A DNA stretch of 62,517 nucleotides, taken from assembly GCA_903873905.1 (NCBI GenBank), contig CAIQQJ010000138.1, positions 1-62,517 of the forward strand. The letters are read 5' to 3'. Positions 1-62,517 of the stretch are shown one piece after another. How positions within the stretch are numbered: position 1 is the stretch's first letter; every line of letters starts with the position of its first letter. The notes under the pieces were generated by a model. It made no database searches. It saw only the letters and a list, made by a program, of their open reading frames with translations, and was not told the DNA's origin. The position numbers and the translations under genes were made by a program. The stretch is from an uncultured Flavobacteriales bacterium (GTDB taxonomy: Bacteria; Bacteroidota; Bacteroidia; Palsa-965).

Positions 1-58
1 ATCTGTAATCTGTAATCTGTAATCTGTAATCTGTAATCTGTAATCAGTAATCAGTAAA
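1..58. repeat. Heptamer tandem array, ATCTGTA family
   Basis: Six head-to-tail copies of ATCTGTA are followed by two of ATCAGTA, ending about 20 bases before the first start codon. The array runs off the left window edge, so its true length is unknown. The same word family recurs near 14932, 18470, 26980 and 61292. Confidence 0.95.
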
Positions 59-67
59 TCATTTCCT

Positions 68-75
68 TAACTTCG
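68..75 (+). promoter_or_regulatory. Candidate -7 promoter box TAACTTCG
   Basis: TAACTTCG differs at one position from the Bacteroidota -7 consensus TAnnTTTG and lies 4 bases before the ATG at 80. No clear -33 TTG is visible because the heptamer array occupies that place. If active, the transcript would have almost no leader. Confidence 0.35.
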
Positions 76-79
76 ATCT

Positions 80-553
80 ATGAAGAAAATATTTTTTCTA
101 ATTTCCACATCACTCCTACTCGCTTTTGTTTCGGACAAATCTGTTCCATTCACAAAAATAGATGCTCTTGTTTCTCGTTTGAATAACGGTGGCGATACAA
201 CTTTCGTGGTGAATTTTTGGGCAACTTGGTGCGGCCCATGCGTTGGAGAATTACATTATTTCACTGAATTGGATTCTGCAAAACCAGTAAAAAACCTGAA
301 AGTGATTCTCGTTTCCTTGGACTTCAAAAAAGACATTAACACAAAACTCATCCCTTTCATCGCCAAGCGAAAAATAAAAACGGAAATTTTGTTCCTAGAT
401 GAAACAAACGACAACGAATGGATTCCTAAGGTGGATAAAAATTGGCAAGGAAATATTCCCGTCACACTCATTCGGAATGCGAATAAAAATTTCAGACACT
501 TTATTCCAAGAGAAACAAATTATGCGGAATTGGATTCTTTAATAAAGAATTAA
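80..553 (+). CDS. TlpA-like thioredoxin-fold protein
   Basis: This 157-residue protein has an N-terminal hydrophobic segment (about residues 3-17) that should export it or anchor it in the inner membrane. A thioredoxin fold follows, with the active-site motif WCGPC at about residues 50-54 inside the context FWATWCGPC. That placement is typical of TlpA/ResA-type thiol-disulfide oxidoreductases of the periplasm, which reduce or isomerise disulfides, for example during cytochrome c maturation. A proline at the cis-Pro position is plausible in the segment NIPVTLI. It stands alone: a heptamer array lies upstream and a convergent gene downstream. The substrate cannot be inferred. Confidence 0.85.
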   Translation: MKKIFFLISTSLLLAFVSDKSVPFTKIDALVSRLNNGGDTTFVVNFWATWCGPCVGELHYFTELDSAKPVKNLKVILVSLDFKKDINTKLIPFIAKRKIKTEILFLDETNDNEWIPKVDKNWQGNIPVTLIRNANKNFRHFIPRETNYAELDSLIKN

Positions 554-574
554 AAATAGAGATTCTGGATTATT

Positions 575-1567
575 TTAAAATTGTATCCAAAGATCGTGCT
601 CCGTTTCAATTAATTCAATTTCTATCTGTAATTGCATTTTGGCAAGTTTCTCTTGATAATGCAAATCATTCATTTCAAAATAATCTTTCAATTCCAAATC
701 CTTCACATTTGATTCCTTGTAAATCACACTGGGAAAACAATGGAAAAAAAATAAATCGTCGATTGTTTTTACATTCAGCGAACAATTGGAATATTCAACT
801 TTAATCGCATTCATGATATTTCTGATTTCAGGAAAATAAAACCAACAAACATCCACGGAATCCTTTTCATTAAAAGCAGATTGCATGACCGGACAAATTC
901 CAACAATTCTTTTTTCAGAAGTCCTACGCTTGCTATCAAAGAAAAAATCCTCCTTTATTTTATAGCCAATTATTTTTGTTCTCAAAGTATCTGAAAATCT
1001 AGTGATCTCATCTTTGCCAAGCTTTGTTCTGAATTCATCGTCTGCAGTACCGTATGCTTGTATTTTCCCTGAAACAACAGCATCCAATAATGCATTGAAA
1101 AAAATATCGTCCTTGAAAATTGGACTCGATTCAATTCTTGAAATAAATCGCCAGGTTCTTTTTAAATAAACAACATCTTTCTCAGTTATTCCTTCATAAG
1201 GATAAATACCAATCTCATTTCGCGTTAAGATTGGCTTTGGATCCTTTTCATTCTTATTTTCATTGGGAAAAATCTGCTTGAATTCATAACCATTCTTATA
1301 TTCTCGAACCACCAATAATTTTCCAGTAATCGAATCCCAAACTTTCCATTTACCATAACGCTGATTAGCAACAAAATTTCCTTCCGCTTTTTTGATTCCA
1401 TTTCGATAATAAGAAATGTAATAACCATCAAACATGCCATCCTTGGTTTCGTAATTCACCGTATACTTCCCATCGGAAAAACTATGGGAATTATTACCCG
1501 ATTTGCCCGACCAAAAAACAAACAAGGCAATCATTGCTCCAAGAAAAATAGTCCTTTTCATTTCCAT
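575..1567 (-). CDS. Secreted or anchored protein with YwqK/MORN-like repeats
   Basis: The 330-residue product starts with a hydrophobic segment (about residues 6-20; a second ATG two codons in gives the more usual MKRT start). Residues about 30-90 hold YwqK/MORN-type repeats of the form DG-x-YxxYYxNG-x-KxxEGxFxxxxxxGxWKxW. Such repeats are common in Bacteroidota secreted proteins; the family name 'toxin-antitoxin YwqK antitoxin' is not evidence of that function. The rest, about 100-330, is not recognised. It is convergent with the thioredoxin-like gene (21 bases apart) and faces away from the TPR gene. Function unknown. Confidence 0.7.
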   Translation of the reverse strand: MEMKRTIFLGAMIALFVFWSGKSGNNSHSFSDGKYTVNYETKDGMFDGYYISYYRNGIKKAEGNFVANQRYGKWKVWDSITGKLLVVREYKNGYEFKQIFPNENKNEKDPKPILTRNEIGIYPYEGITEKDVVYLKRTWRFISRIESSPIFKDDIFFNALLDAVVSGKIQAYGTADDEFRTKLGKDEITRFSDTLRTKIIGYKIKEDFFFDSKRRTSEKRIVGICPVMQSAFNEKDSVDVCWFYFPEIRNIMNAIKVEYSNCSLNVKTIDDLFFFHCFPSVIYKESNVKDLELKDYFEMNDLHYQEKLAKMQLQIEIELIETEHDLWIQF

Positions 1568-1859
1568 TATACCTATAACGCAATTTCCTGAAAAAGATAC
1601 CAGTTTTATACTGTTTGACTTTCGAAATATTCAATGTTCCCCTATCGAACTTCCGCACTCTTGGCGCCTCTGCGCTAAAAACGCTAATGCAAAGATGCTC
1701 CAGGCAACACAAAACAAGTAATCCAGAATTTGAACAGCAATAATGCTTGAAAACCAAGCTCTTGTTCACATTCCATTCTTGATAAGTCCAAAAAAACTTG
1801 GTTTCATTGATAAAATGCTGGTCTAATTTCGCAGTATCCATTTTACCCAAAAATCCAAA
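1568..1859. other. 292-base gap between divergent genes
   Basis: Reading frames here have no protein-like features. Near 1650-1672 is a GC-richer stretch, CTTGGCGCCTCTGCGC, of the same style as the one at 51620-51658 upstream of hutH. TAATTTCG at 1824-1831 is a one-mismatch -7 box with TTG 23 bases upstream (1798-1800), a weak promoter candidate for the TPR gene at 1860. Confidence 0.4.
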
Positions 1860-3494
1860 ATGAGAAGAATCCTGATTCTATCGTTTGCCGTTCTATCAAG
1901 CATTACATCTTTCGCACAAAATAAAAATGCGAAGCAATGTTATGACAACGCACAACATTGTTTAGAATCGAAAAATTACGCGCAAAGTATTGTTTGTAAT
2001 AGCGACGCCATCAAAATTGATCCAAATTATTCAGCTGCTTATTTATCAAGAGGTGTCGCAGGAATGAATTTGAAAAATTACGGGAATGCCCTTTTGGATT
2101 TTACAAAAGTCATCGAATTAAATCCAAAAAACTTTTTTGCCTATTACAATCGTGGTATTGTACAAAGTCAATTGGGAAAAGATAGTCTAGCCATTCTTGA
2201 TTTCAATCGTGCAATAAATATTTTTCCAATTTATTCCGCTTTCTGCAGAAGAGGAATTTCATTGATGAACCTAAACCATTACGAAGCATCTATTCCTGAT
2301 TTCGAACAATGTATCAATCTGAATAATTACAATGACTCCGGATATTTTTATTTGGGATTTGCAGAATTAAAATTAAATTGGTTTGAAAAAGCCATCAATC
2401 ATTTTAATCAGGCTTTGCTTTTGAATCCAAATAATGATCTTGGATTTTTTAATCGAGGTTTGTCTGAAATTGGTCTCGGTGATTCTATTTCTGCGCTTGT
2501 TGATTTCACAAAAGCAATTGGGATCAATGATGGGAATTTTAGTGCTCATGAAAACAGAGCTCTTTTGTTAGACAAAATGGGAAAAGATAAAGATGCACTT
2601 GATGATTTGAATATTTGCCTTAAAGCCAATCCTTCTAATTCCATTGCGCTCAATCAGAGGGGAAATGCATTTTTCAAAATGGGGAATTATGCCAATGCAA
2701 TGCTTGATCTCAATAAATCAATTGAACTCTCACCTGAAAATCCAAATGCATTTAACAACAGAGGTGAAGTATTTTTGGCAAGCGGAAAAAACAAGGAGGC
2801 GCTTTCGGATTATTCACAGGCCATAAAACTTTCACCAAACAATTCGGAAACTTATTTTTATAAGGCAATCGCCGAATATAAATTAAATGCTTTTGACAAA
2901 TCCATCAGCGACTTGAACACAGCAATTCAAATTAACCCAGACTATAAACGCGCTTATGATTTTCGTGGAAGCATTTATCTGGCACTAGAAGATTATGAAA
3001 ATGCAATTTCCGATTTAACGAAAGTAATTGCACTTTCTCCAAGTGAAAGTAAAGCCTATTGTGATAGAGGATTTATTTTCGCAGCAGCCGGACAAGAAGA
3101 AAATGCCCTTGCCGATTATAATAAAGCGATTGAACTGGATGAAAATTCTTCTACGGCTTACGAAGGCAGAGCAGGTATTTCATACAACAATGGCGATTTT
3201 TTTCTTGCAATTCTCGATTACAACGTTGCCATTTCACTCGATAGCACAAATGTAAATGCTTGGTTTAATCGTGCCGAATCAGAACGTTATTCTGCAAAAT
3301 ACAAGGAGGCTATTTCAGATTACTCGAAAGTAATTTCCATGCAACCGCAAAGTCATATTGCCTTTTACAAACGAGGTTTGTGTCAATACAACAACGGAAA
3401 CAGAAAATCAGCCAAGTCCGATTTTGAACAAGCATTGCTATTGGATCCCAAAAACCAATATTACCAGCAATCGTTGAAGCAAATCGGGAAATAG
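1860..3494 (+). CDS. Exported tetratricopeptide-repeat protein
   Basis: The 544-residue protein has a signal peptide (residues 1-20, cleavage after SFAQ). The rest is about 15 TPR units of 34 residues, recognisable by recurring A-x-x-D/L-N/S-K-A-I-x-L-x-P-x-x-x-x-A-Y/F-x-N-R-G. Such arrays form a superhelical scaffold for protein contacts, here probably periplasmic. There is no enzymatic domain, TM anchor or sorting domain. A second, shorter TPR protein of the same type is encoded at 29906-30982. The partner is unknown. Confidence 0.85.
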   Translation: MRRILILSFAVLSSITSFAQNKNAKQCYDNAQHCLESKNYAQSIVCNSDAIKIDPNYSAAYLSRGVAGMNLKNYGNALLDFTKVIELNPKNFFAYYNRGIVQSQLGKDSLAILDFNRAINIFPIYSAFCRRGISLMNLNHYEASIPDFEQCINLNNYNDSGYFYLGFAELKLNWFEKAINHFNQALLLNPNNDLGFFNRGLSEIGLGDSISALVDFTKAIGINDGNFSAHENRALLLDKMGKDKDALDDLNICLKANPSNSIALNQRGNAFFKMGNYANAMLDLNKSIELSPENPNAFNNRGEVFLASGKNKEALSDYSQAIKLSPNNSETYFYKAIAEYKLNAFDKSISDLNTAIQINPDYKRAYDFRGSIYLALEDYENAISDLTKVIALSPSESKAYCDRGFIFAAAGQEENALADYNKAIELDENSSTAYEGRAGISYNNGDFFLAILDYNVAISLDSTNVNAWFNRAESERYSAKYKEAISDYSKVISMQPQSHIAFYKRGLCQYNNGNRKSAKSDFEQALLLDPKNQYYQQSLKQIGK

Positions 3495-3518
3495 GCACTT
3501 TATTTCAAGGTTTTTTTT

Positions 3519-3550
3519 CTCGTCCCCTACCCTTGTGCCTCGTCCCTTTT
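3519..3550. repeat. Degenerate CTCGTCCC-type array
   Basis: CTCGTCCC recurs with a degenerate CTACCCTTGTGC spacer. Its reverse complement (AAAAGGGACGAGG) is the family seen as a clean 7-bp array at 13744-13771. It separates the TPR gene from the BatA-type gene. Confidence 0.6.
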
Positions 3551-3568
3551 CTGTACCTTTAACCTTTG

Positions 3569-5683
3569 ATGAAATTCGCCAATCCTTACTTCCTATTCGC
3601 TCTACTGGCGCTTGCGATTCCGATCATTGTTCACCTTTTCAATTTCCGAAAATTCAAACGCGTTTTTTTCACCAACGTTCGCTTTCTAAAAGAAGTTCGT
3701 CAGGATACAAAAGCACGGAATAAACTCAAGAATCTTCTGATACTTACGTGCAGATTACTTGCAGTCCTTTTCCTCGTACTTGCTTTTGCCCAACCTTATA
3801 TTCCAAAAGAAAATGGTGCGGTAAAAGCAGGCGATAAAGTGGTCAGTGTTTATATTGATAATTCCTTCAGTATGGATGCTGTCGGAAAATCTGGAACATT
3901 ACTTGATGAGGCAAAAAAGGATGCGCGTGAAATTGTTGCAGCCTACAAACCAAGTGATCAATTCCAATTACTCACCAATGATTTTGAAGGTCGTCATCAG
4001 CGCTTGGTGAATCGTGAGGAATTTTTGGAATTGGTTGATGAAGTGCAATCGAGTCCCGCTGTTCGAACAATTTCTGAAATCACCAAACGTCAACAGGATG
4101 CTATCAATACCACTGATGGAATTCAGATGGGCAACAAACAGGCTTTTCTCATTAGTGATTTCCAAAAATCAATTTCCGATTTCACAAAAATTACCGCTGA
4201 CACTTCCATTCGTTTCCGTCCTATTCCTCTTTTTGCGCAAAACAGAAATAATGTTTACATCGATTCTGTTTGGTTTACGACACCGGTTCGACAACTCAAT
4301 CAGCAGGAAGCATTACATATTCGATTGAAAAGTCATTCTGAAACAGCTTCAGAAAATGTTCCAATGCGACTTTACATTAACGGACAAGCAAGAACACCTT
4401 CCAGTTTTAGCGTTCCTGCCAATGGTTTGACGGATACAATTGTTTATTTCACCATTAGAGAACCCGGTTTGCAGCAATGTTTGGTGGAGATCAATGATTA
4501 TCCCGTAACATTCGATGATCGTTTTTATTTCTCATTCAACATGTTGAAATCAATTCCGGTACTCGCAATTAATGGTGCTGCCCAAACGAATGTTCCCTCA
4601 AACAGTTTGGAAAATAATTATCTCAAATCGCTTTTCGGAAATGATTCCGCTTTTGTTTTTACAGAATCGGATGAGAATAAATTGGATTATTCTTCATTGG
4701 GGAATTACAGTTTTATTCTGCTCAACAGTTTGAATTCAATTTCATCAGGACTTTCGAATGAACTGAAAAAATTTGTGGATAATGGAGGAAGTCTTTTCGT
4801 TTTCCCTGGAGAAAATGCAGATCTGAAATCCTACAAAGATTTTCTTTCACCAATGGGGGTGAATAGTTTTGAAAAAATTGACACTGCGAATAGTATTGTA
4901 GATAAATTGAATTTCACAAATCCGCTTTATGCAGGCGTGTTTGAAAAAACAACTGGCAATTTGGATTTACCATCTGTTTATAATCATTATAAAATTTCCG
5001 CTGGAGTTCGAACGACACAGGAAGATTTGATGCGACTTCGCAACGGTGATTTGTTCAGTGGCAATTTCCGATCAGGAAAAGGGAGTGTATATCTCTGTGC
5101 TGTTCCCCTTTCTGATTCGTGGAGTAATTTTCCACGACATGCGATGTTCGTTCCTACCTTATTCCAAGCTGCATTATTTTCCCAACCACAAGGACAACTT
5201 TTTTATACAATTGGAAGCAATTCAACAATTGATCTTGGTGATGTTGGAGTAATTGGTGAAAATGTTTTTCATCTTTCAGAGCCAACAAAAAATTTCGATA
5301 TCATTCCTGCTCACAATGTAATTGATGGCCATTCAGTTCTTGATGTGCATCGACAAGTTGTAAATCCTGGGAATTATTTTGTAAAACTTGGCAACAATCA
5401 AATCAACGGAATTTCATTCAACTTCGATAGGAAGGAATCTGATTTAACAACCTTGAATTCGGATGAAATAAAAACTGAATATGAATCAGCAGGACTTCAT
5501 AATTTCTCATTGCTTGAAACGGATTCAAAAGGATTAACCACAGCCCTATCGGAAATCGATTTCGGAATTCGATTATGGAAAACCTGCATTTGGTTGGTTT
5601 TGATTTTCCTATTGGTAGAAATACTTCTCATTCGATTTTGGCGCAATGATCCAAAAATAAAATTAACAGCAACCTCAAACTGA
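3569..5683 (+). CDS. BatA-type vWA membrane protein
   Basis: I start at the ATG at 3569; the TTG one codon earlier is unlikely. The N-terminus is the BatA (aerotolerance regulator N-terminal) domain: a membrane helix at about 5-22, a basic loop, and a second helix at about 55-75. A von Willebrand A-like region follows, with a DxSxS metal site (DNSFS, about 97-101). Residues about 380-480 resemble the class I glutamine-amidotransferase-like domain seen in this family. One C-terminal helix (about 676-694) gives a mostly periplasmic, three-helix protein. The dihydroorotase-like gene starts 6 bases after its stop, so the two are probably cotranscribed. Role uncertain. Confidence 0.8.
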   Translation: MKFANPYFLFALLALAIPIIVHLFNFRKFKRVFFTNVRFLKEVRQDTKARNKLKNLLILTCRLLAVLFLVLAFAQPYIPKENGAVKAGDKVVSVYIDNSFSMDAVGKSGTLLDEAKKDAREIVAAYKPSDQFQLLTNDFEGRHQRLVNREEFLELVDEVQSSPAVRTISEITKRQQDAINTTDGIQMGNKQAFLISDFQKSISDFTKITADTSIRFRPIPLFAQNRNNVYIDSVWFTTPVRQLNQQEALHIRLKSHSETASENVPMRLYINGQARTPSSFSVPANGLTDTIVYFTIREPGLQQCLVEINDYPVTFDDRFYFSFNMLKSIPVLAINGAAQTNVPSNSLENNYLKSLFGNDSAFVFTESDENKLDYSSLGNYSFILLNSLNSISSGLSNELKKFVDNGGSLFVFPGENADLKSYKDFLSPMGVNSFEKIDTANSIVDKLNFTNPLYAGVFEKTTGNLDLPSVYNHYKISAGVRTTQEDLMRLRNGDLFSGNFRSGKGSVYLCAVPLSDSWSNFPRHAMFVPTLFQAALFSQPQGQLFYTIGSNSTIDLGDVGVIGENVFHLSEPTKNFDIIPAHNVIDGHSVLDVHRQVVNPGNYFVKLGNNQINGISFNFDRKESDLTTLNSDEIKTEYESAGLHNFSLLETDSKGLTTALSEIDFGIRLWKTCIWLVLIFLLVEILLIRFWRNDPKIKLTATSN

Positions 5684-5689
5684 TTTATC

Positions 5690-6952
5690 ATGAAAATTCT
5701 ACTTCAGAATATTCTCATCATCGATCCTAATTCCCCTTATAATAATCAACACACAGATGTGTTGATTGAAAAAGGAATGATAGCTCAAATCGGAAAATTT
5801 ATTTCTGCGAGTGATGCAATAGTTATTTCTGGAACAAACTATCACGTATCACCAGGTTGGATGGATTTGCATGCACACTTACGCGATCCTGGTTTTGAAT
5901 TCAAGGAAACCATTGAGTCGGGAGCTAATGCTGCTGCCAAGGGAGGATTCACTGCTGTTCTTGCCATGCCCGATACACTACCTGTTGTACAAACAAAATC
6001 TGCTGTTGAATACATCATCAAACGTTCAGAACAACTTCCAGTCGATATTATTCCTGCAGGCGCGCTCACACAAGATCTGAAAGGAAAAGAAATGGCGGAG
6101 TTGTATGATATGCATCTTGCCGGAGCAAAAGCTTTCACGGATGCAGAACATCCCGTTCATCACGGTGGTTTGCTTGTGCGTGCCTTGATGTACGCGAATA
6201 ATTTCGGAGGAAAAATTCATTTGCGCAGTGATGAGGAAACTGTTTCTCAAGGCGGACAAATGCACGAAGGTATAATGAGTACCATGCTTGGATTAAAAGG
6301 AATTCCTGCACTCGCTGAAGAATTGATGATTGCACGAAATATTTATTTAGCAGAATATGCTGGAGCACCAATACATCTTATGGGTGTGAGTACAGAAAAA
6401 AGTGTGCAACTCATTCGCGAAGCAAAATCAAAAGGCCTTGAGGTAACAGCGGCTGTACATGCCTACAATTTATTCTGGAACGATTCTGTTCTCGAAGATT
6501 TCGATACGAATTACAAGGTGAATCCTCCCTTGCGAGGAGAAAATGATCGCAAAGCTTTGCTTGATGCGGTTGCAGATGGAACAATTGATTGCATTACTTC
6601 AGGACATTCTCCAGAAGACATCGAAAATAAAGTGGTGGAATTTGATCTCGCTGCATTTGGAATTACAGGATTGGAAAGTGCATTCGCACTCGCCTGCTCT
6701 TCCGATAAATTTTCTGCAGAACAATTGGTGAATGCACTTTCCATCCAACCAAGAAAAATAACTGACATGGTAATTCCAGTCATCAAGGCAGGAGAAAAAG
6801 CAAATCTCACCGTATTTGATCCAACGGCGAAATGGACTTTCACTTTGAAAGACATTTACAGCAAATCTAAAAACACACCGCTAGTGGGAAAAGAATTAAC
6901 AGGAAAAGTGATCGGCATTTATAACAAAGGGCAATGGGTGATTAACAATTAA
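5690..6952 (+). CDS. Dihydroorotase-like amidohydrolase, probably non-catalytic
   Basis: The 420-residue amidohydrolase aligns along its length with class I dihydroorotases (pyrimidine synthesis, carbamoyl aspartate to dihydroorotate). Conserved: the HxH metal motif HAHLRDPG (61-68), NPPLR (278-282) and DGTID (296-300). Not conserved: the His of the usual HCED motif is Arg179 (LRSDE), the His of HVST is Gly232 (LMGVST), and the catalytic Asp of TDHAPH is Gly305 (TSGHSPE). An active enzyme needs these residues, so I infer a structural or regulatory paralogue like the pseudo-dihydroorotases that scaffold aspartate transcarbamoylase in some bacteria. A genuine pyrC should exist elsewhere. It follows the BatA-type gene by 6 bases. 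Confidence 0.75.
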   Translation: MKILLQNILIIDPNSPYNNQHTDVLIEKGMIAQIGKFISASDAIVISGTNYHVSPGWMDLHAHLRDPGFEFKETIESGANAAAKGGFTAVLAMPDTLPVVQTKSAVEYIIKRSEQLPVDIIPAGALTQDLKGKEMAELYDMHLAGAKAFTDAEHPVHHGGLLVRALMYANNFGGKIHLRSDEETVSQGGQMHEGIMSTMLGLKGIPALAEELMIARNIYLAEYAGAPIHLMGVSTEKSVQLIREAKSKGLEVTAAVHAYNLFWNDSVLEDFDTNYKVNPPLRGENDRKALLDAVADGTIDCITSGHSPEDIENKVVEFDLAAFGITGLESAFALACSSDKFSAEQLVNALSIQPRKITDMVIPVIKAGEKANLTVFDPTAKWTFTLKDIYSKSKNTPLVGKELTGKVIGIYNKGQWVINN

Positions 6953-6995
6953 TTTCCCGAATTTCAATTTTTGCATTTTTTTCAATATTAAGTAA

Positions 6996-7031
6996 AAAAA
7001 ATCCCTGAACATTTCTGCTCAGGGATTTTTT
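6996..7031. terminator. Bidirectional intrinsic terminator
   Basis: The perfect stem AAATCCCTGA / TCAGGGATTT with a 10-base loop has an A run on the left and a T run on the right. It can end transcripts of both convergent genes. Confidence 0.85.
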
Positions 7032-7055
7032 ATTATTGTCGATTCATTTTTTTAT

Positions 7056-10000
7056 TTACTTCACAAATCTAGAAACTGTTCTTCCTTTTTCATTGGTGAT
7101 TTGAACAAAATATACACCTGTTGCAAGTTCAGCCATCCCCCATTGGTAATTGACTTTTTCTGTTTCAATGGATTTTACTTCATTTCCCAATTGATCAAAA
7201 ATTGCGATATGATAACTATCGTTTGAAATTGGAAGAGTAATATTCAATTCTTGTTGTGTTGCATTAAAGTACAACGAAGGCGCAGTAGCTACAACTGGAT
7301 CAATTCCTACACAGCCTACAACAATGGCTTGGGAATTCACTGTATTTGTTCCACATGCATTTGTTACTACCAATGTTGCAGTATACGTCCCTGCTGTAGA
7401 ATACGTAACTGTTGCGCTCGATGAATTGGATGTTGCAGGAGTTCCACCAGGGAAAGTCCAAGAAAAAGATGTTGCTCCTGTACTTGGTGAACCATCAAAT
7501 ACCACAGATTGACCAATGCAAATTGCTGTTGCGCTTTCCGTTTCCGAAGCTACTGGAGCTGTCAACACATCAATTTCTATTGTTGCATTGCTTGAACATC
7601 CTGTCGCTGTTGTTGTTCCTTGAACATTGTAAGTTATCGATGCTGTCGGCGTGGAAATAGTTGAAGCCGTATTGGTAGAACTCAATCCTGTAGGTGGACT
7701 CCATAAATAGGTATTCGCACCACTGGCAGTAAGTGTTGTTGTGCCCGGCAAACAAACCGTTGTGGATGTAGCAGCAATTGCAAGTACTGGATTTGGATTA
7801 ACAGTAATATTCACAAATGCAGAATCAAACAAATGACAACCACCTCCAACTACATAAAGAATTGCCGGATATGTCCCAGGACTGTTGTACAGGGTTGATT
7901 GCGTTACAGCATTTGAAGTTAAAGGTGTTGCACTCGGGAAATACCATAATAAAGTATCCTCGAATGTTGATCCTGTTGCATCAAATAATATTTGTCCGCC
8001 TTGACAAACGGAAAGTGCACTTTCCGTAAATGTTGCAGTGGAATTTGCATTGGTGAGGAACGGATGAATATAAAGCGATGCACTTAAATTCCAACAACCT
8101 GCTGTCATGTATTCATGCCAAGAATTATCACTGTGCTGATCCCAAATTGGAATTGGAGCGGAAGTTTCCAAATCGGTATTACTCACAATGGAAAGTGTAT
8201 CATGAGCAGACGCCCAATTTAAATTCGTAAGATCAATGGAGACAAAGAATTTTTTGGATGCAGGTAATGTGATTGGACTATTTACAAATGAAAATTCCGT
8301 GTAATAGCCACCTGAAATATCAGATCTGATTTGGCCCATTGTTGTATTAACAGTTCCCAACAATGTCCCTGGTGTTCCACTTGTTCCATCATAAACGTGA
8401 AGAGGAATAATTTTAGTAGGAGTTGATGATCGACCAAGACCAAATGCAACCCAAACATTATTCAAAATTGTATAAGGTTGTGCCGATTCATCAAAATACA
8501 TTGCCTTTTGTTTTTCAGCATTAATATTCTCACCGTTGATCCAACCATTTTGTCCTACTGAAGTTCCTGTATAATAATTTACACCATGCCAAGTGGAAGG
8601 AATTGGAAGATTGATTTTTGTACAACCTGTAGGGGCAGATACAATAATATAATTTGTTGCAACGTGCGTGTTATTTCCATTTGCATTCGTAACTGTCAAT
8701 GAAACATTATAAGTTCCTGCTGTATTATAAGTAATGGCTGGCGGCGTTTGCAAAGTTGAGGTTGCAGGAGTTCCACCGGAAAACGACCATGAATAGGTTG
8801 TTCCTGCAAAACAATACAATGATGTGTTTGTATAATGAACCTGTCCTCCTGCTGTTACAGTTGTTACATTGGCAAAAAAGTTTGCAACTGGAGGAAGCGA
8901 AAGTGTTGTACCCACACAAGCCATCGATGCGTTTGCATCAATTCTTCCACCGCCTAATTGTCCAATGTAAGATGGATTTTGAGTATTGATATTTGTTGCA
9001 TTATTTACAATACAATTTCTAACATTGGTTGGTGTCATCAATGGATTCAAGGAAAGCATCAAACCTGCAAGTCCGGCGACGAGTGGACAAGCCATGGATG
9101 TTCCTGACATATTTCCATAAGCATTACCAGGAAGTGTAGAATAAATATTATTTCCAGGAGCGGAAATATCAACCCAAGTTCCATAGTTTGAAAAACTTGC
9201 TTTGGTGTCGTTACTATTTGTTGCGGCAACTGCGATGCACTCTGTATATCCCGCAGGATAAAACATCGTGTTTACATTGCTATTACCTGCAGCAGCAACC
9301 AAAACAACACCTTGACTATTTGCCCAAGTGATTACGTTTTGCGCTGTAGCAGAAGATCCTGTTCCGCCCCACGACATACTAATAACATCCGCACCCGCAG
9401 AAACGGCATAAACAACTCCATCGTAACCATTCGTAACAGAACTTGGAGAAGCGGAATTCGCTGTTGACTTTACACCCATCAATTTGCAGGAATAACCCAT
9501 TCCCGCAATACCAATTGCATTATTCGTTTTTGCATCAGCAATACCAGCGCAATGTGTTCCGTGGTCAAACGTTGCATTCGGTGGATTTGGATTATTGTCG
9601 TTATCAGCAACATCATAACCATTGATATCGTCAATGTAACCATCGCCATCATCATCGATTCCATTCGCAGCAATTTCACCTGGATTCACCCAAAGATTTC
9701 CAGAAAGATCTTGATGTGTACGATCAACAGCATTGTCTACAATTGCAATTTTAATTGTTGAGCCAGTGGAAAAATAATTCCATGCACCAGCCGCATTGAT
9801 TGTTGCCAAATGCCATTGCGATCCTAATGAAGGATCGTTTGGAGTGAGGCAAGTGTGATCAAGAGGAACGCGTTCTGCATAAACAATTTTTCCTGTTGCT
9901 TTCAATTCATCAATAATAGTTTGAACTGAATTGTAATCACTGAACTCCAACAAATAAGTACGAAGAAGAATTGGTGATGTTTTCGCAGCGAAAAATGGCT

Positions 10001-10220
10001 GGGAAAGTTTCGTGATCATATGCGATTTGGAAATCGGATCAAGGAAAGGAAGCGTTCCAATTGCAAGATTGCGTGGATTTTCATTGAGCATAGCATTGAT
10101 TCGAACATCATCTTTTACACGAAACCAAATTTTACCATCTTGATAATCTGGCAAAGAAGATTGGGCAAAAGCTGCAAATGGTACCAATGCAACTAGTAAT
10201 GCGAGTATCAGTTTTTTCAT
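7056..10220 (-). CDS. T9SS-secreted S8 subtilisin-like protease with PKD domains
   Basis: This 1054-residue protein has a signal peptide (1-20, ending FAAFAQ). A pro-region precedes the S8 catalytic domain, with Asp162 (IVDNAVD), His220 (DHGTHCAG), oxyanion Asn313 (AAGNS) and Ser375 (GTSMACP). An Asp-rich insert at about 189-210 (GIDDDGDGY and following) looks like calcium loops. Two or more PKD-type domains follow (SFSGGTPATS at about 480, FPGGTPATS at about 935). The last 75 residues are a T9SS type A sorting domain (VYFVQITNEKGRTVSRFVK). It is therefore an extracellular or surface-anchored endopeptidase. A terminator separates it from the cobalamin genes upstream, so it is probably its own unit. 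Confidence 0.95.
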   Translation of the reverse strand: MKKLILALLVALVPFAAFAQSSLPDYQDGKIWFRVKDDVRINAMLNENPRNLAIGTLPFLDPISKSHMITKLSQPFFAAKTSPILLRTYLLEFSDYNSVQTIIDELKATGKIVYAERVPLDHTCLTPNDPSLGSQWHLATINAAGAWNYFSTGSTIKIAIVDNAVDRTHQDLSGNLWVNPGEIAANGIDDDGDGYIDDINGYDVADNDNNPNPPNATFDHGTHCAGIADAKTNNAIGIAGMGYSCKLMGVKSTANSASPSSVTNGYDGVVYAVSAGADVISMSWGGTGSSATAQNVITWANSQGVVLVAAAGNSNVNTMFYPAGYTECIAVAATNSNDTKASFSNYGTWVDISAPGNNIYSTLPGNAYGNMSGTSMACPLVAGLAGLMLSLNPLMTPTNVRNCIVNNATNINTQNPSYIGQLGGGRIDANASMACVGTTLSLPPVANFFANVTTVTAGGQVHYTNTSLYCFAGTTYSWSFSGGTPATSTLQTPPAITYNTAGTYNVSLTVTNANGNNTHVATNYIIVSAPTGCTKINLPIPSTWHGVNYYTGTSVGQNGWINGENINAEKQKAMYFDESAQPYTILNNVWVAFGLGRSSTPTKIIPLHVYDGTSGTPGTLLGTVNTTMGQIRSDISGGYYTEFSFVNSPITLPASKKFFVSIDLTNLNWASAHDTLSIVSNTDLETSAPIPIWDQHSDNSWHEYMTAGCWNLSASLYIHPFLTNANSTATFTESALSVCQGGQILFDATGSTFEDTLLWYFPSATPLTSNAVTQSTLYNSPGTYPAILYVVGGGCHLFDSAFVNITVNPNPVLAIAATSTTVCLPGTTTLTASGANTYLWSPPTGLSSTNTASTISTPTASITYNVQGTTTATGCSSNATIEIDVLTAPVASETESATAICIGQSVVFDGSPSTGATSFSWTFPGGTPATSNSSSATVTYSTAGTYTATLVVTNACGTNTVNSQAIVVGCVGIDPVVATAPSLYFNATQQELNITLPISNDSYHIAIFDQLGNEVKSIETEKVNYQWGMAELATGVYFVQITNEKGRTVSRFVK

Positions 10221-10281
10221 ACGTGTGGGGTTTGAGAGTAATTTAAGTTCGAGTTGGCATCGCCAGGCGAATTGTGAAATT

Positions 10282-10323
10282 GCAAAAAAAAAACGATTAA
10301 GTCAATAGACCTAATCGTTTTCA
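10282..10323 (-). terminator. Intrinsic terminator of the cobalamin unit
   Basis: ACGATTA / TAATCGT form a stem around a 14-base loop. Read leftward it is followed by a run of ten T residues, immediately downstream of the BtuG-like gene. Confidence 0.85.
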
Positions 10324-10341
10324 TAGTGCCAAAGCCTATAT

Positions 10342-11394
10342 CTAATAAAAATAAATTTCTCCAGGACAAATTCCTACCAGATCATCATCCAGCAAAATAC
10401 CAGCAAGGGAGTAACGATACAAACGCCCATTTGAAGTATAGTTAACTGCATCCGAAACAAAAACTTCTCCATTGGAAGGTCGGATTCCTATTGCATAAAA
10501 ACTCTGTGTGCTTGCAGTAATAAACGGTGTTGCTGGAAGTGAAATATTTGAAGATGCCATTTTATAAACGGAATAATTCAAATAATACAACGTGTCCTTT
10601 GCTGCATTAGCACAAAGTTTCGTTGCATAATCGGAAGTGGTAAGCGGCAATGATAATTCCACTGTATGATTAGTTGGATTGATTTTATACAATCCTCCTG
10701 GTGCACTTGTTGCATAATCGCCAAAACAAAGAACCCACAATTTTCCATTGTTGTCTACTTGCAGACTGTTTCCTCCTTTAGCTACAGGAATACTGTCGGT
10801 GACCAAATCAGTAGTTGGATTGACAACATACACAAAACCTTTATCCGTACTGGAAACAAAAACTTCAGAACCGATCATTACCATTGCTTCCGATTCACCT
10901 GGAAATGCAAATGATCCTGTGCGTGTGTCATTGGAAAGATTCACAATGCTTATTGCATTCGCATACAAATCGGACACATATGCTTTCGTTGAAGAAACGG
11001 GCAAAATAAATCGTGGGGAAGAAAACCCACTAATGGTATGTTGATGAGCAAATGTTGTTGTAGCAACTACTTCAATTTTTCCAGAATTATTTACTACGAT
11101 GTAAGTTTTTCCATTGTAAGTTGTAAGACTTTGACAAACATCTCCAAGTGGCACACTGTTCACTTGTGAAAATAAATCCTCAGTAGAATTTCCACTAGTG
11201 AAATTATAGAAACTCAATTTTGCATTTCCCGCTTGAAATGTGCCTTCATCAGTAATAAAAACACCGTCTCCTGGTTGAATATTCAATGCAGTTACTGAAG
11301 GTGTAGTTGGAGGTTCAACTTTGTCCTTTTTACAGGAAAATATTGAAAGGGAAAAGAGCAAGCCGATTGCAAGAATTTTTACTTGTAGGTTCAT
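10342..11394 (-). CDS. BtuG-like YncE/DUF5074 beta-propeller lipoprotein
   Basis: The 350-residue protein has a lipoprotein signal (hydrophobic stretch then SIFSC at about 17-21, followed by KKDK). The mature part is a YncE/DUF5074-type beta-propeller with repeated blades (YNGKTYIVVNNSGKIEVV, STKAYVSDLYANAISIVNL, GSEVFVSSTDKGFVYVV). In gut Bacteroides, such surface propeller lipoproteins (BtuG) bind cobalamin with very high affinity and cap the BtuB receptor. Here it directly follows a BtuB-like receptor behind a cobalamin riboswitch, which supports that role by context. DUF5074 proteins also occur elsewhere, so the ligand is inferred. Confidence 0.8.
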   Translation of the reverse strand: MNLQVKILAIGLLFSLSIFSCKKDKVEPPTTPSVTALNIQPGDGVFITDEGTFQAGNAKLSFYNFTSGNSTEDLFSQVNSVPLGDVCQSLTTYNGKTYIVVNNSGKIEVVATTTFAHQHTISGFSSPRFILPVSSTKAYVSDLYANAISIVNLSNDTRTGSFAFPGESEAMVMIGSEVFVSSTDKGFVYVVNPTTDLVTDSIPVAKGGNSLQVDNNGKLWVLCFGDYATSAPGGLYKINPTNHTVELSLPLTTSDYATKLCANAAKDTLYYLNYSVYKMASSNISLPATPFITASTQSFYAIGIRPSNGEVFVSDAVNYTSNGRLYRYSLAGILLDDDLVGICPGEIYFY

Positions 11395-11425
11395 GTTGGT
11401 CTGTTGTTTGTGGTTAGTAGTCTTT

Positions 11426-11474
11426 GTTTTGTAATTTGTGTTTTGCTATTTGTGTTTTGTGTTTTGCTATTTGA
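11426..11474. repeat. Seven-unit heptamer array, GTTTTGT/TATTTGT family
   Basis: Seven uninterrupted 7-bp units alternate between GTTTTGT or GTTTTGC and AATTTGT or TATTTGT. They fill the gap between the BtuB-like and BtuG-like genes and touch the stop of the former. Confidence 0.85.
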
Positions 11475-11476
11475 TT

Positions 11477-13429
11477 TTACACTTTAGATTTTTTCTTTTT
11501 ATTAAAATCAATGGTTATACCTACTTGAAAATTTCTGCCGGGCATTGGCCGCCAAACAATATTCTGATATTCCTTATTGTAAAGATTATTGACTCTAAAA
11601 AAAATATCTCCGAAAGAATTTTTAAAATCCACTCGCTTGCCGATTGTAAGTTGTGCCATATCATAGGCAGGCAAATAGGTGGAATGATCTGTTGTCGTAA
11701 AACGAAGTCCATTGAATTGATGGTTGTATGCGATATAATACTTCAAATAGGAAATCTGTAACAGGGTATAAAAATGATTGGTTGGGACATAAACCAATTG
11801 TTTCCCAATTGAAACATCGTTTGGAACTTTCGATTGTTCGGTTGTTGCACGCACATAATCGTATCCTCCAATAAAAGTCGATTCAAATTTATTTTTTATC
11901 CAATTTACCTTTCCGCGATGCTCGAATCCCCTACTCCACACTTCCTTTAAATTGCTCGGAGCCCAAATAGCGGAATTGGCTGAACTTGGCGACCACTGAA
12001 TCCAATTTTCAGTAATGCGGTAATAAGCGGTTACAGAATAATCGATGGTTACATTTTTATACTTGTATTTAAATACAACTGCAAAATCCTCATTCCAACT
12101 ATCTTCCGGTTTCAAATCCGAATTCCCTCCGGGTTGCCAATACAAATCATTGAATGTTGGAAGTCGGTAATTTCTGCTGAAGGAATTTTTTATGGTAATG
12201 AATTTAATCCCATAATATTCCGCACCGATGGAGCCAACCAGTGGTGTTATTTTCCCCTGCAATTCCTCTTCGCGCAAATTCAAAACCAGATTCCAATTCT
12301 CATTCGGCAAAAATTTCACTGCATCAAAAACACTTGCCCGATTTTGTTTGGTGATGGGCACATATTGTGTCACATCCGCCTTCGACCAAGTGTCATTCAC
12401 ACCAATTGTATTTGTGATTTTATTTGATATCCGAATTTTCCCATCCACTTCGTTCACAAGAGAAATGGAATGCGTGTAAGAATTAGGTTGATTGTATCCC
12501 TGATAGAAATCCATATACTCGGTAAGCACCGCTGATTTTATTTCAAGCTCAACTTTATTCAAATACAATTTCCAATTGCCCATGGTTCTGGAAAACTCAT
12601 CCTTCTGGCGCAAATCATTATTCACCTCCACCATCGAAGGAGGAATTCCACGATCGCTCGATTGATACCAAGAACGAATAACAAATAATTGCTTTTGCGA
12701 TTTTGTTGTCCACGCAACTTGTCCCATCATTCCTTGTTGGAAGAAATAGGAATTCTGCATGGTGTCAATTGGAAAACTATCTTTTGCTAAATTTCTATAA
12801 GTAAAATTATTTTCTGCAATCTGCCGATACATTCGTACATCAGCATAAAAACGAGAATTGCTAAACCCAATTTTTATTCCATGATTCTGTTCGCCAAAAC
12901 TGCCCGCTTGTCCAACATATTTTATTTTCCATCCTTCATTGGCAGAAAGCAAATTGTTGGTTTGAATCACTCCGCCAATTGCACCACTTCCCCAACCTGA
13001 GGAACCTCCACCATTTTGCAAAGAAACATTATCACAAATAATTGCAGGTACCAATGACAAATCCAGTCCACCATTTGTTGGGCTCTGTAAATTAATGCCA
13101 TTCCATAATAAAGGAGTTTGTGAAGCGGATGCCCCGCGAATGGTGGTGGTGGCCAAATTTCCACCGCCATAACTTTTCAGGAATGTAATTCCATTTTGTC
13201 CAAGCAAATCCGTTAATGTTCCCGCAGAATAACGACTTGATTGAATTGAATCGGTTTTTTCAATTGTCAATCCTGGATTTGCAATATCAGTCCGAAGGGA
13301 CGGAAGAATGTCAACGTTTGAAAGTGTTATTGTTTTTACAATTGTATCCTGCGCATACAAATGAAAAGTAGGCAGCAGCATTGCAACCAAAAAAAACAAA
13401 ACAACAAACGGATTACAATACCTTTTCAT
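11477..13429 (-). CDS. btuB: TonB-dependent receptor, BtuB-like cobalamin transporter
   Basis: The 650-residue outer-membrane receptor has a signal peptide (about 1-27, ending LYAQ). A plug domain covers about 35-165 (IEKTDS, LTDLLGQNGITFLKSYG, TIRGASASQTPLLWNGI, GAIGGVI). A 22-strand type barrel ends in GRNFQVGITIDF. The length matches BtuB (about 600-650) rather than the 1000-residue SusC type. Specificity is inferred from the cobalamin riboswitch at 13560-13726 and the BtuG-like lipoprotein gene downstream. TonB-ExbBD and the BtuFCD permease are not in the window. Confidence 0.88.
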   Translation of the reverse strand: MKRYCNPFVVLFFLVAMLLPTFHLYAQDTIVKTITLSNVDILPSLRTDIANPGLTIEKTDSIQSSRYSAGTLTDLLGQNGITFLKSYGGGNLATTTIRGASASQTPLLWNGINLQSPTNGGLDLSLVPAIICDNVSLQNGGGSSGWGSGAIGGVIQTNNLLSANEGWKIKYVGQAGSFGEQNHGIKIGFSNSRFYADVRMYRQIAENNFTYRNLAKDSFPIDTMQNSYFFQQGMMGQVAWTTKSQKQLFVIRSWYQSSDRGIPPSMVEVNNDLRQKDEFSRTMGNWKLYLNKVELEIKSAVLTEYMDFYQGYNQPNSYTHSISLVNEVDGKIRISNKITNTIGVNDTWSKADVTQYVPITKQNRASVFDAVKFLPNENWNLVLNLREEELQGKITPLVGSIGAEYYGIKFITIKNSFSRNYRLPTFNDLYWQPGGNSDLKPEDSWNEDFAVVFKYKYKNVTIDYSVTAYYRITENWIQWSPSSANSAIWAPSNLKEVWSRGFEHRGKVNWIKNKFESTFIGGYDYVRATTEQSKVPNDVSIGKQLVYVPTNHFYTLLQISYLKYYIAYNHQFNGLRFTTTDHSTYLPAYDMAQLTIGKRVDFKNSFGDIFFRVNNLYNKEYQNIVWRPMPGRNFQVGITIDFNKKKKSKV

Positions 13430-13509
13430 GACACAACGATCTTTTCCCGGATCAATGAAACATTCGTCATGAAACTTGGTTGGAAAACGCAGAAGGAAAT
13501 AGAAAAAAT

Positions 13510-13557
13510 CTATTCAAACCGCGCAGCTTCTTCCCGAGGCAACGGATGATCATTCAT
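13510..13557 (-). other. Possible 15-codon leader ORF after the riboswitch
   Basis: Immediately after the aptamer an ATG opens a 15-codon frame (MNDHPLPREEAARFE) closed by TAG, still about 80 bases before the btuB start. The stop overlaps a small AATAGA/TCTATT hairpin. It could be chance or a remnant. Confidence 0.2.
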
Positions 13558-13559
13558 AA

Positions 13560-13726
13560 CGGCAGGTCTTCTGACTTGTTCCCTCTCTGAAGCCTTCCCT
13601 TCCAAATGAAAGTGGCAATTTATAATCAGAGAGTAATTAAGAACTTACAGCAGCGGGAACTGTTCCTGAATTTCACAGGATTCCCTTTTCATCTCTTTCG
13701 TTAGTTTAACGATCAAGAACCGGTAC
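13560..13726 (-). promoter_or_regulatory. Cobalamin (B12) riboswitch
   Basis: Read leftward, the order of conserved cobalamin aptamer elements is present: an upstream CTTGAT-type segment, AAAAGGGAATCC, GTGAAATTC, AGGAACAGTTCCCGCTGCTG, then the 3' block AGTCAGAAGACCTGCC. The peripheral arm between them is long. It lies about 130 bases before the TonB receptor start and should reduce its expression when adenosylcobalamin or a related form is plentiful. The AATAGATTTTTTCTATT segment at 13500-13515 may belong to the expression platform. Confidence 0.95.
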
Positions 13727-13731
13727 AATAG

Positions 13732-13739
13732 TAAAGGTA
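13732..13739 (-). promoter_or_regulatory. Candidate -7 box of the cobalamin unit
   Basis: TACCTTTA (read leftward) is one base from TAnnTTTG and sits just upstream of the aptamer's 5' end, where a start site would be expected. No convincing TTG lies at the usual distance; a heptamer array starts 5 bases further up. Confidence 0.45.
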
Positions 13740-13743
13740 GGAA

Positions 13744-13771
13744 AAGGGATGAGGGACAAGGGACGAGGGAC
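13744..13771. repeat. Four-unit heptamer array, RAGGGAC family
   Basis: Units AAGGGAT, GAGGGAC, AAGGGAC and GAGGGAC run without gaps. The same family occurs in reverse orientation at 3519-3550. It lies directly upstream of the putative cobalamin promoter. Confidence 0.85.
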
Positions 13772-13868
13772 AATTATTTTTTTGAAACTCGATCTAAGTG
13801 TCTGAAAATGTTTTGATAAAAATTCAGAACTACTTTAACCGCACGACAAATGTCCCATGCAATTCATT

Positions 13869-14699
13869 TTAGGTTGTCTTGAAAAGGTACCACCCATTTC
13901 CAATTGGTTTGATCAATATATAATGCTTCTCCGTTATCAATGGAAGTTTTTTAGGATCGGGTTGATAGAGATAACCAACAGTATTGTCCAACATCCCGCC
14001 GATAACATAAAAAACACAACCGGGATATCGCTTGTCGAATTCGAAATCACGAATGAGCACTTGATTGGAAAGTTTTTTTATTTTTTTATCCTTCAATGCA
14101 TGCACCACAAGCGAATCGTTTTCTAAAAACCCTTTTTTTGCAAGCCGTTTTTGAATTGCAATAAACTGTTTTTTGTTTTTGATGAAATGGGAAACCAAAA
14201 CAGTATCCGAGTTATCCCAGAGTTGAAGATTTGTATAATCAAATGTGTAAGTATCTCCGTGTGCTTGCGAATACTTTTTACCTCTTTCATTTTCCGGAAT
14301 GCTGTCCAAACGCTTTAGTTCCTCTTCAGCAGCTTGTTTCATTACCAATGATCGAACAGCATAAATGGTCCAGACTTGTTTTTTTACGAGATAAAAATAA
14401 ATATCCAAAGATGTAAGTGAATCGTGTAACCAAACGGCAACTGTGGCATGACCAGTATCCTGAAAAATCAATTGCGTTGTTCGTTGAACTTTTGCAGGAA
14501 GATGTTGGCCAAGCGTAGAGTCGGCATACCATTCTTTGTAAAGTTCGCAACAGAAATATTTGAATTTTTCAGGAAAGGGATTTGGAGAAACATATAACTC
14601 GACAACTTTCAAAGGCGATAAAGTATCGGGAACAGATTTTTTCTGTGCGAATGAAGTGATTCCGATAAAAAGGAAAAATGAACTGAAGAGAATTTTCAC
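13869..14699 (-). CDS. Conserved exported protein of unknown function
   Basis: The 276-residue product has a signal peptide (about 1-18, ending ITSFAQ). No family is recognised. Visible features are a charged mid-section (DSIPENERGKKYSQ) and a C-terminal part (about 200-276) with alternating hydrophobic strands, suggesting a mostly beta periplasmic protein. TAAAGGTA at 14704-14711 reads as TACCTTTA on its strand, a near-consensus -7 box just before the ATG. Neighbours on both sides are repeat-filled gaps, so it is probably monocistronic. Confidence 0.6.
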   Translation of the reverse strand: MKILFSSFFLFIGITSFAQKKSVPDTLSPLKVVELYVSPNPFPEKFKYFCCELYKEWYADSTLGQHLPAKVQRTTQLIFQDTGHATVAVWLHDSLTSLDIYFYLVKKQVWTIYAVRSLVMKQAAEEELKRLDSIPENERGKKYSQAHGDTYTFDYTNLQLWDNSDTVLVSHFIKNKKQFIAIQKRLAKKGFLENDSLVVHALKDKKIKKLSNQVLIRDFEFDKRYPGCVFYVIGGMLDNTVGYLYQPDPKKLPLITEKHYILIKPIGNGWYLFKTT

Positions 14700-14750
14700 T
14701 TCGTAAAGGTACGATTCGAGATTTGATGATTCAAAAAAACGATATTTTCC

Positions 14751-14890
14751 TTCGCGAGAGAGATAGCAGTGCCACCTAGTAGTCCCTTCGGAAGAAAACC
14801 CAGAAGCCGCAGTGCAGGGTTTGAAAACCCGATACCGCGGCTGAGGACTTGCAACGTATAGCCCGACCCGACGCAGAAAAAAGGAGCCCG
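14751..14890 (+). repeat. Dispersed composite element, copy 1
   Basis: First of four copies (others 18505-18672, 26745-26876, 56701-56799). It begins CGCGAGAGAGATAG, continues with AGTGCCACCTAGTAGTCCC and TTCGGAAGAAAACCC, and has a central hairpin (AGCCGC ... CCGCGGCT). It then has GAGGACTTGCAACG, AGCCCGACCCGACGC and a degenerate end. It fills most of the 266-base gap before the SpoIID-like gene; the rest is a heptamer array. Confidence 0.85.
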
Positions 14891-14931
14891 TTGTTGAAAT
14901 AGGAAAGATGAGGAAGAAAAGAAGAAGTGGA

Positions 14932-14965
14932 ATCTGTAATTGGTAATTGGTAATCTGTAATCAGC
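14932..14965. repeat. Heptamer array, ATTGGTA/ATCTGTA family
   Basis: The units ATCTGTA, ATTGGTA, ATTGGTA and ATCTGTA are followed by a partial ATCAGC, ending next to the stop codon of the SpoIID-like gene. Confidence 0.85.
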
Positions 14966-16120
14966 TTACTCTTCCTTGAAAAATTCCAGTTTCGATAAAT
15001 TTATTATTTCGACATTCTTGTAATAATAATTTAAAATCCATTCGTAGGAATAACCAAGTTTTGCCATTCGTATTGCGCCTTCTTGACAAAGTCCTACGCC
15101 ATGACCATAACCTCGTCCGCGAATGATGATACTGTCTTTTGCTTCCTCAATGGAAAAATAGGCTGAACGCAATTGCCAATCGGCTCGAATGGTTTTGTAA
15201 GGAATTTTCACTCCAGCATAACAATAGGAAGCGCCTCGTGTGGATTGAGTCATGTTCATTGCATTGTAACACGCAAGGGAATCGTTGATTGGATATTTAT
15301 GTTTTGATGCGAGATAGCTCAGCCAATCTTCCTTTGCAATTTTCCTTTTCCAAGTTGCATTGGTACTGTGCAAACAAAAAGTGTCTTTCACAGAACGCAA
15401 ATACGGAACAGAAACCGACCACACATCTTCCGAATTTGCTGTTTGTCCGCCGCAATTGGAAAAGAATGCAGGAGTAATTAAAATTAAATTCTGATCAACA
15501 ATAACCAAACCTTCCGTTTCTTTCACAGCGCTCAAAACATTCAAATCGGAAGGACGACCACGATAAGCCTGACAATGCACACCATCGCACACATCAAAAC
15601 CTTCCGTTACGTGACGGTACAAATGAGCAAGCGCATATGTACGACATAGAATGGCTTGCACTTTATAAAATTCTTTCGAAGTTCTTCCTCCTGCTTCCGA
15701 TTCAACAACACCGGCAACATAGTGATCAAGCGCAACGGAATTAATGCATTGTAAAAAACCATTCACAACAGTTATCAGCAATGAATGATCATATATTCTT
15801 GTTCCTGAGAATGGTTTGATGGGTTTGATTTTGAAAACAGAACTATCTTCTAATGCAACAATGCGAAATGAAACAAAACGGCCAATGGTATCACCGGGAA
15901 TTCTAACTTCAATTGAATCGTTGATTTCTATGAGTTGAAAAACTTTTGTGGTAAGGGAATCAGGTTGAGGTTTTCCATCCAAATACAAAAGATAAGTTCC
16001 GGTGTGAACAGAAACGTTCACTGTTGTGACACTCATCGTTGAAAGAATCCGAACATCAACTGTGTGCGCGGTAATCGCAAATGAAAAGAAAATACAAATA
16101 CTGAAAATCAGTTTTTTCAT
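14966..16120 (-). CDS. SpoIID/LytB-domain protein
   Basis: The 384-residue protein starts with a signal peptide (about 1-20). The SpoIID/LytB domain spans about 120-370, including SVALDHYVAGVVESEAGG, the segment around FFSNCGGQT, and the C-terminal RGYGHGVGLCQEGA. SpoIID of Bacillus is a lytic transglycosylase acting on denuded peptidoglycan; the Bacteroidota homologues are presumed periplasmic cell-wall enzymes. Its ATG overlaps the lpxB stop (ATGA), so it is the last gene of the surE - small membrane protein - lpxB operon and is probably translationally coupled. Confidence 0.88.
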   Translation of the reverse strand: MKKLIFSICIFFSFAITAHTVDVRILSTMSVTTVNVSVHTGTYLLYLDGKPQPDSLTTKVFQLIEINDSIEVRIPGDTIGRFVSFRIVALEDSSVFKIKPIKPFSGTRIYDHSLLITVVNGFLQCINSVALDHYVAGVVESEAGGRTSKEFYKVQAILCRTYALAHLYRHVTEGFDVCDGVHCQAYRGRPSDLNVLSAVKETEGLVIVDQNLILITPAFFSNCGGQTANSEDVWSVSVPYLRSVKDTFCLHSTNATWKRKIAKEDWLSYLASKHKYPINDSLACYNAMNMTQSTRGASYCYAGVKIPYKTIRADWQLRSAYFSIEEAKDSIIIRGRGYGHGVGLCQEGAIRMAKLGYSYEWILNYYYKNVEIINLSKLEFFKEE

Positions 16121-17214
16121 TTACGAATATGTTCAATGATCAAGTCAGCAATTTTTGCAGTTGCACCTTCTCCACCAAGCAAATCAAAAATCCGTTTGTA
16201 ATTGGCGAGCATTTTTGATCGGAAGTTTTCGTCTTCGGTGATTTTTTTCAACTCCAAAGTCATTTTCTCCACCGACATATCATCCTGAATCAATTCTGTA
16301 ACAATCACTTCATCCATGATGACATTCGGAAGTGAAATGTATTTCACATTGGAAATGTAACGCGCAACGTAATAGGAAATGCTACTCGCTTTGTAACAAA
16401 CCACTTGTGGCAATTTGAAAAATGCAGCTTCAAGAGTTGATGTTCCCGACTTTATTAATCCCGCATACGATTGGTTGAGCAATTGATAGGTCTTGCCAAA
16501 AACAATTTCCATTTCGTTGCCATTCATTATTTTTTGGTAAAACTCCAAGGTTTGTCCGGGTGCTCCTCCAATGACAAAACGATATTGCGGAAAATTTTTC
16601 GCCACTTCCAACATGGGCGGAAGAATCATTTTCAATTCCTGTTTACGACTTCCCGGAAGGACAGCAATGATTTTTCTTCCATCCTCTTCCACCGCTTTTG
16701 AATCTTGGTATTTCGCAACTTCATCTAGCAAAGGATGGCCTGTAAAATCCGCATTGTAACCATACTTCGCGTAAAACGCTTTTTCAAATGGAAGAATGCA
16801 AAAAACACGGTCAACATATTTTATGATTTTATAAACCCGTTTTCTATTCCATGCCCAAATGGTTGGAGAGATATAATACAAAACAGGAATACCAAGTTCA
16901 TGCACGATTTTTGCGATACGCAAATTGAATCCCGGGTAATCAACAAGAATAACAACATCTGGTTTCCATTGTGCGATATCTTCTTTACAAAATGAAATAT
17001 TTTTAAAAATGGTTCTAATTTTCATGACCACTTCAATGAATCCCATAATGGCAAGTTCACGATAATGCTTTACAATTGTCGCGCCTTCCGCTTCCATTAA
17101 ATCGCCACCCCACGCACGGAATTCCGCATTTGGATCACGCGTTTTTAATTCACGCAACAAGTTTGCAGCATGTAAATCTCCTGATGCTTCTCCAGCTACG
17201 AGGTAGTATTTCAT
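16117..17214 (-). CDS. lpxB: Lipid-A-disaccharide synthase LpxB
   Basis: The 365-residue GT19-family glycosyltransferase joins UDP-2,3-diacylglucosamine and lipid X to form lipid A disaccharide at the cytoplasmic face of the inner membrane. Diagnostic segments are AGEASGDLHAANL (7-19), VDYPGFNLRIAK, YYISPTIWAWN, ILPFEKAFY, GHPLLDE, VLPGSRKQE and LIKSGTSTLEAAF. Length is normal for LpxB. It lies 3 bases after the small membrane protein gene and overlaps the SpoIID-like gene by 4 bases. Confidence 0.97.
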   Translation of the reverse strand: MKYYLVAGEASGDLHAANLLRELKTRDPNAEFRAWGGDLMEAEGATIVKHYRELAIMGFIEVVMKIRTIFKNISFCKEDIAQWKPDVVILVDYPGFNLRIAKIVHELGIPVLYYISPTIWAWNRKRVYKIIKYVDRVFCILPFEKAFYAKYGYNADFTGHPLLDEVAKYQDSKAVEEDGRKIIAVLPGSRKQELKMILPPMLEVAKNFPQYRFVIGGAPGQTLEFYQKIMNGNEMEIVFGKTYQLLNQSYAGLIKSGTSTLEAAFFKLPQVVCYKASSISYYVARYISNVKYISLPNVIMDEVIVTELIQDDMSVEKMTLELKKITEDENFRSKMLANYKRIFDLLGGEGATAKIADLIIEHIRK

Positions 17215-17217
17215 TAT

Positions 17218-17514
17218 TTATAGAAATTTTTCATAAACAACCCATGCGGTATACATGATGGTTGCAAAAAGAACGCCTCGCGCACCTTGATATTTATCTT
17301 TCCAAATAAAAAGAAAAAACAATGGAAGATTGGTCATGTAACAAGCCAAACTAATGTAAGCGACAAAAAGATGGACCGATTTAAAATAATCAATGAATCC
17401 TGAAAAAGAAGTTTCCACACGATAAGTAAAAATGTAATACACGAATATTCCAACAATGGGTAGAAAAATGCCCAAGGCCAAACCAATAAAAAGATTATCT
17501 AGTCGTCGTAACAT
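17218..17514 (-). CDS. Small membrane protein, 98 residues
   Basis: It has three predicted membrane helices (about 8-30, 47-70 and 78-96) and short charged loops. It is not recognised as a named family. It sits tightly between surE (3 bases) and lpxB (3 bases), so it is cotranscribed with envelope genes and may act in the inner membrane. No function can be read from the sequence. Confidence 0.75.
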   Translation of the reverse strand: MLRRLDNLFIGLALGIFLPIVGIFVYYIFTYRVETSFSGFIDYFKSVHLFVAYISLACYMTNLPLFFLFIWKDKYQGARGVLFATIMYTAWVVYEKFL

Positions 17515-17517
17515 TTT

Positions 17518-18297
17518 TTATTTTTTTGGGGTGGAAAGTTTTTCGAGTTTTGGAATTGCATGATGCGCGGTCATGTCAAATTGCGAAGGCACAACAGAAA
17601 CAAAACCATTATCCAATGCAAAAACGTCCGTGTCTTTTGCATTTGTTTCAAAATTCTTGAATTTCCCTGTCAACCAATAATAATTCCGACCGCTTGGATC
17701 TGTTCGTTCATCCAATTCCTCTTCCCACGTGCCACGCGCTTGTCTACAAACCTGAATTCCTTTTATCTCATCTACATGTAATTTTGGAATATTCACATTC
17801 AAACAAACACCTTCGCCCATTCCATACTTCAAAGTGAATTCAATTATTTTTTCACAATAAACTTTTGATGCACTGAAATCCGCTTCAATGGAATAATCCA
17901 AAAGTGAAAATCCTATTGAGGGAATTCCTTCTATCGCACCTTCCATTGCCGCCGACATGGTACCAGAATATATAATATTGATGGAATGATTTGCTCCGTG
18001 ATTAATTCCCGAAAGACACAAAGTTGGTTTGCGAGGAAGCAATTTGTTCACTGCCATTTTCACACAATCAACAGGCGTGCCCGAACAACTCCAAGCTTCA
18101 GCACCAGGATATGCATTTGATTTATGTACACGAATGGTTGAGTTAATTGTAATCGCGTGCCCCATTCCCGATTGAGGCTTATCAGGAGCCACCACAAAAA
18201 CATCTCCGAATTTCATCGCAACTTCAACAAGGGCTGAAATACCCGGCGCATGAATGCCATCATCGTTCGTAATGAGAATAAGTGGTTTTTGGGTCAT
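17518..18297 (-). CDS. surE: 5'/3'-nucleotidase SurE
   Basis: The 259-residue protein carries the SurE metal-binding start (ILITNDDGIHAPG, NDDG at 11-14). It also has FVVAPDKPQSGMGHAIT, CSGTPVDCVKMA and LSGINHGANHSINIIYSGTMSAAMEG. SurE dephosphorylates nucleoside monophosphates and short polyphosphates in the cytoplasm. It is first in the leftward operon with lpxB and the SpoIID-like gene. CAAAGCTA at 18302-18309 reads as a consensus TAGCTTTG on its strand. Confidence 0.96.
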   Translation of the reverse strand: MTQKPLILITNDDGIHAPGISALVEVAMKFGDVFVVAPDKPQSGMGHAITINSTIRVHKSNAYPGAEAWSCSGTPVDCVKMAVNKLLPRKPTLCLSGINHGANHSINIIYSGTMSAAMEGAIEGIPSIGFSLLDYSIEADFSASKVYCEKIIEFTLKYGMGEGVCLNVNIPKLHVDEIKGIQVCRQARGTWEEELDERTDPSGRNYYWLTGKFKNFETNAKDTDVFALDNGFVSVVPSQFDMTAHHAIPKLEKLSTPKK

Positions 18298-18301
18298 ATT
18301 A

Positions 18302-18309
18302 CAAAGCTA
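18302..18309 (-). promoter_or_regulatory. -7 box TAGCTTTG before surE
   Basis: An exact TAnnTTTG match lies 4 bases upstream of the surE ATG; no clear -33 TTG follows at the expected distance. It would make a nearly leaderless operon transcript. Confidence 0.4.
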
Positions 18310-18421
18310 CACAGTGATTCGGGGTAATCTCTCTTCGAAAACAAGAGTAATCAAGAGCGAATTGTTGAAAAGGTTTGTCAGAGTATTGGGCATTGAGACA
18401 CTGATCAATTTTAATTCCCTT

Positions 18422-18444
18422 CGATATTCAATATTCGAGATTCA
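18422..18444. repeat. Short heptamer array, CGATATT family
   Basis: The units CGATATT, CAATATT and CGAGATT are followed by a partial unit. The same family occurs at 26887-26921 (reverse orientation) and 56654-56695; all three sit beside copies of the longer composite element. Confidence 0.75.
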
Positions 18445-18469
18445 TTTTTCTGATGACAACCAGCAAATA

Positions 18470-18502
18470 ATTGGTAATTGGTAATCAAATAATCTGTAAT
18501 CA
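18470..18502. repeat. Heptamer array, ATTGGTA/ATCTGTA family
   Basis: Two ATTGGTA units, a disturbed unit and ATCTGTA end immediately before the composite element copy at 18505. Confidence 0.8.
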
Positions 18503-18504
18503 TT

Positions 18505-18672
18505 GGGGCGTGTCCCTCCTGCGTCGGGTCGGGTTATCCGTTACAAGTCCTTCCCAACCCTCCCAACAGCATTGTTGGGATTGGGGGGATGGGTTTTCAA
18601 ACTCTACACTGCGGCTTCCGGGCTTTCTCCCGAAGGAACCACTACGTGGCACTACTATCCCTCTCGCGAAAG
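18505..18672 (-). repeat. Dispersed composite element, copy 2
   Basis: This copy reads leftward. From right to left it has CGCGAGAGGGATAG, AGTGCCACGTAGTGGTTCC, TTCGGGAGAAAGCCC, a G/C-rich insert, the central hairpin (CCCAATCCCAACA, ATGC, TGTTGGGA), GGACTTGTAACGG, ACCCGACCCGACGC and GGGACACGCC. It shares a run of over 40 bases with copy 3. Together with heptamer arrays it accounts for most of the 423-base gap between surE and the acetyltransferase gene. The remaining 18673-18720 has ACCACAAAGGCATGAAGG, related to 56899-56922. Confidence 0.88.
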
Positions 18673-18720
18673 AAGAATTACCACAAAGGCATGAAGGTTT
18701 TCAGAAACAAAAATCCTTAT

Positions 18721-19197
18721 TTAAATTATTTTCTTGCGCAATTCAAGACCAACTTCCTTCGCAATTTTATCCGCGAGTTTATCGCCGCCATCTGTAAAAG
18801 CCCAAACAAAAAGTGTTTTGATTGGAAAATCTTTTTGAATGGTGTGAATCGCTTCAATCACCATTTTTTTGGCCAACCCTTTTTTCCTGTATTCCGGCAA
18901 AACCGATGCAGAGCACAAATACAATACATCAAATTGTGTTCCTTCTTTTGTTTCGTTAAACAAAGTTTGTTCTGAAATTTTTCCTGCAAGAAATTTTCCC
19001 ATCAATTCAAATGTGGTTGGAAAAACCAAAATCCAAATCGCTGGTCCATTCCCATTGTCATATTCCGACAAACAAGCAGGATGAATTTTCTGCAATCGCG
19101 CAATAACATCTTGATCAACTTGCAATTGTTCTGGATCATTCCGAGTGGAAAAAACCTCATCTATAAGTTCCATCATTCTCTCAAAATTCGATTTCAT
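18721..19197 (-). CDS. GNAT-family N-acetyltransferase
   Basis: The 158-residue protein has the GNAT fold signature: a beta-bulge strand (DVLYLCSASVLPEYRKKG) followed by the acetyl-CoA loop RKKGLAKKM at about 112-120. The C-terminus is strand-helix (TLFVWAFTDGGDKLADKIAKEVG). It should transfer an acetyl group to an unknown amine. It is separated from neighbours by repeat-rich gaps on both sides. Confidence 0.75.
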   Translation of the reverse strand: MKSNFERMMELIDEVFSTRNDPEQLQVDQDVIARLQKIHPACLSEYDNGNGPAIWILVFPTTFELMGKFLAGKISEQTLFNETKEGTQFDVLYLCSASVLPEYRKKGLAKKMVIEAIHTIQKDFPIKTLFVWAFTDGGDKLADKIAKEVGLELRKKII

Positions 19198-19242
19198 AAT
19201 TCAATCGATATCATATATTCAAATTGACTTATTAGACAACAT

Positions 19243-19336
19243 GGGACTTGGGCAAGGGACTTGGGTGGTGAAATGAAAAATGTGACGCTCTTCCCCAAGC
19301 AACAAAACCCTTTTCACTCCCCAAGTCCCAAGTCCC
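19243..19336. repeat. Inverted heptamer arrays, GGGACTT family
   Basis: The left arm reads GGGACTT, GGGCAA, GGGACTT, GGGTGG (19243-19268) and the right arm CCCCAAGTCCCAAGTCCC (19319-19336). The arms are reverse complements and could form a long stem downstream of birA, possibly ending its transcript. Confidence 0.8.
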
Positions 19337-19342
19337 TTTTGT

Positions 19343-20113
19343 TCAAAACATCATCCCCACTTCATGAAACCCAAATCTTCTCTCTTTTCCATCAAGGTCT
19401 CGTAAAAACAAAATTCCTTCATTGCTCACACTTTCCAATTTCGCTTCAAAAGTATTTTTGTAGTCGGTGTAATTGGCAATAATATCCAACTTGAAAAGTC
19501 GCGCATGATATTCGCTTCTCAATTTGTCCAATTTCCCAGCCCGCAATTGTAAATAGCGTGCTTCCACATGCGAGAAAAGTTGTTGTTGTACTTCTTCAAC
19601 TACAAATTCCTTTCCAGCCAATTGCGAAATCGAAACGGCATGAGCTGCATCTATCCCGAAATGCTGTTGATTGACATTCAATCCAATTCCCACAACAGAA
19701 GTTGAAACCCGCGTTCCATTAATCACATTCTCAATAAGAATTCCTGCAATTTTTTTTCCATCTGCAATTATATCATTGGGCCACTTGATATTGATGGCGC
19801 TCGAAGGAAGCAAATCGTTCAGTAAGTCGGAAAGTCCCAAGGCAATGGCACGTGTAAGATCAAATTGCAAGTTGATATTAAGGAAATTCGGTTTGAGGAG
19901 TATGCTACAGGTAATGTTTTTACCCGGCTCACTGAACCAGGTATTGCCTCTTTGTCCTCGACCAAGTGTCTGTGCATGGGCTGTAATCACTGCACCTTCT
20001 TCCATTTCCGTGTTTCTGAGAAGGGAAAGAGCAAATGAATTGGTGGAATCCACATCATTTAATCGGATGATATTATTGCCAATGAACAATGTTTGCGGGC
20101 TTCTAACGGTCAT
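19343..20113 (-). CDS. birA: Biotin--[acetyl-CoA-carboxylase] ligase
   Basis: I start at the ATG at 20113 (256 residues, MTVRSPQTLF); the upstream extension would need a TTG at 20143. Biotin protein ligase attaches biotin via biotinyl-AMP to carboxylase subunits. Visible motifs are DVDSTNSFAL, the GRGQRG loop (contacts biotinyl-AMP), FSEPGKNITCSILL, IKWPNDI and KIAGILIE, plus the C-terminal SH3-like domain. No N-terminal DNA-binding domain is present, so it is a monofunctional enzyme rather than a repressor. It is divergent from the rsfS fusion gene. Confidence 0.95.
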   Translation of the reverse strand: MTVRSPQTLFIGNNIIRLNDVDSTNSFALSLLRNTEMEEGAVITAHAQTLGRGQRGNTWFSEPGKNITCSILLKPNFLNINLQFDLTRAIALGLSDLLNDLLPSSAINIKWPNDIIADGKKIAGILIENVINGTRVSTSVVGIGLNVNQQHFGIDAAHAVSISQLAGKEFVVEEVQQQLFSHVEARYLQLRAGKLDKLRSEYHARLFKLDIIANYTDYKNTFEAKLESVSNEGILFLRDLDGKERRFGFHEVGMMF

Positions 20114-20121
20114 TTTTACCT

Positions 20122-20129
20122 TATCTTTG
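20122..20129 (+). promoter_or_regulatory. -7 box TATCTTTG for the rsfS fusion gene
   Basis: An exact TAnnTTTG match points right, 103 bases before the ATG at 20232, with TTTG at 20092-20095 upstream at a longer than usual spacing. It lies 8 bases outside the divergent birA start. Confidence 0.45.
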
Positions 20130-20231
20130 TACTCCCAAAGCAAAGGGCATTGGGGGAAAATTATTCCTGAATTATTTATTTAGCAAAATTAGGCTTTTAA
20201 CCTGCAATATTGGGAAAAGCAAATTCATTAA

Positions 20232-21134
20232 ATGGCAACGAAAAAAAAACCAACAACTGCAAAGCCTAAGAAAGCTGCAGCTAAGAAATCGACTCCAGCA
20301 AAAAAAGCTAAAGCGGTAAAAAAAGTAGCAACAAAAAAAGTTGTAGCTAAGAAAAAAGTTGTGGCGAAAAAAGCTGCACCAAAGAAAAAAGTAGCAGCGA
20401 AAAAAGCCGTTGTGAAGAAAGCTGCTCCGAAAAAGAAAGTTGCGGTAAAAAAAGCAATTGTTAAAAAGGCTACCGCAAAGAAAGCAGTGGTTAAAAAAGT
20501 TGTTGCCGTTAAAAAAGTTGCTGCTAAAAAGACCGTAGTTGAAAAAGTAATTGCTGTTGCAAAACCAAAAGTTGCTACCGTTGTTAAATCTATAGCTCCC
20601 ACAGTTGAAAAAACGAAAGTTGTTGAAGTCGCTCAACCTGTTGCGAAAGTTAGAGTTGAATCCAAGCCTTTATCCAGGAATCAGCAAAAAAAATCTTCTT
20701 TAAAGAAAAGAACTTCAGAAAGAGATTCTCTCATTGAAGATACTTATACCGCTAATCCTAAGGTTCCTAAGAACACAAAACCAGTCGATCATAAAGCTTT
20801 CAAACTAGCGAAAGCAATCGTAAAGGCTATTGAAGAAAAGAAAGGTGACAACATCGTTTGCATCGATCTTCGTAACATCGAAAATCGTGTTTGCGATTAT
20901 TTCATCATCTGTGATGGTAATTCAACCACACAAGTTGATGCAATCGGAGGATCCGTGGAGTTTTTGGTTAAAAAAGAATTGGGGGAACGTCCTTATCGTT
21001 CTGAAGGATATGAAAATAAAACATGGATTCTTATCGACTACGTCAATGTAATTGTTCACGTTTTTGATAAAGAAACACGCCATTTTTATAACCTGGAAAG
21101 CCTTTGGGCAGATGGGGAAAGAATTACGTTTTAA
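20232..21134 (+). CDS. rsfS: RsfS (Iojap) with a histone H1-like Lys/Ala-rich N-terminus
   Basis: Residues about 186-300 are a complete ribosomal silencing factor RsfS domain (AIEEKKGDNIVCIDLRNIE, CDYFIICDGNSTTQV, EGYENKTWILIDYVNVIVHVF). RsfS binds ribosomal protein uL14 and blocks 30S-50S joining when nutrients are short. Typical RsfS is 105-130 residues. Here residues 1-118 are a low-complexity chain of AAKK/VVKK/APKKK repeats like histone H1-like DNA-binding tails, then a polar linker (about 119-185). No Met lies between the parts, so a separate internal start is unlikely and the fusion looks real. Repeat drift could change the tail length. It precedes ftsH. Confidence 0.92.
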   Translation: MATKKKPTTAKPKKAAAKKSTPAKKAKAVKKVATKKVVAKKKVVAKKAAPKKKVAAKKAVVKKAAPKKKVAVKKAIVKKATAKKAVVKKVVAVKKVAAKKTVVEKVIAVAKPKVATVVKSIAPTVEKTKVVEVAQPVAKVRVESKPLSRNQQKKSSLKKRTSERDSLIEDTYTANPKVPKNTKPVDHKAFKLAKAIVKAIEEKKGDNIVCIDLRNIENRVCDYFIICDGNSTTQVDAIGGSVEFLVKKELGERPYRSEGYENKTWILIDYVNVIVHVFDKETRHFYNLESLWADGERITF

Positions 21135-21136
21135 CT

Positions 21137-21255
21137 GTAAAAAGTAGAAAGTAGAAGGTCTAAAGTTCATTTCTATAGAATTGATGATTAATTGCCTGTG
21201 AAAGCTAGATTTTCATCACGGACTTTTGACCTCAGACATTCGACCTTTGAATCAA
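21137..21255. repeat. Two opposed heptamer arrays between rsfS and ftsH
   Basis: The left array is GTAAAAA, GTAGAAA, GTAGAAG, GTCTAAA (21137-21164, plus a partial unit). The right array is GACTTTT, GACCTCA, GACATTC, GACCTTT, GAATCAA (21221-21255). The right one resembles the reverse complement of the left, so weak pairing is possible. Confidence 0.8.
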
Positions 21256-21323
21256 TCCAAATAAATAACATTAGAATAAAATATTTCCGTCCTAAATACG
21301 ACATCATAGAAAAGTAAGAAACA

Positions 21324-23414
21324 ATGAGCGAACAGAATTCCAACGATAAAGAGAAAGACAAAAATCGTATTTCTAGAAAACCACAAATGCCACGATCGCC
21401 ATCGGGGTTTTTCTGGGTATATATCATTCTGGTAGTCGGATTGATCGGCTTCTTTGTGCCGAATATGATGACGGATCTTCCAGAAGTGAATTATTCAGAA
21501 TTCACAGCATTGGTAAAAGATCATGCAATTGAGAAAATCTACAAAGTCAGCAATGAAAACAATGCACTTGAAATTGTTGTTGATGCAACGAAAGACAGAA
21601 CCCCTTCGGTTACTGCACTCAAAGCGAAATTTCACAATTGGCATGGAGCAAGTCCTGCGCACGCGCCTCACTTGCAATTAACCAGTACATGGACAGAAGA
21701 TTTAGGAAAACGAATTACCCAAACACAACTTGATAATGGGTATACAGCAGATAATTTGATTGAAATTTCAGAAATCAAACGTTCTTCTCTTTCTGATCAT
21801 TTGAGTTGGATTGTTCCTTTGGGATTAACTGTTTTGTTGATGATTTTCTTCATGCGCAGAATGGGCGGTGGCGGCGGATCACAGATTTTCAATATCGGAA
21901 AATCAAAAGCGACATTGTTTGACAAGGACACAATGGTCAACACCACTTTCAATGATGTTGCTGGTCTTGAAGAAGCAAAAGTTGAAATCAAGGAAATTGT
22001 GGACTTCTTGAAAAGTCCAAAAAAATATACTGACCTCGGTGCAAAAATCCCGAAAGGAGCTTTGCTAGTTGGCCCTCCAGGAACTGGGAAAACATTGATT
22101 GCAAAAGCTGTTGCAGGTGAAGCAAAAGTTCCCTTCTTCTCCTTGTCAGGATCTGATTTCGTGGAAATGTTTGTTGGCGTTGGAGCTTCACGCGTACGTG
22201 ATCTTTTCAAACAAGCAAAAGAAAAAGCCCCATGTATTATTTTCATTGATGAAATTGATGCAATTGGTCGTGCTCGTGGAAGAAGTGCAGCACAAGGTTC
22301 AAATGATGAACGTGAAAATACATTGAACCAATTGTTGACGGAGATGGATGGTTTCGGAACAAACTCTGGAGTTATCATTCTTGCAGCAACAAATCGTGCA
22401 GATATTCTAGATCGTGCATTACTTCGCGCAGGTCGTTTCGACAGACAGATTTACGTTGATCTTCCAGATTTAAATGAGCGTCGTGCTATTTTCCAAGTTC
22501 ACTTGAAGCCATTGAAATTGGATACTACTGTCGATCTCGATTTCCTTGCAAAACAAACACCTGGATTTTCCGGAGCTGATATTGCGAACATTTGCAATGA
22601 AGCTGCTTTGATTGCTGCCCGTCACAATAAAAAATTCGTTGAGCGTCAAGATTTCCTTGATGCGGTAGATCGTATCATTGGAGGATTGGAGAAGAAAAAT
22701 AAAATCATTTCCAAAGACGAAAAGAAAGTTATTGCCTTTCACGAAGCTGGTCACGCAACTGTAAGTTGGATGTTGGAACATGCTGCACCATTGGTAAAAG
22801 TTACGATTGTTCCTCGAGGTCGTTCATTGGGTGCTGCGTGGTATTTACCAGATGAAAGACAAATTACGACAACGGAACAATTCATCGATGAAATCTGTGC
22901 AACACTTGGCGGACGTGCTGCTGAAGAAGTTGTTTTCGGGAAAATTTCCACTGGCGCATTAAGCGATCTTGAACGCATTACCAAACAAGCTTATGCTATG
23001 GTTATGTATTACGGATTGAATGATAAAGTTGGAAACATTTCCTACTACGATACCAGCGGACAAGAATTCATGATGCAGAAACCATACAGTGAAAAAACTG
23101 CTGAACTCATTGATGACGAGGTTAACAAATTGATTTCCGTTGCATACGAAAAAACTAAAAAATTATTGGTTGAAAATCGTGACAAATTAGAGCAGCTTGC
23201 GAATAAACTGATGGAGAAAGAAGTTATTTTCAAAGAAGATCTTGAAATCATTTTCGGAAAACGTCTGTTTGATAAAGATGTTCAACTTGAAAAAGAAGAG
23301 CAAGAAAAAATCGACAAGGACAAATTGGAAGCAGAGAAAAAAGCATCTCCTGTTGTTACCGAACTTGGTAATGGAAATGGTGAGCTGAAAATTCCTGAAG
23401 AGAAAAAATCATAA
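21324..23414 (+). CDS. ftsH: ATP-dependent zinc metalloprotease FtsH
   Basis: The 696-residue membrane AAA+ protease degrades misfolded membrane proteins and selected soluble ones. It has TM helix 1 at about 29-48, a periplasmic domain to about 160, TM helix 2 at about 161-177 and a glycine-rich linker. The AAA+ domain has Walker A GPPGTGKT (250-257), Walker B IIFIDE (305-310) and an SRH arginine region ([11 protein letters not shown]). The M41 zinc site is HEAGH (473-477). The C-terminal tail is acidic and lysine-rich, as is usual. Gene order rsfS-ftsH-LUD-cdsA is shared by many Bacteroidota. Confidence 0.98.
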
Positions 23415-23423
23415 GAATAAAGA

Positions 23424-23493
23424 TGTGGTTTGTGCCCAGTGCACTGTGCTTTGATTTTTTTTGCAGAGCACAGTGCACAAAGCACAGACCACA
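23424..23493. repeat. Long hairpin built of two heptamer arrays
   Basis: Four 7-bp units (TGTGGTT, TGTGCCC, AGTGCAC, TGTGCTT) face four complementary units (AGAGCAC, AGTGCAC, AAAGCAC, AGACCAC) across a T-rich loop. The RNA would form a stem of about 25 pairs with a few mismatches, right after the ftsH stop. It may act as a terminator or 3' stabiliser. Confidence 0.88.
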
Positions 23494-23503
23494 AATTCAT
23501 TAA

Positions 23504-24154
23504 ATGGAAGACAGTACCTCAAGAGAAAAGATCCTAAAAAAAGTTCGAGCAGCTCTGATTAATAAATCGAGACTTGAGCCAGGCGCCATTGACTTCGAAT
23601 CGAATATTTACGCAGAATCGAAAGAACCATTGGAATTGGTTTTTGCGCAGCAATTTTCAGATGTTGGAGGAAATTTTATTTTTTGCGAGAATGATGAAGA
23701 TTTCATTTACAACATTGGCGCATTAACTTCCGATGAAAGTTTCGGGAAATTATGGTGCGCTGAAACTGAATTACAGGATTTATTAAAGCAGGCAAATATT
23801 CCCTTTCTTTCCGAAAATGCTGAGTTGGAGCAAGCGGGAACAAGTATTACCGGTTGTGAATTTCTAATCGCACGTACAGGAAGCATTTTGATTTCCTCTA
23901 AACAATTGTCTGGCCGTCGCTCTGCTGTTTTTCCAACACAACACATAGTTATGTCTAGAACATCGCAATTGAAAATGCATATGAAAGATGCGCTCAAGGC
24001 GGTGAAAGCAAAATACAACAATCAGATGCCATCAATGGTTTCTGTAATCACAGGTCCTAGCCGAACTGCTGATATTGAAAAAACATTAATCCAAGGCGCC
24101 CATGGGCCGAAGGAAATTTATGTTTTTATGATTGATGATGTTCCAGCGGAATAG
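23504..24154 (+). CDS. LUD-domain (LutC-type) protein
   Basis: The 216-residue protein belongs to the LUD (LutB/LutC/YkgG) superfamily. Recognisable segments are the mid-protein TSITGCEFLIARTGSILISS and the C-terminal MVSVITGPSRTADIEKTLIQGAHGPKEI, the family signature. LutC takes part in lactate oxidation with LutA and LutB, but neither is here. In Bacteroidota this copy is commonly found between ftsH and cdsA, so its role may differ. Its start shares the 16-base context CAAATTCATTAAATGG with the rsfS fusion gene. Confidence 0.88.
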   Translation: MEDSTSREKILKKVRAALINKSRLEPGAIDFESNIYAESKEPLELVFAQQFSDVGGNFIFCENDEDFIYNIGALTSDESFGKLWCAETELQDLLKQANIPFLSENAELEQAGTSITGCEFLIARTGSILISSKQLSGRRSAVFPTQHIVMSRTSQLKMHMKDALKAVKAKYNNQMPSMVSVITGPSRTADIEKTLIQGAHGPKEIYVFMIDDVPAE

Positions 24155-24158
24155 TGTT

Positions 24159-24255
24159 GAGTTCGGAGTATTGAGTTCGGAGATTTAGCCTGCACAACAA
24201 TTATTCATGTATTTTCGTGTCACATTTTCTCCGAACTAAACACTTCCGAACTAAA
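24159..24255. repeat. Opposed heptamer arrays, GAGTTCG family
   Basis: The left array is GAGTTCG, GAGTATT, GAGTTCG, GAGATTT (24159-24186). The right has TCTCCGAACTAAACACTTCC and a second CCGAACTAAA (24228-24255). The arms are complementary and fill the gap between the LUD gene and cdsA. Confidence 0.82.
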
Positions 24256-24263
24256 TTCTTAAA

Positions 24264-25151
24264 ATGGATAAGAATCTCTTCCAACGTTTAATAACCGGCT
24301 CTCTTTTCGTAATTGTTTTAGTTAGTGCGATTTGTTTCAGCGTTTGGAGTATGGTGGGGATATTTTTATTAATTACCATTCTCGGCCTTCGGGAATTTTA
24401 TAAACTGGCGAATAAAGCAGGAGCCCATCCACAAAAAATATTCGGAACCATTTTAGGAGCATTGATATTGCTTGCTGCATTTTTTTTCAAAGCTTGTCCA
24501 ACAAGGTTAATCATCCTCCTACTTCCTTTGTCTTTCCTTCCATTTTTCATTGAACTTTATAGAAAAAAACATAATCCATTTGCGAATATCGCGTGGACCA
24601 TTTTGGGTTTGTTTTATATAGCAATTCCTTTCTCCTTATTGATAATGAAATTTGTTCCTTTTCATTTTCTAATGCCTCACCTACCAGGAGAAGTTCCAGC
24701 TCCAAATGTTTACAATTTCAGACCTCTTCTAAGCATCTTTGTTTTGATCTGGATCAGCGATTCCATGGCTTATGTGTTCGGAAGACTTTTCGGAAAACAT
24801 AAATTATTCGAACGCATTTCTCCGAAAAAAACCTGGGAAGGATTTATTGGAGGTTTAATTTTCACTGCAGCTGCAGGTGCTGCATTTGGCCATTGGCTTT
24901 TATTTGACATCACTAATTCACATATGGAAATTACATGGACATGTGTGGCTATTGTAATCTCGATTTCAGGAATGCTTGGTGATTTAACCGAATCGCTTTT
25001 GAAGAGAAGTATTGATATAAAAGATTCAGGAAAATTATTGCCAGGACATGGAGGAATTCTGGATCGATTTGATGCACTACTTTTGGCTACTCCATTCGCC
25101 ATTTTTACTTATTGGATTTGCGAGTACATTTCCAGTTCCTTTCCGCTATAG
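24264..25151 (+). CDS. cdsA: Phosphatidate cytidylyltransferase CdsA
   Basis: The 295-residue polytopic inner-membrane enzyme makes CDP-diacylglycerol from phosphatidate and CTP. About eight hydrophobic segments are visible. The C-terminal family signature is clear: ESLLKRSIDIKDSGKLLPGH followed by GGILDRFD (about 250-280). ISPKKTWEGFIGG upstream is the second conserved block. Length is normal for the family. Confidence 0.96.
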   Translation: MDKNLFQRLITGSLFVIVLVSAICFSVWSMVGIFLLITILGLREFYKLANKAGAHPQKIFGTILGALILLAAFFFKACPTRLIILLLPLSFLPFFIELYRKKHNPFANIAWTILGLFYIAIPFSLLIMKFVPFHFLMPHLPGEVPAPNVYNFRPLLSIFVLIWISDSMAYVFGRLFGKHKLFERISPKKTWEGFIGGLIFTAAAGAAFGHWLLFDITNSHMEITWTCVAIVISISGMLGDLTESLLKRSIDIKDSGKLLPGHGGILDRFDALLLATPFAIFTYWICEYISSSFPL

Positions 25152-25173
25152 TAATTCCAATATTCATTTGTCC

Positions 25174-25195
25174 AAGGCTTTATAGACAAAGCCTT
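25174..25195 (+). terminator. Hairpin after cdsA
   Basis: AAGGCTTT / AAAGCCTT form a perfect 8-base stem with a 6-base loop 23 bases after cdsA. There is only a CCCTTTCC tail rather than a T run, so termination is uncertain. Confidence 0.45.
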
Positions 25196-25245
25196 CCCTT
25201 TCCACGACCAATTCAGCCTCAAGAATACTGACCTTTCGCAGGTTT

Positions 25246-25272
25246 TTGAATCCAAAATAATAACTAATTTTG
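25246..25272 (+). promoter_or_regulatory. Promoter before glutamate dehydrogenase
   Basis: TTG (25246-25248, in TTTTTG) and an exact -7 box TAATTTTG (25265-25272) are 16 bases apart, with the ATG 40 bases beyond. This fits the Bacteroidota sigma-A pattern with slightly short spacing. Confidence 0.5.
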
Positions 25273-25312
25273 CCGCTCAATAATTCCTAATCTCAGAACT
25301 AAAAAACGAGCT

Positions 25313-26608
25313 ATGGCAACAACTACAAAAAAATCGGACGAAACTACAACTGCAAACCCACAGGAACACACTAGTATGTTTCTTGCAGTTCTCGCACGAT
25401 TAGATAAGGCAGCAGAACTTTTCGGAATTAAACCTGAAGTTGCTGAAATTCTTCGTCATCCTAAAAAAGAAATCAAAGTCAGTCTCCCTATTAAAATGGA
25501 TGATGGCTCGATTAAAGTATTTGAAGGATTTCGCACAGTGCATTCCACTCATCTCGGACCATCAAAAGGTGGAATCCGTTTTGCCATGGATGTAAATGAT
25601 GATGAAGTTCGTGCACTTGCGGCATGGATGACCATTAAATGTGCCATTGCAAATATTCCTTACGGTGGTGGAAAAGGTGGAATCAAATGTGATCCACGTA
25701 AGATGTCAGAAGGTGAATTAGAAAGAATGACTCGTGCGTACACACGTTCGATGGCTGATATTTTTGGAGAAAACAAAGACGTTCCAGCTCCTGATATGGG
25801 AACAGGCAAACGTGAAATGGCTTGGTTACTTGACGAATTCAATCGCATTCATGGTGAAGATTGTCCTGGTGTTGTAACGGGTAAACCAATTACACTTGGC
25901 GGATCAAAAGGTCGTGAGGCTGCAACTGGTCGTGGTGTGATGGTGGCTGCGTTAGCTGCAATGAAAAAAATGGGCATCAATCACAAAACGGCAACTGCTG
26001 CTGTGCAAGGTTTCGGTAATGTGGGATCTAATGCTGCACGTCTTCTTGCATCAAAAAATATCAAGATTCTTGCTATCTCCGATCATACTGCTGCATTCTT
26101 CAATGCAAATGGAATTGACGTTGATGCTGCAATCAAATTTGTTGCTGGAAATGGAAATGTGCTGAAAGGTTGGACAGGTGGAGAAGAAATCAAAAAAGAA
26201 GACATCATCACATTGAACGTTGACCTTCTTGTTCCTGCAGCTATTCAAGGTGTAATCACTGGAGCAAATGCAAAAGATATCAAAGCGAAATTGATTGTTG
26301 AAGGCGCAAATGGCCCAACAGAAACGGATGCTGATGAAATTCTAAATAACAAAGGAATCGTTGTGGTTCCTGACGTACTTGCAAATGGTGGTGGTGTTAC
26401 GGTTTCTTATTTCGAGTGGGTTCAAAATAAATATGGACACTACTGGTCAGAAGATGAAGTAAACGCAAAACACGATGCTTCAATGGCACAAGCTTTTGAA
26501 AATTGCTGGTACAATGCACAGCAATACAAAACTAGCATGCGTATCGGTGCTTACATCACAGCCTTGAAACGTTTGGATAAAGCGATTCGCTACAAAGGAC
26601 AATTCTAA
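25313..26608 (+). CDS. gdhA: Glu/Leu/Phe/Val-family dehydrogenase, probably glutamate dehydrogenase
   Basis: The 431-residue cytosolic enzyme interconverts glutamate and 2-oxoglutarate plus ammonia with NAD(P). Motifs are GPSKGGIRF (substrate binding), YGGGKGGI (containing the catalytic Lys), PAPDMGTGKREMAW, a nucleotide-binding VQGFGNVGS and EGANGPTETDADEIL. The length matches the 420-450 residue hexameric class found in clostridia, archaea and Bacteroidota. Flanked by its own promoter and terminator, it is a single-gene unit. The cofactor preference is not settled by the motifs. Confidence 0.92.
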   Translation: MATTTKKSDETTTANPQEHTSMFLAVLARLDKAAELFGIKPEVAEILRHPKKEIKVSLPIKMDDGSIKVFEGFRTVHSTHLGPSKGGIRFAMDVNDDEVRALAAWMTIKCAIANIPYGGGKGGIKCDPRKMSEGELERMTRAYTRSMADIFGENKDVPAPDMGTGKREMAWLLDEFNRIHGEDCPGVVTGKPITLGGSKGREAATGRGVMVAALAAMKKMGINHKTATAAVQGFGNVGSNAARLLASKNIKILAISDHTAAFFNANGIDVDAAIKFVAGNGNVLKGWTGGEEIKKEDIITLNVDLLVPAAIQGVITGANAKDIKAKLIVEGANGPTETDADEILNNKGIVVVPDVLANGGGVTVSYFEWVQNKYGHYWSEDEVNAKHDASMAQAFENCWYNAQQYKTSMRIGAYITALKRLDKAIRYKGQF

Positions 26609-26628
26609 TTAGCTAAGAATACAATTTA

Positions 26629-26664
26629 CAAATGCCGAATGGGAAACTGTTCGGCATTTTTTTT
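26629..26664 (+). terminator. Intrinsic terminator of gdhA
   Basis: AAATGCCGAA / TTCGGCATTT with a 10-base loop, followed by eight T residues, 21 bases after the gene. Confidence 0.93.
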
Positions 26665-26744
26665 GCGTGAGGGATAGTAGCCACAGATTACGCACATTTT
26701 CACAGATTGGAAAAACGCTGTGCCGCTGTGGCAATTCTTTTTTT
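26665..26744 (+). repeat. Second repeat module bounded by GCGTGAGGGAT boxes
   Basis: GCGTGAGGGATAGTAG is followed by CCACAGATTACGC, ATTTTCACAGATTGG, AACGCTGTGCCGCTGTGGC and a T run, then another GCGTGAGGGAT that starts element copy 3. The same order occurs reversed at 56800-56887, so the two loci share a composite architecture. Confidence 0.82.
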
Positions 26745-26876
26745 GCGTGAGGGATAGAAGTGCCACATAGTGGTCCCTTCGGGAGAAAGCCCATCCCCCC
26801 AATCCCAACAATGCTGTTGGGAGGGTTGGGAAGGACTTGTAATGGATAGCCCGACCTGAGGAACGAAGGGCACGCC
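26745..26876 (+). repeat. Dispersed composite element, copy 3
   Basis: This is the cleanest copy: left end GCGTGAGGGATAG, then AGTGCCACATAGTGGTCCC, TTCGGGAGAAAGCCC, a central hairpin (CCAACA ATGC TGTTGG inside complementary C/G runs), GGACTTGTAATGG, AGCCCGACCTGAGG and right end GGGCACGCC. The ends GCGTG and CACGC are inverted repeats. With its neighbours it fills the 391-base gap after gdhA. Confidence 0.9.
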
Positions 26877-26886
26877 AGTAAAAATT

Positions 26887-26921
26887 GAATATCGAATATT
26901 GAACACTGAATATCGAATGTC
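26887..26921. repeat. Five-unit heptamer array, GAATATC family
   Basis: The units GAATATC, GAATATT, GAACACT, GAATATC and GAATGTC run without gaps, 10 bases beyond composite element copy 3. This is the reverse complement family of 56654-56695. Confidence 0.88.
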
Positions 26922-26979
26922 GAAGTGAAATAGAAAATTTGAATTTTTATTTTTCAATCGGTATCCCGAGACTTTGGGA

Positions 26980-27001
26980 GGTAATCCGGTAATCTGTAAT
27001 C
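26980..27001. repeat. Short heptamer array, GGTAATC family
   Basis: GGTAATCC, GGTAATC and TGTAATC run into the mnmD stop codon. Confidence 0.65.
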
Positions 27002-27674
27002 ATTTCCTCGCTCTCAACATTTCCCTTTTCCCCGGCGGTCCTTCCAATCGTTCAATTGAAAATCCTGCGGCGATCATGTTCCTCCTCACCTGCCCTTTCG
27101 CGCAATAGGTTACAAGAATTCCATCATTTTTCATTGACAAATATAATTTTTCGAAAATTTCTTTTGTCCACAATTCAGGTTGAGCTTCGGGTGAAAATGC
27201 ATCGAAGAAAATCAGATTGAATTTGTTTTGTTCGGAAATAAAATCTTCCAGTTTCATCTGGATTTTTTTTAAAAAATAATTCTCGGTGATTTTCATTTCT
27301 ATATTCCATTCCACCTCGTGCAACTTTAAAAATATTTTTTGTTGCAAATCATCGCTTGCATAATTCAATTGTTTCGCATCTTCCAAACTCAAGGGATAAT
27401 TTTCAATGGAAGAATAAAAAACTTTTTTTGCCTCATCACACAAACATTCTTCCAAAACAAGAAAGGCATTCAATCCTGTTCCAAAACCAATTTCAAGAAT
27501 GGAAATTTCATTTTGTTTTTCCGCAACAACATCCCAACCCATTTTCATAAACACATGCCTTGACTCTTGCAATGCGCCATGAATAGAATGGTAATGCTGA
27601 TTTATTTCAGGAATAAAAATTGTGGAAGAACCGTCTTCGCTTTGAACAATTTTTCTGTTGGAGAAGAAATTCAT
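27000..27674 (-). CDS. mnmD: tRNA 5-aminomethyl-2-thiouridine methyltransferase MnmD-like
   Basis: I start at the ATG at 27674 (224 residues, MNFFSNRK); the longer frame would overlap the upstream OmpA gene and has no conserved sequence. It matches the N-terminal methyltransferase half of MnmC as a stand-alone enzyme, which completes mnm5s2U at wobble U34 using SAM. Motifs are EINQHYHSIHGALQES, ILEIGFGTGLNAFL (SAM binding), LIFFDAFSPEAQPELW and YCAKGQVRRNM, with the C-terminal GPPGKREMLRA. The oxidase half MnmC(o) is absent, as is usual outside proteobacteria. Confidence 0.92.
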   Translation of the reverse strand: MNFFSNRKIVQSEDGSSTIFIPEINQHYHSIHGALQESRHVFMKMGWDVVAEKQNEISILEIGFGTGLNAFLVLEECLCDEAKKVFYSSIENYPLSLEDAKQLNYASDDLQQKIFLKLHEVEWNIEMKITENYFLKKIQMKLEDFISEQNKFNLIFFDAFSPEAQPELWTKEIFEKLYLSMKNDGILVTYCAKGQVRRNMIAAGFSIERLEGPPGKREMLRARK

Positions 27675-27684
27675 TGGCAGAAAA

Positions 27685-27735
27685 AGTAGGCAGTCTGCGG
27701 CTAGCGGTGAAGGAAAGACCGCCAACTGCTTACTG
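27685..27735 (-). terminator. Hairpin after the OmpA-family gene
   Basis: AGTAGGCAGT / ACTGCTTACT (one wobble) enclose a second stem GCGGT / ACCGC. The words GTAGGCA, GTCTGCG and GCTAGCG are of the heptamer type. It lies just after the OmpA-family stop and may terminate that transcript. Confidence 0.6.
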
Positions 27736-27738
27736 ACT

Positions 27739-29886
27739 TTATTTCGAAAGAATTTTAAACTCCGTTCTTCGGTTTTGCGCCATTCCATCTTCTGTATCGT
27801 TGGTGGCAATCGGTTTTGTTTCACCGTAACCTTTGAATTCCAAACGATCGAGTTTAATTCCATGCGCTACTAAATAATCAACACATGATTTCGCTCGTGC
27901 TTCTGATAATTTTTGATTCCCTTCATCAGAGCCGCGACTATCGGTATGTCCAGAAAGTTCAATTCGAATAGAAGGATTATCAACAAGAATTTTCACAAGT
28001 CGATCCAACTCTGCAGAAGATTCAGGCTTCAAGGTAGATTTGTTATAATCAAAAAACACATTTCGAAGTACGATGGTAGCACCAACAGCAATTTTTTCCA
28101 GCTCCACATCTTTTGTCACTTCCTGATACGTTGCAATAATTGGAATGTCAAAATTTTCTGAATGGAAAAGATAACCATCCATCTTCACAGCTATTCCATA
28201 ATTTTTTCCAGATGGCAACGAAACCAGATATTTCCCAGATGAACTATTTGCCGTAAATGTTGCGATAACCTGACTCAAGGAATTGTCTACAATTTCAATT
28301 GATGCACCCAAGGGTAATTTAGTTGCCTTATCGGTTACTGTTCCTTTCAAAATTGTTACTTGCGCCGTTTTGATTTCAACAGGTTTCAAAGCTTCAACAT
28401 TTTTCACAGGCTGCGCAAGACCAGCCAACAAATTATCTTCCGTACTTAGTGCAAGATTTTTTTCAGGACCGAGGAAAGTAATTTTATAAATATCTTTTTC
28501 GCCTTGTCCATCCACTTTAGTTGAAGCATAATAACCATGTTTCCCATTGGCAGAAATTACAAAAAACACATCGTCATCAGGACCATTAATCGGCCAACCC
28601 AAATTTTCTGGTTCACCCCATTTGCCATCCTTGAATTCAGATTTGAAAATATCATAACCACCCATTGTGTTATGACCTTGTGAACTGAAATACATTGTTT
28701 TTCCATCAGGGTGAATGAATACACCTTCTTCACCGTAAATGGTATTGATAGGTGCACCAATATTTGTGGCTGGTCCCCATTTTCCTTTTGGATCCATTTG
28801 CGAATACCATATATCACGATTTCCAATTCCACCTTCTTTATTACTTACGAAAAAAAGTTTTTTTCCGTCGAAGGAAAGTGAAACAGAAGATTCATGACCA
28901 TCAGAATTAATATTCTTATTCATATGTTCTGGTTCAGACCATTTATCTCCTTTCAAAACACACTCATACAAATCACCATTATTTATATGGCGATAGATAT
29001 ATAGTTTCTGTCCATCAGGAGAAAGTCCAGCTGTTGCATCATGATCTTCCGTGTTAATTGGTTTTCCCATATTGATAGGTGCTGTCCATTTCCCATTCAC
29101 ATAATTCGTTTGATACAAATCCTCAAAATATTGATTGCCATCCATTTTTCCTCCCGTTGTTGTCGAACGTCGAGATGTAAAAATCATTTCGGATTCATCG
29201 GCGGTAATGAGCGGTGAATATTCAGGATCGGAGGAATTGACAGTGACACCTAGATTGTCAATAAAAACGCGTTGCGGATTTTTTTGCAATTCTTTTCCTG
29301 TAACGCATTCTTGAATTTTACGATTCATGTCCGCAATTTTTTCGCGATTGTCAGTTGGATTACCATTCAAGGAAGTCAAATAGGCGCGATAAGCAGTAAT
29401 GGCCTTATCCCATTGTGCATGCAAATGAAAAAGTCGTCCCAAATAATATTGTGCCATCACATCAACATTCGCATTTAGCATGACCGCTTTTTCCATGTAA
29501 TTCAAACCCATTAATTTTTGCGCTGGCACATTATAATAACAAACGGCCATTCTATAATTGCACAGGGAACTTGAAGGATTGAAAGCATTTGCAATAAGAT
29601 ATTCATCAAGAGCCATTTTGAATTCGTCACCTCCTGCTCCAAGCAGTTCATTGCTACCGTTTGGGAGGTAATGATTCTCACCGACAAAATATTTCAATTG
29701 TTTATTTTGATACTCGGCAGCTAACTTGAAATAAGCATTTGCTGCTTCGTAGTGCCGATTAGCTTCCTTAAAAGCTTTATGATCACTAAAATTCTTATCG
29801 TCAAACTCAATATTTCCTTGTGCAATAATTCGTGTGAATGCTAAAAGCAAAAAAGAAATACTGAAGAGAATGTTTTTTATTTTCAT
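27739..29886 (-). CDS. PorE-like TPR / propeller / OmpA protein
   Basis: I start at the ATG at 29886, which gives a normal signal peptide (MKIKNILFSISFLLLAFT, cleavage near AQG) and 715 residues. The domain order is TPR-like helices (about 25-190), a PD40/WD40-like propeller (about 215-450, repeats such as GLSPDGQKLYIYR and HPDGKTMYFSSQG), a carboxypeptidase regulatory-like domain (about 510-580), and an OmpA C-terminal domain (about 595-710, FDYNKSTLKPES, LSGHTDSRGSDEGNQKLSEAR). This is the architecture of T9SS component PorE, which ties the machinery to peptidoglycan. Bacteroidota also carry several paralogues of other function, and PorE itself is a lipoprotein, whereas no lipobox is seen here. 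Confidence 0.85.
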   Translation of the reverse strand: MKIKNILFSISFLLLAFTRIIAQGNIEFDDKNFSDHKAFKEANRHYEAANAYFKLAAEYQNKQLKYFVGENHYLPNGSNELLGAGGDEFKMALDEYLIANAFNPSSSLCNYRMAVCYYNVPAQKLMGLNYMEKAVMLNANVDVMAQYYLGRLFHLHAQWDKAITAYRAYLTSLNGNPTDNREKIADMNRKIQECVTGKELQKNPQRVFIDNLGVTVNSSDPEYSPLITADESEMIFTSRRSTTTGGKMDGNQYFEDLYQTNYVNGKWTAPINMGKPINTEDHDATAGLSPDGQKLYIYRHINNGDLYECVLKGDKWSEPEHMNKNINSDGHESSVSLSFDGKKLFFVSNKEGGIGNRDIWYSQMDPKGKWGPATNIGAPINTIYGEEGVFIHPDGKTMYFSSQGHNTMGGYDIFKSEFKDGKWGEPENLGWPINGPDDDVFFVISANGKHGYYASTKVDGQGEKDIYKITFLGPEKNLALSTEDNLLAGLAQPVKNVEALKPVEIKTAQVTILKGTVTDKATKLPLGASIEIVDNSLSQVIATFTANSSSGKYLVSLPSGKNYGIAVKMDGYLFHSENFDIPIIATYQEVTKDVELEKIAVGATIVLRNVFFDYNKSTLKPESSAELDRLVKILVDNPSIRIELSGHTDSRGSDEGNQKLSEARAKSCVDYLVAHGIKLDRLEFKGYGETKPIATNDTEDGMAQNRRTEFKILSK

Positions 29887-29905
29887 TTTGTTTTTTTCTA
29901 AAATT

Positions 29906-30982
29906 TTATTGGCAACCAGCATAATATTGTTTTGCAGATTCTATTCCTAGATCCGCTGCTTTCTTGAAATCGTCGCAGGCAGAATTATCACGCATCATTT
30001 CCTTGGCGATTCCACGGTTCAAATACGCTTCTGCATAGTTGGAATTCAATTGTATTGCCTTGCTGCAATCTTCCACAGCTCCTTTGAAATCGCGCTGTTT
30101 ATAACGGACAGCTGCCCGATTTACATAAGCGTAAGCATAATCATTTTTTAATTGTATTGCCTTATTGAAATCCGACATTGCGCCAGCCAAATCACCATCC
30201 TGATATTTTGCGTAACCACGATTATTGTAGGCGATGTAATAATCAGATTTCATATTAAGTGCAGTTGTATAGGATTCAATAGCGCCCTTAATATCACCCT
30301 TTTCTCTTCTGGCACTTCCAAGATTATTATAAACAAAAGGTAATCCAGGATTTACCGTGATCGCCATTCTATAATCTGAAATTGCACCATCCAAATTTCC
30401 CGACTGACGCTTAGCGCTTCCGCGATCATTCCAATAATATGCATCCTTCGCATTGACTTGAATAGCCTGATCAAATTCACTTATCGCACCAGCGTAATCA
30501 TTATCCACAAATTTCAAAACACCGCTATGGTACCAAGCCTTATCCTGATTGGGATTTATTTTTACGGCAGCCGCATAATCAGCAACCGCACCTTTTTTAT
30601 CTCCGTCATTTTCTTTCGCAAGACCTCTTGAAAAATAGGAATAATCTGCAGCCGGATTAAGTTCAATGGATTTTGAAAAATCTTCAATCGCAACTTTTGT
30701 CATCATTAATTCAACACGACAAAGTCCCCGACTATAATATGCTTTTTCAAAATCAGGTTTTAATTCAATTGCTTTACTGAAATCAGGAAGCGCATCGGCA
30801 AATTGTTTTGCATTGTATTTGGCGGTTCCATTATTATAAAACAACTCAGCATCTTGCGTAGGGGCAAGTGTGATCGCCTTAATAGTATCCTGCGCAACAG
30901 AAAGAATCGGCAGAAGAAAAAAAACAGCTGCAGGAAAGAAGCGGCGGTAGGCAGTCAAAAATAATTTTATTTTCATATTCAT
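29906..30982 (-). CDS. Exported TPR protein
   Basis: The 358-residue protein has a signal peptide (about 1-31, ending ILSVAQ) and about nine TPR units (FADALPDFSKAIELKPDFEKA, GAISDYRMAITVNPG and similar). It ends in a short Cys-containing tail. It lies 19 bases upstream of the PorE-like gene on the same strand, so the two are probably cotranscribed and may interact. The coding DNA for the signal peptide (30941-30955) contains the word GGTAGGCAGTC shared with the hairpin at 27685, producing an unusual TAYRRF insert. Confidence 0.85.
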   Translation of the reverse strand: MNMKIKLFLTAYRRFFPAAVFFLLPILSVAQDTIKAITLAPTQDAELFYNNGTAKYNAKQFADALPDFSKAIELKPDFEKAYYSRGLCRVELMMTKVAIEDFSKSIELNPAADYSYFSRGLAKENDGDKKGAVADYAAAVKINPNQDKAWYHSGVLKFVDNDYAGAISEFDQAIQVNAKDAYYWNDRGSAKRQSGNLDGAISDYRMAITVNPGLPFVYNNLGSARREKGDIKGAIESYTTALNMKSDYYIAYNNRGYAKYQDGDLAGAMSDFNKAIQLKNDYAYAYVNRAAVRYKQRDFKGAVEDCSKAIQLNSNYAEAYLNRGIAKEMMRDNSACDDFKKAADLGIESAKQYYAGCQ

Positions 30983-31125
30983 GTCGGGTATTTACCGCTT
31001 AAAAATAGTAATTTGTAATGTAGCTTTGTAAGTGCAAACAAAGAATATACCAATCAAAATTCTTCTCTTGACTTTTCAAGGAAAAACCACCATATTGGTG
31101 TACCTTTAAACTCAAATTTCAATGT

Positions 31126-32235
31126 ATGGCAAAAGTTAAAACCGCCAAGAAAAAGCCATCTCCTATTGGGAAAGATGAACTTGCCTTTCTTGAAAGCTAC
31201 ATCAACAATCCTTCGCCAACAGGCTTTGAATCTTCTGGACAGCAATTGTGGTTGGATTATATCAAACCTTACATTGACGAGCACTTTGTAGATACTTATG
31301 GAACTGCTGTTGGTGTCATCAATCCTAAAGCTCAATATAAAGTCGTCATTGAAGCTCATGCTGATGAAATTTCATGGTTCGTGCATTACATCACCAAAGA
31401 TGGATTTATTTATTTGCGTCGCAATGGAGGTTCTGATCACCAGATCGCTCCTTCCAAACGTGTAAATATTCATACTGACAAAGGAATTATTAAAGCATTT
31501 TTTGGATGGCCTGCAATTCATGTTCGTGATTCCTCGAAAGAAGAAACGCCAAGCCTCAAAAATATTTTTCTTGATTGTGGTGCAGCCTCTGATAAGGAGG
31601 TGGAAAAAATGGGAATTCATGTTGGTTGTGTTGTAACCTATGAAGATGAATTCATGATTCTCAATGATAAATATTATGTTGGACGTGCATTGGACAATCG
31701 TGTGGGAGGTTTTATGATTGCGCAGGTTGCACGATTGCTGAAAAAAAATAATGTTAAACTTCCTTTTGCACTTTACATTGTCAATTCCGTTCAGGAAGAA
31801 GTTGGATTAAGAGGTGCGGAAATGATTTCTGCAAGAATAAAACCGGATGTCGCAATCATCACTGACGTTACGCATGATACGCAAACGCCAATGATGAATA
31901 AAGTTGCTCAAGGTGATATTGCTGCAGGGAAAGGGCCTTCACTTACTTATGGCCCAGCGGTTCATAATAAATTATTGAAACAAATCATAGACACTGCGAA
32001 CAAACATAAAATTCCATTTCAACGGGAAGTTGCTTCACGCTCAACGGGAACGGATACCGATGCATTTGCCTATTCTTCCGGTGGAATTTGTTCCGCTTTA
32101 ATTTCCCTTCCGCTTCGCTATATGCATACCACCGTCGAAACAGTTCATCGCGAGGATGTGGATAGTGTCATCAAATTGATTTTTGAAACACTGAAAACGA
32201 TTAAGGTTCAACAGGATTTCCGTTATATAAAATAA
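31126..32235 (+). CDS. M42-family metallo-aminopeptidase
   Basis: The 369-residue cytosolic di-metal peptidase is related to glutamyl and leucyl aminopeptidases (earlier mis-labelled endoglucanase M). Metal and catalytic segments are VIEAHADEISW (His78, Asp80), GRALDNRVGG, QEEVGLRGA (the catalytic Glu pair), IITDVTHDT and the C-terminal MHTTVETVHREDV. The N-terminal 12 residues are lysine-rich. The lipoprotein gene follows 4 bases later. Assembly into large dodecamers is usual for the family. Confidence 0.93.
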   Translation: MAKVKTAKKKPSPIGKDELAFLESYINNPSPTGFESSGQQLWLDYIKPYIDEHFVDTYGTAVGVINPKAQYKVVIEAHADEISWFVHYITKDGFIYLRRNGGSDHQIAPSKRVNIHTDKGIIKAFFGWPAIHVRDSSKEETPSLKNIFLDCGAASDKEVEKMGIHVGCVVTYEDEFMILNDKYYVGRALDNRVGGFMIAQVARLLKKNNVKLPFALYIVNSVQEEVGLRGAEMISARIKPDVAIITDVTHDTQTPMMNKVAQGDIAAGKGPSLTYGPAVHNKLLKQIIDTANKHKIPFQREVASRSTGTDTDAFAYSSGGICSALISLPLRYMHTTVETVHREDVDSVIKLIFETLKTIKVQQDFRYIK

Positions 32236-32239
32236 GTTT

Positions 32240-33106
32240 ATGAAACGAAAGGTCTCTCTTTTTCTTCTCTTCCCATTGTCGCTGATTGCGATTGGCTATT
32301 GCTCCTGTTCCAACGACAAGCCCAACGATACTAACATAATCGTTTCAACGCACGATACAATTACAGTTGGAGAATCTAGTGATTCCATAAAAATTCTTTT
32401 CAAAAAATTGGTGGCAGCAATGCCTGTGCCTTTCGATATGCTGAAGAAATTTTCTGACGCTCACCTTCCATTCAAGGGAGAAATTCTCAACAATCCAGCG
32501 AATGCTACTTCATATAATAGCAATGGAATTCAAAGCTTAAATCTCGGAATTTATGGTGCTGATTTAGCCTACCTAATTTCGCAAAATAAATTAAGTGAAT
32601 CTGCTCCCTATTTAAAAAGTATTCGCCGTCTTTCAGATGCTGTTGTTGTTCCTTCTGCATTCGACGTAAACATGTTAAAACGATTCGATTCCAATCAAAA
32701 TCAAAAAGATTCCATGCAAAATCTTATGCGAGCTTCGTATTCAATAATCGACAGTTCACTGCAGGGAAATGATCGATTTCCACTTGCCTCCTTGGTATTG
32801 ACAGGAGGATGGTTAGAAGGAATTTACATTACAACAAAACATATCGGAGGAGAACAGCAAAATGAGAAAAACAAAGTCTTGTTTGATCTACTCTCCACTC
32901 AGCAGCCCTATATTGAAAACCTCACTTCACTTCTCGGATACTTTCCAAATGACAGTATTTGCAAAGGTCTTCATGAAGATTTTTTAATTCTGAAAAAAAC
33001 TTTTCCAAATGGTTCTAATATTCCACCTGCGGAATTTTCCACTGAATTAATAAGCCTTAGCAACAAAGTTGCCGAGATGAGAAATCGAATTATTCAAGTT
33101 AAATAA
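32240..33106 (+). CDS. Lipoprotein of unknown function
   Basis: The 288-residue product has a type II signal: basic start, hydrophobic core, then GYCSC at about 20-24, either Cys being the likely lipid site. The mature part is helical, with ESAPYLKSIRRLSDAVVVPSAF and a segment ASLVLTGGWLEGIYITTKHI typical of a conserved Bacteroidota helical lipoprotein, but I cannot name the family. It is cotranscribed with the M42 peptidase (4-base gap) and perhaps with the GH3 gene (34-base gap). Confidence 0.7.
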   Translation: MKRKVSLFLLFPLSLIAIGYCSCSNDKPNDTNIIVSTHDTITVGESSDSIKILFKKLVAAMPVPFDMLKKFSDAHLPFKGEILNNPANATSYNSNGIQSLNLGIYGADLAYLISQNKLSESAPYLKSIRRLSDAVVVPSAFDVNMLKRFDSNQNQKDSMQNLMRASYSIIDSSLQGNDRFPLASLVLTGGWLEGIYITTKHIGGEQQNEKNKVLFDLLSTQQPYIENLTSLLGYFPNDSICKGLHEDFLILKKTFPNGSNIPPAEFSTELISLSNKVAEMRNRIIQVK

Positions 33107-33140
33107 AACGTAAACCCAGCTTAAACGTCAAACTATATTT

Positions 33141-34688
33141 ATGGCACTCCTGGGAAAAATTCTAAAGAGGACAATTGACCTCAATCAAAAACTTCCGAAG
33201 TTCCGTCGTAAAGACGCCTATCAGAAGCAAGAGAAAACACTGAAAAAATTACTGAGCAAAGCAGAATTTACTGCCTTCGGTGAGCACTATAATTTCACCA
33301 GAATTCTTGCAGAGAATGATCCTGTCAGCGCTTTTCGTGCCACAGTAGATGTGCATGATTATAATTCCATGTTTCGTAAATGGTGGTATCGCACATTGAA
33401 TGGTGAAGCATTTGTTTGTTGGCCAGAACGTGTAAAATATTTTGCATTGAGTTCCGGGACATCAGAACAATCGAGCAAACATATTCCAGTTACCAAGGAC
33501 ACACTCAAGGCAATTCGCAGAGGTAGCATGAAACAAATTCTTGCGGTTGCACATTATGATCTTTCTCCAGAATTTTTTCAGAAAGGAATTTTAATGTTGG
33601 GGGGAAGTACCCACTTGAATTATAACGGCACTTATTATTCTGGCGACTTGAGTGGAATTACCACAAGTAATATTCCATTTTGGTTTCAGCATTTTTACAA
33701 ACCTGGTCGCCGCATTGCACGGGAACGGGAATGGCACAATAAACTTGATGAAATGGTTCGCAACGCACGCCAATGGGATATTGGAATTGTGTGCGGTGTT
33801 CCGGCATGGATTCAAATTTTATTTGAACGCATAATTGAATTTCATAATGTAAAAACGATTCATGACGTTTGGCCTAATTTGGAAATTTACACTTGGGGTG
33901 GCGTTGCATTCAAGCCTTACAAAAAAAGTTTTGAGAAATTATTGGGCCGACCAATAAAATATCTTGAAACCTATCTTGCATCGGAAGGATTTATAGCTTT
34001 TCAGAATCGTCCTGATGCGGAAGGAATTCAGTTATTGTTGGACAATGGAATATTTTTTGAATTTGTTCCTTTCACCTCAGATAATTTTGACAATGATGGC
34101 TCCCTGATGCCAAATCCAAAAACATATACACTTGCGGATATTGACGATCAAACCGAATATGCAATTCTTATCAGCACTTGTTCTGGAGCTTGGCGCTATT
34201 TGATTGGAGATACAATTAGATTTACAGATGTCGATAGAGCGGAAATAAAAATAACTGGTCGAACCAAATTATTTCTCAGTTTATGTGGCGAACATCTTTC
34301 ACAGGATAATATGAACCGTGCAATTGATCTCATAGCGGAACAATTCAATATTACCATCAATGAATACACTGTTGCAGGAATGAATTATGAAAATCTTTTT
34401 GCTCATCATTGGTACCTTGGTTGTGATGACAAAGTGGACGTTGAAAAAGTCCGGATTGCCATTGATGAAAATCTAAAAACACTAAATGATGATTACCGAG
34501 TTGAACGCATTGCCGCTTTAAAAGAAATTTTTGTTGATGTAATACCCAATCATGTCTTTACGGATTGGATGCGTGCACAGGGAAAAGAAGGCGGTCAACA
34601 TAAATTTCCACGTGTCTTGAAAAATGAGCGCTATGAAAATTGGAAAAACCATGTTGAACAATTCAAAAAGGAAAAATTAATTCAATAA
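33141..34688 (+). CDS. GH3-family acyl-acid-amido synthetase-like protein
   Basis: The 515-residue protein aligns with the GH3 (auxin-responsive promoter) family of acyl-adenylate enzymes. In plants these join amino acids to jasmonate, auxin or benzoates. Motifs are SSGTSEQSSKHIPVT (phosphate loop), YLASEGFIAFQNRPD, LISTCSGAWRYLIGDTIRFT, GRTKLFLSLCGEHLSQDN and a C-terminal KFPRV. Bacterial substrates are generally unknown. The start of a LysE exporter gene follows the stop by a single base, so synthesis of a conjugate or its export may be linked. No plant-like transfer signal is evident; base use is like the neighbours. Confidence 0.9.
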   Translation: MALLGKILKRTIDLNQKLPKFRRKDAYQKQEKTLKKLLSKAEFTAFGEHYNFTRILAENDPVSAFRATVDVHDYNSMFRKWWYRTLNGEAFVCWPERVKYFALSSGTSEQSSKHIPVTKDTLKAIRRGSMKQILAVAHYDLSPEFFQKGILMLGGSTHLNYNGTYYSGDLSGITTSNIPFWFQHFYKPGRRIAREREWHNKLDEMVRNARQWDIGIVCGVPAWIQILFERIIEFHNVKTIHDVWPNLEIYTWGGVAFKPYKKSFEKLLGRPIKYLETYLASEGFIAFQNRPDAEGIQLLLDNGIFFEFVPFTSDNFDNDGSLMPNPKTYTLADIDDQTEYAILISTCSGAWRYLIGDTIRFTDVDRAEIKITGRTKLFLSLCGEHLSQDNMNRAIDLIAEQFNITINEYTVAGMNYENLFAHHWYLGCDDKVDVEKVRIAIDENLKTLNDDYRVERIAALKEIFVDVIPNHVFTDWMRAQGKEGGQHKFPRVLKNERYENWKNHVEQFKKEKLIQ

Positions 34689-34689
34689 T

Positions 34690-35334
34690 ATGTTTTCAGC
34701 AATCGGACAAGGAATGATTTTTGGACTTGCGCTCTGTTTTTCACTGGGGCCTGCCTTCTTTGGGCTAATTCAAACGAGTCTCAAACATGGATATGCTTCG
34801 GGTATTGCAATGGCTCTGGGAATATTTGCAAGTGATTTAATTTATCTGTTACTCGCTTTTTTTGGATTATCAGGATGGTTGGTGGACGAAAAATATGCAA
34901 TACCTGTTGGGATTTTAGGTGGAACACTATTAATCGGATATGGCATTGTTCAGATCATGAAAAAAACAGTGGTTCAAAATGTAGATGGAGAACTTATTGA
35001 ATTAAAAAAACCAACACATGGATCAAGTGCCTTAAAAGGATTTCTAATGAATCTCTTCAATCCTTTTGTGATTTTTCTTTGGATTGGTGCAATTAGTCTT
35101 GCTTCAAATAAACTGCAACACAATAATTCACTCATCATTTCCTTTTTCGTTGCAACACTCGCAACCGTTCTTGGAACGGATATCTTGAAATCACTCGCTT
35201 CACATAAAATCAAGAGTTATTTGAATGAAAAGGTCATTCACAAAGTCAATATGCTCGCAGGACTTGTATTATTGATTTCAGGAGTAGTGTTGATTGTAAA
35301 AGTTTTCGTCGAACAGCCTTGGCTGAAGAAGTAG
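34690..35334 (+). CDS. LysE-family exporter
   Basis: The 214-residue protein has six predicted membrane helices and the LysE/RhtB beginning (GLALCFSLGPAFFGLIQTSL). The conserved mid segment GFLMNLFNPFVIFLWIGAI is also present. LysE proteins export amino acids or small conjugates from the cytoplasm. It lies 1 base after the GH3-family gene, so coupled translation is likely. The substrate is unknown; a GH3 product or a free amino acid are the two obvious candidates. Confidence 0.88.
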   Translation: MFSAIGQGMIFGLALCFSLGPAFFGLIQTSLKHGYASGIAMALGIFASDLIYLLLAFFGLSGWLVDEKYAIPVGILGGTLLIGYGIVQIMKKTVVQNVDGELIELKKPTHGSSALKGFLMNLFNPFVIFLWIGAISLASNKLQHNNSLIISFFVATLATVLGTDILKSLASHKIKSYLNEKVIHKVNMLAGLVLLISGVVLIVKVFVEQPWLKK

Positions 35335-35362
35335 ATTTAAGAAGCGGAAATAATAATTTCAA

Positions 35363-37585
35363 TTAGGATTTTTTCTTTTCATCCTTCTTCTTGATCACAA
35401 CCGGATTCGGCTCCTCACCTATTTGTTGCTTGTGAATTCCAAACAATCGATAGGCCAATAATTTCCCTCTATCTGAAATTTGATCAATTGGAACTCTTAG
35501 AACTCCTTTTGTAATAACTGTTGAACCATCAGCAATGCGAACAGTATATTCAATTTCAGTAGCATCTTTTGTGTCGGATGATTCAAAATCAATAACAGGA
35601 GCATTAATATCATTGGTAAAATTGATATTGCAATTTTTCAATCCTTCAATTATTTGTTGCCTTGTATTTCCGTAACCCGCATTTATTGCTGCACCAATAA
35701 ATATGACACTCAATATTCCCATTCCAAACACGGGCAAATAAACAACAACAGTACGCACTTTTATATTCCCGAATTTTTTCATTCGAAATAATAAAAGGCT
35801 TATTGAAACACCAAGAATTCCGAAAATCCATGCGAACGCAATCCATCTTCCTTTTCCAGTTCCTGTTGTATCTCCTTCAATTCGAAAACGCATTTTTAAA
35901 TCAGAATGTGGAACCAATTGAGGAAATGATTCATACATTTTATAAGTCCAAAACTCTTTGTCGGTTTCTGTAGAACTCGTCAGAGCCATTCCCTCGCACG
36001 CACGAGCACACAAAAGCTTTTGATATTCATCATTGATTTCCGGATCATCCAATACTTGTCCAAAATATTTTTTCGCTTCAGACTTATTTCCTTCCGACAA
36101 ATAAAGTTTTCCCAAAAAATACCTGAAATACTTTTTCAATTTTGGACGTTTGTCATCTTGCAACAATTTCGAATAAACATCAATGAAATATTTATTTCCG
36201 AAACCATCAATCATATTCCATACTTCATCAAAATTGACGAGATTCTCAGAAGAAAAAAGTGTGTAAATTACTTTATCGCGTTCTGGATCTGCGGCCACCA
36301 TTGAACCCAAAATAAGTTTTGTGTCATTCACCTCAAACGAATAAGAGGCATACTTATACCAATTCACAGGATTCAACCAGAACCACCAATCATCATTTTC
36401 AAAAAAATAATCCTGTTTAAATTGCAATTTGTTGGTGTAATTTAAAGTTGCAACAGCAAGATCATACTGCTCTTGTCCCCAAGTTGTGGCAATATGCAAC
36501 TCATCAAAATTTCCCGCCTTATTGATGCGATCCTGACTTTCGGATGTCAATCCCTCATAATGAAGTGCTCTTGCCAAACCTATCGAATGCCATCCATATC
36601 CAGGAGATGCACCTTGTTCATCCAACACTTTTCGCAATAGGGAATCTGCCTCTTCCGGATGACCACGATATTCATCGAGTGTTCCCCGCATATAAAAATA
36701 TTCCCGCGTTTGTTTTTCTCGCGAGCCATCACGTTGTTCAGCTTCCTTAAAATAATTATCAGCCTCAGGAAAATCTCCCATTGCCATTTTGAATTCCGCA
36801 TAATTATTACTGCTGTAGTATCCTGTACGAATTAATTCATCGTAATAAAGCTGTGCAGAATCCATTTGAAGATTATAGTCGAATAGAATTGCCTTGTAAT
36901 GATAGGTGTAGAGATATTGTCGATTCAAATAAGACGCGTCAAACATTCCAACATTCACTTCTGCATCATTCTTGATTTTCAGTAGAGCAGAATCGAGATA
37001 TTTAAACGCGATAGAATCATTTTCTTTCACCGTATTTTTCAGAAAAGGAAAATCCTTAGAAGTATACATTCTATTGCGATGGTAAATCCAAGCAAGTGAG
37101 TTGCAGGATTCGATCCCCTGCTCCATTTGTAAGTTTCGATTGTGAAAACGTATCACAGTTTCGAAAGCCTTTTGTGGTTCACCAATATTCTGATAACTGC
37201 TCTCCAACCAAAATGAAATGCTACAATAATCATTCTGATAACTGCTCACACGCATGTAGGTGAAAATATCGCTTGTTCGTGTTCGCAATTGTTTGTCATA
37301 ATCTTTTTCAATGAGTTGCATCGCTTTTTCCAAATCAACAATATCCTGTCGAAACCCAAGCTCATCATTCGCACGCGTATAATTAAATGCGCCTCGATAC
37401 ATATATCCAATATAAAAAGTACTGTCTTCGCGAATAAAACCACGTGCTTTCTCCAATGTTTTTTCATCTGTATAATCCAGATAGCGTCGATCCTCATCAA
37501 TCCTAACTCGAACACTGGATTGCCCATGCACGAGCAATGGCAATAGAAAAAAGATCCAAAGAAAGTTTTTCTTGATTCGGTGCAT
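35363..37585 (-). CDS. Membrane-anchored TPR-like protein of the MoxR operon
   Basis: I start at the ATG at 37585 (MHRIKKNF, 740 residues), which gives a standard signal peptide ending VHGQ; the upstream ATG at 37621 is possible. Residues about 20-590 are helical repeats with TPR character (DSAQLYYDELIRTGY, EEADSLLRKVLDEQG, KSEAKKYFGQVLDD). Two membrane helices lie at about 615-634 and 650-672, followed by a beta-rich cytoplasmic or periplasmic tail and a lysine-rich end. It directly follows moxR in the same operon, so it probably serves as a partner of the MoxR/DUF58/transglutaminase module. Confidence 0.78.
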   Translation of the reverse strand: MHRIKKNFLWIFFLLPLLVHGQSSVRVRIDEDRRYLDYTDEKTLEKARGFIREDSTFYIGYMYRGAFNYTRANDELGFRQDIVDLEKAMQLIEKDYDKQLRTRTSDIFTYMRVSSYQNDYCSISFWLESSYQNIGEPQKAFETVIRFHNRNLQMEQGIESCNSLAWIYHRNRMYTSKDFPFLKNTVKENDSIAFKYLDSALLKIKNDAEVNVGMFDASYLNRQYLYTYHYKAILFDYNLQMDSAQLYYDELIRTGYYSSNNYAEFKMAMGDFPEADNYFKEAEQRDGSREKQTREYFYMRGTLDEYRGHPEEADSLLRKVLDEQGASPGYGWHSIGLARALHYEGLTSESQDRINKAGNFDELHIATTWGQEQYDLAVATLNYTNKLQFKQDYFFENDDWWFWLNPVNWYKYASYSFEVNDTKLILGSMVAADPERDKVIYTLFSSENLVNFDEVWNMIDGFGNKYFIDVYSKLLQDDKRPKLKKYFRYFLGKLYLSEGNKSEAKKYFGQVLDDPEINDEYQKLLCARACEGMALTSSTETDKEFWTYKMYESFPQLVPHSDLKMRFRIEGDTTGTGKGRWIAFAWIFGILGVSISLLLFRMKKFGNIKVRTVVVYLPVFGMGILSVIFIGAAINAGYGNTRQQIIEGLKNCNINFTNDINAPVIDFESSDTKDATEIEYTVRIADGSTVITKGVLRVPIDQISDRGKLLAYRLFGIHKQQIGEEPNPVVIKKKDEKKKS

Positions 37586-37621
37586 TGTGCACAAAAGAAT
37601 ATGTCGCGAAAAATAGTTCAC

Positions 37622-38626
37622 TTAACCTGCAATTCTAAGTTTAGCCAATCGTTCCAATTCGTGATCAATAACTTGTTGTAAAGCCAAACGAGATGCATCA
37701 CGATTACGGAACATTAATCGGTGATGTAAAACAGGTTGCGCCAAGGCACGAAGATCATCTTCAATTACGAAATTCCGTTGATTCACAAGCGCCCATGCCT
37801 TGAGGCATTTAATAAAAATAATTCCTCCTCGTGTTGAACAACCCAATGTAATTTCCGGATGTCGACGTGTTCCTTGAACAATATTTACAACTGCTTTCAC
37901 CAACTCAGGATGCAAAAAAACATTTTCCGCTTCTTGCTGCAATTGGATGATATCATTGTAAGTAAGTACCTGCTTCACTGTATTTTTCACATCACCAATC
38001 GCAATGTAATTATTGTAAATCTCCAACTCCACTTCCTCCGTTACATAACCAAAACTGATCTTCATAAAAAATCGATCGAGTTGTGCAGCTGGTAAGGGAT
38101 AAGTTCCTTCCATCTCAATCGGATTTTGAGTTGCGATGGTAAAGAAGAATTTATCAAGATGAAAAGTTTTGTCGCCAGAAGAAATTTGATTTTCCGCCAT
38201 ACACTCCAACAACGCACTTTGCACTTTTGGCGATGCACGATTAATTTCATCTGCAAGAAGTACATTGGTAAACAAAGGCCCTTTCTTGAAAACAAATTCT
38301 TTTTTATCATCATCAAAAATATGTGAGCCAATTAAATCCATTGGCAACAAATCGGGAGTGAATTGAATTCGTTTGAATGCAACAGTTCCTTCTACTGTCA
38401 AGGGCGCTTCATCCAATCCACCAGAAATGGATTGCGCAAGTGTTTTTGCCAAAACAGTTTTTCCTGCACCTGGATTATCTTCAAGAAGAATATGTCCACG
38501 CGCAAGCATTGCTGTGATAACATATTTAACCTCCTGCGGTTTTCCGCGGATAATCTTTCCGATGTTCTCCGTAAGTATTAACAGCTTCCCGCTGTTGGTG
38601 TTGTTGGCTTGGGTTTGATCTATCAT
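37622..38626 (-). CDS. MoxR-family AAA+ ATPase
   Basis: The 334-residue protein has Walker A NPGAGKT (51-57), Walker B LLADEIN, the sensor 1 segment TQNPIEMEGTYPLPAAQLDRF and a C-terminal lid domain. MoxR ATPases act as chaperones that mature or activate protein complexes, typically with vWA- or DUF58-containing partners. It overlaps the transglutaminase gene by 4 bases. The usual order moxR - DUF58 - transglutaminase is reversed here: DUF58 - transglutaminase - moxR. Confidence 0.95.
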   Translation of the reverse strand: MIDQTQANNTNSGKLLILTENIGKIIRGKPQEVKYVITAMLARGHILLEDNPGAGKTVLAKTLAQSISGGLDEAPLTVEGTVAFKRIQFTPDLLPMDLIGSHIFDDDKKEFVFKKGPLFTNVLLADEINRASPKVQSALLECMAENQISSGDKTFHLDKFFFTIATQNPIEMEGTYPLPAAQLDRFFMKISFGYVTEEVELEIYNNYIAIGDVKNTVKQVLTYNDIIQLQQEAENVFLHPELVKAVVNIVQGTRRHPEITLGCSTRGGIIFIKCLKAWALVNQRNFVIEDDLRALAQPVLHHRLMFRNRDASRLALQQVIDHELERLAKLRIAG

Positions 38627-41379
38627 AAGAATTGTTCTTGTTCTTCTAATTTGATTTCTTCTGGTCGACGAAAAAAGCGAGTGGCTCTGAAAATATTAAA
38701 GTAATTCCAAATCATTCTGAAAAATCCCGTTTTCTTTCTTGCCGCTTTTCGAATTGATTTTCCGAATGCCTCAATTAATTCAGCATCTCCTTGCATTAAT
38801 TCTCCATTGGCATATTTCAATCGTAAAAACACTTGCATGAATCCTGTAAATGCTGTTTGGAAAATCGGATCAATTCTACGGGTAGCGTATTGCAATGGTG
38901 TTTCCTGTTCGCGTTCCATTCCTGCCATGTGGAAATGATACAATGCCAAACGATAAACACGATCCGCTTTCGAACGTGGGTCCTTCGAGAATTTATAGCG
39001 CATTACTAACCAGCATAACCAGAATCCAGGAAACAAGAAAAGCAAAATAAGAAGTCCCGTTAAAAAAATCGCGAAGCGTGTCATAATTTCACCCCAGGTC
39101 ATTTCTTTCGCATTACTTTTTTGTTGCACTGTTTTTTCTTCTTCTTGTTTTTTTCGATCCTCATCCCTTAGTTTGATGTGAATTTCATCAGCAATAATAG
39201 GTTTTGGAAAATTCTCCAATTGTGCTTCCATACTCAAATCAGGATTAGGAAGGGGAACTTTTTTGGCAGCATCATCATATGAAACAACAACCAAGGAATC
39301 GCCCATTTTCAGGCAAGAAAGTGTTGTATCCTTTTCACCATAAAAAACGCGGCAAACAGAAGCATCCACTTTTCTAGTGAACGTCTTATTCAAACGAAAA
39401 TCTTCATTGTAGAAAACAATTTTATTGAATGAAATATCAAATCGTTTTGAAGTTAAGTCAGGAACTGATTCTGCTTTTCCATCCAAAACCAACCATGGCT
39501 CTGGTGGAGGAAGTGGTGGTGTTCCATCAGGTCGTGGCGCATCTTTCTGGTCATCATTACCAATGGTCATATCAAAATCAAGCCAGCCATAACCTGGGAA
39601 ATAAACTTGCGTCCATGCATGTGCCTGACTTGCGTAAAACCAATACCAACCTTTGTTTTTATCAGATCGATCGATCGTTGCAAATCCTGTTGTAAATCGT
39701 GAAGGGATTCCAATTGATCGCAATAAAAATAAAGATGCTCCAGCGTAATACGTGCAATATCCCGCATGTGTTTTGAAAATAAAAGTATTCAGCATGGAAG
39801 CATTTGGAATATTTGGATCGCTAGCTGTTCCTGGTGTTAATGTGTATCTGAATATTTTTTTACCTTCTTTATCACGCTGCAAAAAGAAATCGCGTATGGC
39901 AATAACTTTATCCACTGGCGTATGCGCATCTTTCGTAATTCGTTTTGCCAATTGTGTAATGGAATCATACAAAATTCCTTTCGGCATTTGTGTATAGTAT
40001 CGGAACAAGGATGTATCCGTATGGGAATAATCCGCAACAGTTCGCAATTCATCATAACGCTCCTGCTGATAACCTTCCAATTGCGGATTCGCAGAAGGAT
40101 TGTAAACGAAATAAGCATTATTCAATTCGGAAGTATACGATTTCACCTTGTAAGCGGAACGGAACATTTTTTTGTAACCGCTATCAACTGGAATTGCCTG
40201 AACATAATAGGCACTTGCAGGAGCAAGCAAAGCATGTTTCCAAGTATTAGAGGAAATGTAAACTTGTGCAACAACAGTCAAACGTTTTTTTGATGCACGA
40301 CAATTTTTTATGACCGTACTATCCATTTTCGAACGATACATCTCCAATGAGGATGGATCACAATTCAGTTCATCGAAATATGGCATCGCCGTATCACGAA
40401 TAAAACTTTCTTTTATTGGATCATATTTTGTGAGATAATGATAAACGAAATAAAGTGGTTTTGGAGAACCATTCGGGAAATAGTTTTTCAGTTTTGCACA
40501 AAACATAACGTAATCTGCCTGACTCATTTTATCAGACATTTTCATTGTGTCTTTCATTTTGTAACCATCATCCCCTTCATCTGGTTTGCCTCCTTTTCCA
40601 TCTTTCTCCCCTTTATTTCCGCGTTCTAATAGTCCTTTGCGTTCATCGTATGGATTTTTCTTTCCTTTATCACCATCCTTTCCTCCATCCCATTGCCCCT
40701 GTTTCTCACCAAGATGTTTTGAAGATGCATCCAGTTTCGGACCGAAGTGTTCGCGCACAAGAGCAAAAGTGAGGAATACCAATTCAAGAAAAACCATGCT
40801 AAGCAACAATCGCTTGCCAGATTTTTTCAAATTAATTTCGTTAGCATCGGCCAATGGAGGAGCAATGAACAACATATACATCGCGTAGGCAAAAGCAGGA
40901 AAAAGATGTTTTAATAATGTGCTTAAATCAAAATTTACAAGTTGGTTGTTTGCAATGATTGTGATAATAATGAAAACAACAGACAGAAAAATATGTGTGA
41001 ATTTTACGCGAGCAAGCAGAAAACCGATAATCCAACCGATAATAAAAAGCGTGGAATATAATTTGAATGTAACTGCGATATAAAAAACATCAAACTCTCC
41101 AGGCATCCGTGAAATAGAGCGATCAATGATCCAATACACAATGAATAAGATAATGAATGTCAAAATAAATCGTGCACGGAAATAATAGAAAATATAAGCG
41201 ATCCCTAAACCAAGACCAAAAAACAAAGCTTGACTTCCAACTGGCGGAGATAATTTTGTGTAAGATAAATTAAGTTCATTCAGCGTAACATAGGCAATCA
41301 CAACCGTAGGTCCAACGATAAACAGCAAGCGGAAAAGCAGCTGCATAATTTTTTTGCGTGTTGTCAATTGATTATTCAT
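38623..41379 (-). CDS. Transglutaminase-like membrane protein (TgpA type)
   Basis: The 918-residue protein has six to seven N-terminal membrane helices (about 15-215). A glycine/lysine/aspartate-rich low-complexity linker (about 218-285) and a large periplasmic part follow. The transglutaminase core has Cys542 (AGYCTYY), His587 (QAHAWTQVYF) and Asp603 (GWLDFDMT, the DPT position). A further TM helix lies at about 770-795, then a cytoplasmic DUF4129-like tail. TgpA-type proteins are essential in some Gram-negative bacteria; the crosslinked substrate is unknown. It overlaps the DUF58 gene (ATGA) and moxR by 4 bases each. Confidence 0.92.
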   Translation of the reverse strand: MNNQLTTRKKIMQLLFRLLFIVGPTVVIAYVTLNELNLSYTKLSPPVGSQALFFGLGLGIAYIFYYFRARFILTFIILFIVYWIIDRSISRMPGEFDVFYIAVTFKLYSTLFIIGWIIGFLLARVKFTHIFLSVVFIIITIIANNQLVNFDLSTLLKHLFPAFAYAMYMLFIAPPLADANEINLKKSGKRLLLSMVFLELVFLTFALVREHFGPKLDASSKHLGEKQGQWDGGKDGDKGKKNPYDERKGLLERGNKGEKDGKGGKPDEGDDGYKMKDTMKMSDKMSQADYVMFCAKLKNYFPNGSPKPLYFVYHYLTKYDPIKESFIRDTAMPYFDELNCDPSSLEMYRSKMDSTVIKNCRASKKRLTVVAQVYISSNTWKHALLAPASAYYVQAIPVDSGYKKMFRSAYKVKSYTSELNNAYFVYNPSANPQLEGYQQERYDELRTVADYSHTDTSLFRYYTQMPKGILYDSITQLAKRITKDAHTPVDKVIAIRDFFLQRDKEGKKIFRYTLTPGTASDPNIPNASMLNTFIFKTHAGYCTYYAGASLFLLRSIGIPSRFTTGFATIDRSDKNKGWYWFYASQAHAWTQVYFPGYGWLDFDMTIGNDDQKDAPRPDGTPPLPPPEPWLVLDGKAESVPDLTSKRFDISFNKIVFYNEDFRLNKTFTRKVDASVCRVFYGEKDTTLSCLKMGDSLVVVSYDDAAKKVPLPNPDLSMEAQLENFPKPIIADEIHIKLRDEDRKKQEEEKTVQQKSNAKEMTWGEIMTRFAIFLTGLLILLFLFPGFWLCWLVMRYKFSKDPRSKADRVYRLALYHFHMAGMEREQETPLQYATRRIDPIFQTAFTGFMQVFLRLKYANGELMQGDAELIEAFGKSIRKAARKKTGFFRMIWNYFNIFRATRFFRRPEEIKLEEQEQFL

Positions 41380-42764
41380 GTCCTATCCGTTGCTGAAATC
41401 ATCCAACCATTACCTCTTTGCTGAAGCATTCTAAAAATATCACGTTCATTCTTCTGAAGCTTACTTCTCAATGGAGACAGCAACCATGGACGTCGCAAAC
41501 TATCAGTTGTTGTTTTTTCAGGAATAAAAAAAAGATTTTTAAATTTAAAACTGAAAGGTGAAACAATTGCATCCGACAATTTCACAACTACAACAGGAAT
41601 ATTGTAATTTAAATTGCCCAATAACTGCGCGACTTCATTTGCAGGCGTAAGCGCAGACATACAAACAAATGCCGCTTTTGAATTGATCACATATTTAGTT
41701 GGGGCTTGATCTTTCTGCCAGTTAGCAGCAGTAATATGAAACAATTCATTTTTCTTATCGCTCATCCCAGAAAGTTTCTGCACTTCCTGGTCATAAGGGA
41801 TTCGCACATCATATCCATTTTTCTGCAAGGCTTCAAAAATATTCCGCACTTTATCCTTGTAGCAATTTAGCAATTCATTTTCAAAAATTCCTTCAGAGGA
41901 ATTGTTTAGTCCGTTATAAAAACTTGCATAAAAATACAAATGCGAAGCATATGGATCTTTCGTTTCAGGAATACGAACCACCAATTGTCCATTACGCGCA
42001 TAAATTTTCCAAACGATTCTTCGCACATCATCACCCGATTCAAAATCCTTATAATTGATAAATTCACCTTCCACTTTTTTGGGAATTTCAATTCTTTGCA
42101 TTTGCTGTTCCGTTGTATTCGGTTCAGCCTTTACATTTTTTTCAGTTTGTTCTTGTGGCAATGTATACAGTTGCTGTGAAAGATGAATTGTAAAAGGAAT
42201 TGCAACTAAACGAAACATATCGCAAAATTGAAGTTGTACTTCTTCCACATCATAAATACCTCGATCATGCAAATCGGTTTCAGAAGTTCCTCGAATGGCT
42301 TTACGAATAAAACCTTTTTTCGGATAAACATTTTCATCCAGCAAAATCGCAGATGACATTTTCATTTTAGAAAAAATCAATCGCGCCCGAATTGCGCCAA
42401 GGAATGGACGAAGAACACCCGTAAGTAAAATGGTAATTGGAACCTTTCCTGCTTGTGCTCCACCTGATGCCGTTTGTGAGTCCCCAAATTGTGTTTGTAA
42501 TCCTATTTTTTTTCTCTTTTTTCGAATGACAAAAAATATCCACGAACAAAAAGCAGTAATTAAACTGAACGTAAAGAGAAAAAAAACTGTCCAACGGATA
42601 ACAAGAAAGAAATTGGCCATGGCTTCCCATGTATCTGCATCAGCATCATGCCCGTACTTGTCCTTAAGAAAAAGCCAAGTAAGCCAAATCAAAAGCGCGC
42701 TTAACAACAATTGCCAACGGACAACCGTATAATTTGACCAATATTGTAAACGACGAATGAGCAT
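41376..42764 (-). CDS. DUF58-domain protein
   Basis: The 462-residue protein has two N-terminal membrane helices (about 14-32 and 50-75) and a central beta-rich region. The DUF58 signature lies at about 230-265 (INYKDFESGDDVRRIVWKIY), followed by a vWA-like C-terminus. DUF58 proteins occur beside MoxR ATPases and transglutaminases and are thought to form a membrane complex with them. It is the first gene of the operon. TATCTTTA (read leftward from 42786-42793) is a near-consensus -7 box upstream. Confidence 0.9.
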   Translation of the reverse strand: MLIRRLQYWSNYTVVRWQLLLSALLIWLTWLFLKDKYGHDADADTWEAMANFFLVIRWTVFFLFTFSLITAFCSWIFFVIRKKRKKIGLQTQFGDSQTASGGAQAGKVPITILLTGVLRPFLGAIRARLIFSKMKMSSAILLDENVYPKKGFIRKAIRGTSETDLHDRGIYDVEEVQLQFCDMFRLVAIPFTIHLSQQLYTLPQEQTEKNVKAEPNTTEQQMQRIEIPKKVEGEFINYKDFESGDDVRRIVWKIYARNGQLVVRIPETKDPYASHLYFYASFYNGLNNSSEGIFENELLNCYKDKVRNIFEALQKNGYDVRIPYDQEVQKLSGMSDKKNELFHITAANWQKDQAPTKYVINSKAAFVCMSALTPANEVAQLLGNLNYNIPVVVVKLSDAIVSPFSFKFKNLFFIPEKTTTDSLRRPWLLSPLRSKLQKNERDIFRMLQQRGNGWMISATDRT

Positions 42765-42858
42765 AATTTTAGAGAGCCCTTATGCTTTAAAGATAGGAAG
42801 TTTGGTCTACCTATAATGTGAAAGTTTGCAAAAGGTCAACCTCCATCGATAGATGGAT

Positions 42859-43551
42859 TTACTTGGTGTTTTCCACAACCATCTTTTCAAAGGCTTTCCA
42901 CAACGGATCTTCAGGAACATCAGCTATAATTGTAATCGGTTCCTTTTTAACAGGATGCATAAATTCCAATTTCCTTGCATGCAAACAAATAGAGGCATCC
43001 TTATTTGATCGAGGAGCTCCGTATTTCAAATCACCCTTAATGATACAACCCATTGATGCAAGCTGAACTCTAATCTGATGATGTCGGCCTGTATGCGGTT
43101 CAACCTCTAGAAGAAAATAACGATCGGAAGATGCAATGAGTTTATATTCGGTTTCACTTTTCAAAGAACCAGCCACTTCAAATTTAGTTGCGTGTGATTT
43201 ATTGGTCTTTTCATTTTTCTTCAAATAATGCACCAATGTTCCAGTATCTTTTTCAGGTTTTGTTCCGACAATTGCCCAGTATGTTTTTTTTATTTCGCGT
43301 GTACGAAACATTTCGTTCATTCGGGAAAGTGCTTTATCCGTTTTGGCAAATAATACAACCCCACTCACGGGTCGATCAAGACGGTGAATGACGCCACAAT
43401 AAACTTCACCAGGCTTATCATATTTTTCTTTCAGATAACGTTTCACATGTTCACTCAATGGAATATCACCTGTTTTGTCACCTTGCACGATGTCAGATGA
43501 TTTTTTATTGATTGCGATTAAATGATTGTCTTCAAAAATTACGTTGAGCAT
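42859..43551 (-). CDS. RluA-family pseudouridine synthase
   Basis: The 230-residue protein carries the RluA catalytic motif HRLDRPVSG with Asp59, the upstream IIYEDNHLIAINK-type start (VIFEDNHLIAINK) and LEVEPHTGRHHQIRVQLA. It isomerises uridine to pseudouridine in rRNA or tRNA. There is no N-terminal S4 domain, so it is shorter than RluC/RluD and closer to the RluA or TruC type; the exact target cannot be fixed. It follows the large sensor gene by 9 bases. Confidence 0.92.
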   Translation of the reverse strand: MLNVIFEDNHLIAINKKSSDIVQGDKTGDIPLSEHVKRYLKEKYDKPGEVYCGVIHRLDRPVSGVVLFAKTDKALSRMNEMFRTREIKKTYWAIVGTKPEKDTGTLVHYLKKNEKTNKSHATKFEVAGSLKSETEYKLIASSDRYFLLEVEPHTGRHHQIRVQLASMGCIIKGDLKYGAPRSNKDASICLHARKLEFMHPVKKEPITIIADVPEDPLWKAFEKMVVENTK

Positions 43552-43560
43552 AAAAATATT

Positions 43561-46500
43561 TTAGTTTTTCTTTTTAATTCTAATTCCAATTACACAGATG
43601 TCATCCGTCTGCACATCATCATGCATCCAGTTTTTCAATTGCACTTCCAACATTCGTTTCTGAACAGACATTTCTTCAGCGTGAATGTTCATCAAGATTT
43701 CCTGAAATCTACGCTGCGATAATTTGCGATCATCTTCTCCTCCGAATTGATCTGAAAATCCATCCGTAAACAAATAAATAACATCGCCCTCCTGCAATTC
43801 CGTTTCCTGATTTGTAAACGGTCGCATTTTATTATCAAAATAGCTTCCTATTGAAAAGCGATTTCCTTTCGACTGAATAAGCATGTCATCGCGAATAATG
43901 TACATCGGATTAATAGCTCCAGCGAATTGCATTTTCATTGTTTCATGTTCGAAAACACAAAGTGAAATATCCATTCCATCACGTAACTCACCAATTGATT
44001 TATATTGATTGAGTGTATGTTGTATTCCCGCATTTAGATAATCCAAAATTGAAGACGGACGCACTAAATTACGTTCATGCACAGCCTGATTCAAAAGATT
44101 TTGTCCCATCAGACTCAATAAAGCACCAGGAACTCCATGTCCAGTTGAATCTACCACCGCAACAAAAGTATAGTTACCTCGTTTTTCAGCCCAATAGAAA
44201 TCACCGCTGAGAACATCTTTTGGTTTATATAAAACAAATAAATCTCCCATCTGATCACGCAACATTTCCTCAGGTGGAAGGATAGCATCTTGAATTCTTC
44301 TTGCGTATAAAATACTTGCAGAGATATCATTATTTTTCTGTTCAATGATCCCGCGATAATTCATTTGCTGTAAAGTATTTGCCATCGCATCGGCAACTTC
44401 TCTTATCATTTCAATATCCTCAAACGAAATTGCATTGGCTTTAGCAGATCCGATATTAATAGACCCTATTAATTCTCCGCGAGCGAACAGTGGCATTACG
44501 AGATAGGAACGAACACCAGCTTCCAGATTTTCCTTGTCCGACTCTGAGAGATCCATTTGGGCGGAAAGATCATTCACAAGGAAATGCGTATTCTGTCTTA
44601 GATTAGGAAGACTCCTAAAACTTTCTAAAGGCATAATTATTCTTCCAAGTTTTCCTTCCCCTTCTCTGAAAACAAAAAGCATTTCAAGAATTCCATCACG
44701 CTCATTGAAAAGCGCGAGTGAAGTACGCCTCAGATAAGTAATTCGTTCGGCGAGTCTTCCCAAAACATTGTGAGCAACTTCGTCTGGGGTTTCAGACCGC
44801 AACAATTCCTCTTTTGCCATGTTCAATGTTTCAAGGCGCGTGGAGTATTTGTCTAACTGAATTTCGTATCGTTTCTTTTCGGTAATGTCGTTGAAAATTT
44901 CAATCTGCCTAAGAATTTTTCCGTTTTCATCTACAATTGGAGTATTGGAAACAGCAATCCATATTTCATATCCTTGTTTATTGTAAACCAAAAATTCCCT
45001 ATGAAATCCTTCCGCATTTTTCGATTGCTCACGCACCAACGAAATTGCGCTAGCGTCCGTGCGATCACCAGCCAGAACATCTCCAGGTAATTTTCCAAGC
45101 ACATCATCAAGTGTGTAACCTGTGATTCGTGTAAAGCCTTCATTCACCCAGTCGATGCGTCCATTCGGATCACAAATGAGTACACCATTAATTGTTTCGC
45201 TTGCAACCAAAGAAAGTTTTTCCAATTCCTCCTCATAACGTTTCTTCTCCGTGATATCTCGCGCGATGGCTTGAAATCCGGTTACACGTGTAGGATGTGT
45301 TTCATCAAACAAAAGCCTAACCGTTTGACCAAGCCAAATGGTTTCACCAATGTTATTGAAAATTGGAAATTCAAAATAGGTATTAGTAGTTCTCTTTCTA
45401 AATTGTTTTGCATAAAACGTCCGAACCTCTTCCATGTAATCCGGTTTCACAACTTCAGTAAAGTGACGACCAATCAGATCTTCATTGGAATAACCCGTGA
45501 TTTTCGTTGTCACGGAATTGATATATGTGAATTTCCCCTTGTAATCCGCAGTGTAAATAATATCAATGGCAGCTTCCACAATATGTCTATACCGCTCCTC
45601 TATTTCTCGACGGTCAGTAATATCTAATCCAATTCCAACTTTAATTCCACCTTCAAGAACAGTATCCACCCATTGAATCCATTTGATCGTATTATTTTTT
45701 GTTTTTAAAGCAGTAACATAAACCGAAGTCGGCTCATTTGTATCATGAATTTGTTTTTTGATTTTTTCATTTTCTTCCGGATCATCTGTTCTGATTTTCC
45801 ACCAACCATCACCCAACACTTCTTCCTCCGTATATCCTAGAATTGAACGAATACTTCGGCTTGCGAAAATTATTTTCCCATTTTCATCAGCAGCAATAAC
45901 CAGACTTCGTGTATTATTTATTGTGGTATCAGCGAAAACAAGTCGGTTCAATAAATTTAATCTGGAAAGCACCAATATGAACGTTATAACCAGACAAACG
46001 ATAACGTTGAATAAAAATATCCATCGGTTATAGAGTGCTTCATTTCCTGTCGCGAACATTAATAATCCAACTGTAATCAAAAGGACACAGGTGAAAATTG
46101 TTGTTGTTCGAATATTATCCAATACAATACCAGCAGCTCCCAATGCGGCAGCAAGCATCACCACGGTCACTGGATGAAGATGATTCAGGTGATTCAAATA
46201 AAGAATATGGATTATTAACAGACTTAATCCCAATTGTGAAAGCCATCCAACATATTTTCTTGCAAAAGGATTATAAAACGTAGCTATTCCAGAGCCTAAA
46301 AGCAGCACTCCGATTGAAACCTGAATCGCTTCCTGCATTATCATTTTTAAATCAAATACATGACATAAATATCCAGATGTAGGATATAATATTCCGGCGC
46401 AGATCAAAAACATTCTTCCCGCATTCAAAACATAATCAGCGAATGATCGGTGTCGGCGGACAAAATCTGTTCTGAAACGTTGGTACAAAAAGATGAGAAG

Positions 46501-48798
46501 GATTCCAATTGAAGATAAAAATCCCATTACCAACAGGAAAAACCACCATGTTCCCCAGAATGGAGGAGAAATTGTAAAAGCGAAAATATAAGGTGCGCTA
46601 AAAACATTGCTGCTGTTTCCAGCACGCACTTGAAAGCGATAATCACCAGGAGGAAGATTGGAATAACTGACGGAATTTCCATCTGGTAATTGGATCCAAT
46701 CTTTTTCGAATCCTTCCAACATATATTCGTAGCGAACATTTACTCCAGCACCAAATTGAATTCCTGAAAGATGAAAAGTGATTTGATTTTTATCATAAGG
46801 AAGGTTTGGTTGAAATGGCAATCCATTTCTCAAAAGACTATCAGAATATTCCTCCCAATTTGTTTCTTGGTTGAATAATAAAGCAGACTTTATTTCAATA
46901 TGCGGGCTTGTTATTTTATTCCGCTCATTCGCAGAAGAATAAATAATAACACCATCTGTGGAACCTAACCACAATCGCCCATCCTTACTGTAAAAAATTA
47001 CACCTTCATTAAAATTATCCGTTCCAATTCCCTCACTATATAAAAAATGTCGCACTTGATGGGTGTCCGGATTGAAAACAATTCTATCCATTCCCACCAT
47101 GGTAGTAACATACATTGAACGCTCATCAATTCTCAAAATCCCATTGGTAAAATCACTACTTAAACCTTGTGACTTATCAAGGCGCTGAAATTTTTGAGCC
47201 TTCCTATTATATCTCCAAATTCCATTACGCTGAGATGCAAAATAGATATAGGTTTTATCTCCTTGAATTCCATAAACAGGTAGTGATGGTTGATTTTTAC
47301 CTGTGCAAATTGGTTTTACTGCATTACCATTTTCCATGTAATACATTCCTCTTCCAGTTCCAATCCATATAACCCCATCTTCCGATTCAAACAATGACCA
47401 GATTGGATTTCGTAATAAAGTATTTCCAGTATTTATGGATTCGATTTTTTCATTTGCAATACGAAACAACCCATTCGAAACAGTACCAATCCAAACAGAA
47501 CCGTCTTTGGTATATAACATGCTTATTATTTCACCAAGCTCAATTCCTTTTGGCGGATGCACTATTTTAACTTTTCCGTTTGAAATAATATTAACATCAC
47601 CATTTAAAGTTCCAGCAAAAATATTTTTCCCATCAGTAACCAGCGCACCAATGCGATTAAAACTCAATCCGTTTTTTTCATTCCAAAACTGAATGTCAAT
47701 TCCATCGTATTTTACAATTCCAGCAAGTGTCGCAAACCACATATTCCCATCATCATCTTCTGTAATTGCGCGAACATTATTGTCAGGCAATCCATCCTTA
47801 ACGGTTAAGGAAGTAAACTGGTCTCCATAGAAAAAAACCAATCCTGATGAATAAGTTCCAATCCAAGTATTTCCTTGATGATCAGAACTAACACACGTCA
47901 CCACATCATCACCCAAGCCATTTGCTCCACTGTATGCCTTGAAAACAGATTTTGTATAACGGATAACGCCACTTCCCCAAGTACCTAACCAAATATCACC
48001 ATAAGCATCTTTTTGAAGACAAGTAAAATATTTAGTGTTTAATTTTTCGGGAAGCTGAATTGTATTGAGCGCTTGACCATCGTAGGAAAGCAATCCCTGA
48101 TCGGAAGTGGCAATCCACAGTTCGCCTTGTTCACCCTCAACAATTCCACGAATATGAGCACTAACAATTTTATCCTGTTCTGGAAAAACTACATTCGAAT
48201 AACGACCATTTTCATAGTTCAGTTCAAATAATCCGTTACTCTCCGTTCCAATCCAAAGATTATTTCGAACATCGTGATAGCCTGTTCGTACAGGAAGGTC
48301 ATCAAGGGGTGTTCCTGTGTTAAGATGATAATATTTCCCATCTTCAAATCGAAACAATCCTTTATCAGTTGCCATCAAATTTTCATTGGCAAGTCCAGTA
48401 AAAAAAGTATAAATACGAGAGAAATCTTTTCCAGATTCGGATTTGTAGAATTTAAATTTGCCTTGAAAATAAACTGCTACTCCGCTATCAGTAGCGAGTA
48501 AAATTCCGTGAGAGGTTTCAGTAATAGCAGTTACTTCATTGCCTCGTAAACCGTTTGAAGCATCATAAGTTTCAAATTCTTGTCCATCAAATCGTGATGC
48601 ACCCGCTTCCGTTCCAATCCAGATAAATCCCGCAGCATCCTGAAAAACACAATTGATATGAGCTTGAGGCAATCCATTTTTAACGGAATATTTTAGGAAA
48701 TTATATTGCTGCGCACGAAGAGATTCTGTGCCAACAAAAAATGTCAGAACAAGAAAAACATGAATTAAAAATCTTCTAGCGATGAAGTTGACCTTCAT
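43561..48798 (-). CDS. Giant propeller - Y_Y_Y - PAS - GAF - SpoIIE phosphatase sensor
   Basis: The 1745-residue product has a signal peptide (1-30) and two-component-regulator propeller repeats (about 35-625, many [IL]W[IL]GT boxes). A Y_Y_Y domain (about 675-745) and a TM helix (750-772) follow, as in hybrid two-component systems. It then diverges: five or so further TM helices (about 790-945), three PAS domains (about 958-1065, 1068-1185, 1190-1305), a GAF domain (about 1325-1475), and a SpoIIE/PP2C phosphatase (about 1510-1742) with SGDFYW (Asp1532), VVDSTGHGVPGA (Asp1550), TDGFSD (Asp1679). No histidine kinase or response-regulator domain is present. It probably senses an outside ligand and dephosphorylates a Ser/Thr-phosphorylated regulator, such as an anti-sigma antagonist; none is encoded nearby. 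Confidence 0.93.
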   Translation of the reverse strand: MKVNFIARRFLIHVFLVLTFFVGTESLRAQQYNFLKYSVKNGLPQAHINCVFQDAAGFIWIGTEAGASRFDGQEFETYDASNGLRGNEVTAITETSHGILLATDSGVAVYFQGKFKFYKSESGKDFSRIYTFFTGLANENLMATDKGLFRFEDGKYYHLNTGTPLDDLPVRTGYHDVRNNLWIGTESNGLFELNYENGRYSNVVFPEQDKIVSAHIRGIVEGEQGELWIATSDQGLLSYDGQALNTIQLPEKLNTKYFTCLQKDAYGDIWLGTWGSGVIRYTKSVFKAYSGANGLGDDVVTCVSSDHQGNTWIGTYSSGLVFFYGDQFTSLTVKDGLPDNNVRAITEDDDGNMWFATLAGIVKYDGIDIQFWNEKNGLSFNRIGALVTDGKNIFAGTLNGDVNIISNGKVKIVHPPKGIELGEIISMLYTKDGSVWIGTVSNGLFRIANEKIESINTGNTLLRNPIWSLFESEDGVIWIGTGRGMYYMENGNAVKPICTGKNQPSLPVYGIQGDKTYIYFASQRNGIWRYNRKAQKFQRLDKSQGLSSDFTNGILRIDERSMYVTTMVGMDRIVFNPDTHQVRHFLYSEGIGTDNFNEGVIFYSKDGRLWLGSTDGVIIYSSANERNKITSPHIEIKSALLFNQETNWEEYSDSLLRNGLPFQPNLPYDKNQITFHLSGIQFGAGVNVRYEYMLEGFEKDWIQLPDGNSVSYSNLPPGDYRFQVRAGNSSNVFSAPYIFAFTISPPFWGTWWFFLLVMGFLSSIGILLIFLYQRFRTDFVRRHRSFADYVLNAGRMFLICAGILYPTSGYLCHVFDLKMIMQEAIQVSIGVLLLGSGIATFYNPFARKYVGWLSQLGLSLLIIHILYLNHLNHLHPVTVVMLAAALGAAGIVLDNIRTTTIFTCVLLITVGLLMFATGNEALYNRWIFLFNVIVCLVITFILVLSRLNLLNRLVFADTTINNTRSLVIAADENGKIIFASRSIRSILGYTEEEVLGDGWWKIRTDDPEENEKIKKQIHDTNEPTSVYVTALKTKNNTIKWIQWVDTVLEGGIKVGIGLDITDRREIEERYRHIVEAAIDIIYTADYKGKFTYINSVTTKITGYSNEDLIGRHFTEVVKPDYMEEVRTFYAKQFRKRTTNTYFEFPIFNNIGETIWLGQTVRLLFDETHPTRVTGFQAIARDITEKKRYEEELEKLSLVASETINGVLICDPNGRIDWVNEGFTRITGYTLDDVLGKLPGDVLAGDRTDASAISLVREQSKNAEGFHREFLVYNKQGYEIWIAVSNTPIVDENGKILRQIEIFNDITEKKRYEIQLDKYSTRLETLNMAKEELLRSETPDEVAHNVLGRLAERITYLRRTSLALFNERDGILEMLFVFREGEGKLGRIIMPLESFRSLPNLRQNTHFLVNDLSAQMDLSESDKENLEAGVRSYLVMPLFARGELIGSINIGSAKANAISFEDIEMIREVADAMANTLQQMNYRGIIEQKNNDISASILYARRIQDAILPPEEMLRDQMGDLFVLYKPKDVLSGDFYWAEKRGNYTFVAVVDSTGHGVPGALLSLMGQNLLNQAVHERNLVRPSSILDYLNAGIQHTLNQYKSIGELRDGMDISLCVFEHETMKMQFAGAINPMYIIRDDMLIQSKGNRFSIGSYFDNKMRPFTNQETELQEGDVIYLFTDGFSDQFGGEDDRKLSQRRFQEILMNIHAEEMSVQKRMLEVQLKNWMHDDVQTDDICVIGIRIKKKN

Positions 48799-48877
48799 AA
48801 TTTACTGAGTATTGTTTTAAAGGTACAGAAATGCATTCTCCATTTCAAACTTTCAATTAAAAGGCAAAACCAAGGCC

Positions 48878-49513
48878 TCATTTCTTATTGTTAATCAAGG
48901 TCTGGTAATCCAACAAACTTCTACGAATTACTTCATGTGCCGCCTCGCGATTATAGACTTTATCAATTTCAACCGGTTGATTTGTCTCACCAGGAATCAC
49001 CTTATAAGTTAAAAAATAATGGCGAAGACGATCTACCAATGGTTTAGGCAACTTTGAAATATCGTCATATTGCGAATAAGCTGGGTCATTCAAAAGTACA
49101 GCGATAATTTTGTCATCGGCTTCTCCTTTGTCAATCATTCTCAATCCTCCAATAGGAATTGCGCGCAATAAAATATCAGCATGCGTAACCGGTCGCTCAC
49201 ACAAAACACAAATATCGAGTGGATCACCATCACCTTTAAGGATTATTTTTCCTGATTCTTGTGCGCAATATTCAGCAATCGAATCCCCGCAATATGTTTG
49301 CGGAATAAAACCATAAAGTGCTGGAGAGGTATTTGAAAAAAGTTGAGGACGATCAATTTTCAAATATCCCGACTCTTTATCCACTTCATATTTGATCGTA
49401 TCACCAGGGATAATTTCAATAAATGCAGTTACTATTTTAGGCAAATCCTCACCTGGAGAAACACCATGCCAAGGATGATGTTTGTAATTGGAAAATCGTT
49501 CGTGTATGGACAT
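48878..49513 (-). CDS. ppa: Inorganic pyrophosphatase, family I
   Basis: The 211-residue cytosolic enzyme hydrolyses pyrophosphate to phosphate, driving biosynthetic reactions. The family I signature DGDPLDICVL binds Mg2+, and FIEIIPGDTIKYEVDKESG and KGEADDKIIAVLLND are conserved. It starts 1 base after the TIMP-like gene ends, in the hutH - TIMP-like - ppa operon, an unusual setting for ppa. Confidence 0.95.
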   Translation of the reverse strand: MSIHERFSNYKHHPWHGVSPGEDLPKIVTAFIEIIPGDTIKYEVDKESGYLKIDRPQLFSNTSPALYGFIPQTYCGDSIAEYCAQESGKIILKGDGDPLDICVLCERPVTHADILLRAIPIGGLRMIDKGEADDKIIAVLLNDPAYSQYDDISKLPKPLVDRLRHYFLTYKVIPGETNQPVEIDKVYNREAAHEVIRRSLLDYQTLINNKK

Positions 49514-49514
49514 A

Positions 49515-50096
49515 CTATTTCAAATATTTTCTTCCAACAAAATAAATCGCTATCAAAGAAATAAATCCAATAGCGAGGTAAACCAATACTTGCATTCCTT
49601 GTGGACGAATATTCTCATGATGTTCTTCGTTCACGGGATCTTTGACGTTCAAGGTTTGTACTCCCAAAGTTTTCTTCAACCAAATTTTCTCATCGCTGAA
49701 TGTCATGCCGTGAAGGGATGTGTTATAATCCTCCTTTTCATTGGCAAATTGCTGCCGTGAATAACTGCAAAAACCCACCTCTGCCTTGCCGTATGATTTA
49801 TAAGTAGCATAAATCAACCAGGTTTGTCCAGGAACAAAACTCATTTGACAATCACTACTGCAATCAAATTCTATTTCGACATTTGAAAATGATTTCCCTC
49901 TGTATAATTCATCAATAGCAAAACTGACTTTAGCTGTTTTATTACAACCGGAAATTGCAATAACTTTTCCTAGAAAAATTAATTCACTTGAGGTCAATGT
50001 TTTTTCACTCAATGGAATCATTTTGCAATCACAAGCAGCAACTTGCTGGAGCAAAAGAAAAAATGCAAGGAATGAAATTAAAATAGGACGCATCAT
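49515..50096 (-). CDS. TIMP/NTR-like exported membrane-anchored protein
   Basis: The 193-residue protein has a signal peptide (about 1-21) ending so that the mature chain begins near CDCKMIP. Several paired cysteines follow (SGCNKT, DCSSDCQM, FCSYSR), and one C-terminal membrane helix (about 170-187) with a short basic tail. An N-terminal Cys-x-Cys and the phrase SELIFLGKVI resemble bacterial TIMP/netrin-like (NTR) domains. In animals such domains inhibit metalloproteases; no such role is shown here. It overlaps hutH by 4 bases and precedes ppa by 1 base. Confidence 0.7.
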   Translation of the reverse strand: MMRPILISFLAFFLLLQQVAACDCKMIPLSEKTLTSSELIFLGKVIAISGCNKTAKVSFAIDELYRGKSFSNVEIEFDCSSDCQMSFVPGQTWLIYATYKSYGKAEVGFCSYSRQQFANEKEDYNTSLHGMTFSDEKIWLKKTLGVQTLNVKDPVNEEHHENIRPQGMQVLVYLAIGFISLIAIYFVGRKYLK

Positions 50097-51610
50097 AATG
50101 CGGAAAAGTCAAACCCACGGACAAATTTTTCAGCCGCGGCAATATCAGGATACATTTCGCGATCGGTTTCCAAAAAGGAAACTACATTACGGAATGATAG
50201 GTACAATTTTGTGAGTTGCGGAGAAGTTCCAATATTTTCCGCTTTCATTCGGAAATCCAAACCTTGGGCAGCTGTCATCAATTCAATTCCAAGTACACAT
50301 TCCACATTGCGAATAACACGTCCACATTTCGTAGCTGCATTCGCACCCATACTCACATGATCTTCTTGCCCATTGGAAGAAACAATTGAATCAACAGAGG
50401 ACGGCGTGCACAATTGTTTATTCTGACTTACAATTGAAGCGGCTGTGTATTGCGGAATCATAAATCCAGAATTCAATCCTGCTTTTGCAACAAGCATCGT
50501 AGGTAGTTCGCGTTTTCCAGCAATGAGGAGAAAGACACGTCGTTCGGAAATATTGGCAATTTCAGCAATGGCAATCGCTAAAAAATCAAGCGCAAGCGCC
50601 AAGGGTTGTCCGTGAAAATTACCTCCTGATAAAACTTCTTCCTGTTTTGGAAATAAAGTGGGATTATCAGTAACAGAATTTATTTCAGTGAGAAAAACTC
50701 TTTCCACATAAGCCACTGCGTCTCGTGATGCACCATGAACTTGTGGCATGCAACGGAAGGAATAAGGATCCTGCACATCTTTTTTCTGTTCACGTGGCTT
50801 ATTCGCAATCGCACTTTTTTCAATTAATTCCAGCACACGGGAGGCCGTTTGAATTTGCCCCGGATGTGGCCGAATATCATGCAAGCGTGGATCAAAAGGT
50901 TCCTTCAAACCATCGAATGCGTCAAGTGAAAGCGAGGCTATTGCATCTGCCGCTTCCAAAATATTTTTTGCATGCAAAACATTCGACACGCCCCACGCAC
51001 TCATGAATTGAGTTCCGTTGAGAATGGCGAGCCCCTCTTTTGCTTTCAATTTCACAGGTTGAATTCCAAGTTCTGCAAGGACATCTGCTGCGGGACGAAT
51101 GGTACCGAACATATTCACTTCACCTTTTCCGAGAAGTGGCAATGCAAGATGTGCCAATGGAGCAAGATCACCAGAAGCTCCAAGAGAGCCTTGTTCGTAT
51201 ACAACAGGCAGAATAGCGTTGTTCCAAAACACAACCATCAATTGAACTGTTTCCAATTGCACACCAGAATTTCCATGAATGAGACCTTGGATTTTCAAGA
51301 GCAACATCAAACGCACAATTTCAACAGGAACCGCATCGCCTGTACCACATGCATGTGACATCACAAGATTGGTTTGCAATTGAGATAATTCCTCATTGGA
51401 GATTTGCACATTTTTCAAATCACCAAAACCTGTGTTGATTCCGTAAATCGGACGGTTTGCTTCAGCAACAATTTTCGTGAGCACATCGTGAGAAGTAGTC
51501 ACACGGCGTTCAGCTTCTGCGGAAAGTTTTAATTGTGGAAGTTCTTTCAGGAGTTTTGCAACTACTTCAAGCGTGAGTGATTTGGTGGGACAGAGTTCGT
51601 GGACTTGCAT
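50093..51610 (-). CDS. hutH: Histidine ammonia-lyase
   Basis: The 505-residue enzyme removes ammonia from histidine to give urocanate. The Ala-Ser-Gly triad that self-cyclises into the MIO cofactor is at 145-147 (GSLGASGDLAPLAH). YGINTGFG near residue 56, the segment FRCMPQVHGASRD and SGGNFHGQP are also present. Length is normal. The other histidine-utilisation genes (hutU, hutI, hutG) are not adjacent. A tyrosine ammonia-lyase is excluded only tentatively, by overall length and the His-type active-site segments. It is the first gene of a three-gene unit. Confidence 0.93.
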   Translation of the reverse strand: MQVHELCPTKSLTLEVVAKLLKELPQLKLSAEAERRVTTSHDVLTKIVAEANRPIYGINTGFGDLKNVQISNEELSQLQTNLVMSHACGTGDAVPVEIVRLMLLLKIQGLIHGNSGVQLETVQLMVVFWNNAILPVVYEQGSLGASGDLAPLAHLALPLLGKGEVNMFGTIRPAADVLAELGIQPVKLKAKEGLAILNGTQFMSAWGVSNVLHAKNILEAADAIASLSLDAFDGLKEPFDPRLHDIRPHPGQIQTASRVLELIEKSAIANKPREQKKDVQDPYSFRCMPQVHGASRDAVAYVERVFLTEINSVTDNPTLFPKQEEVLSGGNFHGQPLALALDFLAIAIAEIANISERRVFLLIAGKRELPTMLVAKAGLNSGFMIPQYTAASIVSQNKQLCTPSSVDSIVSSNGQEDHVSMGANAATKCGRVIRNVECVLGIELMTAAQGLDFRMKAENIGTSPQLTKLYLSFRNVVSFLETDREMYPDIAAAEKFVRGFDFSAL

Positions 51611-51667
51611 AGAAGAAATTCGCTTTTAACGCGGAGGCGCAAATGGGGCGCGGAGGTACGCGGAGAA

Positions 51668-53065
51668 TTATTTTATTGTACTGATTAGTTCTTCGAGAGA
51701 AACATTCAATGTATTCCACTTTCCGTTCTCCTTACATTTCAAAGTAATTTTTCCATCTTCTTCAACGGTTGCAGTGAATGGAATTTTTTTTGCGTCAACA
51801 TACTTCGCCTGTTTTTCCCATTTCACATTGTCGGGATAAATTTCAGCGGCAATATTCTGTTCACGTACTTTTTTCAGAAGAGAAAGAGAAATGCTTTCGC
51901 TTTTTCCACCTTTGTTGATGAAAAGCAAACGAGTTCCAGCAGTAACAGACTCAGGATACAGATTCAATTCATTCAATACATCATAAATGCGATCAGCTCC
52001 GAATGAAATGCCAACACCCGACAAATTCGGCAAACCAAAGACACCAGTTAAATCATCATAACGTCCACCTCCTGTAATTGAACTTGTCAAGGTTCCAACG
52101 TTGGCTTTTACTTCGAAGATTGCGCCTGTGTAGTAATTTAATCCTCTTGCTAAGGTGATATCCAATTCCAAAGTTGTTGGTGATTGGTGATTGGTGATTG
52201 GTGATAGTGCATTGTATGTTTCGAAGATGAATTTGATTTCTTCGATTCCTTTCATTCCTACTTCCGAACTGGAAAGCATTTTGGAAAGCAATTCAATTTT
52301 CGCTTGGTAATCGCCTTTGAAAACAATGAGCGGTTGTAATTTTTCAATAGCGGATTCTGAAATTTGTTTCTCGCGCAATTCCTTGTTCACGCCATCCACT
52401 CCTATTTTATCAAGTTTGTCAATGGCAACTGTGATGTCAACTATTTTCTCTTTTTCGCCAATGAATTCCGCAATACCCGAAAGAATTTTTCTGTTGTTGA
52501 TTTTAATTAGAACAGGAACTTTCAATTCCGTAAAAACCTCATCAATCATCTGTACAATTTCCACTTCATTGATAAGCGAATTGCTGCCAATCACATCTGC
52601 ATCACATTGGAAAAATTCACGGTAACGACCTTTCTGTGGACGATCCGCTCTCCACACTGGTTGGATTTGATAACGCTTAAAAGGAAATGTGATTTCGTTT
52701 TGGTGTTGAACTACGTAACGTGCGAATGGAACGGTGAGATCATAACGGAGAGCTCGTTCTGTTAAATCTGCACTGTTTGTATTTTGACTTAAAGTACGTT
52801 CGAAAGCAGCGCGCATTTTTTCCTTATCAGAATCTTTCGCTTCAAATGGACGTGAATTCAAAATCTTGAAAAGCAATTGATCACCTTCATCTCCATATTT
52901 CCCAGTCAAGGTCTCAATATTCTCCATCGCCGGCGTTTCAATCGGCTGATATCCATACTTCTTGAACACCGCACGAATTGTATCGAAAATATAATTTCGG
53001 CGCACCATTTCTTCGGGTGAAAAATCGCGGGTGCCTTTTGGAATGGAAGGTTTATTTATTGCCAT
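51668..53065 (-). CDS. hisS: Histidine--tRNA ligase
   Basis: The 465-residue class II aminoacyl-tRNA synthetase charges tRNA-His. Motif 1 and 2 regions are IETPAMEN and [16 protein letters not shown]. The histidine-specific motif is [15 protein letters not shown], followed by [10 protein letters not shown] and an anticodon-binding domain at about 380-460. Residues 287-297 (around [11 protein letters not shown]) are encoded by four perfect copies of a 7-bp unit in a loop just before [19 protein letters not shown] at 53089-53096 reads as TAACTTCG upstream, a one-mismatch -7 box. Confidence 0.96.
52177..52204. repeat. Heptamer array inside hisS
   Basis: Four perfect tandem copies of TTGGTGA lie wholly within the hisS coding sequence. 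The word differs by one base from TTGGTAA, the rotation of ATTGGTA seen in three gaps. A change of one unit would shift the frame. Confidence 0.92.
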
Positions 53066-53088
53066 ATTCTATTGTGAGAAAACTCCTG

Positions 53089-53096
53089 CGAAGTTA
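53089..53096 (-). promoter_or_regulatory. Candidate -7 box TAACTTCG before hisS
   Basis: Reads TAACTTCG leftward, 24 bases before the hisS ATG, identical to the box before the gene at 80. No clear TTG at the expected distance. Confidence 0.35.
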
Positions 53097-53157
53097 GCGA
53101 AAAGCGGCAGGCAAAAAATGGGTAGGTGGCAGGAAATTGTCAATGAAAAGACAATCC

Positions 53158-53865
53158 TTAATGACATTCAACTTTTGTCAACCGCTTCTTCTGCTCAATT
53201 ACACCATTAACCCGATAAATCGCCTCGACAACTCCAAGTTCTGGGGAATACAATTCTTCCACATAGCGTGTTCGAGATGGAATATTGGGTGCCATTTCAG
53301 GGGATCGAATGCTTTCCGTATAAGTCACTTTCCATAATGGAAAATCCTGAAAATGAAGTGAGGTATCGGCAGCAAATATTCTGCGATCAGAAATGATGTA
53401 ATTGGAGGATTGTGTTTTGTTCTTCGATTCATATTGAATGAAAATGGAATCGCCAGAAAGTGTTTTTTCATAACTAGGAGCAATGGGATAAACAATTGGA
53501 TTTCCATGAACAGAAACATGTTGTAATTGATCATGTTTTACATTCGGAGGAATCAAATTGATGAGTTCCGAAATGAAAGCATCTTTTGTTTTTTCAAAAT
53601 GAAATTCGCTTTTTAATTTCCCATGCTCTTTCGTTTTCCACTTCACTTTTGAAACACTAAACGTCGTATCATTCCGAATAAATACTTCAACAACTTTCAC
53701 TTCTGCTATTCCCTGAATTTCTCCATTTGTTCCAGTAAAAGTGTAATTAAAAACCGTCCCCTTCTCGAACAAAGATGGCTGTACAACCTTTTTATCAAAC
53801 GATTGAAACAGTATCAAAATAAAAAACGCCAAACAAAAAACAGAAATTCGATTCGCCTTTTTCAT
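53158..53865 (-). CDS. TapB/DUF3108-like exported protein
   Basis: The 235-residue protein has an N-terminal hydrophobic segment (about 8-24) and a beta-rich body. Its plan matches the neighbour at 54008-54724: an opening strand pair FEKGTVFNYTFTGTNGEIQG, a variable core, IISDRRI, then WKVTYTESIRSP and a C-terminal SPELGVVEAIYRVNG. This suits the TapB/DUF3108 group of periplasmic or surface proteins of unknown function. A degenerate octamer array lies just upstream of its start. No hint of substrate. Confidence 0.65.
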   Translation of the reverse strand: MKKANRISVFCLAFFILILFQSFDKKVVQPSLFEKGTVFNYTFTGTNGEIQGIAEVKVVEVFIRNDTTFSVSKVKWKTKEHGKLKSEFHFEKTKDAFISELINLIPPNVKHDQLQHVSVHGNPIVYPIAPSYEKTLSGDSIFIQYESKNKTQSSNYIISDRRIFAADTSLHFQDFPLWKVTYTESIRSPEMAPNIPSRTRYVEELYSPELGVVEAIYRVNGVIEQKKRLTKVECH

Positions 53866-53884
53866 TTGACAGATTTAAAAAAAA

Positions 53885-53919
53885 GTTGAAAGGTTGGAAG
53901 GTTGGAAAGTTGGAAAGTT
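53885..53919. repeat. Octamer array, GTTGGAAA family
   Basis: GTTGAAAG, GTTGGAAG, GTTGGAAA and GTTGGAAA plus a partial unit. The unit is 8 bp rather than 7. Confidence 0.85.
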
Positions 53920-54007
53920 TTTTTAGAAACTATTGTTCATTCCCAAAACCTTTTTCCGAATGAATTTTTTCAGAACAACTTTTCAACTTGTCGTCTTAAC
54001 AAATTTC

Positions 54008-54724
54008 CTACGGTTTGGTCAACTCCAACAATTCATTGTAACTCGACAATTTATCATCCTTGTAGGATTCAGAACGAACCATACCTGCAGTGGTAGAGTA
54101 AAACATAACAGAATTGAAAGGCTTAATTCCTGGTATTTTTATGCTTCCCATCATCATAGTTACATTGGTAGTATAACTGATTTTGTAACATTTGTATGTT
54201 CCTGCTGGAACTTTCACATCATCAAAAGCTTCGATTTTGCGATTGGTCAAAACAATATTTGTAGTCGAGAAAAGACTTCCATTGGAATATGTTTCCATTA
54301 TCATATTGATGTCATCCAACTTTTCGCCAACTGTGTAACTTGTTTTGTAAGCAATCATGTTTCCTTTGCAAACCACTTTCATATCATGACCTGATTGCTG
54401 AGAAGCTGTGTTCATAGCACCGCTCATGTCCATCACAAAAGTTCCATTCACACAAGCCATTTTAACTTCACTGGAATGCGGCTCATTCTTTTTTGTATCA
54501 GTATAAGTAGAATTCAAAATCGCAACAGTGGAATCACCAGAAGTATAAACTTTCGTTACTTCTGAAGTTCCTGTTCCTGTTTGTTTTCCATCAGAATTGT
54601 AATAACCCATTTTGGTTTTTACACCCTGAACGAAATTTTCGTTACCATCGCAAGCATTTGTTCCTGTAAATGCCATTGACATAAACGATGCAACGACAGC
54701 AAAACTGATGATGATCTTTTTCAT
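54008..54724 (-). CDS. TapB/DUF3108-like exported protein, paralogue
   Basis: The 238-residue protein has a signal peptide (about 1-22). The beta-rich body includes TKMGYYNSDGKQTGTGTSEV, VPAGTYKCYKISYTTNV and the ending YSTTAGMVRSESYKDDKLSSY, close to the TapB family pattern. It lies 142 bases upstream of its shorter relative on the same strand, and downstream of ettA across an inverted-repeat gap. Function unknown; the pair probably arose by duplication. Confidence 0.7.
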   Translation of the reverse strand: MKKIIISFAVVASFMSMAFTGTNACDGNENFVQGVKTKMGYYNSDGKQTGTGTSEVTKVYTSGDSTVAILNSTYTDTKKNEPHSSEVKMACVNGTFVMDMSGAMNTASQQSGHDMKVVCKGNMIAYKTSYTVGEKLDDINMIMETYSNGSLFSTTNIVLTNRKIEAFDDVKVPAGTYKCYKISYTTNVTMMMGSIKIPGIKPFNSVMFYSTTAGMVRSESYKDDKLSSYNELLELTKP

Positions 54725-54764
54725 GATTGTTATTTTAGGGGTTAATTTTTGTTTTTATAATTTA

Positions 54765-54858
54765 TTTGTCAGACTGAGTGTTTTTCTTTTTTGTCAGCCT
54801 TCGATACTTTCTCGTACCTCGAACACTCAGTCTGACAAAAAAGAAAAATGTATCGAAG
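54765..54858. repeat. Overlapping inverted repeats between ettA and the TapB-like gene
   Basis: TTTGTCAGACTGAGTGTT (54765-54782) pairs with AACACTCAGTCTGACAAA (54822-54839). TTTTTCTTTTTTGTCAG (54781-54797) can instead pair with CTGACAAAAAAGAAAAA (54832-54848), which shares bases with the first right arm. CTTCGATAC (54799) can pair with GTATCGAAG (54850). The two main stems are mutually exclusive, as in attenuators or bidirectional terminators. Confidence 0.85.
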
Positions 54859-54859
54859 T

Positions 54860-56539
54860 CTACACCGCCAACTTTTTATACCTGAATCGTCTCGGTTCAG
54901 AATCACCCAACCTTTTCTTGCGATTCTCTTCGTATTCCGAGAATGAACCTTCAAAGAAATAAACAGAACCATTTCCTTCGAATGCGAGAATGTGTGTACA
55001 CACGCGATCCAAGAACCAACGGTCGTGGGAAATGATTACAGCACATCCTGCGAAATTATCGAGCGCTTCTTCCAAGGCACGCATCGTGTTCACATCAATA
55101 TCGTTCGTCGGCTCATCGAGCAATAATACATTCGCTCCTGAACGCAAAGTCAATGCCAAATGCAAACGGTTTCGTTCACCACCGGAAAGAACTTTCACTT
55201 TTTTTCCTTGATCTTGTCCTGCGAATTGGAATTTAGAAACGTAAGCACGTGAATTCAATTTTGTTCCTGACAATTCCACATATTCCGTTCCACCTGTAAT
55301 CGCTTCGAAAACGGTATGCTCTGGATTGATATCCGAGTGCGCTTGATCTACATAAGCGATTTTCACTGTTGGTCCAACTTTGAATTCTCCACCATCCACT
55401 TTTTCCTCTCCCATGATCAAACGGAACATCGTGGTTTTACCCGCACCGTTTGGTCCAATGATTCCAACAATTCCTGCTGGTGGCAATTTGAAATTCAGAT
55501 TTTCATAGAGACATTTATCGCCGAATGATTTGTTCACATTCACCGCTTCAATCACTTCATTTCCCAAACGTGGTCCGTTCGGAATGAACATTTCCAATTT
55601 ATCATCTTTCGATTTCACATCTTCACCCAACATCTTTTCGTAATTCGCCAAACGCGCTTTCGATTTTGATTGTCTTCCTTTCGGACCTTGACGCACCCAC
55701 TCCAACTCGCGCTCCAAATTCTTGCGACGCTTGCTTTCCGATTTTTCTTCCGAAGCTAATTTTTTTGATTTCTGATCCAGCCATTCGGAATAATTTCCTT
55801 TCCACGGAATTCCTTCTCCACGATCCAATTCCAAAATCCATCCCGCAACATTGTCAAGGAAATATCTATCGTGTGTAACGGAAATAATTGTTCCCGGATA
55901 CGATTGCAAATGATTCTCCAACCACAAAACAGATTCCGCATCCAAGTGGTTGGTCGGCTCATCCAATAATAAAATATCAGGCTGTTGTAATAAAAGACGA
56001 CACAAGGCAACACGACGACGTTCTCCTCCCGAAAGCACGCTCACAGGCGTATCACCTTCCGGACATTGCAACGCATCCATCGCACGCTCCAAGCGCGATT
56101 CAATATTCCACGCATCAAGCAATTCAATTTTTTCAGAAAGTCGCGACTGTTTATCAATGAGTTTTGTCATCTCATCATCGGTCATCGGTTCAGAAAATTT
56201 ATTGTTCACTTCCTCATATTCACGAAGCGTATCGTTGATTTCCTTCACACCTTCCTTCACAATATCCATCACCGTTTTGGTTTCATCCAATTTCGGTTCT
56301 TGCTCGAGCATGCCAATGGAATAACCCGGAGAAAAATGCACTTCCCCAATGTAATCCTTGTCAACACCTGCAATGATTCTGAGCAATGATGATTTTCCCG
56401 ATCCATTCAAACCAATCACGCCAATCTTCGCGCCGTAATAAAACGAGAGGTAAATATCTTTAAGAACTTGCTTCTGTGGTGGATGAATTTTTGAAACATT
56501 CACCATCGAAAAAATAATCTGTCTTCCTTCTGCTGACAT
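54860..56539 (-). CDS. ettA: Energy-dependent translational throttle protein EttA (ABC-F)
   Basis: The 559-residue soluble ABC-F ATPase binds the ribosomal E site and gates entry into elongation according to energy state. It has two nucleotide-binding domains: Walker A GLNGSGKS (43-50) with SGGERRRV and LLLDEPTNHLD, and GPNGAGKT with LSGGERNRL and LLLDEPTNDID. The linker between them (about 245-320) is rich in Arg/Lys and contains the P-site interaction region ERELEWVRQGPKGRQSKSKA, diagnostic for EttA. Length is standard. Confidence 0.97.
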   Translation of the reverse strand: MSAEGRQIIFSMVNVSKIHPPQKQVLKDIYLSFYYGAKIGVIGLNGSGKSSLLRIIAGVDKDYIGEVHFSPGYSIGMLEQEPKLDETKTVMDIVKEGVKEINDTLREYEEVNNKFSEPMTDDEMTKLIDKQSRLSEKIELLDAWNIESRLERAMDALQCPEGDTPVSVLSGGERRRVALCRLLLQQPDILLLDEPTNHLDAESVLWLENHLQSYPGTIISVTHDRYFLDNVAGWILELDRGEGIPWKGNYSEWLDQKSKKLASEEKSESKRRKNLERELEWVRQGPKGRQSKSKARLANYEKMLGEDVKSKDDKLEMFIPNGPRLGNEVIEAVNVNKSFGDKCLYENLNFKLPPAGIVGIIGPNGAGKTTMFRLIMGEEKVDGGEFKVGPTVKIAYVDQAHSDINPEHTVFEAITGGTEYVELSGTKLNSRAYVSKFQFAGQDQGKKVKVLSGGERNRLHLALTLRSGANVLLLDEPTNDIDVNTMRALEEALDNFAGCAVIISHDRWFLDRVCTHILAFEGNGSVYFFEGSFSEYEENRKKRLGDSEPRRFRYKKLAV

Positions 56540-56600
56540 GGTCGTATTTTATGGGAGATTAAACTTTGTTTTAGGAAGGCAAATATCGGGAAAAAAGCAA

Positions 56601-56634
56601 TGTGCTGATGTGCTAATTTGCTGATGTGCTAATG
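56601..56634. repeat. Octamer array, TGTGCTAA family
   Basis: TGTGCTGA, TGTGCTAA, TTTGCTGA and TGTGCTAA plus a partial unit. First of several repeats in the 527-base gap upstream of ettA. Confidence 0.85.
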
Positions 56635-56653
56635 AAAAATCCACCCTTCCGTT

Positions 56654-56695
56654 CGATATTCGATATTCGGTGTTCGATATTCGATATTCAATCTT
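56654..56695. repeat. Six-unit heptamer array, CGATATT family
   Basis: CGATATT, CGATATT, CGGTGTT, CGATATT, CGATATT and CAATCTT, immediately before the composite element copy at 56701. Confidence 0.88.
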
Positions 56696-56700
56696 TTCAG

Positions 56701-56799
56701 GGCGTGTCCTTCGTGCCTCAGGTCGGGCTTTCGGTAGTCGCTTTTTTTTCGAGGAAAAGTCGAAAAAAAGAGCTCCAACAATACCTCAATCCCTCACGC
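56701..56799 (-). repeat. Dispersed composite element, copy 4 (short form)
   Basis: Read leftward: GCGTGAGGGATTGAGG, a central hairpin of T-rich and A-rich arms (TTTTTTTCGACTTTTCC / GGAAAAGTCGAAAAAAA type), AGCCCGACCTGAGG and GGACACGCC. The ends match copy 3 while the central hairpin is unrelated, showing that the middle is exchangeable. Confidence 0.85.
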
Positions 56800-56887
56800 A
56801 AAATAATTTATGCCACAGAGGCACAGCGACACAACGCTTTTTTGATCTGTGAAAATCAGCGTAATCTGTAGCTGCAATCCCTCACGC
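56800..56887 (-). repeat. Second repeat module, copy 2
   Basis: Read leftward: GCGTGAGGGATTGCAG, CTACAGATTACGCTGATT, TTCACAGATC, AAGCGTTGTGTCGCTGTGCC, TCTGTGGC, then the GCGTGAGGGAT that opens composite element copy 4. The order equals that at 26665-26744. Confidence 0.82.
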
Positions 56888-56898
56888 AAAAAAATTGC

Positions 56899-56922
56899 CA
56901 CAAAGGCACAAAGTCACAAAGG
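56899..56922. repeat. Octamer array, CACAAAGG family
   Basis: CACAAAGG, CACAAAGT and CACAAAGG. A related stretch lies at 18680-18697. Confidence 0.75.
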
Positions 56923-56996
56923 TCTTCAGAAATGATATGGTATAATTTACATCTGCGAAAATCTGCGTAATAAATGGCCAATAAAATTATTTAATC

Positions 56997-57073
56997 TCAC
57001 TTGCCACTTGTCACTTGCCACTTGCCACCTGTCACCTGTCACCTGCCACCTGCCACCTGTCACCTGTCACCTC
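56997..57073. repeat. Eleven-unit heptamer array, YCACYTG family
   Basis: Eleven uninterrupted 7-bp units (TCACTTG, CCACTTG, CCACCTG, TCACCTG variants). This is the longest array in the window; its right end overlaps the stop codon of the leftward gene at 57067. Confidence 0.95.
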
Positions 57074-57696
57074 ATAAAATACAATGGATGCCTATCATTA
57101 AACTTCCTCAAATAAATAAACATCATCTGTTTTCTTTTCCCTTTCTTCAATGCCATAAACTCCTTATACAATTCGGGATCGCGTGAATAAATTGTTTCCA
57201 TGTTAGGCAAAACAAAATCCTGAATCATTCCAGTTTGAATATCCAAAACATATTGTTGCATGCTCTCAACAGGATTTCCCACTGTTTGCCCACTTCCTGT
57301 TACTGGACCGGTTGAAAGATAAGTTGTGTACATCGCAGTGAAATGACAAAGACTTCCCACCACCATAATTTTATTGAAATCGCCACTGAAACGAATGTAA
57401 ACGGAATTGTTTTCAGAGAATCCCCACAACTTTTCAGTCGCAATTTCACGCACTATTCCAAGACTGTCTTTGTAACTGATTATTCGTGTACTCGCCATTT
57501 TCCGAATGAAATCAATTTCACTACGATCAAAATCGGATACAATCGCTGATTTAAGAACGGGTTTATTGAAACGGAAACTTTCATAATTCAGATAAATACC
57601 TTCCTTAAATCTGAAATCTCCGTTATAGAGAACAGAATCTTTCTGCGCGTGAAGAAGTCCGCAACTGAAAAACAATAAGATGAAAATTATTCTCAT
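57067..57696 (-). CDS. Exported protein of unknown function
   Basis: The 209-residue product has a signal peptide (about 1-17, ending GLLHAQ). The mature part begins with GDFRFKEGIYLNYESFRFNKP, includes a small segment YKDSLGIVREIATEKLWGFSENNSVYI read as alternating strands, and ends in a basic KKGKRKQMMFIYLRKFN stretch. I do not recognise the family. The stop lies inside the heptamer array, so its last residues may have been shaped by repeat sequence. Confidence 0.65.
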   Translation of the reverse strand: MRIIFILLFFSCGLLHAQKDSVLYNGDFRFKEGIYLNYESFRFNKPVLKSAIVSDFDRSEIDFIRKMASTRIISYKDSLGIVREIATEKLWGFSENNSVYIRFSGDFNKIMVVGSLCHFTAMYTTYLSTGPVTGSGQTVGNPVESMQQYVLDIQTGMIQDFVLPNMETIYSRDPELYKEFMALKKGKRKQMMFIYLRKFNDRHPLYFMR

Positions 57697-57750
57697 TTAG
57701 GATGTAAATATCGTTGAAATAAACAACAGCTATACAAAAAAGCAAAGCAT

Positions 57751-57777
57751 TTGTCTTGGAGAGATTCCGTATCTTTA
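57751..57777 (+). promoter_or_regulatory. Candidate promoter before the second subtilase
   Basis: TTG (57751-57753) and TATCTTTA (57770-57777, one mismatch to TAnnTTTG) are 16 bases apart, 63 bases before the ATG. Confidence 0.35.
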
Positions 57778-57840
57778 GAAATAGATAATTCATATTGCAG
57801 ACTTCTGACTATTGATAACCGAAACTGAAATATTCCGCCA

Positions 57841-59988
57841 ATGAAAAAAACATTTTCCTGCCTCCTGCTCCTATTTTGCCTGCCCCTCCTTTCCTTCGGT
57901 CAGCAAGCTTGGAACATTCCACTTTCACTTTACAATAAAACGGTTCAATTAAATCCTACAACTCCAATTGGTATTCTCGTAGAGGGAAATCCAATTGCAA
58001 TTGCAAATGCGGCCAAACAGCATGGCGGATTTTTGCGTTATAATCAGGGAACAATTTGTTCTGTACAAATTCTCGCTGGAGAACTGGTTGCTTTTTCAAG
58101 GGAAGAAGGAATTGTGAGAATTGGAAATGCGCCAATAAACATGCAACCTCTCAATGATACAATGAAAGTTCAGTCACGAATAAATCAAGTTCATTCGGGA
58201 ATGGCGCCACTTTCCCAAGCCTATCATGGCGAAAATATTATTATGGGATTGATTGATTCAGGAATTGATTTCAATCATCCTGATTTCAAAGATGCCAATG
58301 GAAAAACGCGCATTTTAAATATTTGGGATCAACGCGATGCAACCGGTACTGGTCCTGCTCCTTGGAATTATGGAACCGTATGGGACAGCGCCCAGATAAA
58401 TGCAGGCACTTGTTTGCATAATGATTTGGCCTATTATGGACATGGAACACACGTAAGTGGAATCGCTGCAGGAAACGGACAGTCAGTAGCAGCTGTTGAT
58501 TACAGTGGTGTCGCAACAAAATCAGATATCATTATGGTCGCGCTCGATTTTAATGGTGTGAATTCTCCTGTAGCAGTTGCAGATGCGGCCGCCTATATTT
58601 ACGATAGAGCACAGGCACTTGGTCGCCCTTGTGTGATCAATGCGAGTGTTGGTGATTATTACGGTTCGCATGATGGACAGGATTTGCAAGCACTCATGAT
58701 AGATTCTATGCTCAATACACAAGGGAGATCTTTCGTATGCGCAGTTGGCAATGCAGGAGATTTAAAAATGCATTTGTCATATCCGCTTTCAACAGATACA
58801 AATACAACTTGGTATTCTTATTCTGGTTCAAACATTTATATTCAGCTATGGGCGGATACAACTAATTTCAATAATGCAAAAATGGCAATCGGCTGTGTAC
58901 AAGATGGAAATTTTATTGATCGTGGTCGCACGCCATTTTCAAACATTCAAAGTAATCTTGGTATTTATGCAACGGATACGCTGAAAAATTCTGCGGGTCA
59001 ACGAATGGCTCTCGTTTATAAATATGGTTCCATTCAAGGAAGTGCCTACAGTATGGAATTCAATATCGTTCCCGATTCTGGAACTGGCTACAACTATTCC
59101 ACCTTGCTGACTGGTTCAGGATTATTTCATTGCTGGAGTTTTGATTTGTATGGAAATCCATTGCCATCTTCCGCCACTTATCCGAAAATCATTTATTACA
59201 AAAACCCCGATACCACCTATACTGTTTGCAGTGGTTTTCAATGTTCCAATCGAACAATTTGTGTGGGCAATTATGTGAACCGTTCTTCCTGGATGGATTA
59301 TAACAATGTTGTCTTTTATGACAACACCGTCACAGCCGGCGATATCATGTGGAATTCCAGCGTTGGTCCTACACGTGATGGAAGAAATAAACCAGATATC
59401 ACTGCGCCAGGTGCAAATACAATTTCTTGTGGCGTCATCAGTTCAATGGCTTCAATTATTGCTGGCGCCCCACAATATGTAGGTGTTGGTGGATTTCATG
59501 TTGCCGATGGAGGATCTTCAGCATCTTCACCTTGTGTAGCAGGATGCGCTGCATTATGGATGCAACAATTCCCAAATGCCAATTGGCAAGATGTAAAAAA
59601 TGCAGTCACCTATTGCGCGCACACGGATGGATTTACAGGAACAGCACTTCCCGACAACACATGGGGTTATGGAAAAGTGGACGCCTTCAGCATGATGACG
59701 AATTGTGCATTAGCTACACATGATTTGAATATTTCAAACGAAAATAAATTTCATATTTTTCCAAACCCCATAAATAATGGAATGGATTTTCAATTGAATT
59801 TTGGCGAAATAATTTCTTCTACACACTTGGAAATATTTGCAGTCAATGGCTCCTTATTATTCTCAAAACAAATCCTAACTGGTGAAAATTCAGTTTTAAT
59901 TCCAGGACACCTACTCAATGCTGGAATGTATTTTGTGAGAATAAGTGATGAGAAATCTTCCAGAACTGAAAAATTGGTTGTGGAGTAA
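57841..59988 (+). CDS. T9SS-secreted S8 subtilisin-like protease, C5a-peptidase-like layout
   Basis: The 715-residue protein has a signal peptide (about 1-20, ending LSFG). The S8 triad is Asp139 (GLIDSGIDFNHPDF), His201 (YGHGTHVSGIAAG) and Ser560 (DGGSSASSPCVAG), with oxyanion Asn303 (AVGNAG). An insert of about 200 residues separates the oxyanion and Ser segments, as in the S8 group that includes C5a-peptidase-like enzymes. The last 75 residues are a T9SS sorting domain (KFHIFPNPINNGMDF ... GMYFVRISDEKSSRTEKLV). The serine motif is SSASSP rather than the usual GTSMAS/P. It is probably extracellular and active. Confidence 0.93.
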   Translation: MKKTFSCLLLLFCLPLLSFGQQAWNIPLSLYNKTVQLNPTTPIGILVEGNPIAIANAAKQHGGFLRYNQGTICSVQILAGELVAFSREEGIVRIGNAPINMQPLNDTMKVQSRINQVHSGMAPLSQAYHGENIIMGLIDSGIDFNHPDFKDANGKTRILNIWDQRDATGTGPAPWNYGTVWDSAQINAGTCLHNDLAYYGHGTHVSGIAAGNGQSVAAVDYSGVATKSDIIMVALDFNGVNSPVAVADAAAYIYDRAQALGRPCVINASVGDYYGSHDGQDLQALMIDSMLNTQGRSFVCAVGNAGDLKMHLSYPLSTDTNTTWYSYSGSNIYIQLWADTTNFNNAKMAIGCVQDGNFIDRGRTPFSNIQSNLGIYATDTLKNSAGQRMALVYKYGSIQGSAYSMEFNIVPDSGTGYNYSTLLTGSGLFHCWSFDLYGNPLPSSATYPKIIYYKNPDTTYTVCSGFQCSNRTICVGNYVNRSSWMDYNNVVFYDNTVTAGDIMWNSSVGPTRDGRNKPDITAPGANTISCGVISSMASIIAGAPQYVGVGGFHVADGGSSASSPCVAGCAALWMQQFPNANWQDVKNAVTYCAHTDGFTGTALPDNTWGYGKVDAFSMMTNCALATHDLNISNENKFHIFPNPINNGMDFQLNFGEIISSTHLEIFAVNGSLLFSKQILTGENSVLIPGHLLNAGMYFVRISDEKSSRTEKLVVE

Positions 59989-59991
59989 AAG

Positions 59992-60130
59992 GTTTGTTCG
60001 AACGAAGTCGAGAAAATCCAAAAAAAAGAATTTCTCTCACATCAAAAAATATTTCTGTTTTAAGATTTGCGACAACTTTTTAGGTAAAAATAAAATGACC
60101 TGACGCGTTCTCGACTACGCTCGAACAAAC
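59992..60130. repeat. Long-range inverted repeat with CGAGCGTAGTCGAG-type ends
   Basis: GTTTGTTCGAACGAAGTCGA (59992-60011) and its continuation are matched by TCTCGACTACGCTCGAAC (60109-60126) and AAAC. The two 23-base arms enclose 93 bases. The right arm abuts the -7 box of the next gene. Words of this type are frequent in Bacteroidota intergenic DNA. Confidence 0.85.
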
Positions 60131-60131
60131 G

Positions 60132-60139
60132 TATCTTTG
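60132..60139 (+). promoter_or_regulatory. -7 box TATCTTTG before the small membrane protein
   Basis: An exact TAnnTTTG match 5 bases before the ATG at 60145 would give a nearly leaderless transcript. It starts one base after the right arm of the inverted repeat. Confidence 0.45.
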
Positions 60140-60144
60140 CCGCA

Positions 60145-60402
60145 ATGAAAAAACTCACTCCCATTCTCGGTTGGCTTGGATTTTTAATTGGGATTGTTAC
60201 AGCAATCGCAGCGCCGCTTCCTGGTTGGGGAACGCCCATCGCATTCATCTGTATGCTTCCCGGATTTTTATTGAGCAGCATTTACATTTTGTTCAGCACA
60301 CGTTATCAGCTGGAAACAAAATGGATTAATCCGGGTTATGTGGGAATGCTGTTGAATTCAACGCCCTTAATCATGCTTTTATATTTTCAACTCTCCAAGT
60401 GA
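60145..60402 (+). CDS. Small membrane protein, 85 residues
   Basis: It has three hydrophobic segments (about 5-22, 29-50 and 65-82). It is not recognised as a family. Its stop overlaps the GTG start of the prenyltransferase gene by 4 bases (GTGA), so the two are translationally coupled and the protein may assist that membrane enzyme. Confidence 0.75.
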   Translation: MKKLTPILGWLGFLIGIVTAIAAPLPGWGTPIAFICMLPGFLLSSIYILFSTRYQLETKWINPGYVGMLLNSTPLIMLLYFQLSK

Positions 60403-61280
60403 AAAAAAAATCGATTAAACCCAAAATCAAGAATTACCTTTCTTTGGTGGTCTTCAGTCACACCATTTTCGCAATGCCATTTGCTGTGTTGGGATATTTA
60501 TTGGGTGTAAAACAAATACATGCTGAGTTTTCATTCACACTTTTCGGCTTGGTCATCTTGTGCATGATTTTCGCAAGAAGTGCAGCAATGGGATTCAACC
60601 GATACATTGACAGAAAGTTTGATGCAAAAAATGAGCGCACTGCAATTCGCGAAATTCCTTCGGGATTGATTTCACCAAAAGCTGCCATATTTTTTGTGAT
60701 TGGTGCATCCATCTTATTTATGACCACTACATTTTTTATCAATAAAATTTGTTTTTATCTCTCACCAGTTGCATTGCTCGTTGTGCTTGGCTACAGTTAT
60801 TCCAAACGATTTACATCGCTTTGTCATGTTATTTTGGGAATAGGATTGGCATTGGCACCCATCGGAGCATGGCTTGCTGTAACAGGATATTTCGCTTGGC
60901 TTCCATTGATATTTTCGTTCGCTGTTATTTTTTGGGTGAGTGGTTTCGATATGATTTATGCCTTGCAGGACGAAAAATTTGATCGAGAAAATAAATTATT
61001 TTCCATGCCGGCTTGGCTCGGGAAAAAAGGAGCGCTACGACTTTCAGAAATTTTCCATGTGATTTCTGCAGGATTAATTTTGTTCGCTGGTTGGTATGGC
61101 AACGCTCATTTATTTTATTTTATTGGATCAGGAATTTACATTCTACTTTTGATTTACCAACACAGCATTGTAAAACCAAATGACTTGAGCAGAGTCAATC
61201 GTGCATTTGGAACAACAAACGGAATTGCCAGTGTAATTTTTGTTACGTTCGCAATTATTGATTTATTTTTAAAGCCCTAA
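60399..61280 (+). CDS. UbiA-family polyprenyltransferase, MqnP candidate
   Basis: The 293-residue integral membrane enzyme begins at GTG. It has the two Asp-rich motifs of UbiA enzymes: NRYIDRKFDAKNERTAIR (about 67-84) and DMIYALQDEKFDRENKLFS (about 186-204), within about eight or nine membrane helices. The family attaches a polyprenyl chain to an aromatic ring. The motif pattern resembles the UbiA-like group linked to the futalosine menaquinone route (MqnP), sensible for a menaquinone-using phylum, but other mqn genes are not in the window. Confidence 0.88.
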   Translation: MKKKSIKPKIKNYLSLVVFSHTIFAMPFAVLGYLLGVKQIHAEFSFTLFGLVILCMIFARSAAMGFNRYIDRKFDAKNERTAIREIPSGLISPKAAIFFVIGASILFMTTTFFINKICFYLSPVALLVVLGYSYSKRFTSLCHVILGIGLALAPIGAWLAVTGYFAWLPLIFSFAVIFWVSGFDMIYALQDEKFDRENKLFSMPAWLGKKGALRLSEIFHVISAGLILFAGWYGNAHLFYFIGSGIYILLLIYQHSIVKPNDLSRVNRAFGTTNGIASVIFVTFAIIDLFLKP

Positions 61281-61291
61281 TTCACGAAGCA

Positions 61292-61316
61292 ATTGGTAAT
61301 TGGTAATCGGTAATTC
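61292..61316. repeat. Heptamer array, ATTGGTA family
   Basis: ATTGGTA, ATTGGTA and ATCGGTA plus a partial unit, in the short gap before the SanA-like gene. Confidence 0.85.
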
Positions 61317-61328
61317 CTTTTTTCAGAA

Positions 61329-62006
61329 ATGTTCTCCAAAATAAAATCCTTTTTCAAATGGTTTTTTTCCACTAGATGGAAACGTTGGATTTTTATTTAT
61401 ACGCCAATCCTTCTACTCTTCTTCATAGGCACTTCAAATTTCATTGTTAACAAATCCGCTGAAGGGAAATTGTTCAATCGTGTCGAAGATGTTCCTGCAT
61501 GTGCAACGGCATTGGTGTTTGGCACGAGTCCGAATGCGCGTTACGGAGAGAATTTATTTTACAAATACCGAATGGAAGCGGTTGCTCAATTGTGGAATGC
61601 TGGAAAAATAAAACACATCATTGTCAGCGGTGATAATTCCAGACAAAATTATGATGAAGCAAGCGCAATGAAAAAAGCATTGACAGATTTTGGAATTCCA
61701 GACTCCGTCATCACACTTGATTATGCCGGATTCAGAACCTTGGATTCCGTTGTGCGATGCAAATGGGTTTTCGGGCAATCCAACATCATTCTCGTTTCTC
61801 AAGAATTTCAAAATGAAAGAGGAATTTTCATTGCCAATCATTTTGGAATAAATGCAATTGGATTTAACGCGAAAGATGTTTCCACGAGATATTCCATCAG
61901 AACAAGTTTCAGGGAATATTTTGCGAGAGTGAAAGCGGTATTGGACATTTATGTTTTAGGAACACAACCGAAATTCCCAGGTCCGCCAGAGCCTATAAAA
62001 ATTTGA
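61329..62006 (+). CDS. SanA/ElyC/YdcF-family (DUF218) membrane protein
   Basis: The 225-residue protein has one N-terminal membrane helix (about 16-38) and a DUF218 domain: TALVFGTSPNARYG (about 58-71), IKHIIVSGDNSRQNYDEASA, MKKALTDFGIPDSVITLDYAGFRTLDSV, ILVSQEFQNERGIFIANHFGI and YFARVKAVLDIYVLGTQPKF. The match is closest to SanA, whose loss in E. coli increases vancomycin sensitivity at high temperature, indicating an envelope barrier role. Confidence 0.92.
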   Translation: MFSKIKSFFKWFFSTRWKRWIFIYTPILLLFFIGTSNFIVNKSAEGKLFNRVEDVPACATALVFGTSPNARYGENLFYKYRMEAVAQLWNAGKIKHIIVSGDNSRQNYDEASAMKKALTDFGIPDSVITLDYAGFRTLDSVVRCKWVFGQSNIILVSQEFQNERGIFIANHFGINAIGFNAKDVSTRYSIRTSFREYFARVKAVLDIYVLGTQPKFPGPPEPIKI

Positions 62007-62049
62007 TACTTAATTATCCATTTTTTGTAAGCAATCCATATTCGAATCG

Positions 62050-62517
62050 TCAAATTTTCAAATCCTTTTTCTTCACCGACTTTCTTCTTACCCGCATATT
62101 CAACATTTCCACCAAGAATGCAAATGCCATTGCGGAATAAACGTAAGGTTTCGGAACTTCAACATCGAAGGCTTCGAGAATAAGAAGGAAGCCAATCATT
62201 AAAAGGAAAGCCAAGGCTAGCATTTTTACCGTTGGATGCTTCTCAATGAACACACTTACTTTTTCAGAGAAGGCAAGCATGATCAACATCGAAATAATAA
62301 CTGCAGCAATCATAATCATGACTTCATTTACAATCCCAACAGCAGTAAGAATGGAATCGAATGAAAAAACAATATCAATTAACATGATCTGAAGAATAAC
62401 CATAAGCACTTTCGCACTTTTCTGTTTTTTCTCCTCTTCTGAATCATCAGCCTCTTCCATCTTCTCATGAATTTCAGAAGTTGTTTTCGCCAAAAGAAAT
62501 ACGCCACCGCAGAATAA
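62050..62517 (-). CDS. TerC-family integral membrane protein (5' end outside window)
   Basis: The reading frame is open to the window edge (LFCGGVFLLAKTTSEIHEKM continues the TerC pattern), so the gene starts beyond 62517 and only the C-terminal 155 or so residues are seen; the TTG at 62493 is not the start. TerC motifs ILQIMLIDIVFSFDSILTAVG and a set of membrane helices follow, with an acidic cytosolic loop (MEEADDSEEEKKQK). Members are linked to metal export and tellurite resistance. Confidence 0.9.
   Translation of the reverse strand, partial: LFCGGVFLLAKTTSEIHEKMEEADDSEEEKKQKSAKVLMVILQIMLIDIVFSFDSILTAVGIVNEVMIMIAAVIISMLIMLAFSEKVSVFIEKHPTVKMLALAFLLMIGFLLILEAFDVEVPKPYVYSAMAFAFLVEMLNMRVRRKSVKKKDLKI

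Follow-up and report, generated by a model that had tools for sequence, protein, structure and literature searches.

The window analysed here, a stretch of 62,517 nucleotides from an uncultured Flavobacteriales bacterium, carries on its minus strand a cobalamin riboswitch, the genes for a BtuB-type receptor and a BtuG-type propeller lipoprotein, and an intrinsic terminator (Table 1). BtuB and BtuG are separated by 82 nt, and 19 nt lie between BtuG and the terminator stem. The operon consists of these two genes only, a minimal layout with a single receptor and a single lid. Evidence from sequence, predicted fold and gene neighbourhood, together with the pocket residues and the EL8 loop, supports reading it as a BtuB-BtuG pair linked to a riboswitch, and the view that the locus is a new example of a known, largely expected system is well supported.

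Table 1. Features of the riboswitch-BtuB-BtuG locus in window coordinates.
Feature	Position	Strand	Basis
Cobalamin riboswitch aptamer	13544..13739	minus	RF00174
Leader from aptamer to BtuB start, presumed expression platform	13430..13543	minus	114 nt
BtuB-type TonB-dependent B12 receptor, 650 aa	11477..13429	minus	ORF, Pfam, PDB, model
BtuB residues 476-490, EL8 motif WIQWSPSSANSAIWA	11960..12004	minus	Trp489 aligned with BtuB3 Tyr538
BtuG-type propeller surface lipoprotein, 350 aa	10342..11394	minus	ORF, Pfam, PDB, model
BtuG signal peptide with lipobox-like SIFSC, Cys21 and export-signal-like CKKDKVEPP	11308..11394	minus	by eye
Intrinsic terminator	10289..10322	minus	stem scan and folding

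The well-formed cobalamin riboswitch of the original prediction was confirmed by a full-length match to RF00174 (model positions 1-189) with 101.6 bits compared to a gathering score of 31.5 (E 2.8e-24). This was the sole Rfam match in the window and the sole such riboswitch found in the genome. The stretch 13560-13430, which contains the leader, folded no better than shuffled sequences (z -0.07) and no stable terminator was seen in the leader, so a terminator-type switch is not claimed. A promoter-like box had been proposed as well; here the scans of upstream DNA gave no convincing site. No sigma-70-like site was detected on the minus strand from the riboswitch to 13900, where the scan ended, and the -33/-7 pattern, which we take to be the Bacteroidota-type promoter consensus, had no exact match in the window (3.2 expected by chance). 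Three TANNTTTG octamers with a single mismatch lie within 161 nt upstream. The strong terminator was clearly recovered as a 15-pair stem (10322-10289) followed by U's; the respective 61-nt stretch folds with -22.1 kcal/mol (z -7.0), and none of 200 shuffles was equally stable. Terminator-like sites in the region occur at chance level (3 versus 2.9 expected), and the terminator stands out by its stem length, not by the regional number of sites.

The receptor and its EL8 loop

The 650-aa ORF matches Pfam Plug and has BtuB2 as its best PDB match (8bmx_C, E 4.7e-55), in agreement with the BtuB-sized receptor originally read from this DNA. Its structural model (pLDDT 84.9) resembles BtuB2 8bmx_C with Z 42.0 and E. 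coli-type BtuB with Z up to 39.7. Against NCBIfam TIGR01779 (TonB-B12) the protein scored 71.2 bits, far under the cut-off of 599.7, and it falls outside this model.

The closeness to the E. coli fold might indicate that BtuB acts as a lone receptor as in E. coli, with BtuG as a stand-alone surface B12 binder and no lid complex. Loop EL8 argues against this. One aromatic column of the loop holds Tyr538 in BtuB3, Phe in BtuB2, Trp in BtuB1 and Trp489 here, and Tyr538 touches B12 according to the available text of PMC10404256. Only this column was used because the EL8-tip residues Ser524-Leu531 given there mismatch the chain count, position 524 not being Ser. The receptor was aligned with those of 14 relatives, taken from 16 loci after exclusion of L028, which is split into two frames, and L032, whose start was cut off. 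In this alignment all 15 paired BtuBs conserve the second Trp and the Pro of the EL8 motif WIxWxP, and the known role of EL8, as described in the accessible part of PMC10404256, involves a lid.

The propeller lipoprotein

The predicted propeller lipoprotein was likewise borne out by a 350-aa ORF with a DUF5074 match in Pfam (81.2 bits, cut-off 27.2), PDB matches to BtuG2 and BtuG3 (E 2.4e-52 to 6e-52) and a lipobox-like SIFSC. By eye, this motif ends in Cys21, which is invariant across 21 aligned BtuGs, and KKDKVE directly follows the cysteine. The model (pLDDT 91.4) superimposes on AdoCbl-bound BtuG2 (8bmz) with Z 46.1 and an rmsd of 1.4 Å over 316 residues at 34% identity. The best non-BtuG among the matches listed reached Z 32.5. 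Propeller lipoproteins are common, and several of the matched PDB chains carry the name surface layer protein, which would fit an unrelated surface-layer propeller that is accidentally co-transcribed. Such a protein, however, is already disfavoured and hardly credible, given Z 46.1 to B12-bound BtuG2 versus at most 32.5 for non-BtuG proteins among the matches listed, and given that relatives pair BtuG with BtuB and a riboswitch.

DUF5074 is a broader family than BtuG, and phylum-wide numbers for it do not give the number of BtuGs; its five top-scoring matches sit in frames of 641-762 aa. A second DUF5074 stretch of the window (47440-47661), located within a 1745-aa ORF, reached 22.9 bits, or 27.6 bits together with its neighbours (cut-off 27.2), and was judged from size and score to be no BtuG.

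A propeller lacking the BtuG ligand pocket would have spoken against the original prediction; this is mostly not the case, the pocket being retained in part. Four of the five aromatics named in the available literature text are still aromatic: Y239, Y316 and Y335 of BtuG2 correspond to Tyr227, Tyr300 and Tyr319, and W272 to Tyr256. The blade-1 loop is partly kept, with six of the 11 residues of BtuG2 loop N54-T64. However, the aromatic is lost at BtuG2 Trp194, one of three residues described in the same text as narrowing the upper-ligand cavity, which is Thr183 here. Mature BtuG has a counted net charge of -9 (28 acidic and 19 basic residues) compared to the -18e stated for BtuG2 in the text at hand, so a weaker electrostatic pull is to be expected.

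The changes from Trp194 to Thr183 and from Trp272 to Tyr256 alter the upper-ligand cavity, and the pair might have drifted to another ligand, such as an unusual cobamide or another metal tetrapyrrole, with the cobalamin riboswitch retained. We consider this very improbable, as the riboswitch belongs to the cobalamin family and the residues that are invariant in the 21 BtuGs besides Cys21 (E50, G51, N79, G84, N102, N103 and P127) all lie within the N-terminal third; the available text of the cited paper counts 13 hydrogen bonds between BtuG2 and B12 and places the B12 hydrogen bonds of BtuG on blades 1-4.

Genomic context and occurrence in relatives

The genome search gave a single riboswitch, a single BtuB and a single BtuG, the latter two side by side. 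The usual inner-membrane partner of a BtuB system is a FecCD-type permease. No match to it was obtained in the genome at E 1e-3, leaving the FecCD part of a complete BtuBFCD uptake system unaccounted for there, and the same search was positive in 13 of 14 control genomes. A BtuJ-type helper or DUF4465 had no match in the window or the genome. Four B12-binding-domain matches were detected in the genome, two of which we read from their sequences as a probable methionine synthase and a putative mutase-like fusion.

BtuG is present in 21 of 39 sampled genomes, the window's own included. Defining a strong BtuB by E below 1e-20, 19 genomes have both proteins, two BtuG only, one BtuB only and 17 neither (Fisher p 6e-8, without correction for relatedness). 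Among the relatives' 20 loci, BtuG is preceded by a same-strand BtuB in 16, and a cobalamin riboswitch accompanies 17 and was not seen in three. The four loci without an adjoining BtuB are those that a stand-alone BtuG would predict: in L031 and L034 BtuB is found elsewhere in the genome, and for L042 and L046 the genome search gave no strong BtuB. Against this stands the single, adjoining pair in the window's genome, and together with the EL8 conservation it makes separate functions of the two proteins unlikely.

Several of 80 named BtuG loci come from relatives named for lakes or groundwater; the riboswitch search covered 50 of the 80, including 20 of the 25 having BtuB directly before BtuG. 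BtuJ- or DUF4465-like genes were matched in 45 of the 80. A T9SS-tailed family of ~330 aa adjoins BtuJ in relatives, its PDB and Pfam matches (the latter at cut-off level) being confined to the sorting-tail part. DUF6580 is seldom encountered in the vicinity of BtuG loci (0 of 20 and 3 of 80). In nine of the 18 BtuG-less genomes, two of them of the same genus, the riboswitch stands before a different receptor that lacks the EL8 motif.

The original prediction had held that a BtuB-BtuG pair beyond the gut would extend the mechanism. The pair is indeed present, but it adds little that is new, since BtuG is common among related genomes and, from 313 gut strains, had earlier been called a Bacteroidetes-wide family in the available text of PMC6143338. 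Among titles and abstract openings of the literature matches listed there was no BtuG study of free-living Bacteroidota, and no ranked paper combined DUF5074 with cobalamin.

Proposed mechanism and known systems

With a probability of roughly 0.88, we consider the two-gene operon to mediate uptake of vitamin B12 (cobamide) by a lid-assisted TonB-dependent transporter. We infer B12 binding, complex formation, lid motion, regulation and transport as follows. When cobamide is scarce the riboswitch would permit expression and when it is plentiful the RNA would turn expression off, a direction suggested by its family. BtuG would be exported to the cell surface, lipid-anchored, and rest on BtuB as a hinged lid whose propeller face captures the corrin ring. 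On closing of the lid, loop EL8 with Trp489 would push the vitamin from BtuG into BtuB, and TonB energy would draw it into the periplasm to supply enzymes, the genome's putative methionine synthase among them. Against this uptake function we count the change of Trp194 to Thr183, the weaker charge, the absence of FecCD from the genome search, the low TonB-B12 score and the loci lacking BtuB (4/20) or a riboswitch (3/20).

Studies of lid-assisted B12 uptake have dealt with gut Bacteroides, and it is discussed as an advantage in the gut. The riboswitch-BtuB-BtuG unit in relatives, several of them lake- or groundwater-named, suggests that surface-lid scavenging of B12 is a wider trait. The two-gene form lends itself to biochemistry as a minimal system, and BtuG-less species of the same genus, with their other receptor, offer a natural comparison of lid and no lid, with EL8 as candidate sequence signature. 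More tentatively, the lid might be an old, Bacteroidota-wide B12 capture device of non-gut origin. In this scenario BtuB-BtuG and a lone receptor controlled by a riboswitch of the same type would replace each other within a genus, the EL8 motif (WIxWxP...WxPxN) would single out lid-needing BtuBs, and the pair here would feed a non-BtuCD inner-membrane importer, possibly the DUF6580 membrane protein. We regard this combination as doubtful, its odds being lowered by the rarity of DUF6580 near BtuG loci and by the wider scope of DUF5074.

SusC-SusD likewise combines a TonB-dependent channel with a lipoprotein lid, and the available text of PMC10404256 draws the pedal-bin comparison; lid and substrate differ, and the receptor here is BtuB-sized. 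E. coli BtuB shares the fold of a TonB-dependent cobalamin receptor (Z 39.4 to 1nqe and 37.9 to 1nqh) at only 15-16% identity, and E. coli is without any BtuG as far as the accessible text of PMC6143338 goes. BtuJ and DUF4465 binding proteins, described in the parts of PMC12751083 and PMC13398666 at hand, have similar genes in many relatives' BtuG loci, whereas no match was obtained here. The closest known systems are BtuB2-BtuG2 and BtuB3-BtuG3 of B. thetaiotaomicron (PDB 8bmx, 8p97 and 8p98; PMC10404256, available text). Identity to these pairs is 34-36% in BtuG and 25-26% in BtuB; compared to BtuG2, Trp194 is lost and the counted negative charge is smaller, and B. thetaiotaomicron has three loci, whereas a single riboswitch, BtuB and BtuG in an operon of only two genes were found here. 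Nevertheless, the locus shares with the B. thetaiotaomicron pairs the same adjoining gene families, the folds, the EL8 aromatic, the lipoprotein signal and most of the named pocket aromatics, and the btu loci of B. thetaiotaomicron are also riboswitch-controlled according to the available text of PMC12751083.

The predicted cobalamin uptake unit and its proposed contact residues

A cobalamin riboswitch, a BtuB-type receptor, a BtuG-type lipoprotein and a strong terminator were each recovered in the order of the original prediction, and these minus-strand parts end where it had put them (see table). The aptamer is separated from the receptor gene by 114 nt and the receptor from the lipoprotein gene by 82 nt. 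The terminator stem folded with −22.1 kcal/mol (z −7.0), and none of 200 shuffles was equally stable. The leader between aptamer and receptor folded like its shuffles, and the control mode of the aptamer is not visible there. The promoter-like box, which had also been proposed, found no support in promoter scans of the upstream region. By eye, two near-identical short units (TTGTCCCTCGTCCC and TTGTCCCTCATCCC) abut the riboswitch upstream.

Features of the window and of DNA stretches (L) fetched from genomes (G000, the window's own; others, relatives)
Feature	Position	Strand	Basis or genome
Cobalamin aptamer, full-length	13739-13544	minus	101.6 bits, gathering 31.5
BtuB-type receptor, 650 aa	13429-11477	minus	ORF
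BtuG-type lipoprotein, 350 aa	11394-10342	minus	ORF
Terminator, 15-pair stem and U tract	starts 19 nt past lipoprotein stop	minus	stem search and folding
Two short units	13740-13775	minus	by eye
1745-aa ORF	43561-48798	minus
GldN gene	575-1567	minus	Pfam
DUF6580 relative	L189:1438-1962		G000:C103
DUF6580-like genes	L086, L088, L090, L096, L097, L101
720-781-aa receptors	L086, L087, L088, L089, L090, L091, L092, L093		G003, G005, G007, G008, G011, G017, G026, G029
417-439-aa proteins	L095, L096, L097, L098		G030, G034, G035, G018
T9SS-tailed family, ~330 aa	L106:5000-5983, L109:4986-5975, L113:4976-5968, among others
99-aa gene	L119:2395-2694, L126:5666-5965
CobT-, CobS- and CobC-like genes	L182:3784-5988		by reading sequences

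The lipoprotein was identified as a DUF5074 member (Pfam, 81.2 bits, cut-off 27.2), and its top PDB matches were two B. thetaiotaomicron proteins, BtuG3 and BtuG2 (E values from 2.4e-52 upwards). Its predicted model (pLDDT 91.4) was superimposed on AdoCbl-bound BtuG2 with Z 46.1 and an rmsd of 1.4 Å over 316 residues; the eleven BtuG rows of the structure comparison reached Z of at least 36.4, against 32.5 for the top-scoring propeller of another kind and 30.7 for BtuK1. The pocket was mapped by alignment to full-length BtuG2 for those residues that PMC10404256 names in its text; in the part accessible, the paper describes the hydrogen-bonding BtuG residues as conserved. Among the named residues, conservation was partial. 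Four named aromatic residues stay aromatic, Tyr239, Tyr316 and Tyr335 corresponding to Tyr227, Tyr300 and Tyr319 and Trp272 to Tyr256, and 6 of the 11 residues of the gripping loop Asn54-Thr64 are kept, whereas Trp194 is replaced by Thr183.

The receptor carries a Plug domain (Pfam), its top PDB matches were BtuB2 and BtuB3, and its model (pLDDT 84.9) matched BtuB2 with Z 42.0, while the values for E. coli-type BtuB reached 39.7. Since its score for NCBIfam TonB-B12 (71.2 bits) was far below the cut-off of 599.7, it was assigned to the Bacteroides BtuB group via its nearest solved relatives. According to the accessible part of PMC10404256, Tyr538 in loop EL8 is the sole BtuB3 residue reported to touch B12, and growth on B12 requires the EL8 tip. 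This contact column, where BtuB2 has Phe and BtuB1 has Trp, holds Trp489 in the window BtuB.

Distribution and minimal form of the locus

Among 39 genomes, the window's own and 38 relatives, BtuG was found in 21 and a strong BtuB match (E below 1e-20) in 20; both were present in 19, BtuG alone in two (G012, G028), BtuB alone in one (G001) and neither in 17 (Fisher p 6e-8, relatedness not corrected). Of the relatives' 20 BtuG loci, 16 had BtuB upstream in the same orientation and 17 contained a cobalamin riboswitch. Across the wider phylum, taken as Bacteroidota on the basis of the named relatives, DUF5074 was matched at E 1e-10 in 72 of 296 genomes, own included, but this family is broader than BtuG. 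One stretch of a 1745-aa ORF in the window also weakly matches DUF5074.

A scan of named genomes, from which records very near the window may be absent, yielded at least 585 stretches, at least 542 of them from relatives, and the best 80 were examined. The nearest among the matches listed was a Flavobacteriales MAG named Baikal-G3 (62% BtuG identity). Some record names indicate lakes (Baikal, Pavin, Alinen) or groundwater and most give no habitat, so that "non-gut" is an interpretation of part of the names and not a test. BtuB directly preceded BtuG, as in the window, in 25 of the best 80 loci; one gene intervened in 19, more than one gene or a wide gap in 26, one had another gene order, and nine had no BtuB match, some of them truncated at contig ends. 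Riboswitch searches in 50 of these 80 detected at least one cobalamin riboswitch in every genome, located 0-600 nt before BtuB in 34 and, as read from the output and assuming the same contig, on the same strand within ~2.6 kb in a further 14; two placements did not fit.

Matches to DUF4465 (BtuJ-type) genes occurred in 45 of the best 80 BtuG loci and to a second conserved T9SS-tailed protein in 38; the relatives' DUF4465 proteins are themselves T9SS-tailed, with family assignment tested on a few. Neither protein was matched in the window, a DUF4465 search of its genome was without match, and riboswitch, BtuB and BtuG were each found there once. The unit is therefore a minimal form, and its description as compact proved correct.

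Several further genes were observed in the relatives' loci. The second T9SS-tailed protein forms a highly conserved family of ~330 aa (core FAVFENSF...LELAFVEVSSDG) that adjoins BtuG and, in many cases, genes of BtuJ-like type; searches with its core found nothing in the PDB and nothing above the Pfam cut-offs. L108 and L182 encode it as a fusion with DUF4465. Genes resembling CobT, CobS and a CobC-like phosphatase stand between BtuB and BtuG in L182. A 99-aa gene takes this place in two stretches, with a similar-sized one in L140; the L119 copy, the only one tested, belongs to the Thiamine_BP family. In the window itself, the presence of a GldN gene points to a machinery for gliding or type IX secretion in the lineage.

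Receptors in genomes without a BtuG match

No BtuG match was found in 18 of the 39 genomes, 14 of which possess a cobalamin riboswitch. In eight of the 14, two of the same genus as the window (G003, G005), the riboswitch is followed by a longer TonB-dependent receptor of 720-781 aa with weak similarity to the window BtuB. G025 has a 633-aa receptor in this position, and G001 a BtuB with a DUF4465 protein after it. Outside these 14, G009 has a receptor of the 720-781-aa kind with no riboswitch detected. For NCBIfam TonB-B12, the G011 and G005 receptors scored 207 and 193 bits, the window BtuB 71. In the remaining four of the 14 genomes, the gene directly after the riboswitch encodes a 417-439-aa protein, T9SS-tailed in all three tested, which is possibly a secreted propeller binder in place of the lipoprotein; one gave weak BtuG matches against the PDB (E 0.12 and worse). 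A BtuG-like NEG motif was seen close to the start of these proteins.

In an EL8 alignment, all 15 paired BtuBs retained two residues of the motif WIxWxP, its second Trp and its Pro, with Trp (14/15) or Tyr (1/15) in the contact column. The motif was absent from all ten alternative receptors (the eight longer ones, G009 and G025) and kept in the three BtuBs that have other partners next to them (those of G001, G013 and G037). G013 and G037 carry BtuG elsewhere in the genome; G001 is 72% complete, and its missing BtuG may therefore be a gap. This distribution, drawn from few genomes and a distant alignment, supports EL8 as a probable mark of lid-linked BtuBs.

Inner-membrane step and comparison with gut Bacteroides

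A search for the FecCD permease was without match in the window's genome and positive in 13 of 14 control genomes. Four B12-binding-domain matches were found in the window's genome, two of which read, from their sequences, as a probable methionine synthase and fused mutase. The same genome encodes a relative of a DUF6580 membrane protein (38% identity), and six of 19 other fetched stretches carry DUF6580-like genes near the B12 receptor genes of BtuG-less relatives. Beside BtuG such genes are rare (none of the relatives' 20 loci, 3 of the best 80). The DUF6580-like protein is only a candidate inner-membrane B12 transporter; no mention of DUF6580 was found in the open-access literature searched.

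Among the open-access literature matches listed, no paper concerned BtuG in free-living Bacteroidota. DUF4465 proteins are reported to bind B12, soil and vent members included, in the accessible parts of PMC13398666 and PMC12751083. As far as the available text of each source goes, btuG is called universal in gut Bacteroidetes loci (PMC8941943), and BtuG is described as confined to Bacteroidetes, adjoining BtuB, with 313 gut strains considered (PMC6143338). The lid mechanism, the role of EL8 and the idea of an advantage in the gut come from PMC10404256, in the part accessible.

Follow-up and report, generated by a model that had tools for sequence, protein, structure and literature searches.

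The ribosome silencing factor RsfS (iojap, YbeB) is found widely among bacteria, with a homologue in mitochondria, and tends to be seen as a minimal one-domain factor. In Staphylococcus aureus, residues E70, W77, D81 and Y98 of RsfS touch the ribosomal protein uL14 (PMC7125091, PMC9503621). The factor also adjoins H95 of 23S rRNA, where Q49, R53 and K56 were proposed as phosphate contacts (PMC7125091). Lysine-rich low-complexity regions, as described in one survey, occur on proteins of translation and on DNA proteins, bL21 being an example (PMC6821194). We analyzed a stretch of 62,517 nucleotides from an uncultured Flavobacteriales bacterium, here called the window, in which both elements meet in a single open reading frame.

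The tailed rsfS gene and its product

The open reading frame at 20232-21134 (+) encodes a single ATG-started protein of 300 amino acids consisting of a basic tail, a polar linker and an RsfS domain. The N-terminal tail (20232..20585, +; residues 1-118) is rich in lysine, alanine and valine (45 K, 29 A, 25 V, 1 E, 0 R, 0 D), has a net charge of +44 and is predicted to be disordered; its lysines recur with a period of 5-6 residues (z about +5 vs shuffles). The polar basic linker (20586..20786, +; residues 119-185) has a net charge of +9, and the domain part (20787..21131, +; residues 186-300), followed by the stop codon at 21132..21134 (+), one of -4. AlphaFold2 left residues 1-150 unstructured (pLDDT about 50), placed a weak helix at 151-171 and folded residues 187-300 well.

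By every criterion tested, namely profile, fold and uL14 contacts, the protein is an RsfS. Residues 195-292 matched model positions 2-98 of 98 in PF02410 with 113.9 bits (cut-off 21.6), and TIGR00090 scored 109.1 (cut-off 56.9). Domain pLDDT was mostly 80-94, and the best Foldseek matches were RsfS structures at E about 1e-9, including the 50S-bound 6sj6. The four uL14-contact residues of S. aureus are all kept, as E258, W265, D269 and Y286, and uL14 is encoded in the same genome; docking on uL14 and subunit anti-association are therefore likely retained.

The gene is located between a divergent upstream gene for a BirA-like biotin/lipoate protein ligase (PF03099; 19343..20143, -) and a downstream gene for the protease FtsH (PF00004, PF01434; 21324..23414, +). 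This order was kept in all 11 members of the lineage that carry rsfS and in most other Bacteroidia read, which indicates that the tailed gene is an ordinary orthologue, neither a paralogue nor a mobile gene. No second RsfS, tail-less or other, was found in the window's genome. A GNAT-like acetyltransferase with a weak Pfam match is encoded nearby at 18721-19197 (-); that it might modify the lysine tail is pure speculation.

An in-frame TAA immediately precedes the ATG of rsfS. In-frame GTG codons at positions 44, 61 and 86 could shorten the tail, but not remove it, and no in-frame ATG, GTG or TTG is present between codons 87 and 241. Hence, no usual start yields a tail-less RsfS, and a wrong or internal start was ruled out, in agreement with the first-pass annotation, which had seen no strong start separating the two parts. 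The same annotation had named a frameshift in other assemblies as evidence against a fusion; we looked for one and found none. The unbroken frame of tail and RsfS is present in an independent assembly (L012) and in ten further lineage genomes (G001-G011 except G010, in which no RsfS was found), so frameshift and assembly error were ruled out as well. The fusion of RsfS in one frame to a basic disordered tail is thus real and conserved as proposed.

The GC content of tail and domain is nearly equal (0.370 and 0.374) and synonymous codons are mixed, which rules out a base-composition artefact as the source of the tail. The nearest relative (L012/L003) is 92% identical over the RsfS domain; its 359-aa form exceeds the window protein in tail length and has a linker that can still be recognised, and both proteins share the block LSRNQ.KKSS.KK..SER..L near 147-185. 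Comparison of the two revealed pN/pS values of 0.45 for the tail, 0.43 for the linker and 0.07 for the domain; changes were most frequent at third codon positions. The alignment of the tail repeats is uncertain in this pair; hence cleaner pairs were added. In a pair from family f41 the tails were 91% identical at the amino-acid level with a pS of 0.49 and a ratio of 0.10, and four other informative pairs gave tail ratios of 0.31-0.55. All informative pairs tested thus lie at 0.10-0.55. The tail is therefore translated in frame and its amino-acid sequence is under constraint, less tightly than the domain.

Relatives of the tail were also sought by sequence search, which gave weak low-complexity matches only. 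The description of the tail as histone H1-like holds for its composition, but not for family membership: HC2 (PF07382) scored 18.7 bits against a gathering threshold of 40, and the Burkholderia histone H1-like family (NF038053) 19 bits against a curated cut-off of 80. With profile scores below threshold only, a true histone domain was ruled out.

Distribution of tails on RsfS and on other proteins

The order-level lineage of the window comprises one family with three genera, from which 12 genomes were sampled. An RsfS match was obtained in 11 of them, one per genome; the remaining genome is 62% complete. All 11 genes encode a basic N-terminal tail, with lengths from 37 to 247 residues. Named relatives outside the lineage, collected by domain similarity and mainly from Flavobacteriaceae, have no tail and measure about 120-130 aa, close to the 105-130 residues given earlier for RsfS alone. 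The sole tailed protein among the named relatives is that of L012, a member of the window's own lineage.

In a class-wide sample, basic N-terminal tails were found in seven other families of Bacteroidia (f11, f12, f14, f21, f30, f41 and f71), with strongly basic tails in 14 of 14 sampled genomes of f21 and likewise in 14 of 14 of f41. Basic C-terminal tails are present on RsfS in two families of Bacteroidia (f16, f55) and two of other classes of the phylum (f97, f101), so that twelve families carry a basic tail at one end or the other; the loci were partly chosen by long open frames, and these counts indicate presence, not frequency. In the comparison of RsfS across Bacteroidota that the first-pass annotation had proposed, the fusion is thus recurrent and not singular. 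In family f12, one of two genera is tailed, and the loci L199 and L215 vs L120-L122, L193 and L221 offer a natural comparison of gain and loss. In family f71, one RsfS tail (L211) consists of near-exact repeats, EKKPTAKKAVKKVVSTEEV, with acidic and basic residues mixed; it is probably a recent tandem expansion.

An RsfS tree of 108 columns was poorly resolved; parsimony places at least 12 changes on it among three states (N-tail, C-tail and no tail). This count and the occurrence of tails at both termini speak for RsfS having acquired tails repeatedly within the phylum. A single origin by descent is unlikely for the same two reasons, although the supported branches alone force no more than one origin. 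The recurrence suggests that such tails help in parking RsfS on RNA or another polyanion.

Furthermore, lysine/alanine-rich (KA) tails occur on other proteins of the window's genome, which were found by DNA pattern, so that the list is possibly incomplete. Of two adjacent genes at C40:20500-24000 (L176), one encodes a stand-alone Hc2-like KA protein of 176 aa whose C-terminus is acidic, the other a DksA/TraR zinc-finger protein that begins with a KA tail of about 95 residues; a DksA-type factor and RsfS thus bear the same kind of tail in this genome. Ribosomal protein Thx has about 32 KA-rich residues as a C-terminal tail (C122:7500-10000, L182), a SWIB-domain protein a KA N-tail (C59, L180) and topoisomerase I a KA C-tail (C115, L178). 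A CheB-CheR hybrid protein at C169:34000-37000 (L179) starts with a short head, KKVVKKKVVKKK. Since several unrelated proteins carry KA tails, the tail is a portable polycation, attached in this lineage to nucleic-acid- and ribosome-related proteins.

Possible roles of the tail

The reading that we favor, tentatively, is that of a normal RsfS which has gained an electrostatic tether raising its affinity for 50S rRNA and polysomes. As in other bacteria, the RsfS domain would dock on uL14, block joining of the 50S and 30S subunits and aid late 50S assembly. Beside the docking site, the phosphate surface of 23S rRNA would be bound by the lysine tail, which would also contact nearby ribosomes or mRNA. 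Such a sequence-independent tether would make RsfS locally more concentrated and keep it longer on 50S particles; positive charge and disorder would matter, tail length and exact sequence little.

Several observations are consistent with this tether. With one RsfS per genome, housekeeping must fall to the tailed form. The tail codons are constrained while tails span 37 to 247 aa within the lineage, which points to a charge that is kept and a sequence that is free. Tails at either end in twelve families, with at least 12 state changes on the tree, are what an electrostatic module would show if its position did not matter. The KA tail of Thx in the same genome was counted in favor of a tether to RNA or the ribosome. 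The tails on the DNA-binding topoisomerase I, SWIB and Hc2-like proteins were counted against an RNA-specific one, as a tail that is also found on DNA-binding proteins is not indicative of RNA over DNA.

The window protein has D236, G240 and E243 at the sites of S. aureus Q49, R53 and K56, so the tail could supply the missing rRNA contact. This compensation is not supported. Acidic residues at these sites are also common among tail-less RsfS proteins of Bacteroidota, and although the raw difference is significant, it does not hold in a phylogenetic pair test, in which just two supported independent pairs were available and neither shows the association.

Polyphosphate (polyP) is plausibly as natural a target for the tail as rRNA or DNA. 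The tail may act as a sensor to which polyP accumulating in starvation binds, so that RsfS is concentrated, stored or regulated and silencing is coupled to phosphate or energy stress, which we consider unlikely, yet worth weighing ahead of the remaining alternatives. The genome encodes a polyphosphate kinase (PF02503), and RsfS acts during starvation (PMC9503621). PolyP is bound by lysine-rich disordered regions of Escherichia coli YihI and RNase R; the same study found seven polyP binders, each tied to the biogenesis of ribosomes or to translation (PMC12345225). The H1-like tail of AlgP consists of KPAA repeats; the protein joins polyP granules in starvation, and granule spacing depends on the tail (PMC9239181). 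A PASK motif, defined as a 20-aa window with at least 75% D/E/S/K (PMC12345225), is absent from the window protein, the best 20-residue stretch reaching 60%; lysine-rich regions without the motif bind polyP too. Any tail of this kind, however, is expected to bind polyP, and a positive result in vitro would therefore not prove a function. A bolder form of this idea, which we regard as improbable, is that Bacteroidota repeatedly made RsfS into a polyanion-responsive switch, in which the H1-like tail would sort RsfS, together with the 50S subunits bound to it, into a polyP- or nucleoid-associated starvation store and thereby couple hibernation to cell organisation.

The tail might also be a habit of the lineage, KA-rich low complexity expanding on nucleic-acid-related proteins and being tolerated there as a solubility or charge tag at most. 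Like tails on several unrelated proteins, the wide range of tail lengths within one order and the split between the two genera of f12 fit this view. The constraint on tail codons argues against it, as does the retention of a strongly basic tail throughout the window's lineage and in every sampled genome of f21 and f41; we judge a tail with no dedicated role to be unlikely.

Doubtful, in our opinion, is a tether to the nucleoid, by which the tail, like histone H1 or Hc2, would bind DNA without specificity and keep RsfS, and pre-50S particles assembling near the rRNA genes, at the nucleoid. The composition resembles that of HC2 and the Burkholderia H1-like proteins, and topoisomerase I, SWIB and the Hc2-like protein of the same genome bear similar tails; the profile matches are nevertheless far under their cut-offs, Thx as a ribosomal protein bears such a tail too, and for a factor that binds 50S the rRNA phosphate is closer.

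That the tail is an artefact, either lying outside the protein owing to a wrong start, frameshift or assembly error, or being clipped off to leave only the RsfS domain active, is highly improbable, given the frame shared by independent assemblies, the purifying selection spanning tail and linker and the lack of a usual start codon between the two parts, even though starts other than ATG, GTG or TTG are possible (for example ATT at codons 168 and 200) and the sequence is compatible with proteolysis, lysine-rich tails being readily clipped.

Comparison with known systems

A literature search, largely without subscription journals, found no paper describing a tailed RsfS, which is weak evidence of novelty. 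RsfS and lysine-rich tails on nucleic-acid and translation proteins are known; what appears to be new is the tail on RsfS. A strong polycation repeatedly placed at either end and kept by selection would mean that electrostatic tethering tunes silencing factors and that rRNA, DNA or polyphosphate may determine where in the cell they reside. As tailed and tail-less lineages are now listed, the question of the tail can be tested in cultured tail-bearing Bacteroidota.

The window protein has the domain, fold and uL14-contact residues of RsfS from S. aureus (6sj6) and E. coli (7bl2), and its gene has FtsH and BirA neighbours as in most Bacteroidia. Solved bacterial RsfS chains, however, are mostly about 105-139 aa long and are without its 188-residue basic N-terminal region. 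MALSU1, the mitochondrial RsfS homologue, is likewise extended at the N-terminus, its domain starting near residue 102 of 234 in chain 5ool_u. This extension includes the mitochondrial targeting sequence and is not known to be a KA repeat tail.

The tail itself belongs to the same general class as the lysine-rich low-complexity regions surveyed previously; in the passages of that survey consulted, RsfS did not come up (PMC6821194). Hc2/HC2 (PF07382) and the Burkholderia histone H1-like protein (NF038053) are alike in composition and lysine repeats, whereas in the window protein such a sequence is only the tail of a ribosome factor. A long disordered H1-like lysine/alanine repeat on an unrelated domain is also known from AlgP and PhaF of Pseudomonas. 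Their KPAA tetrads are C-terminal and not combined with a ribosome factor, whereas the tail of the window RsfS is N-terminal and has a period of 5-6 with valine.
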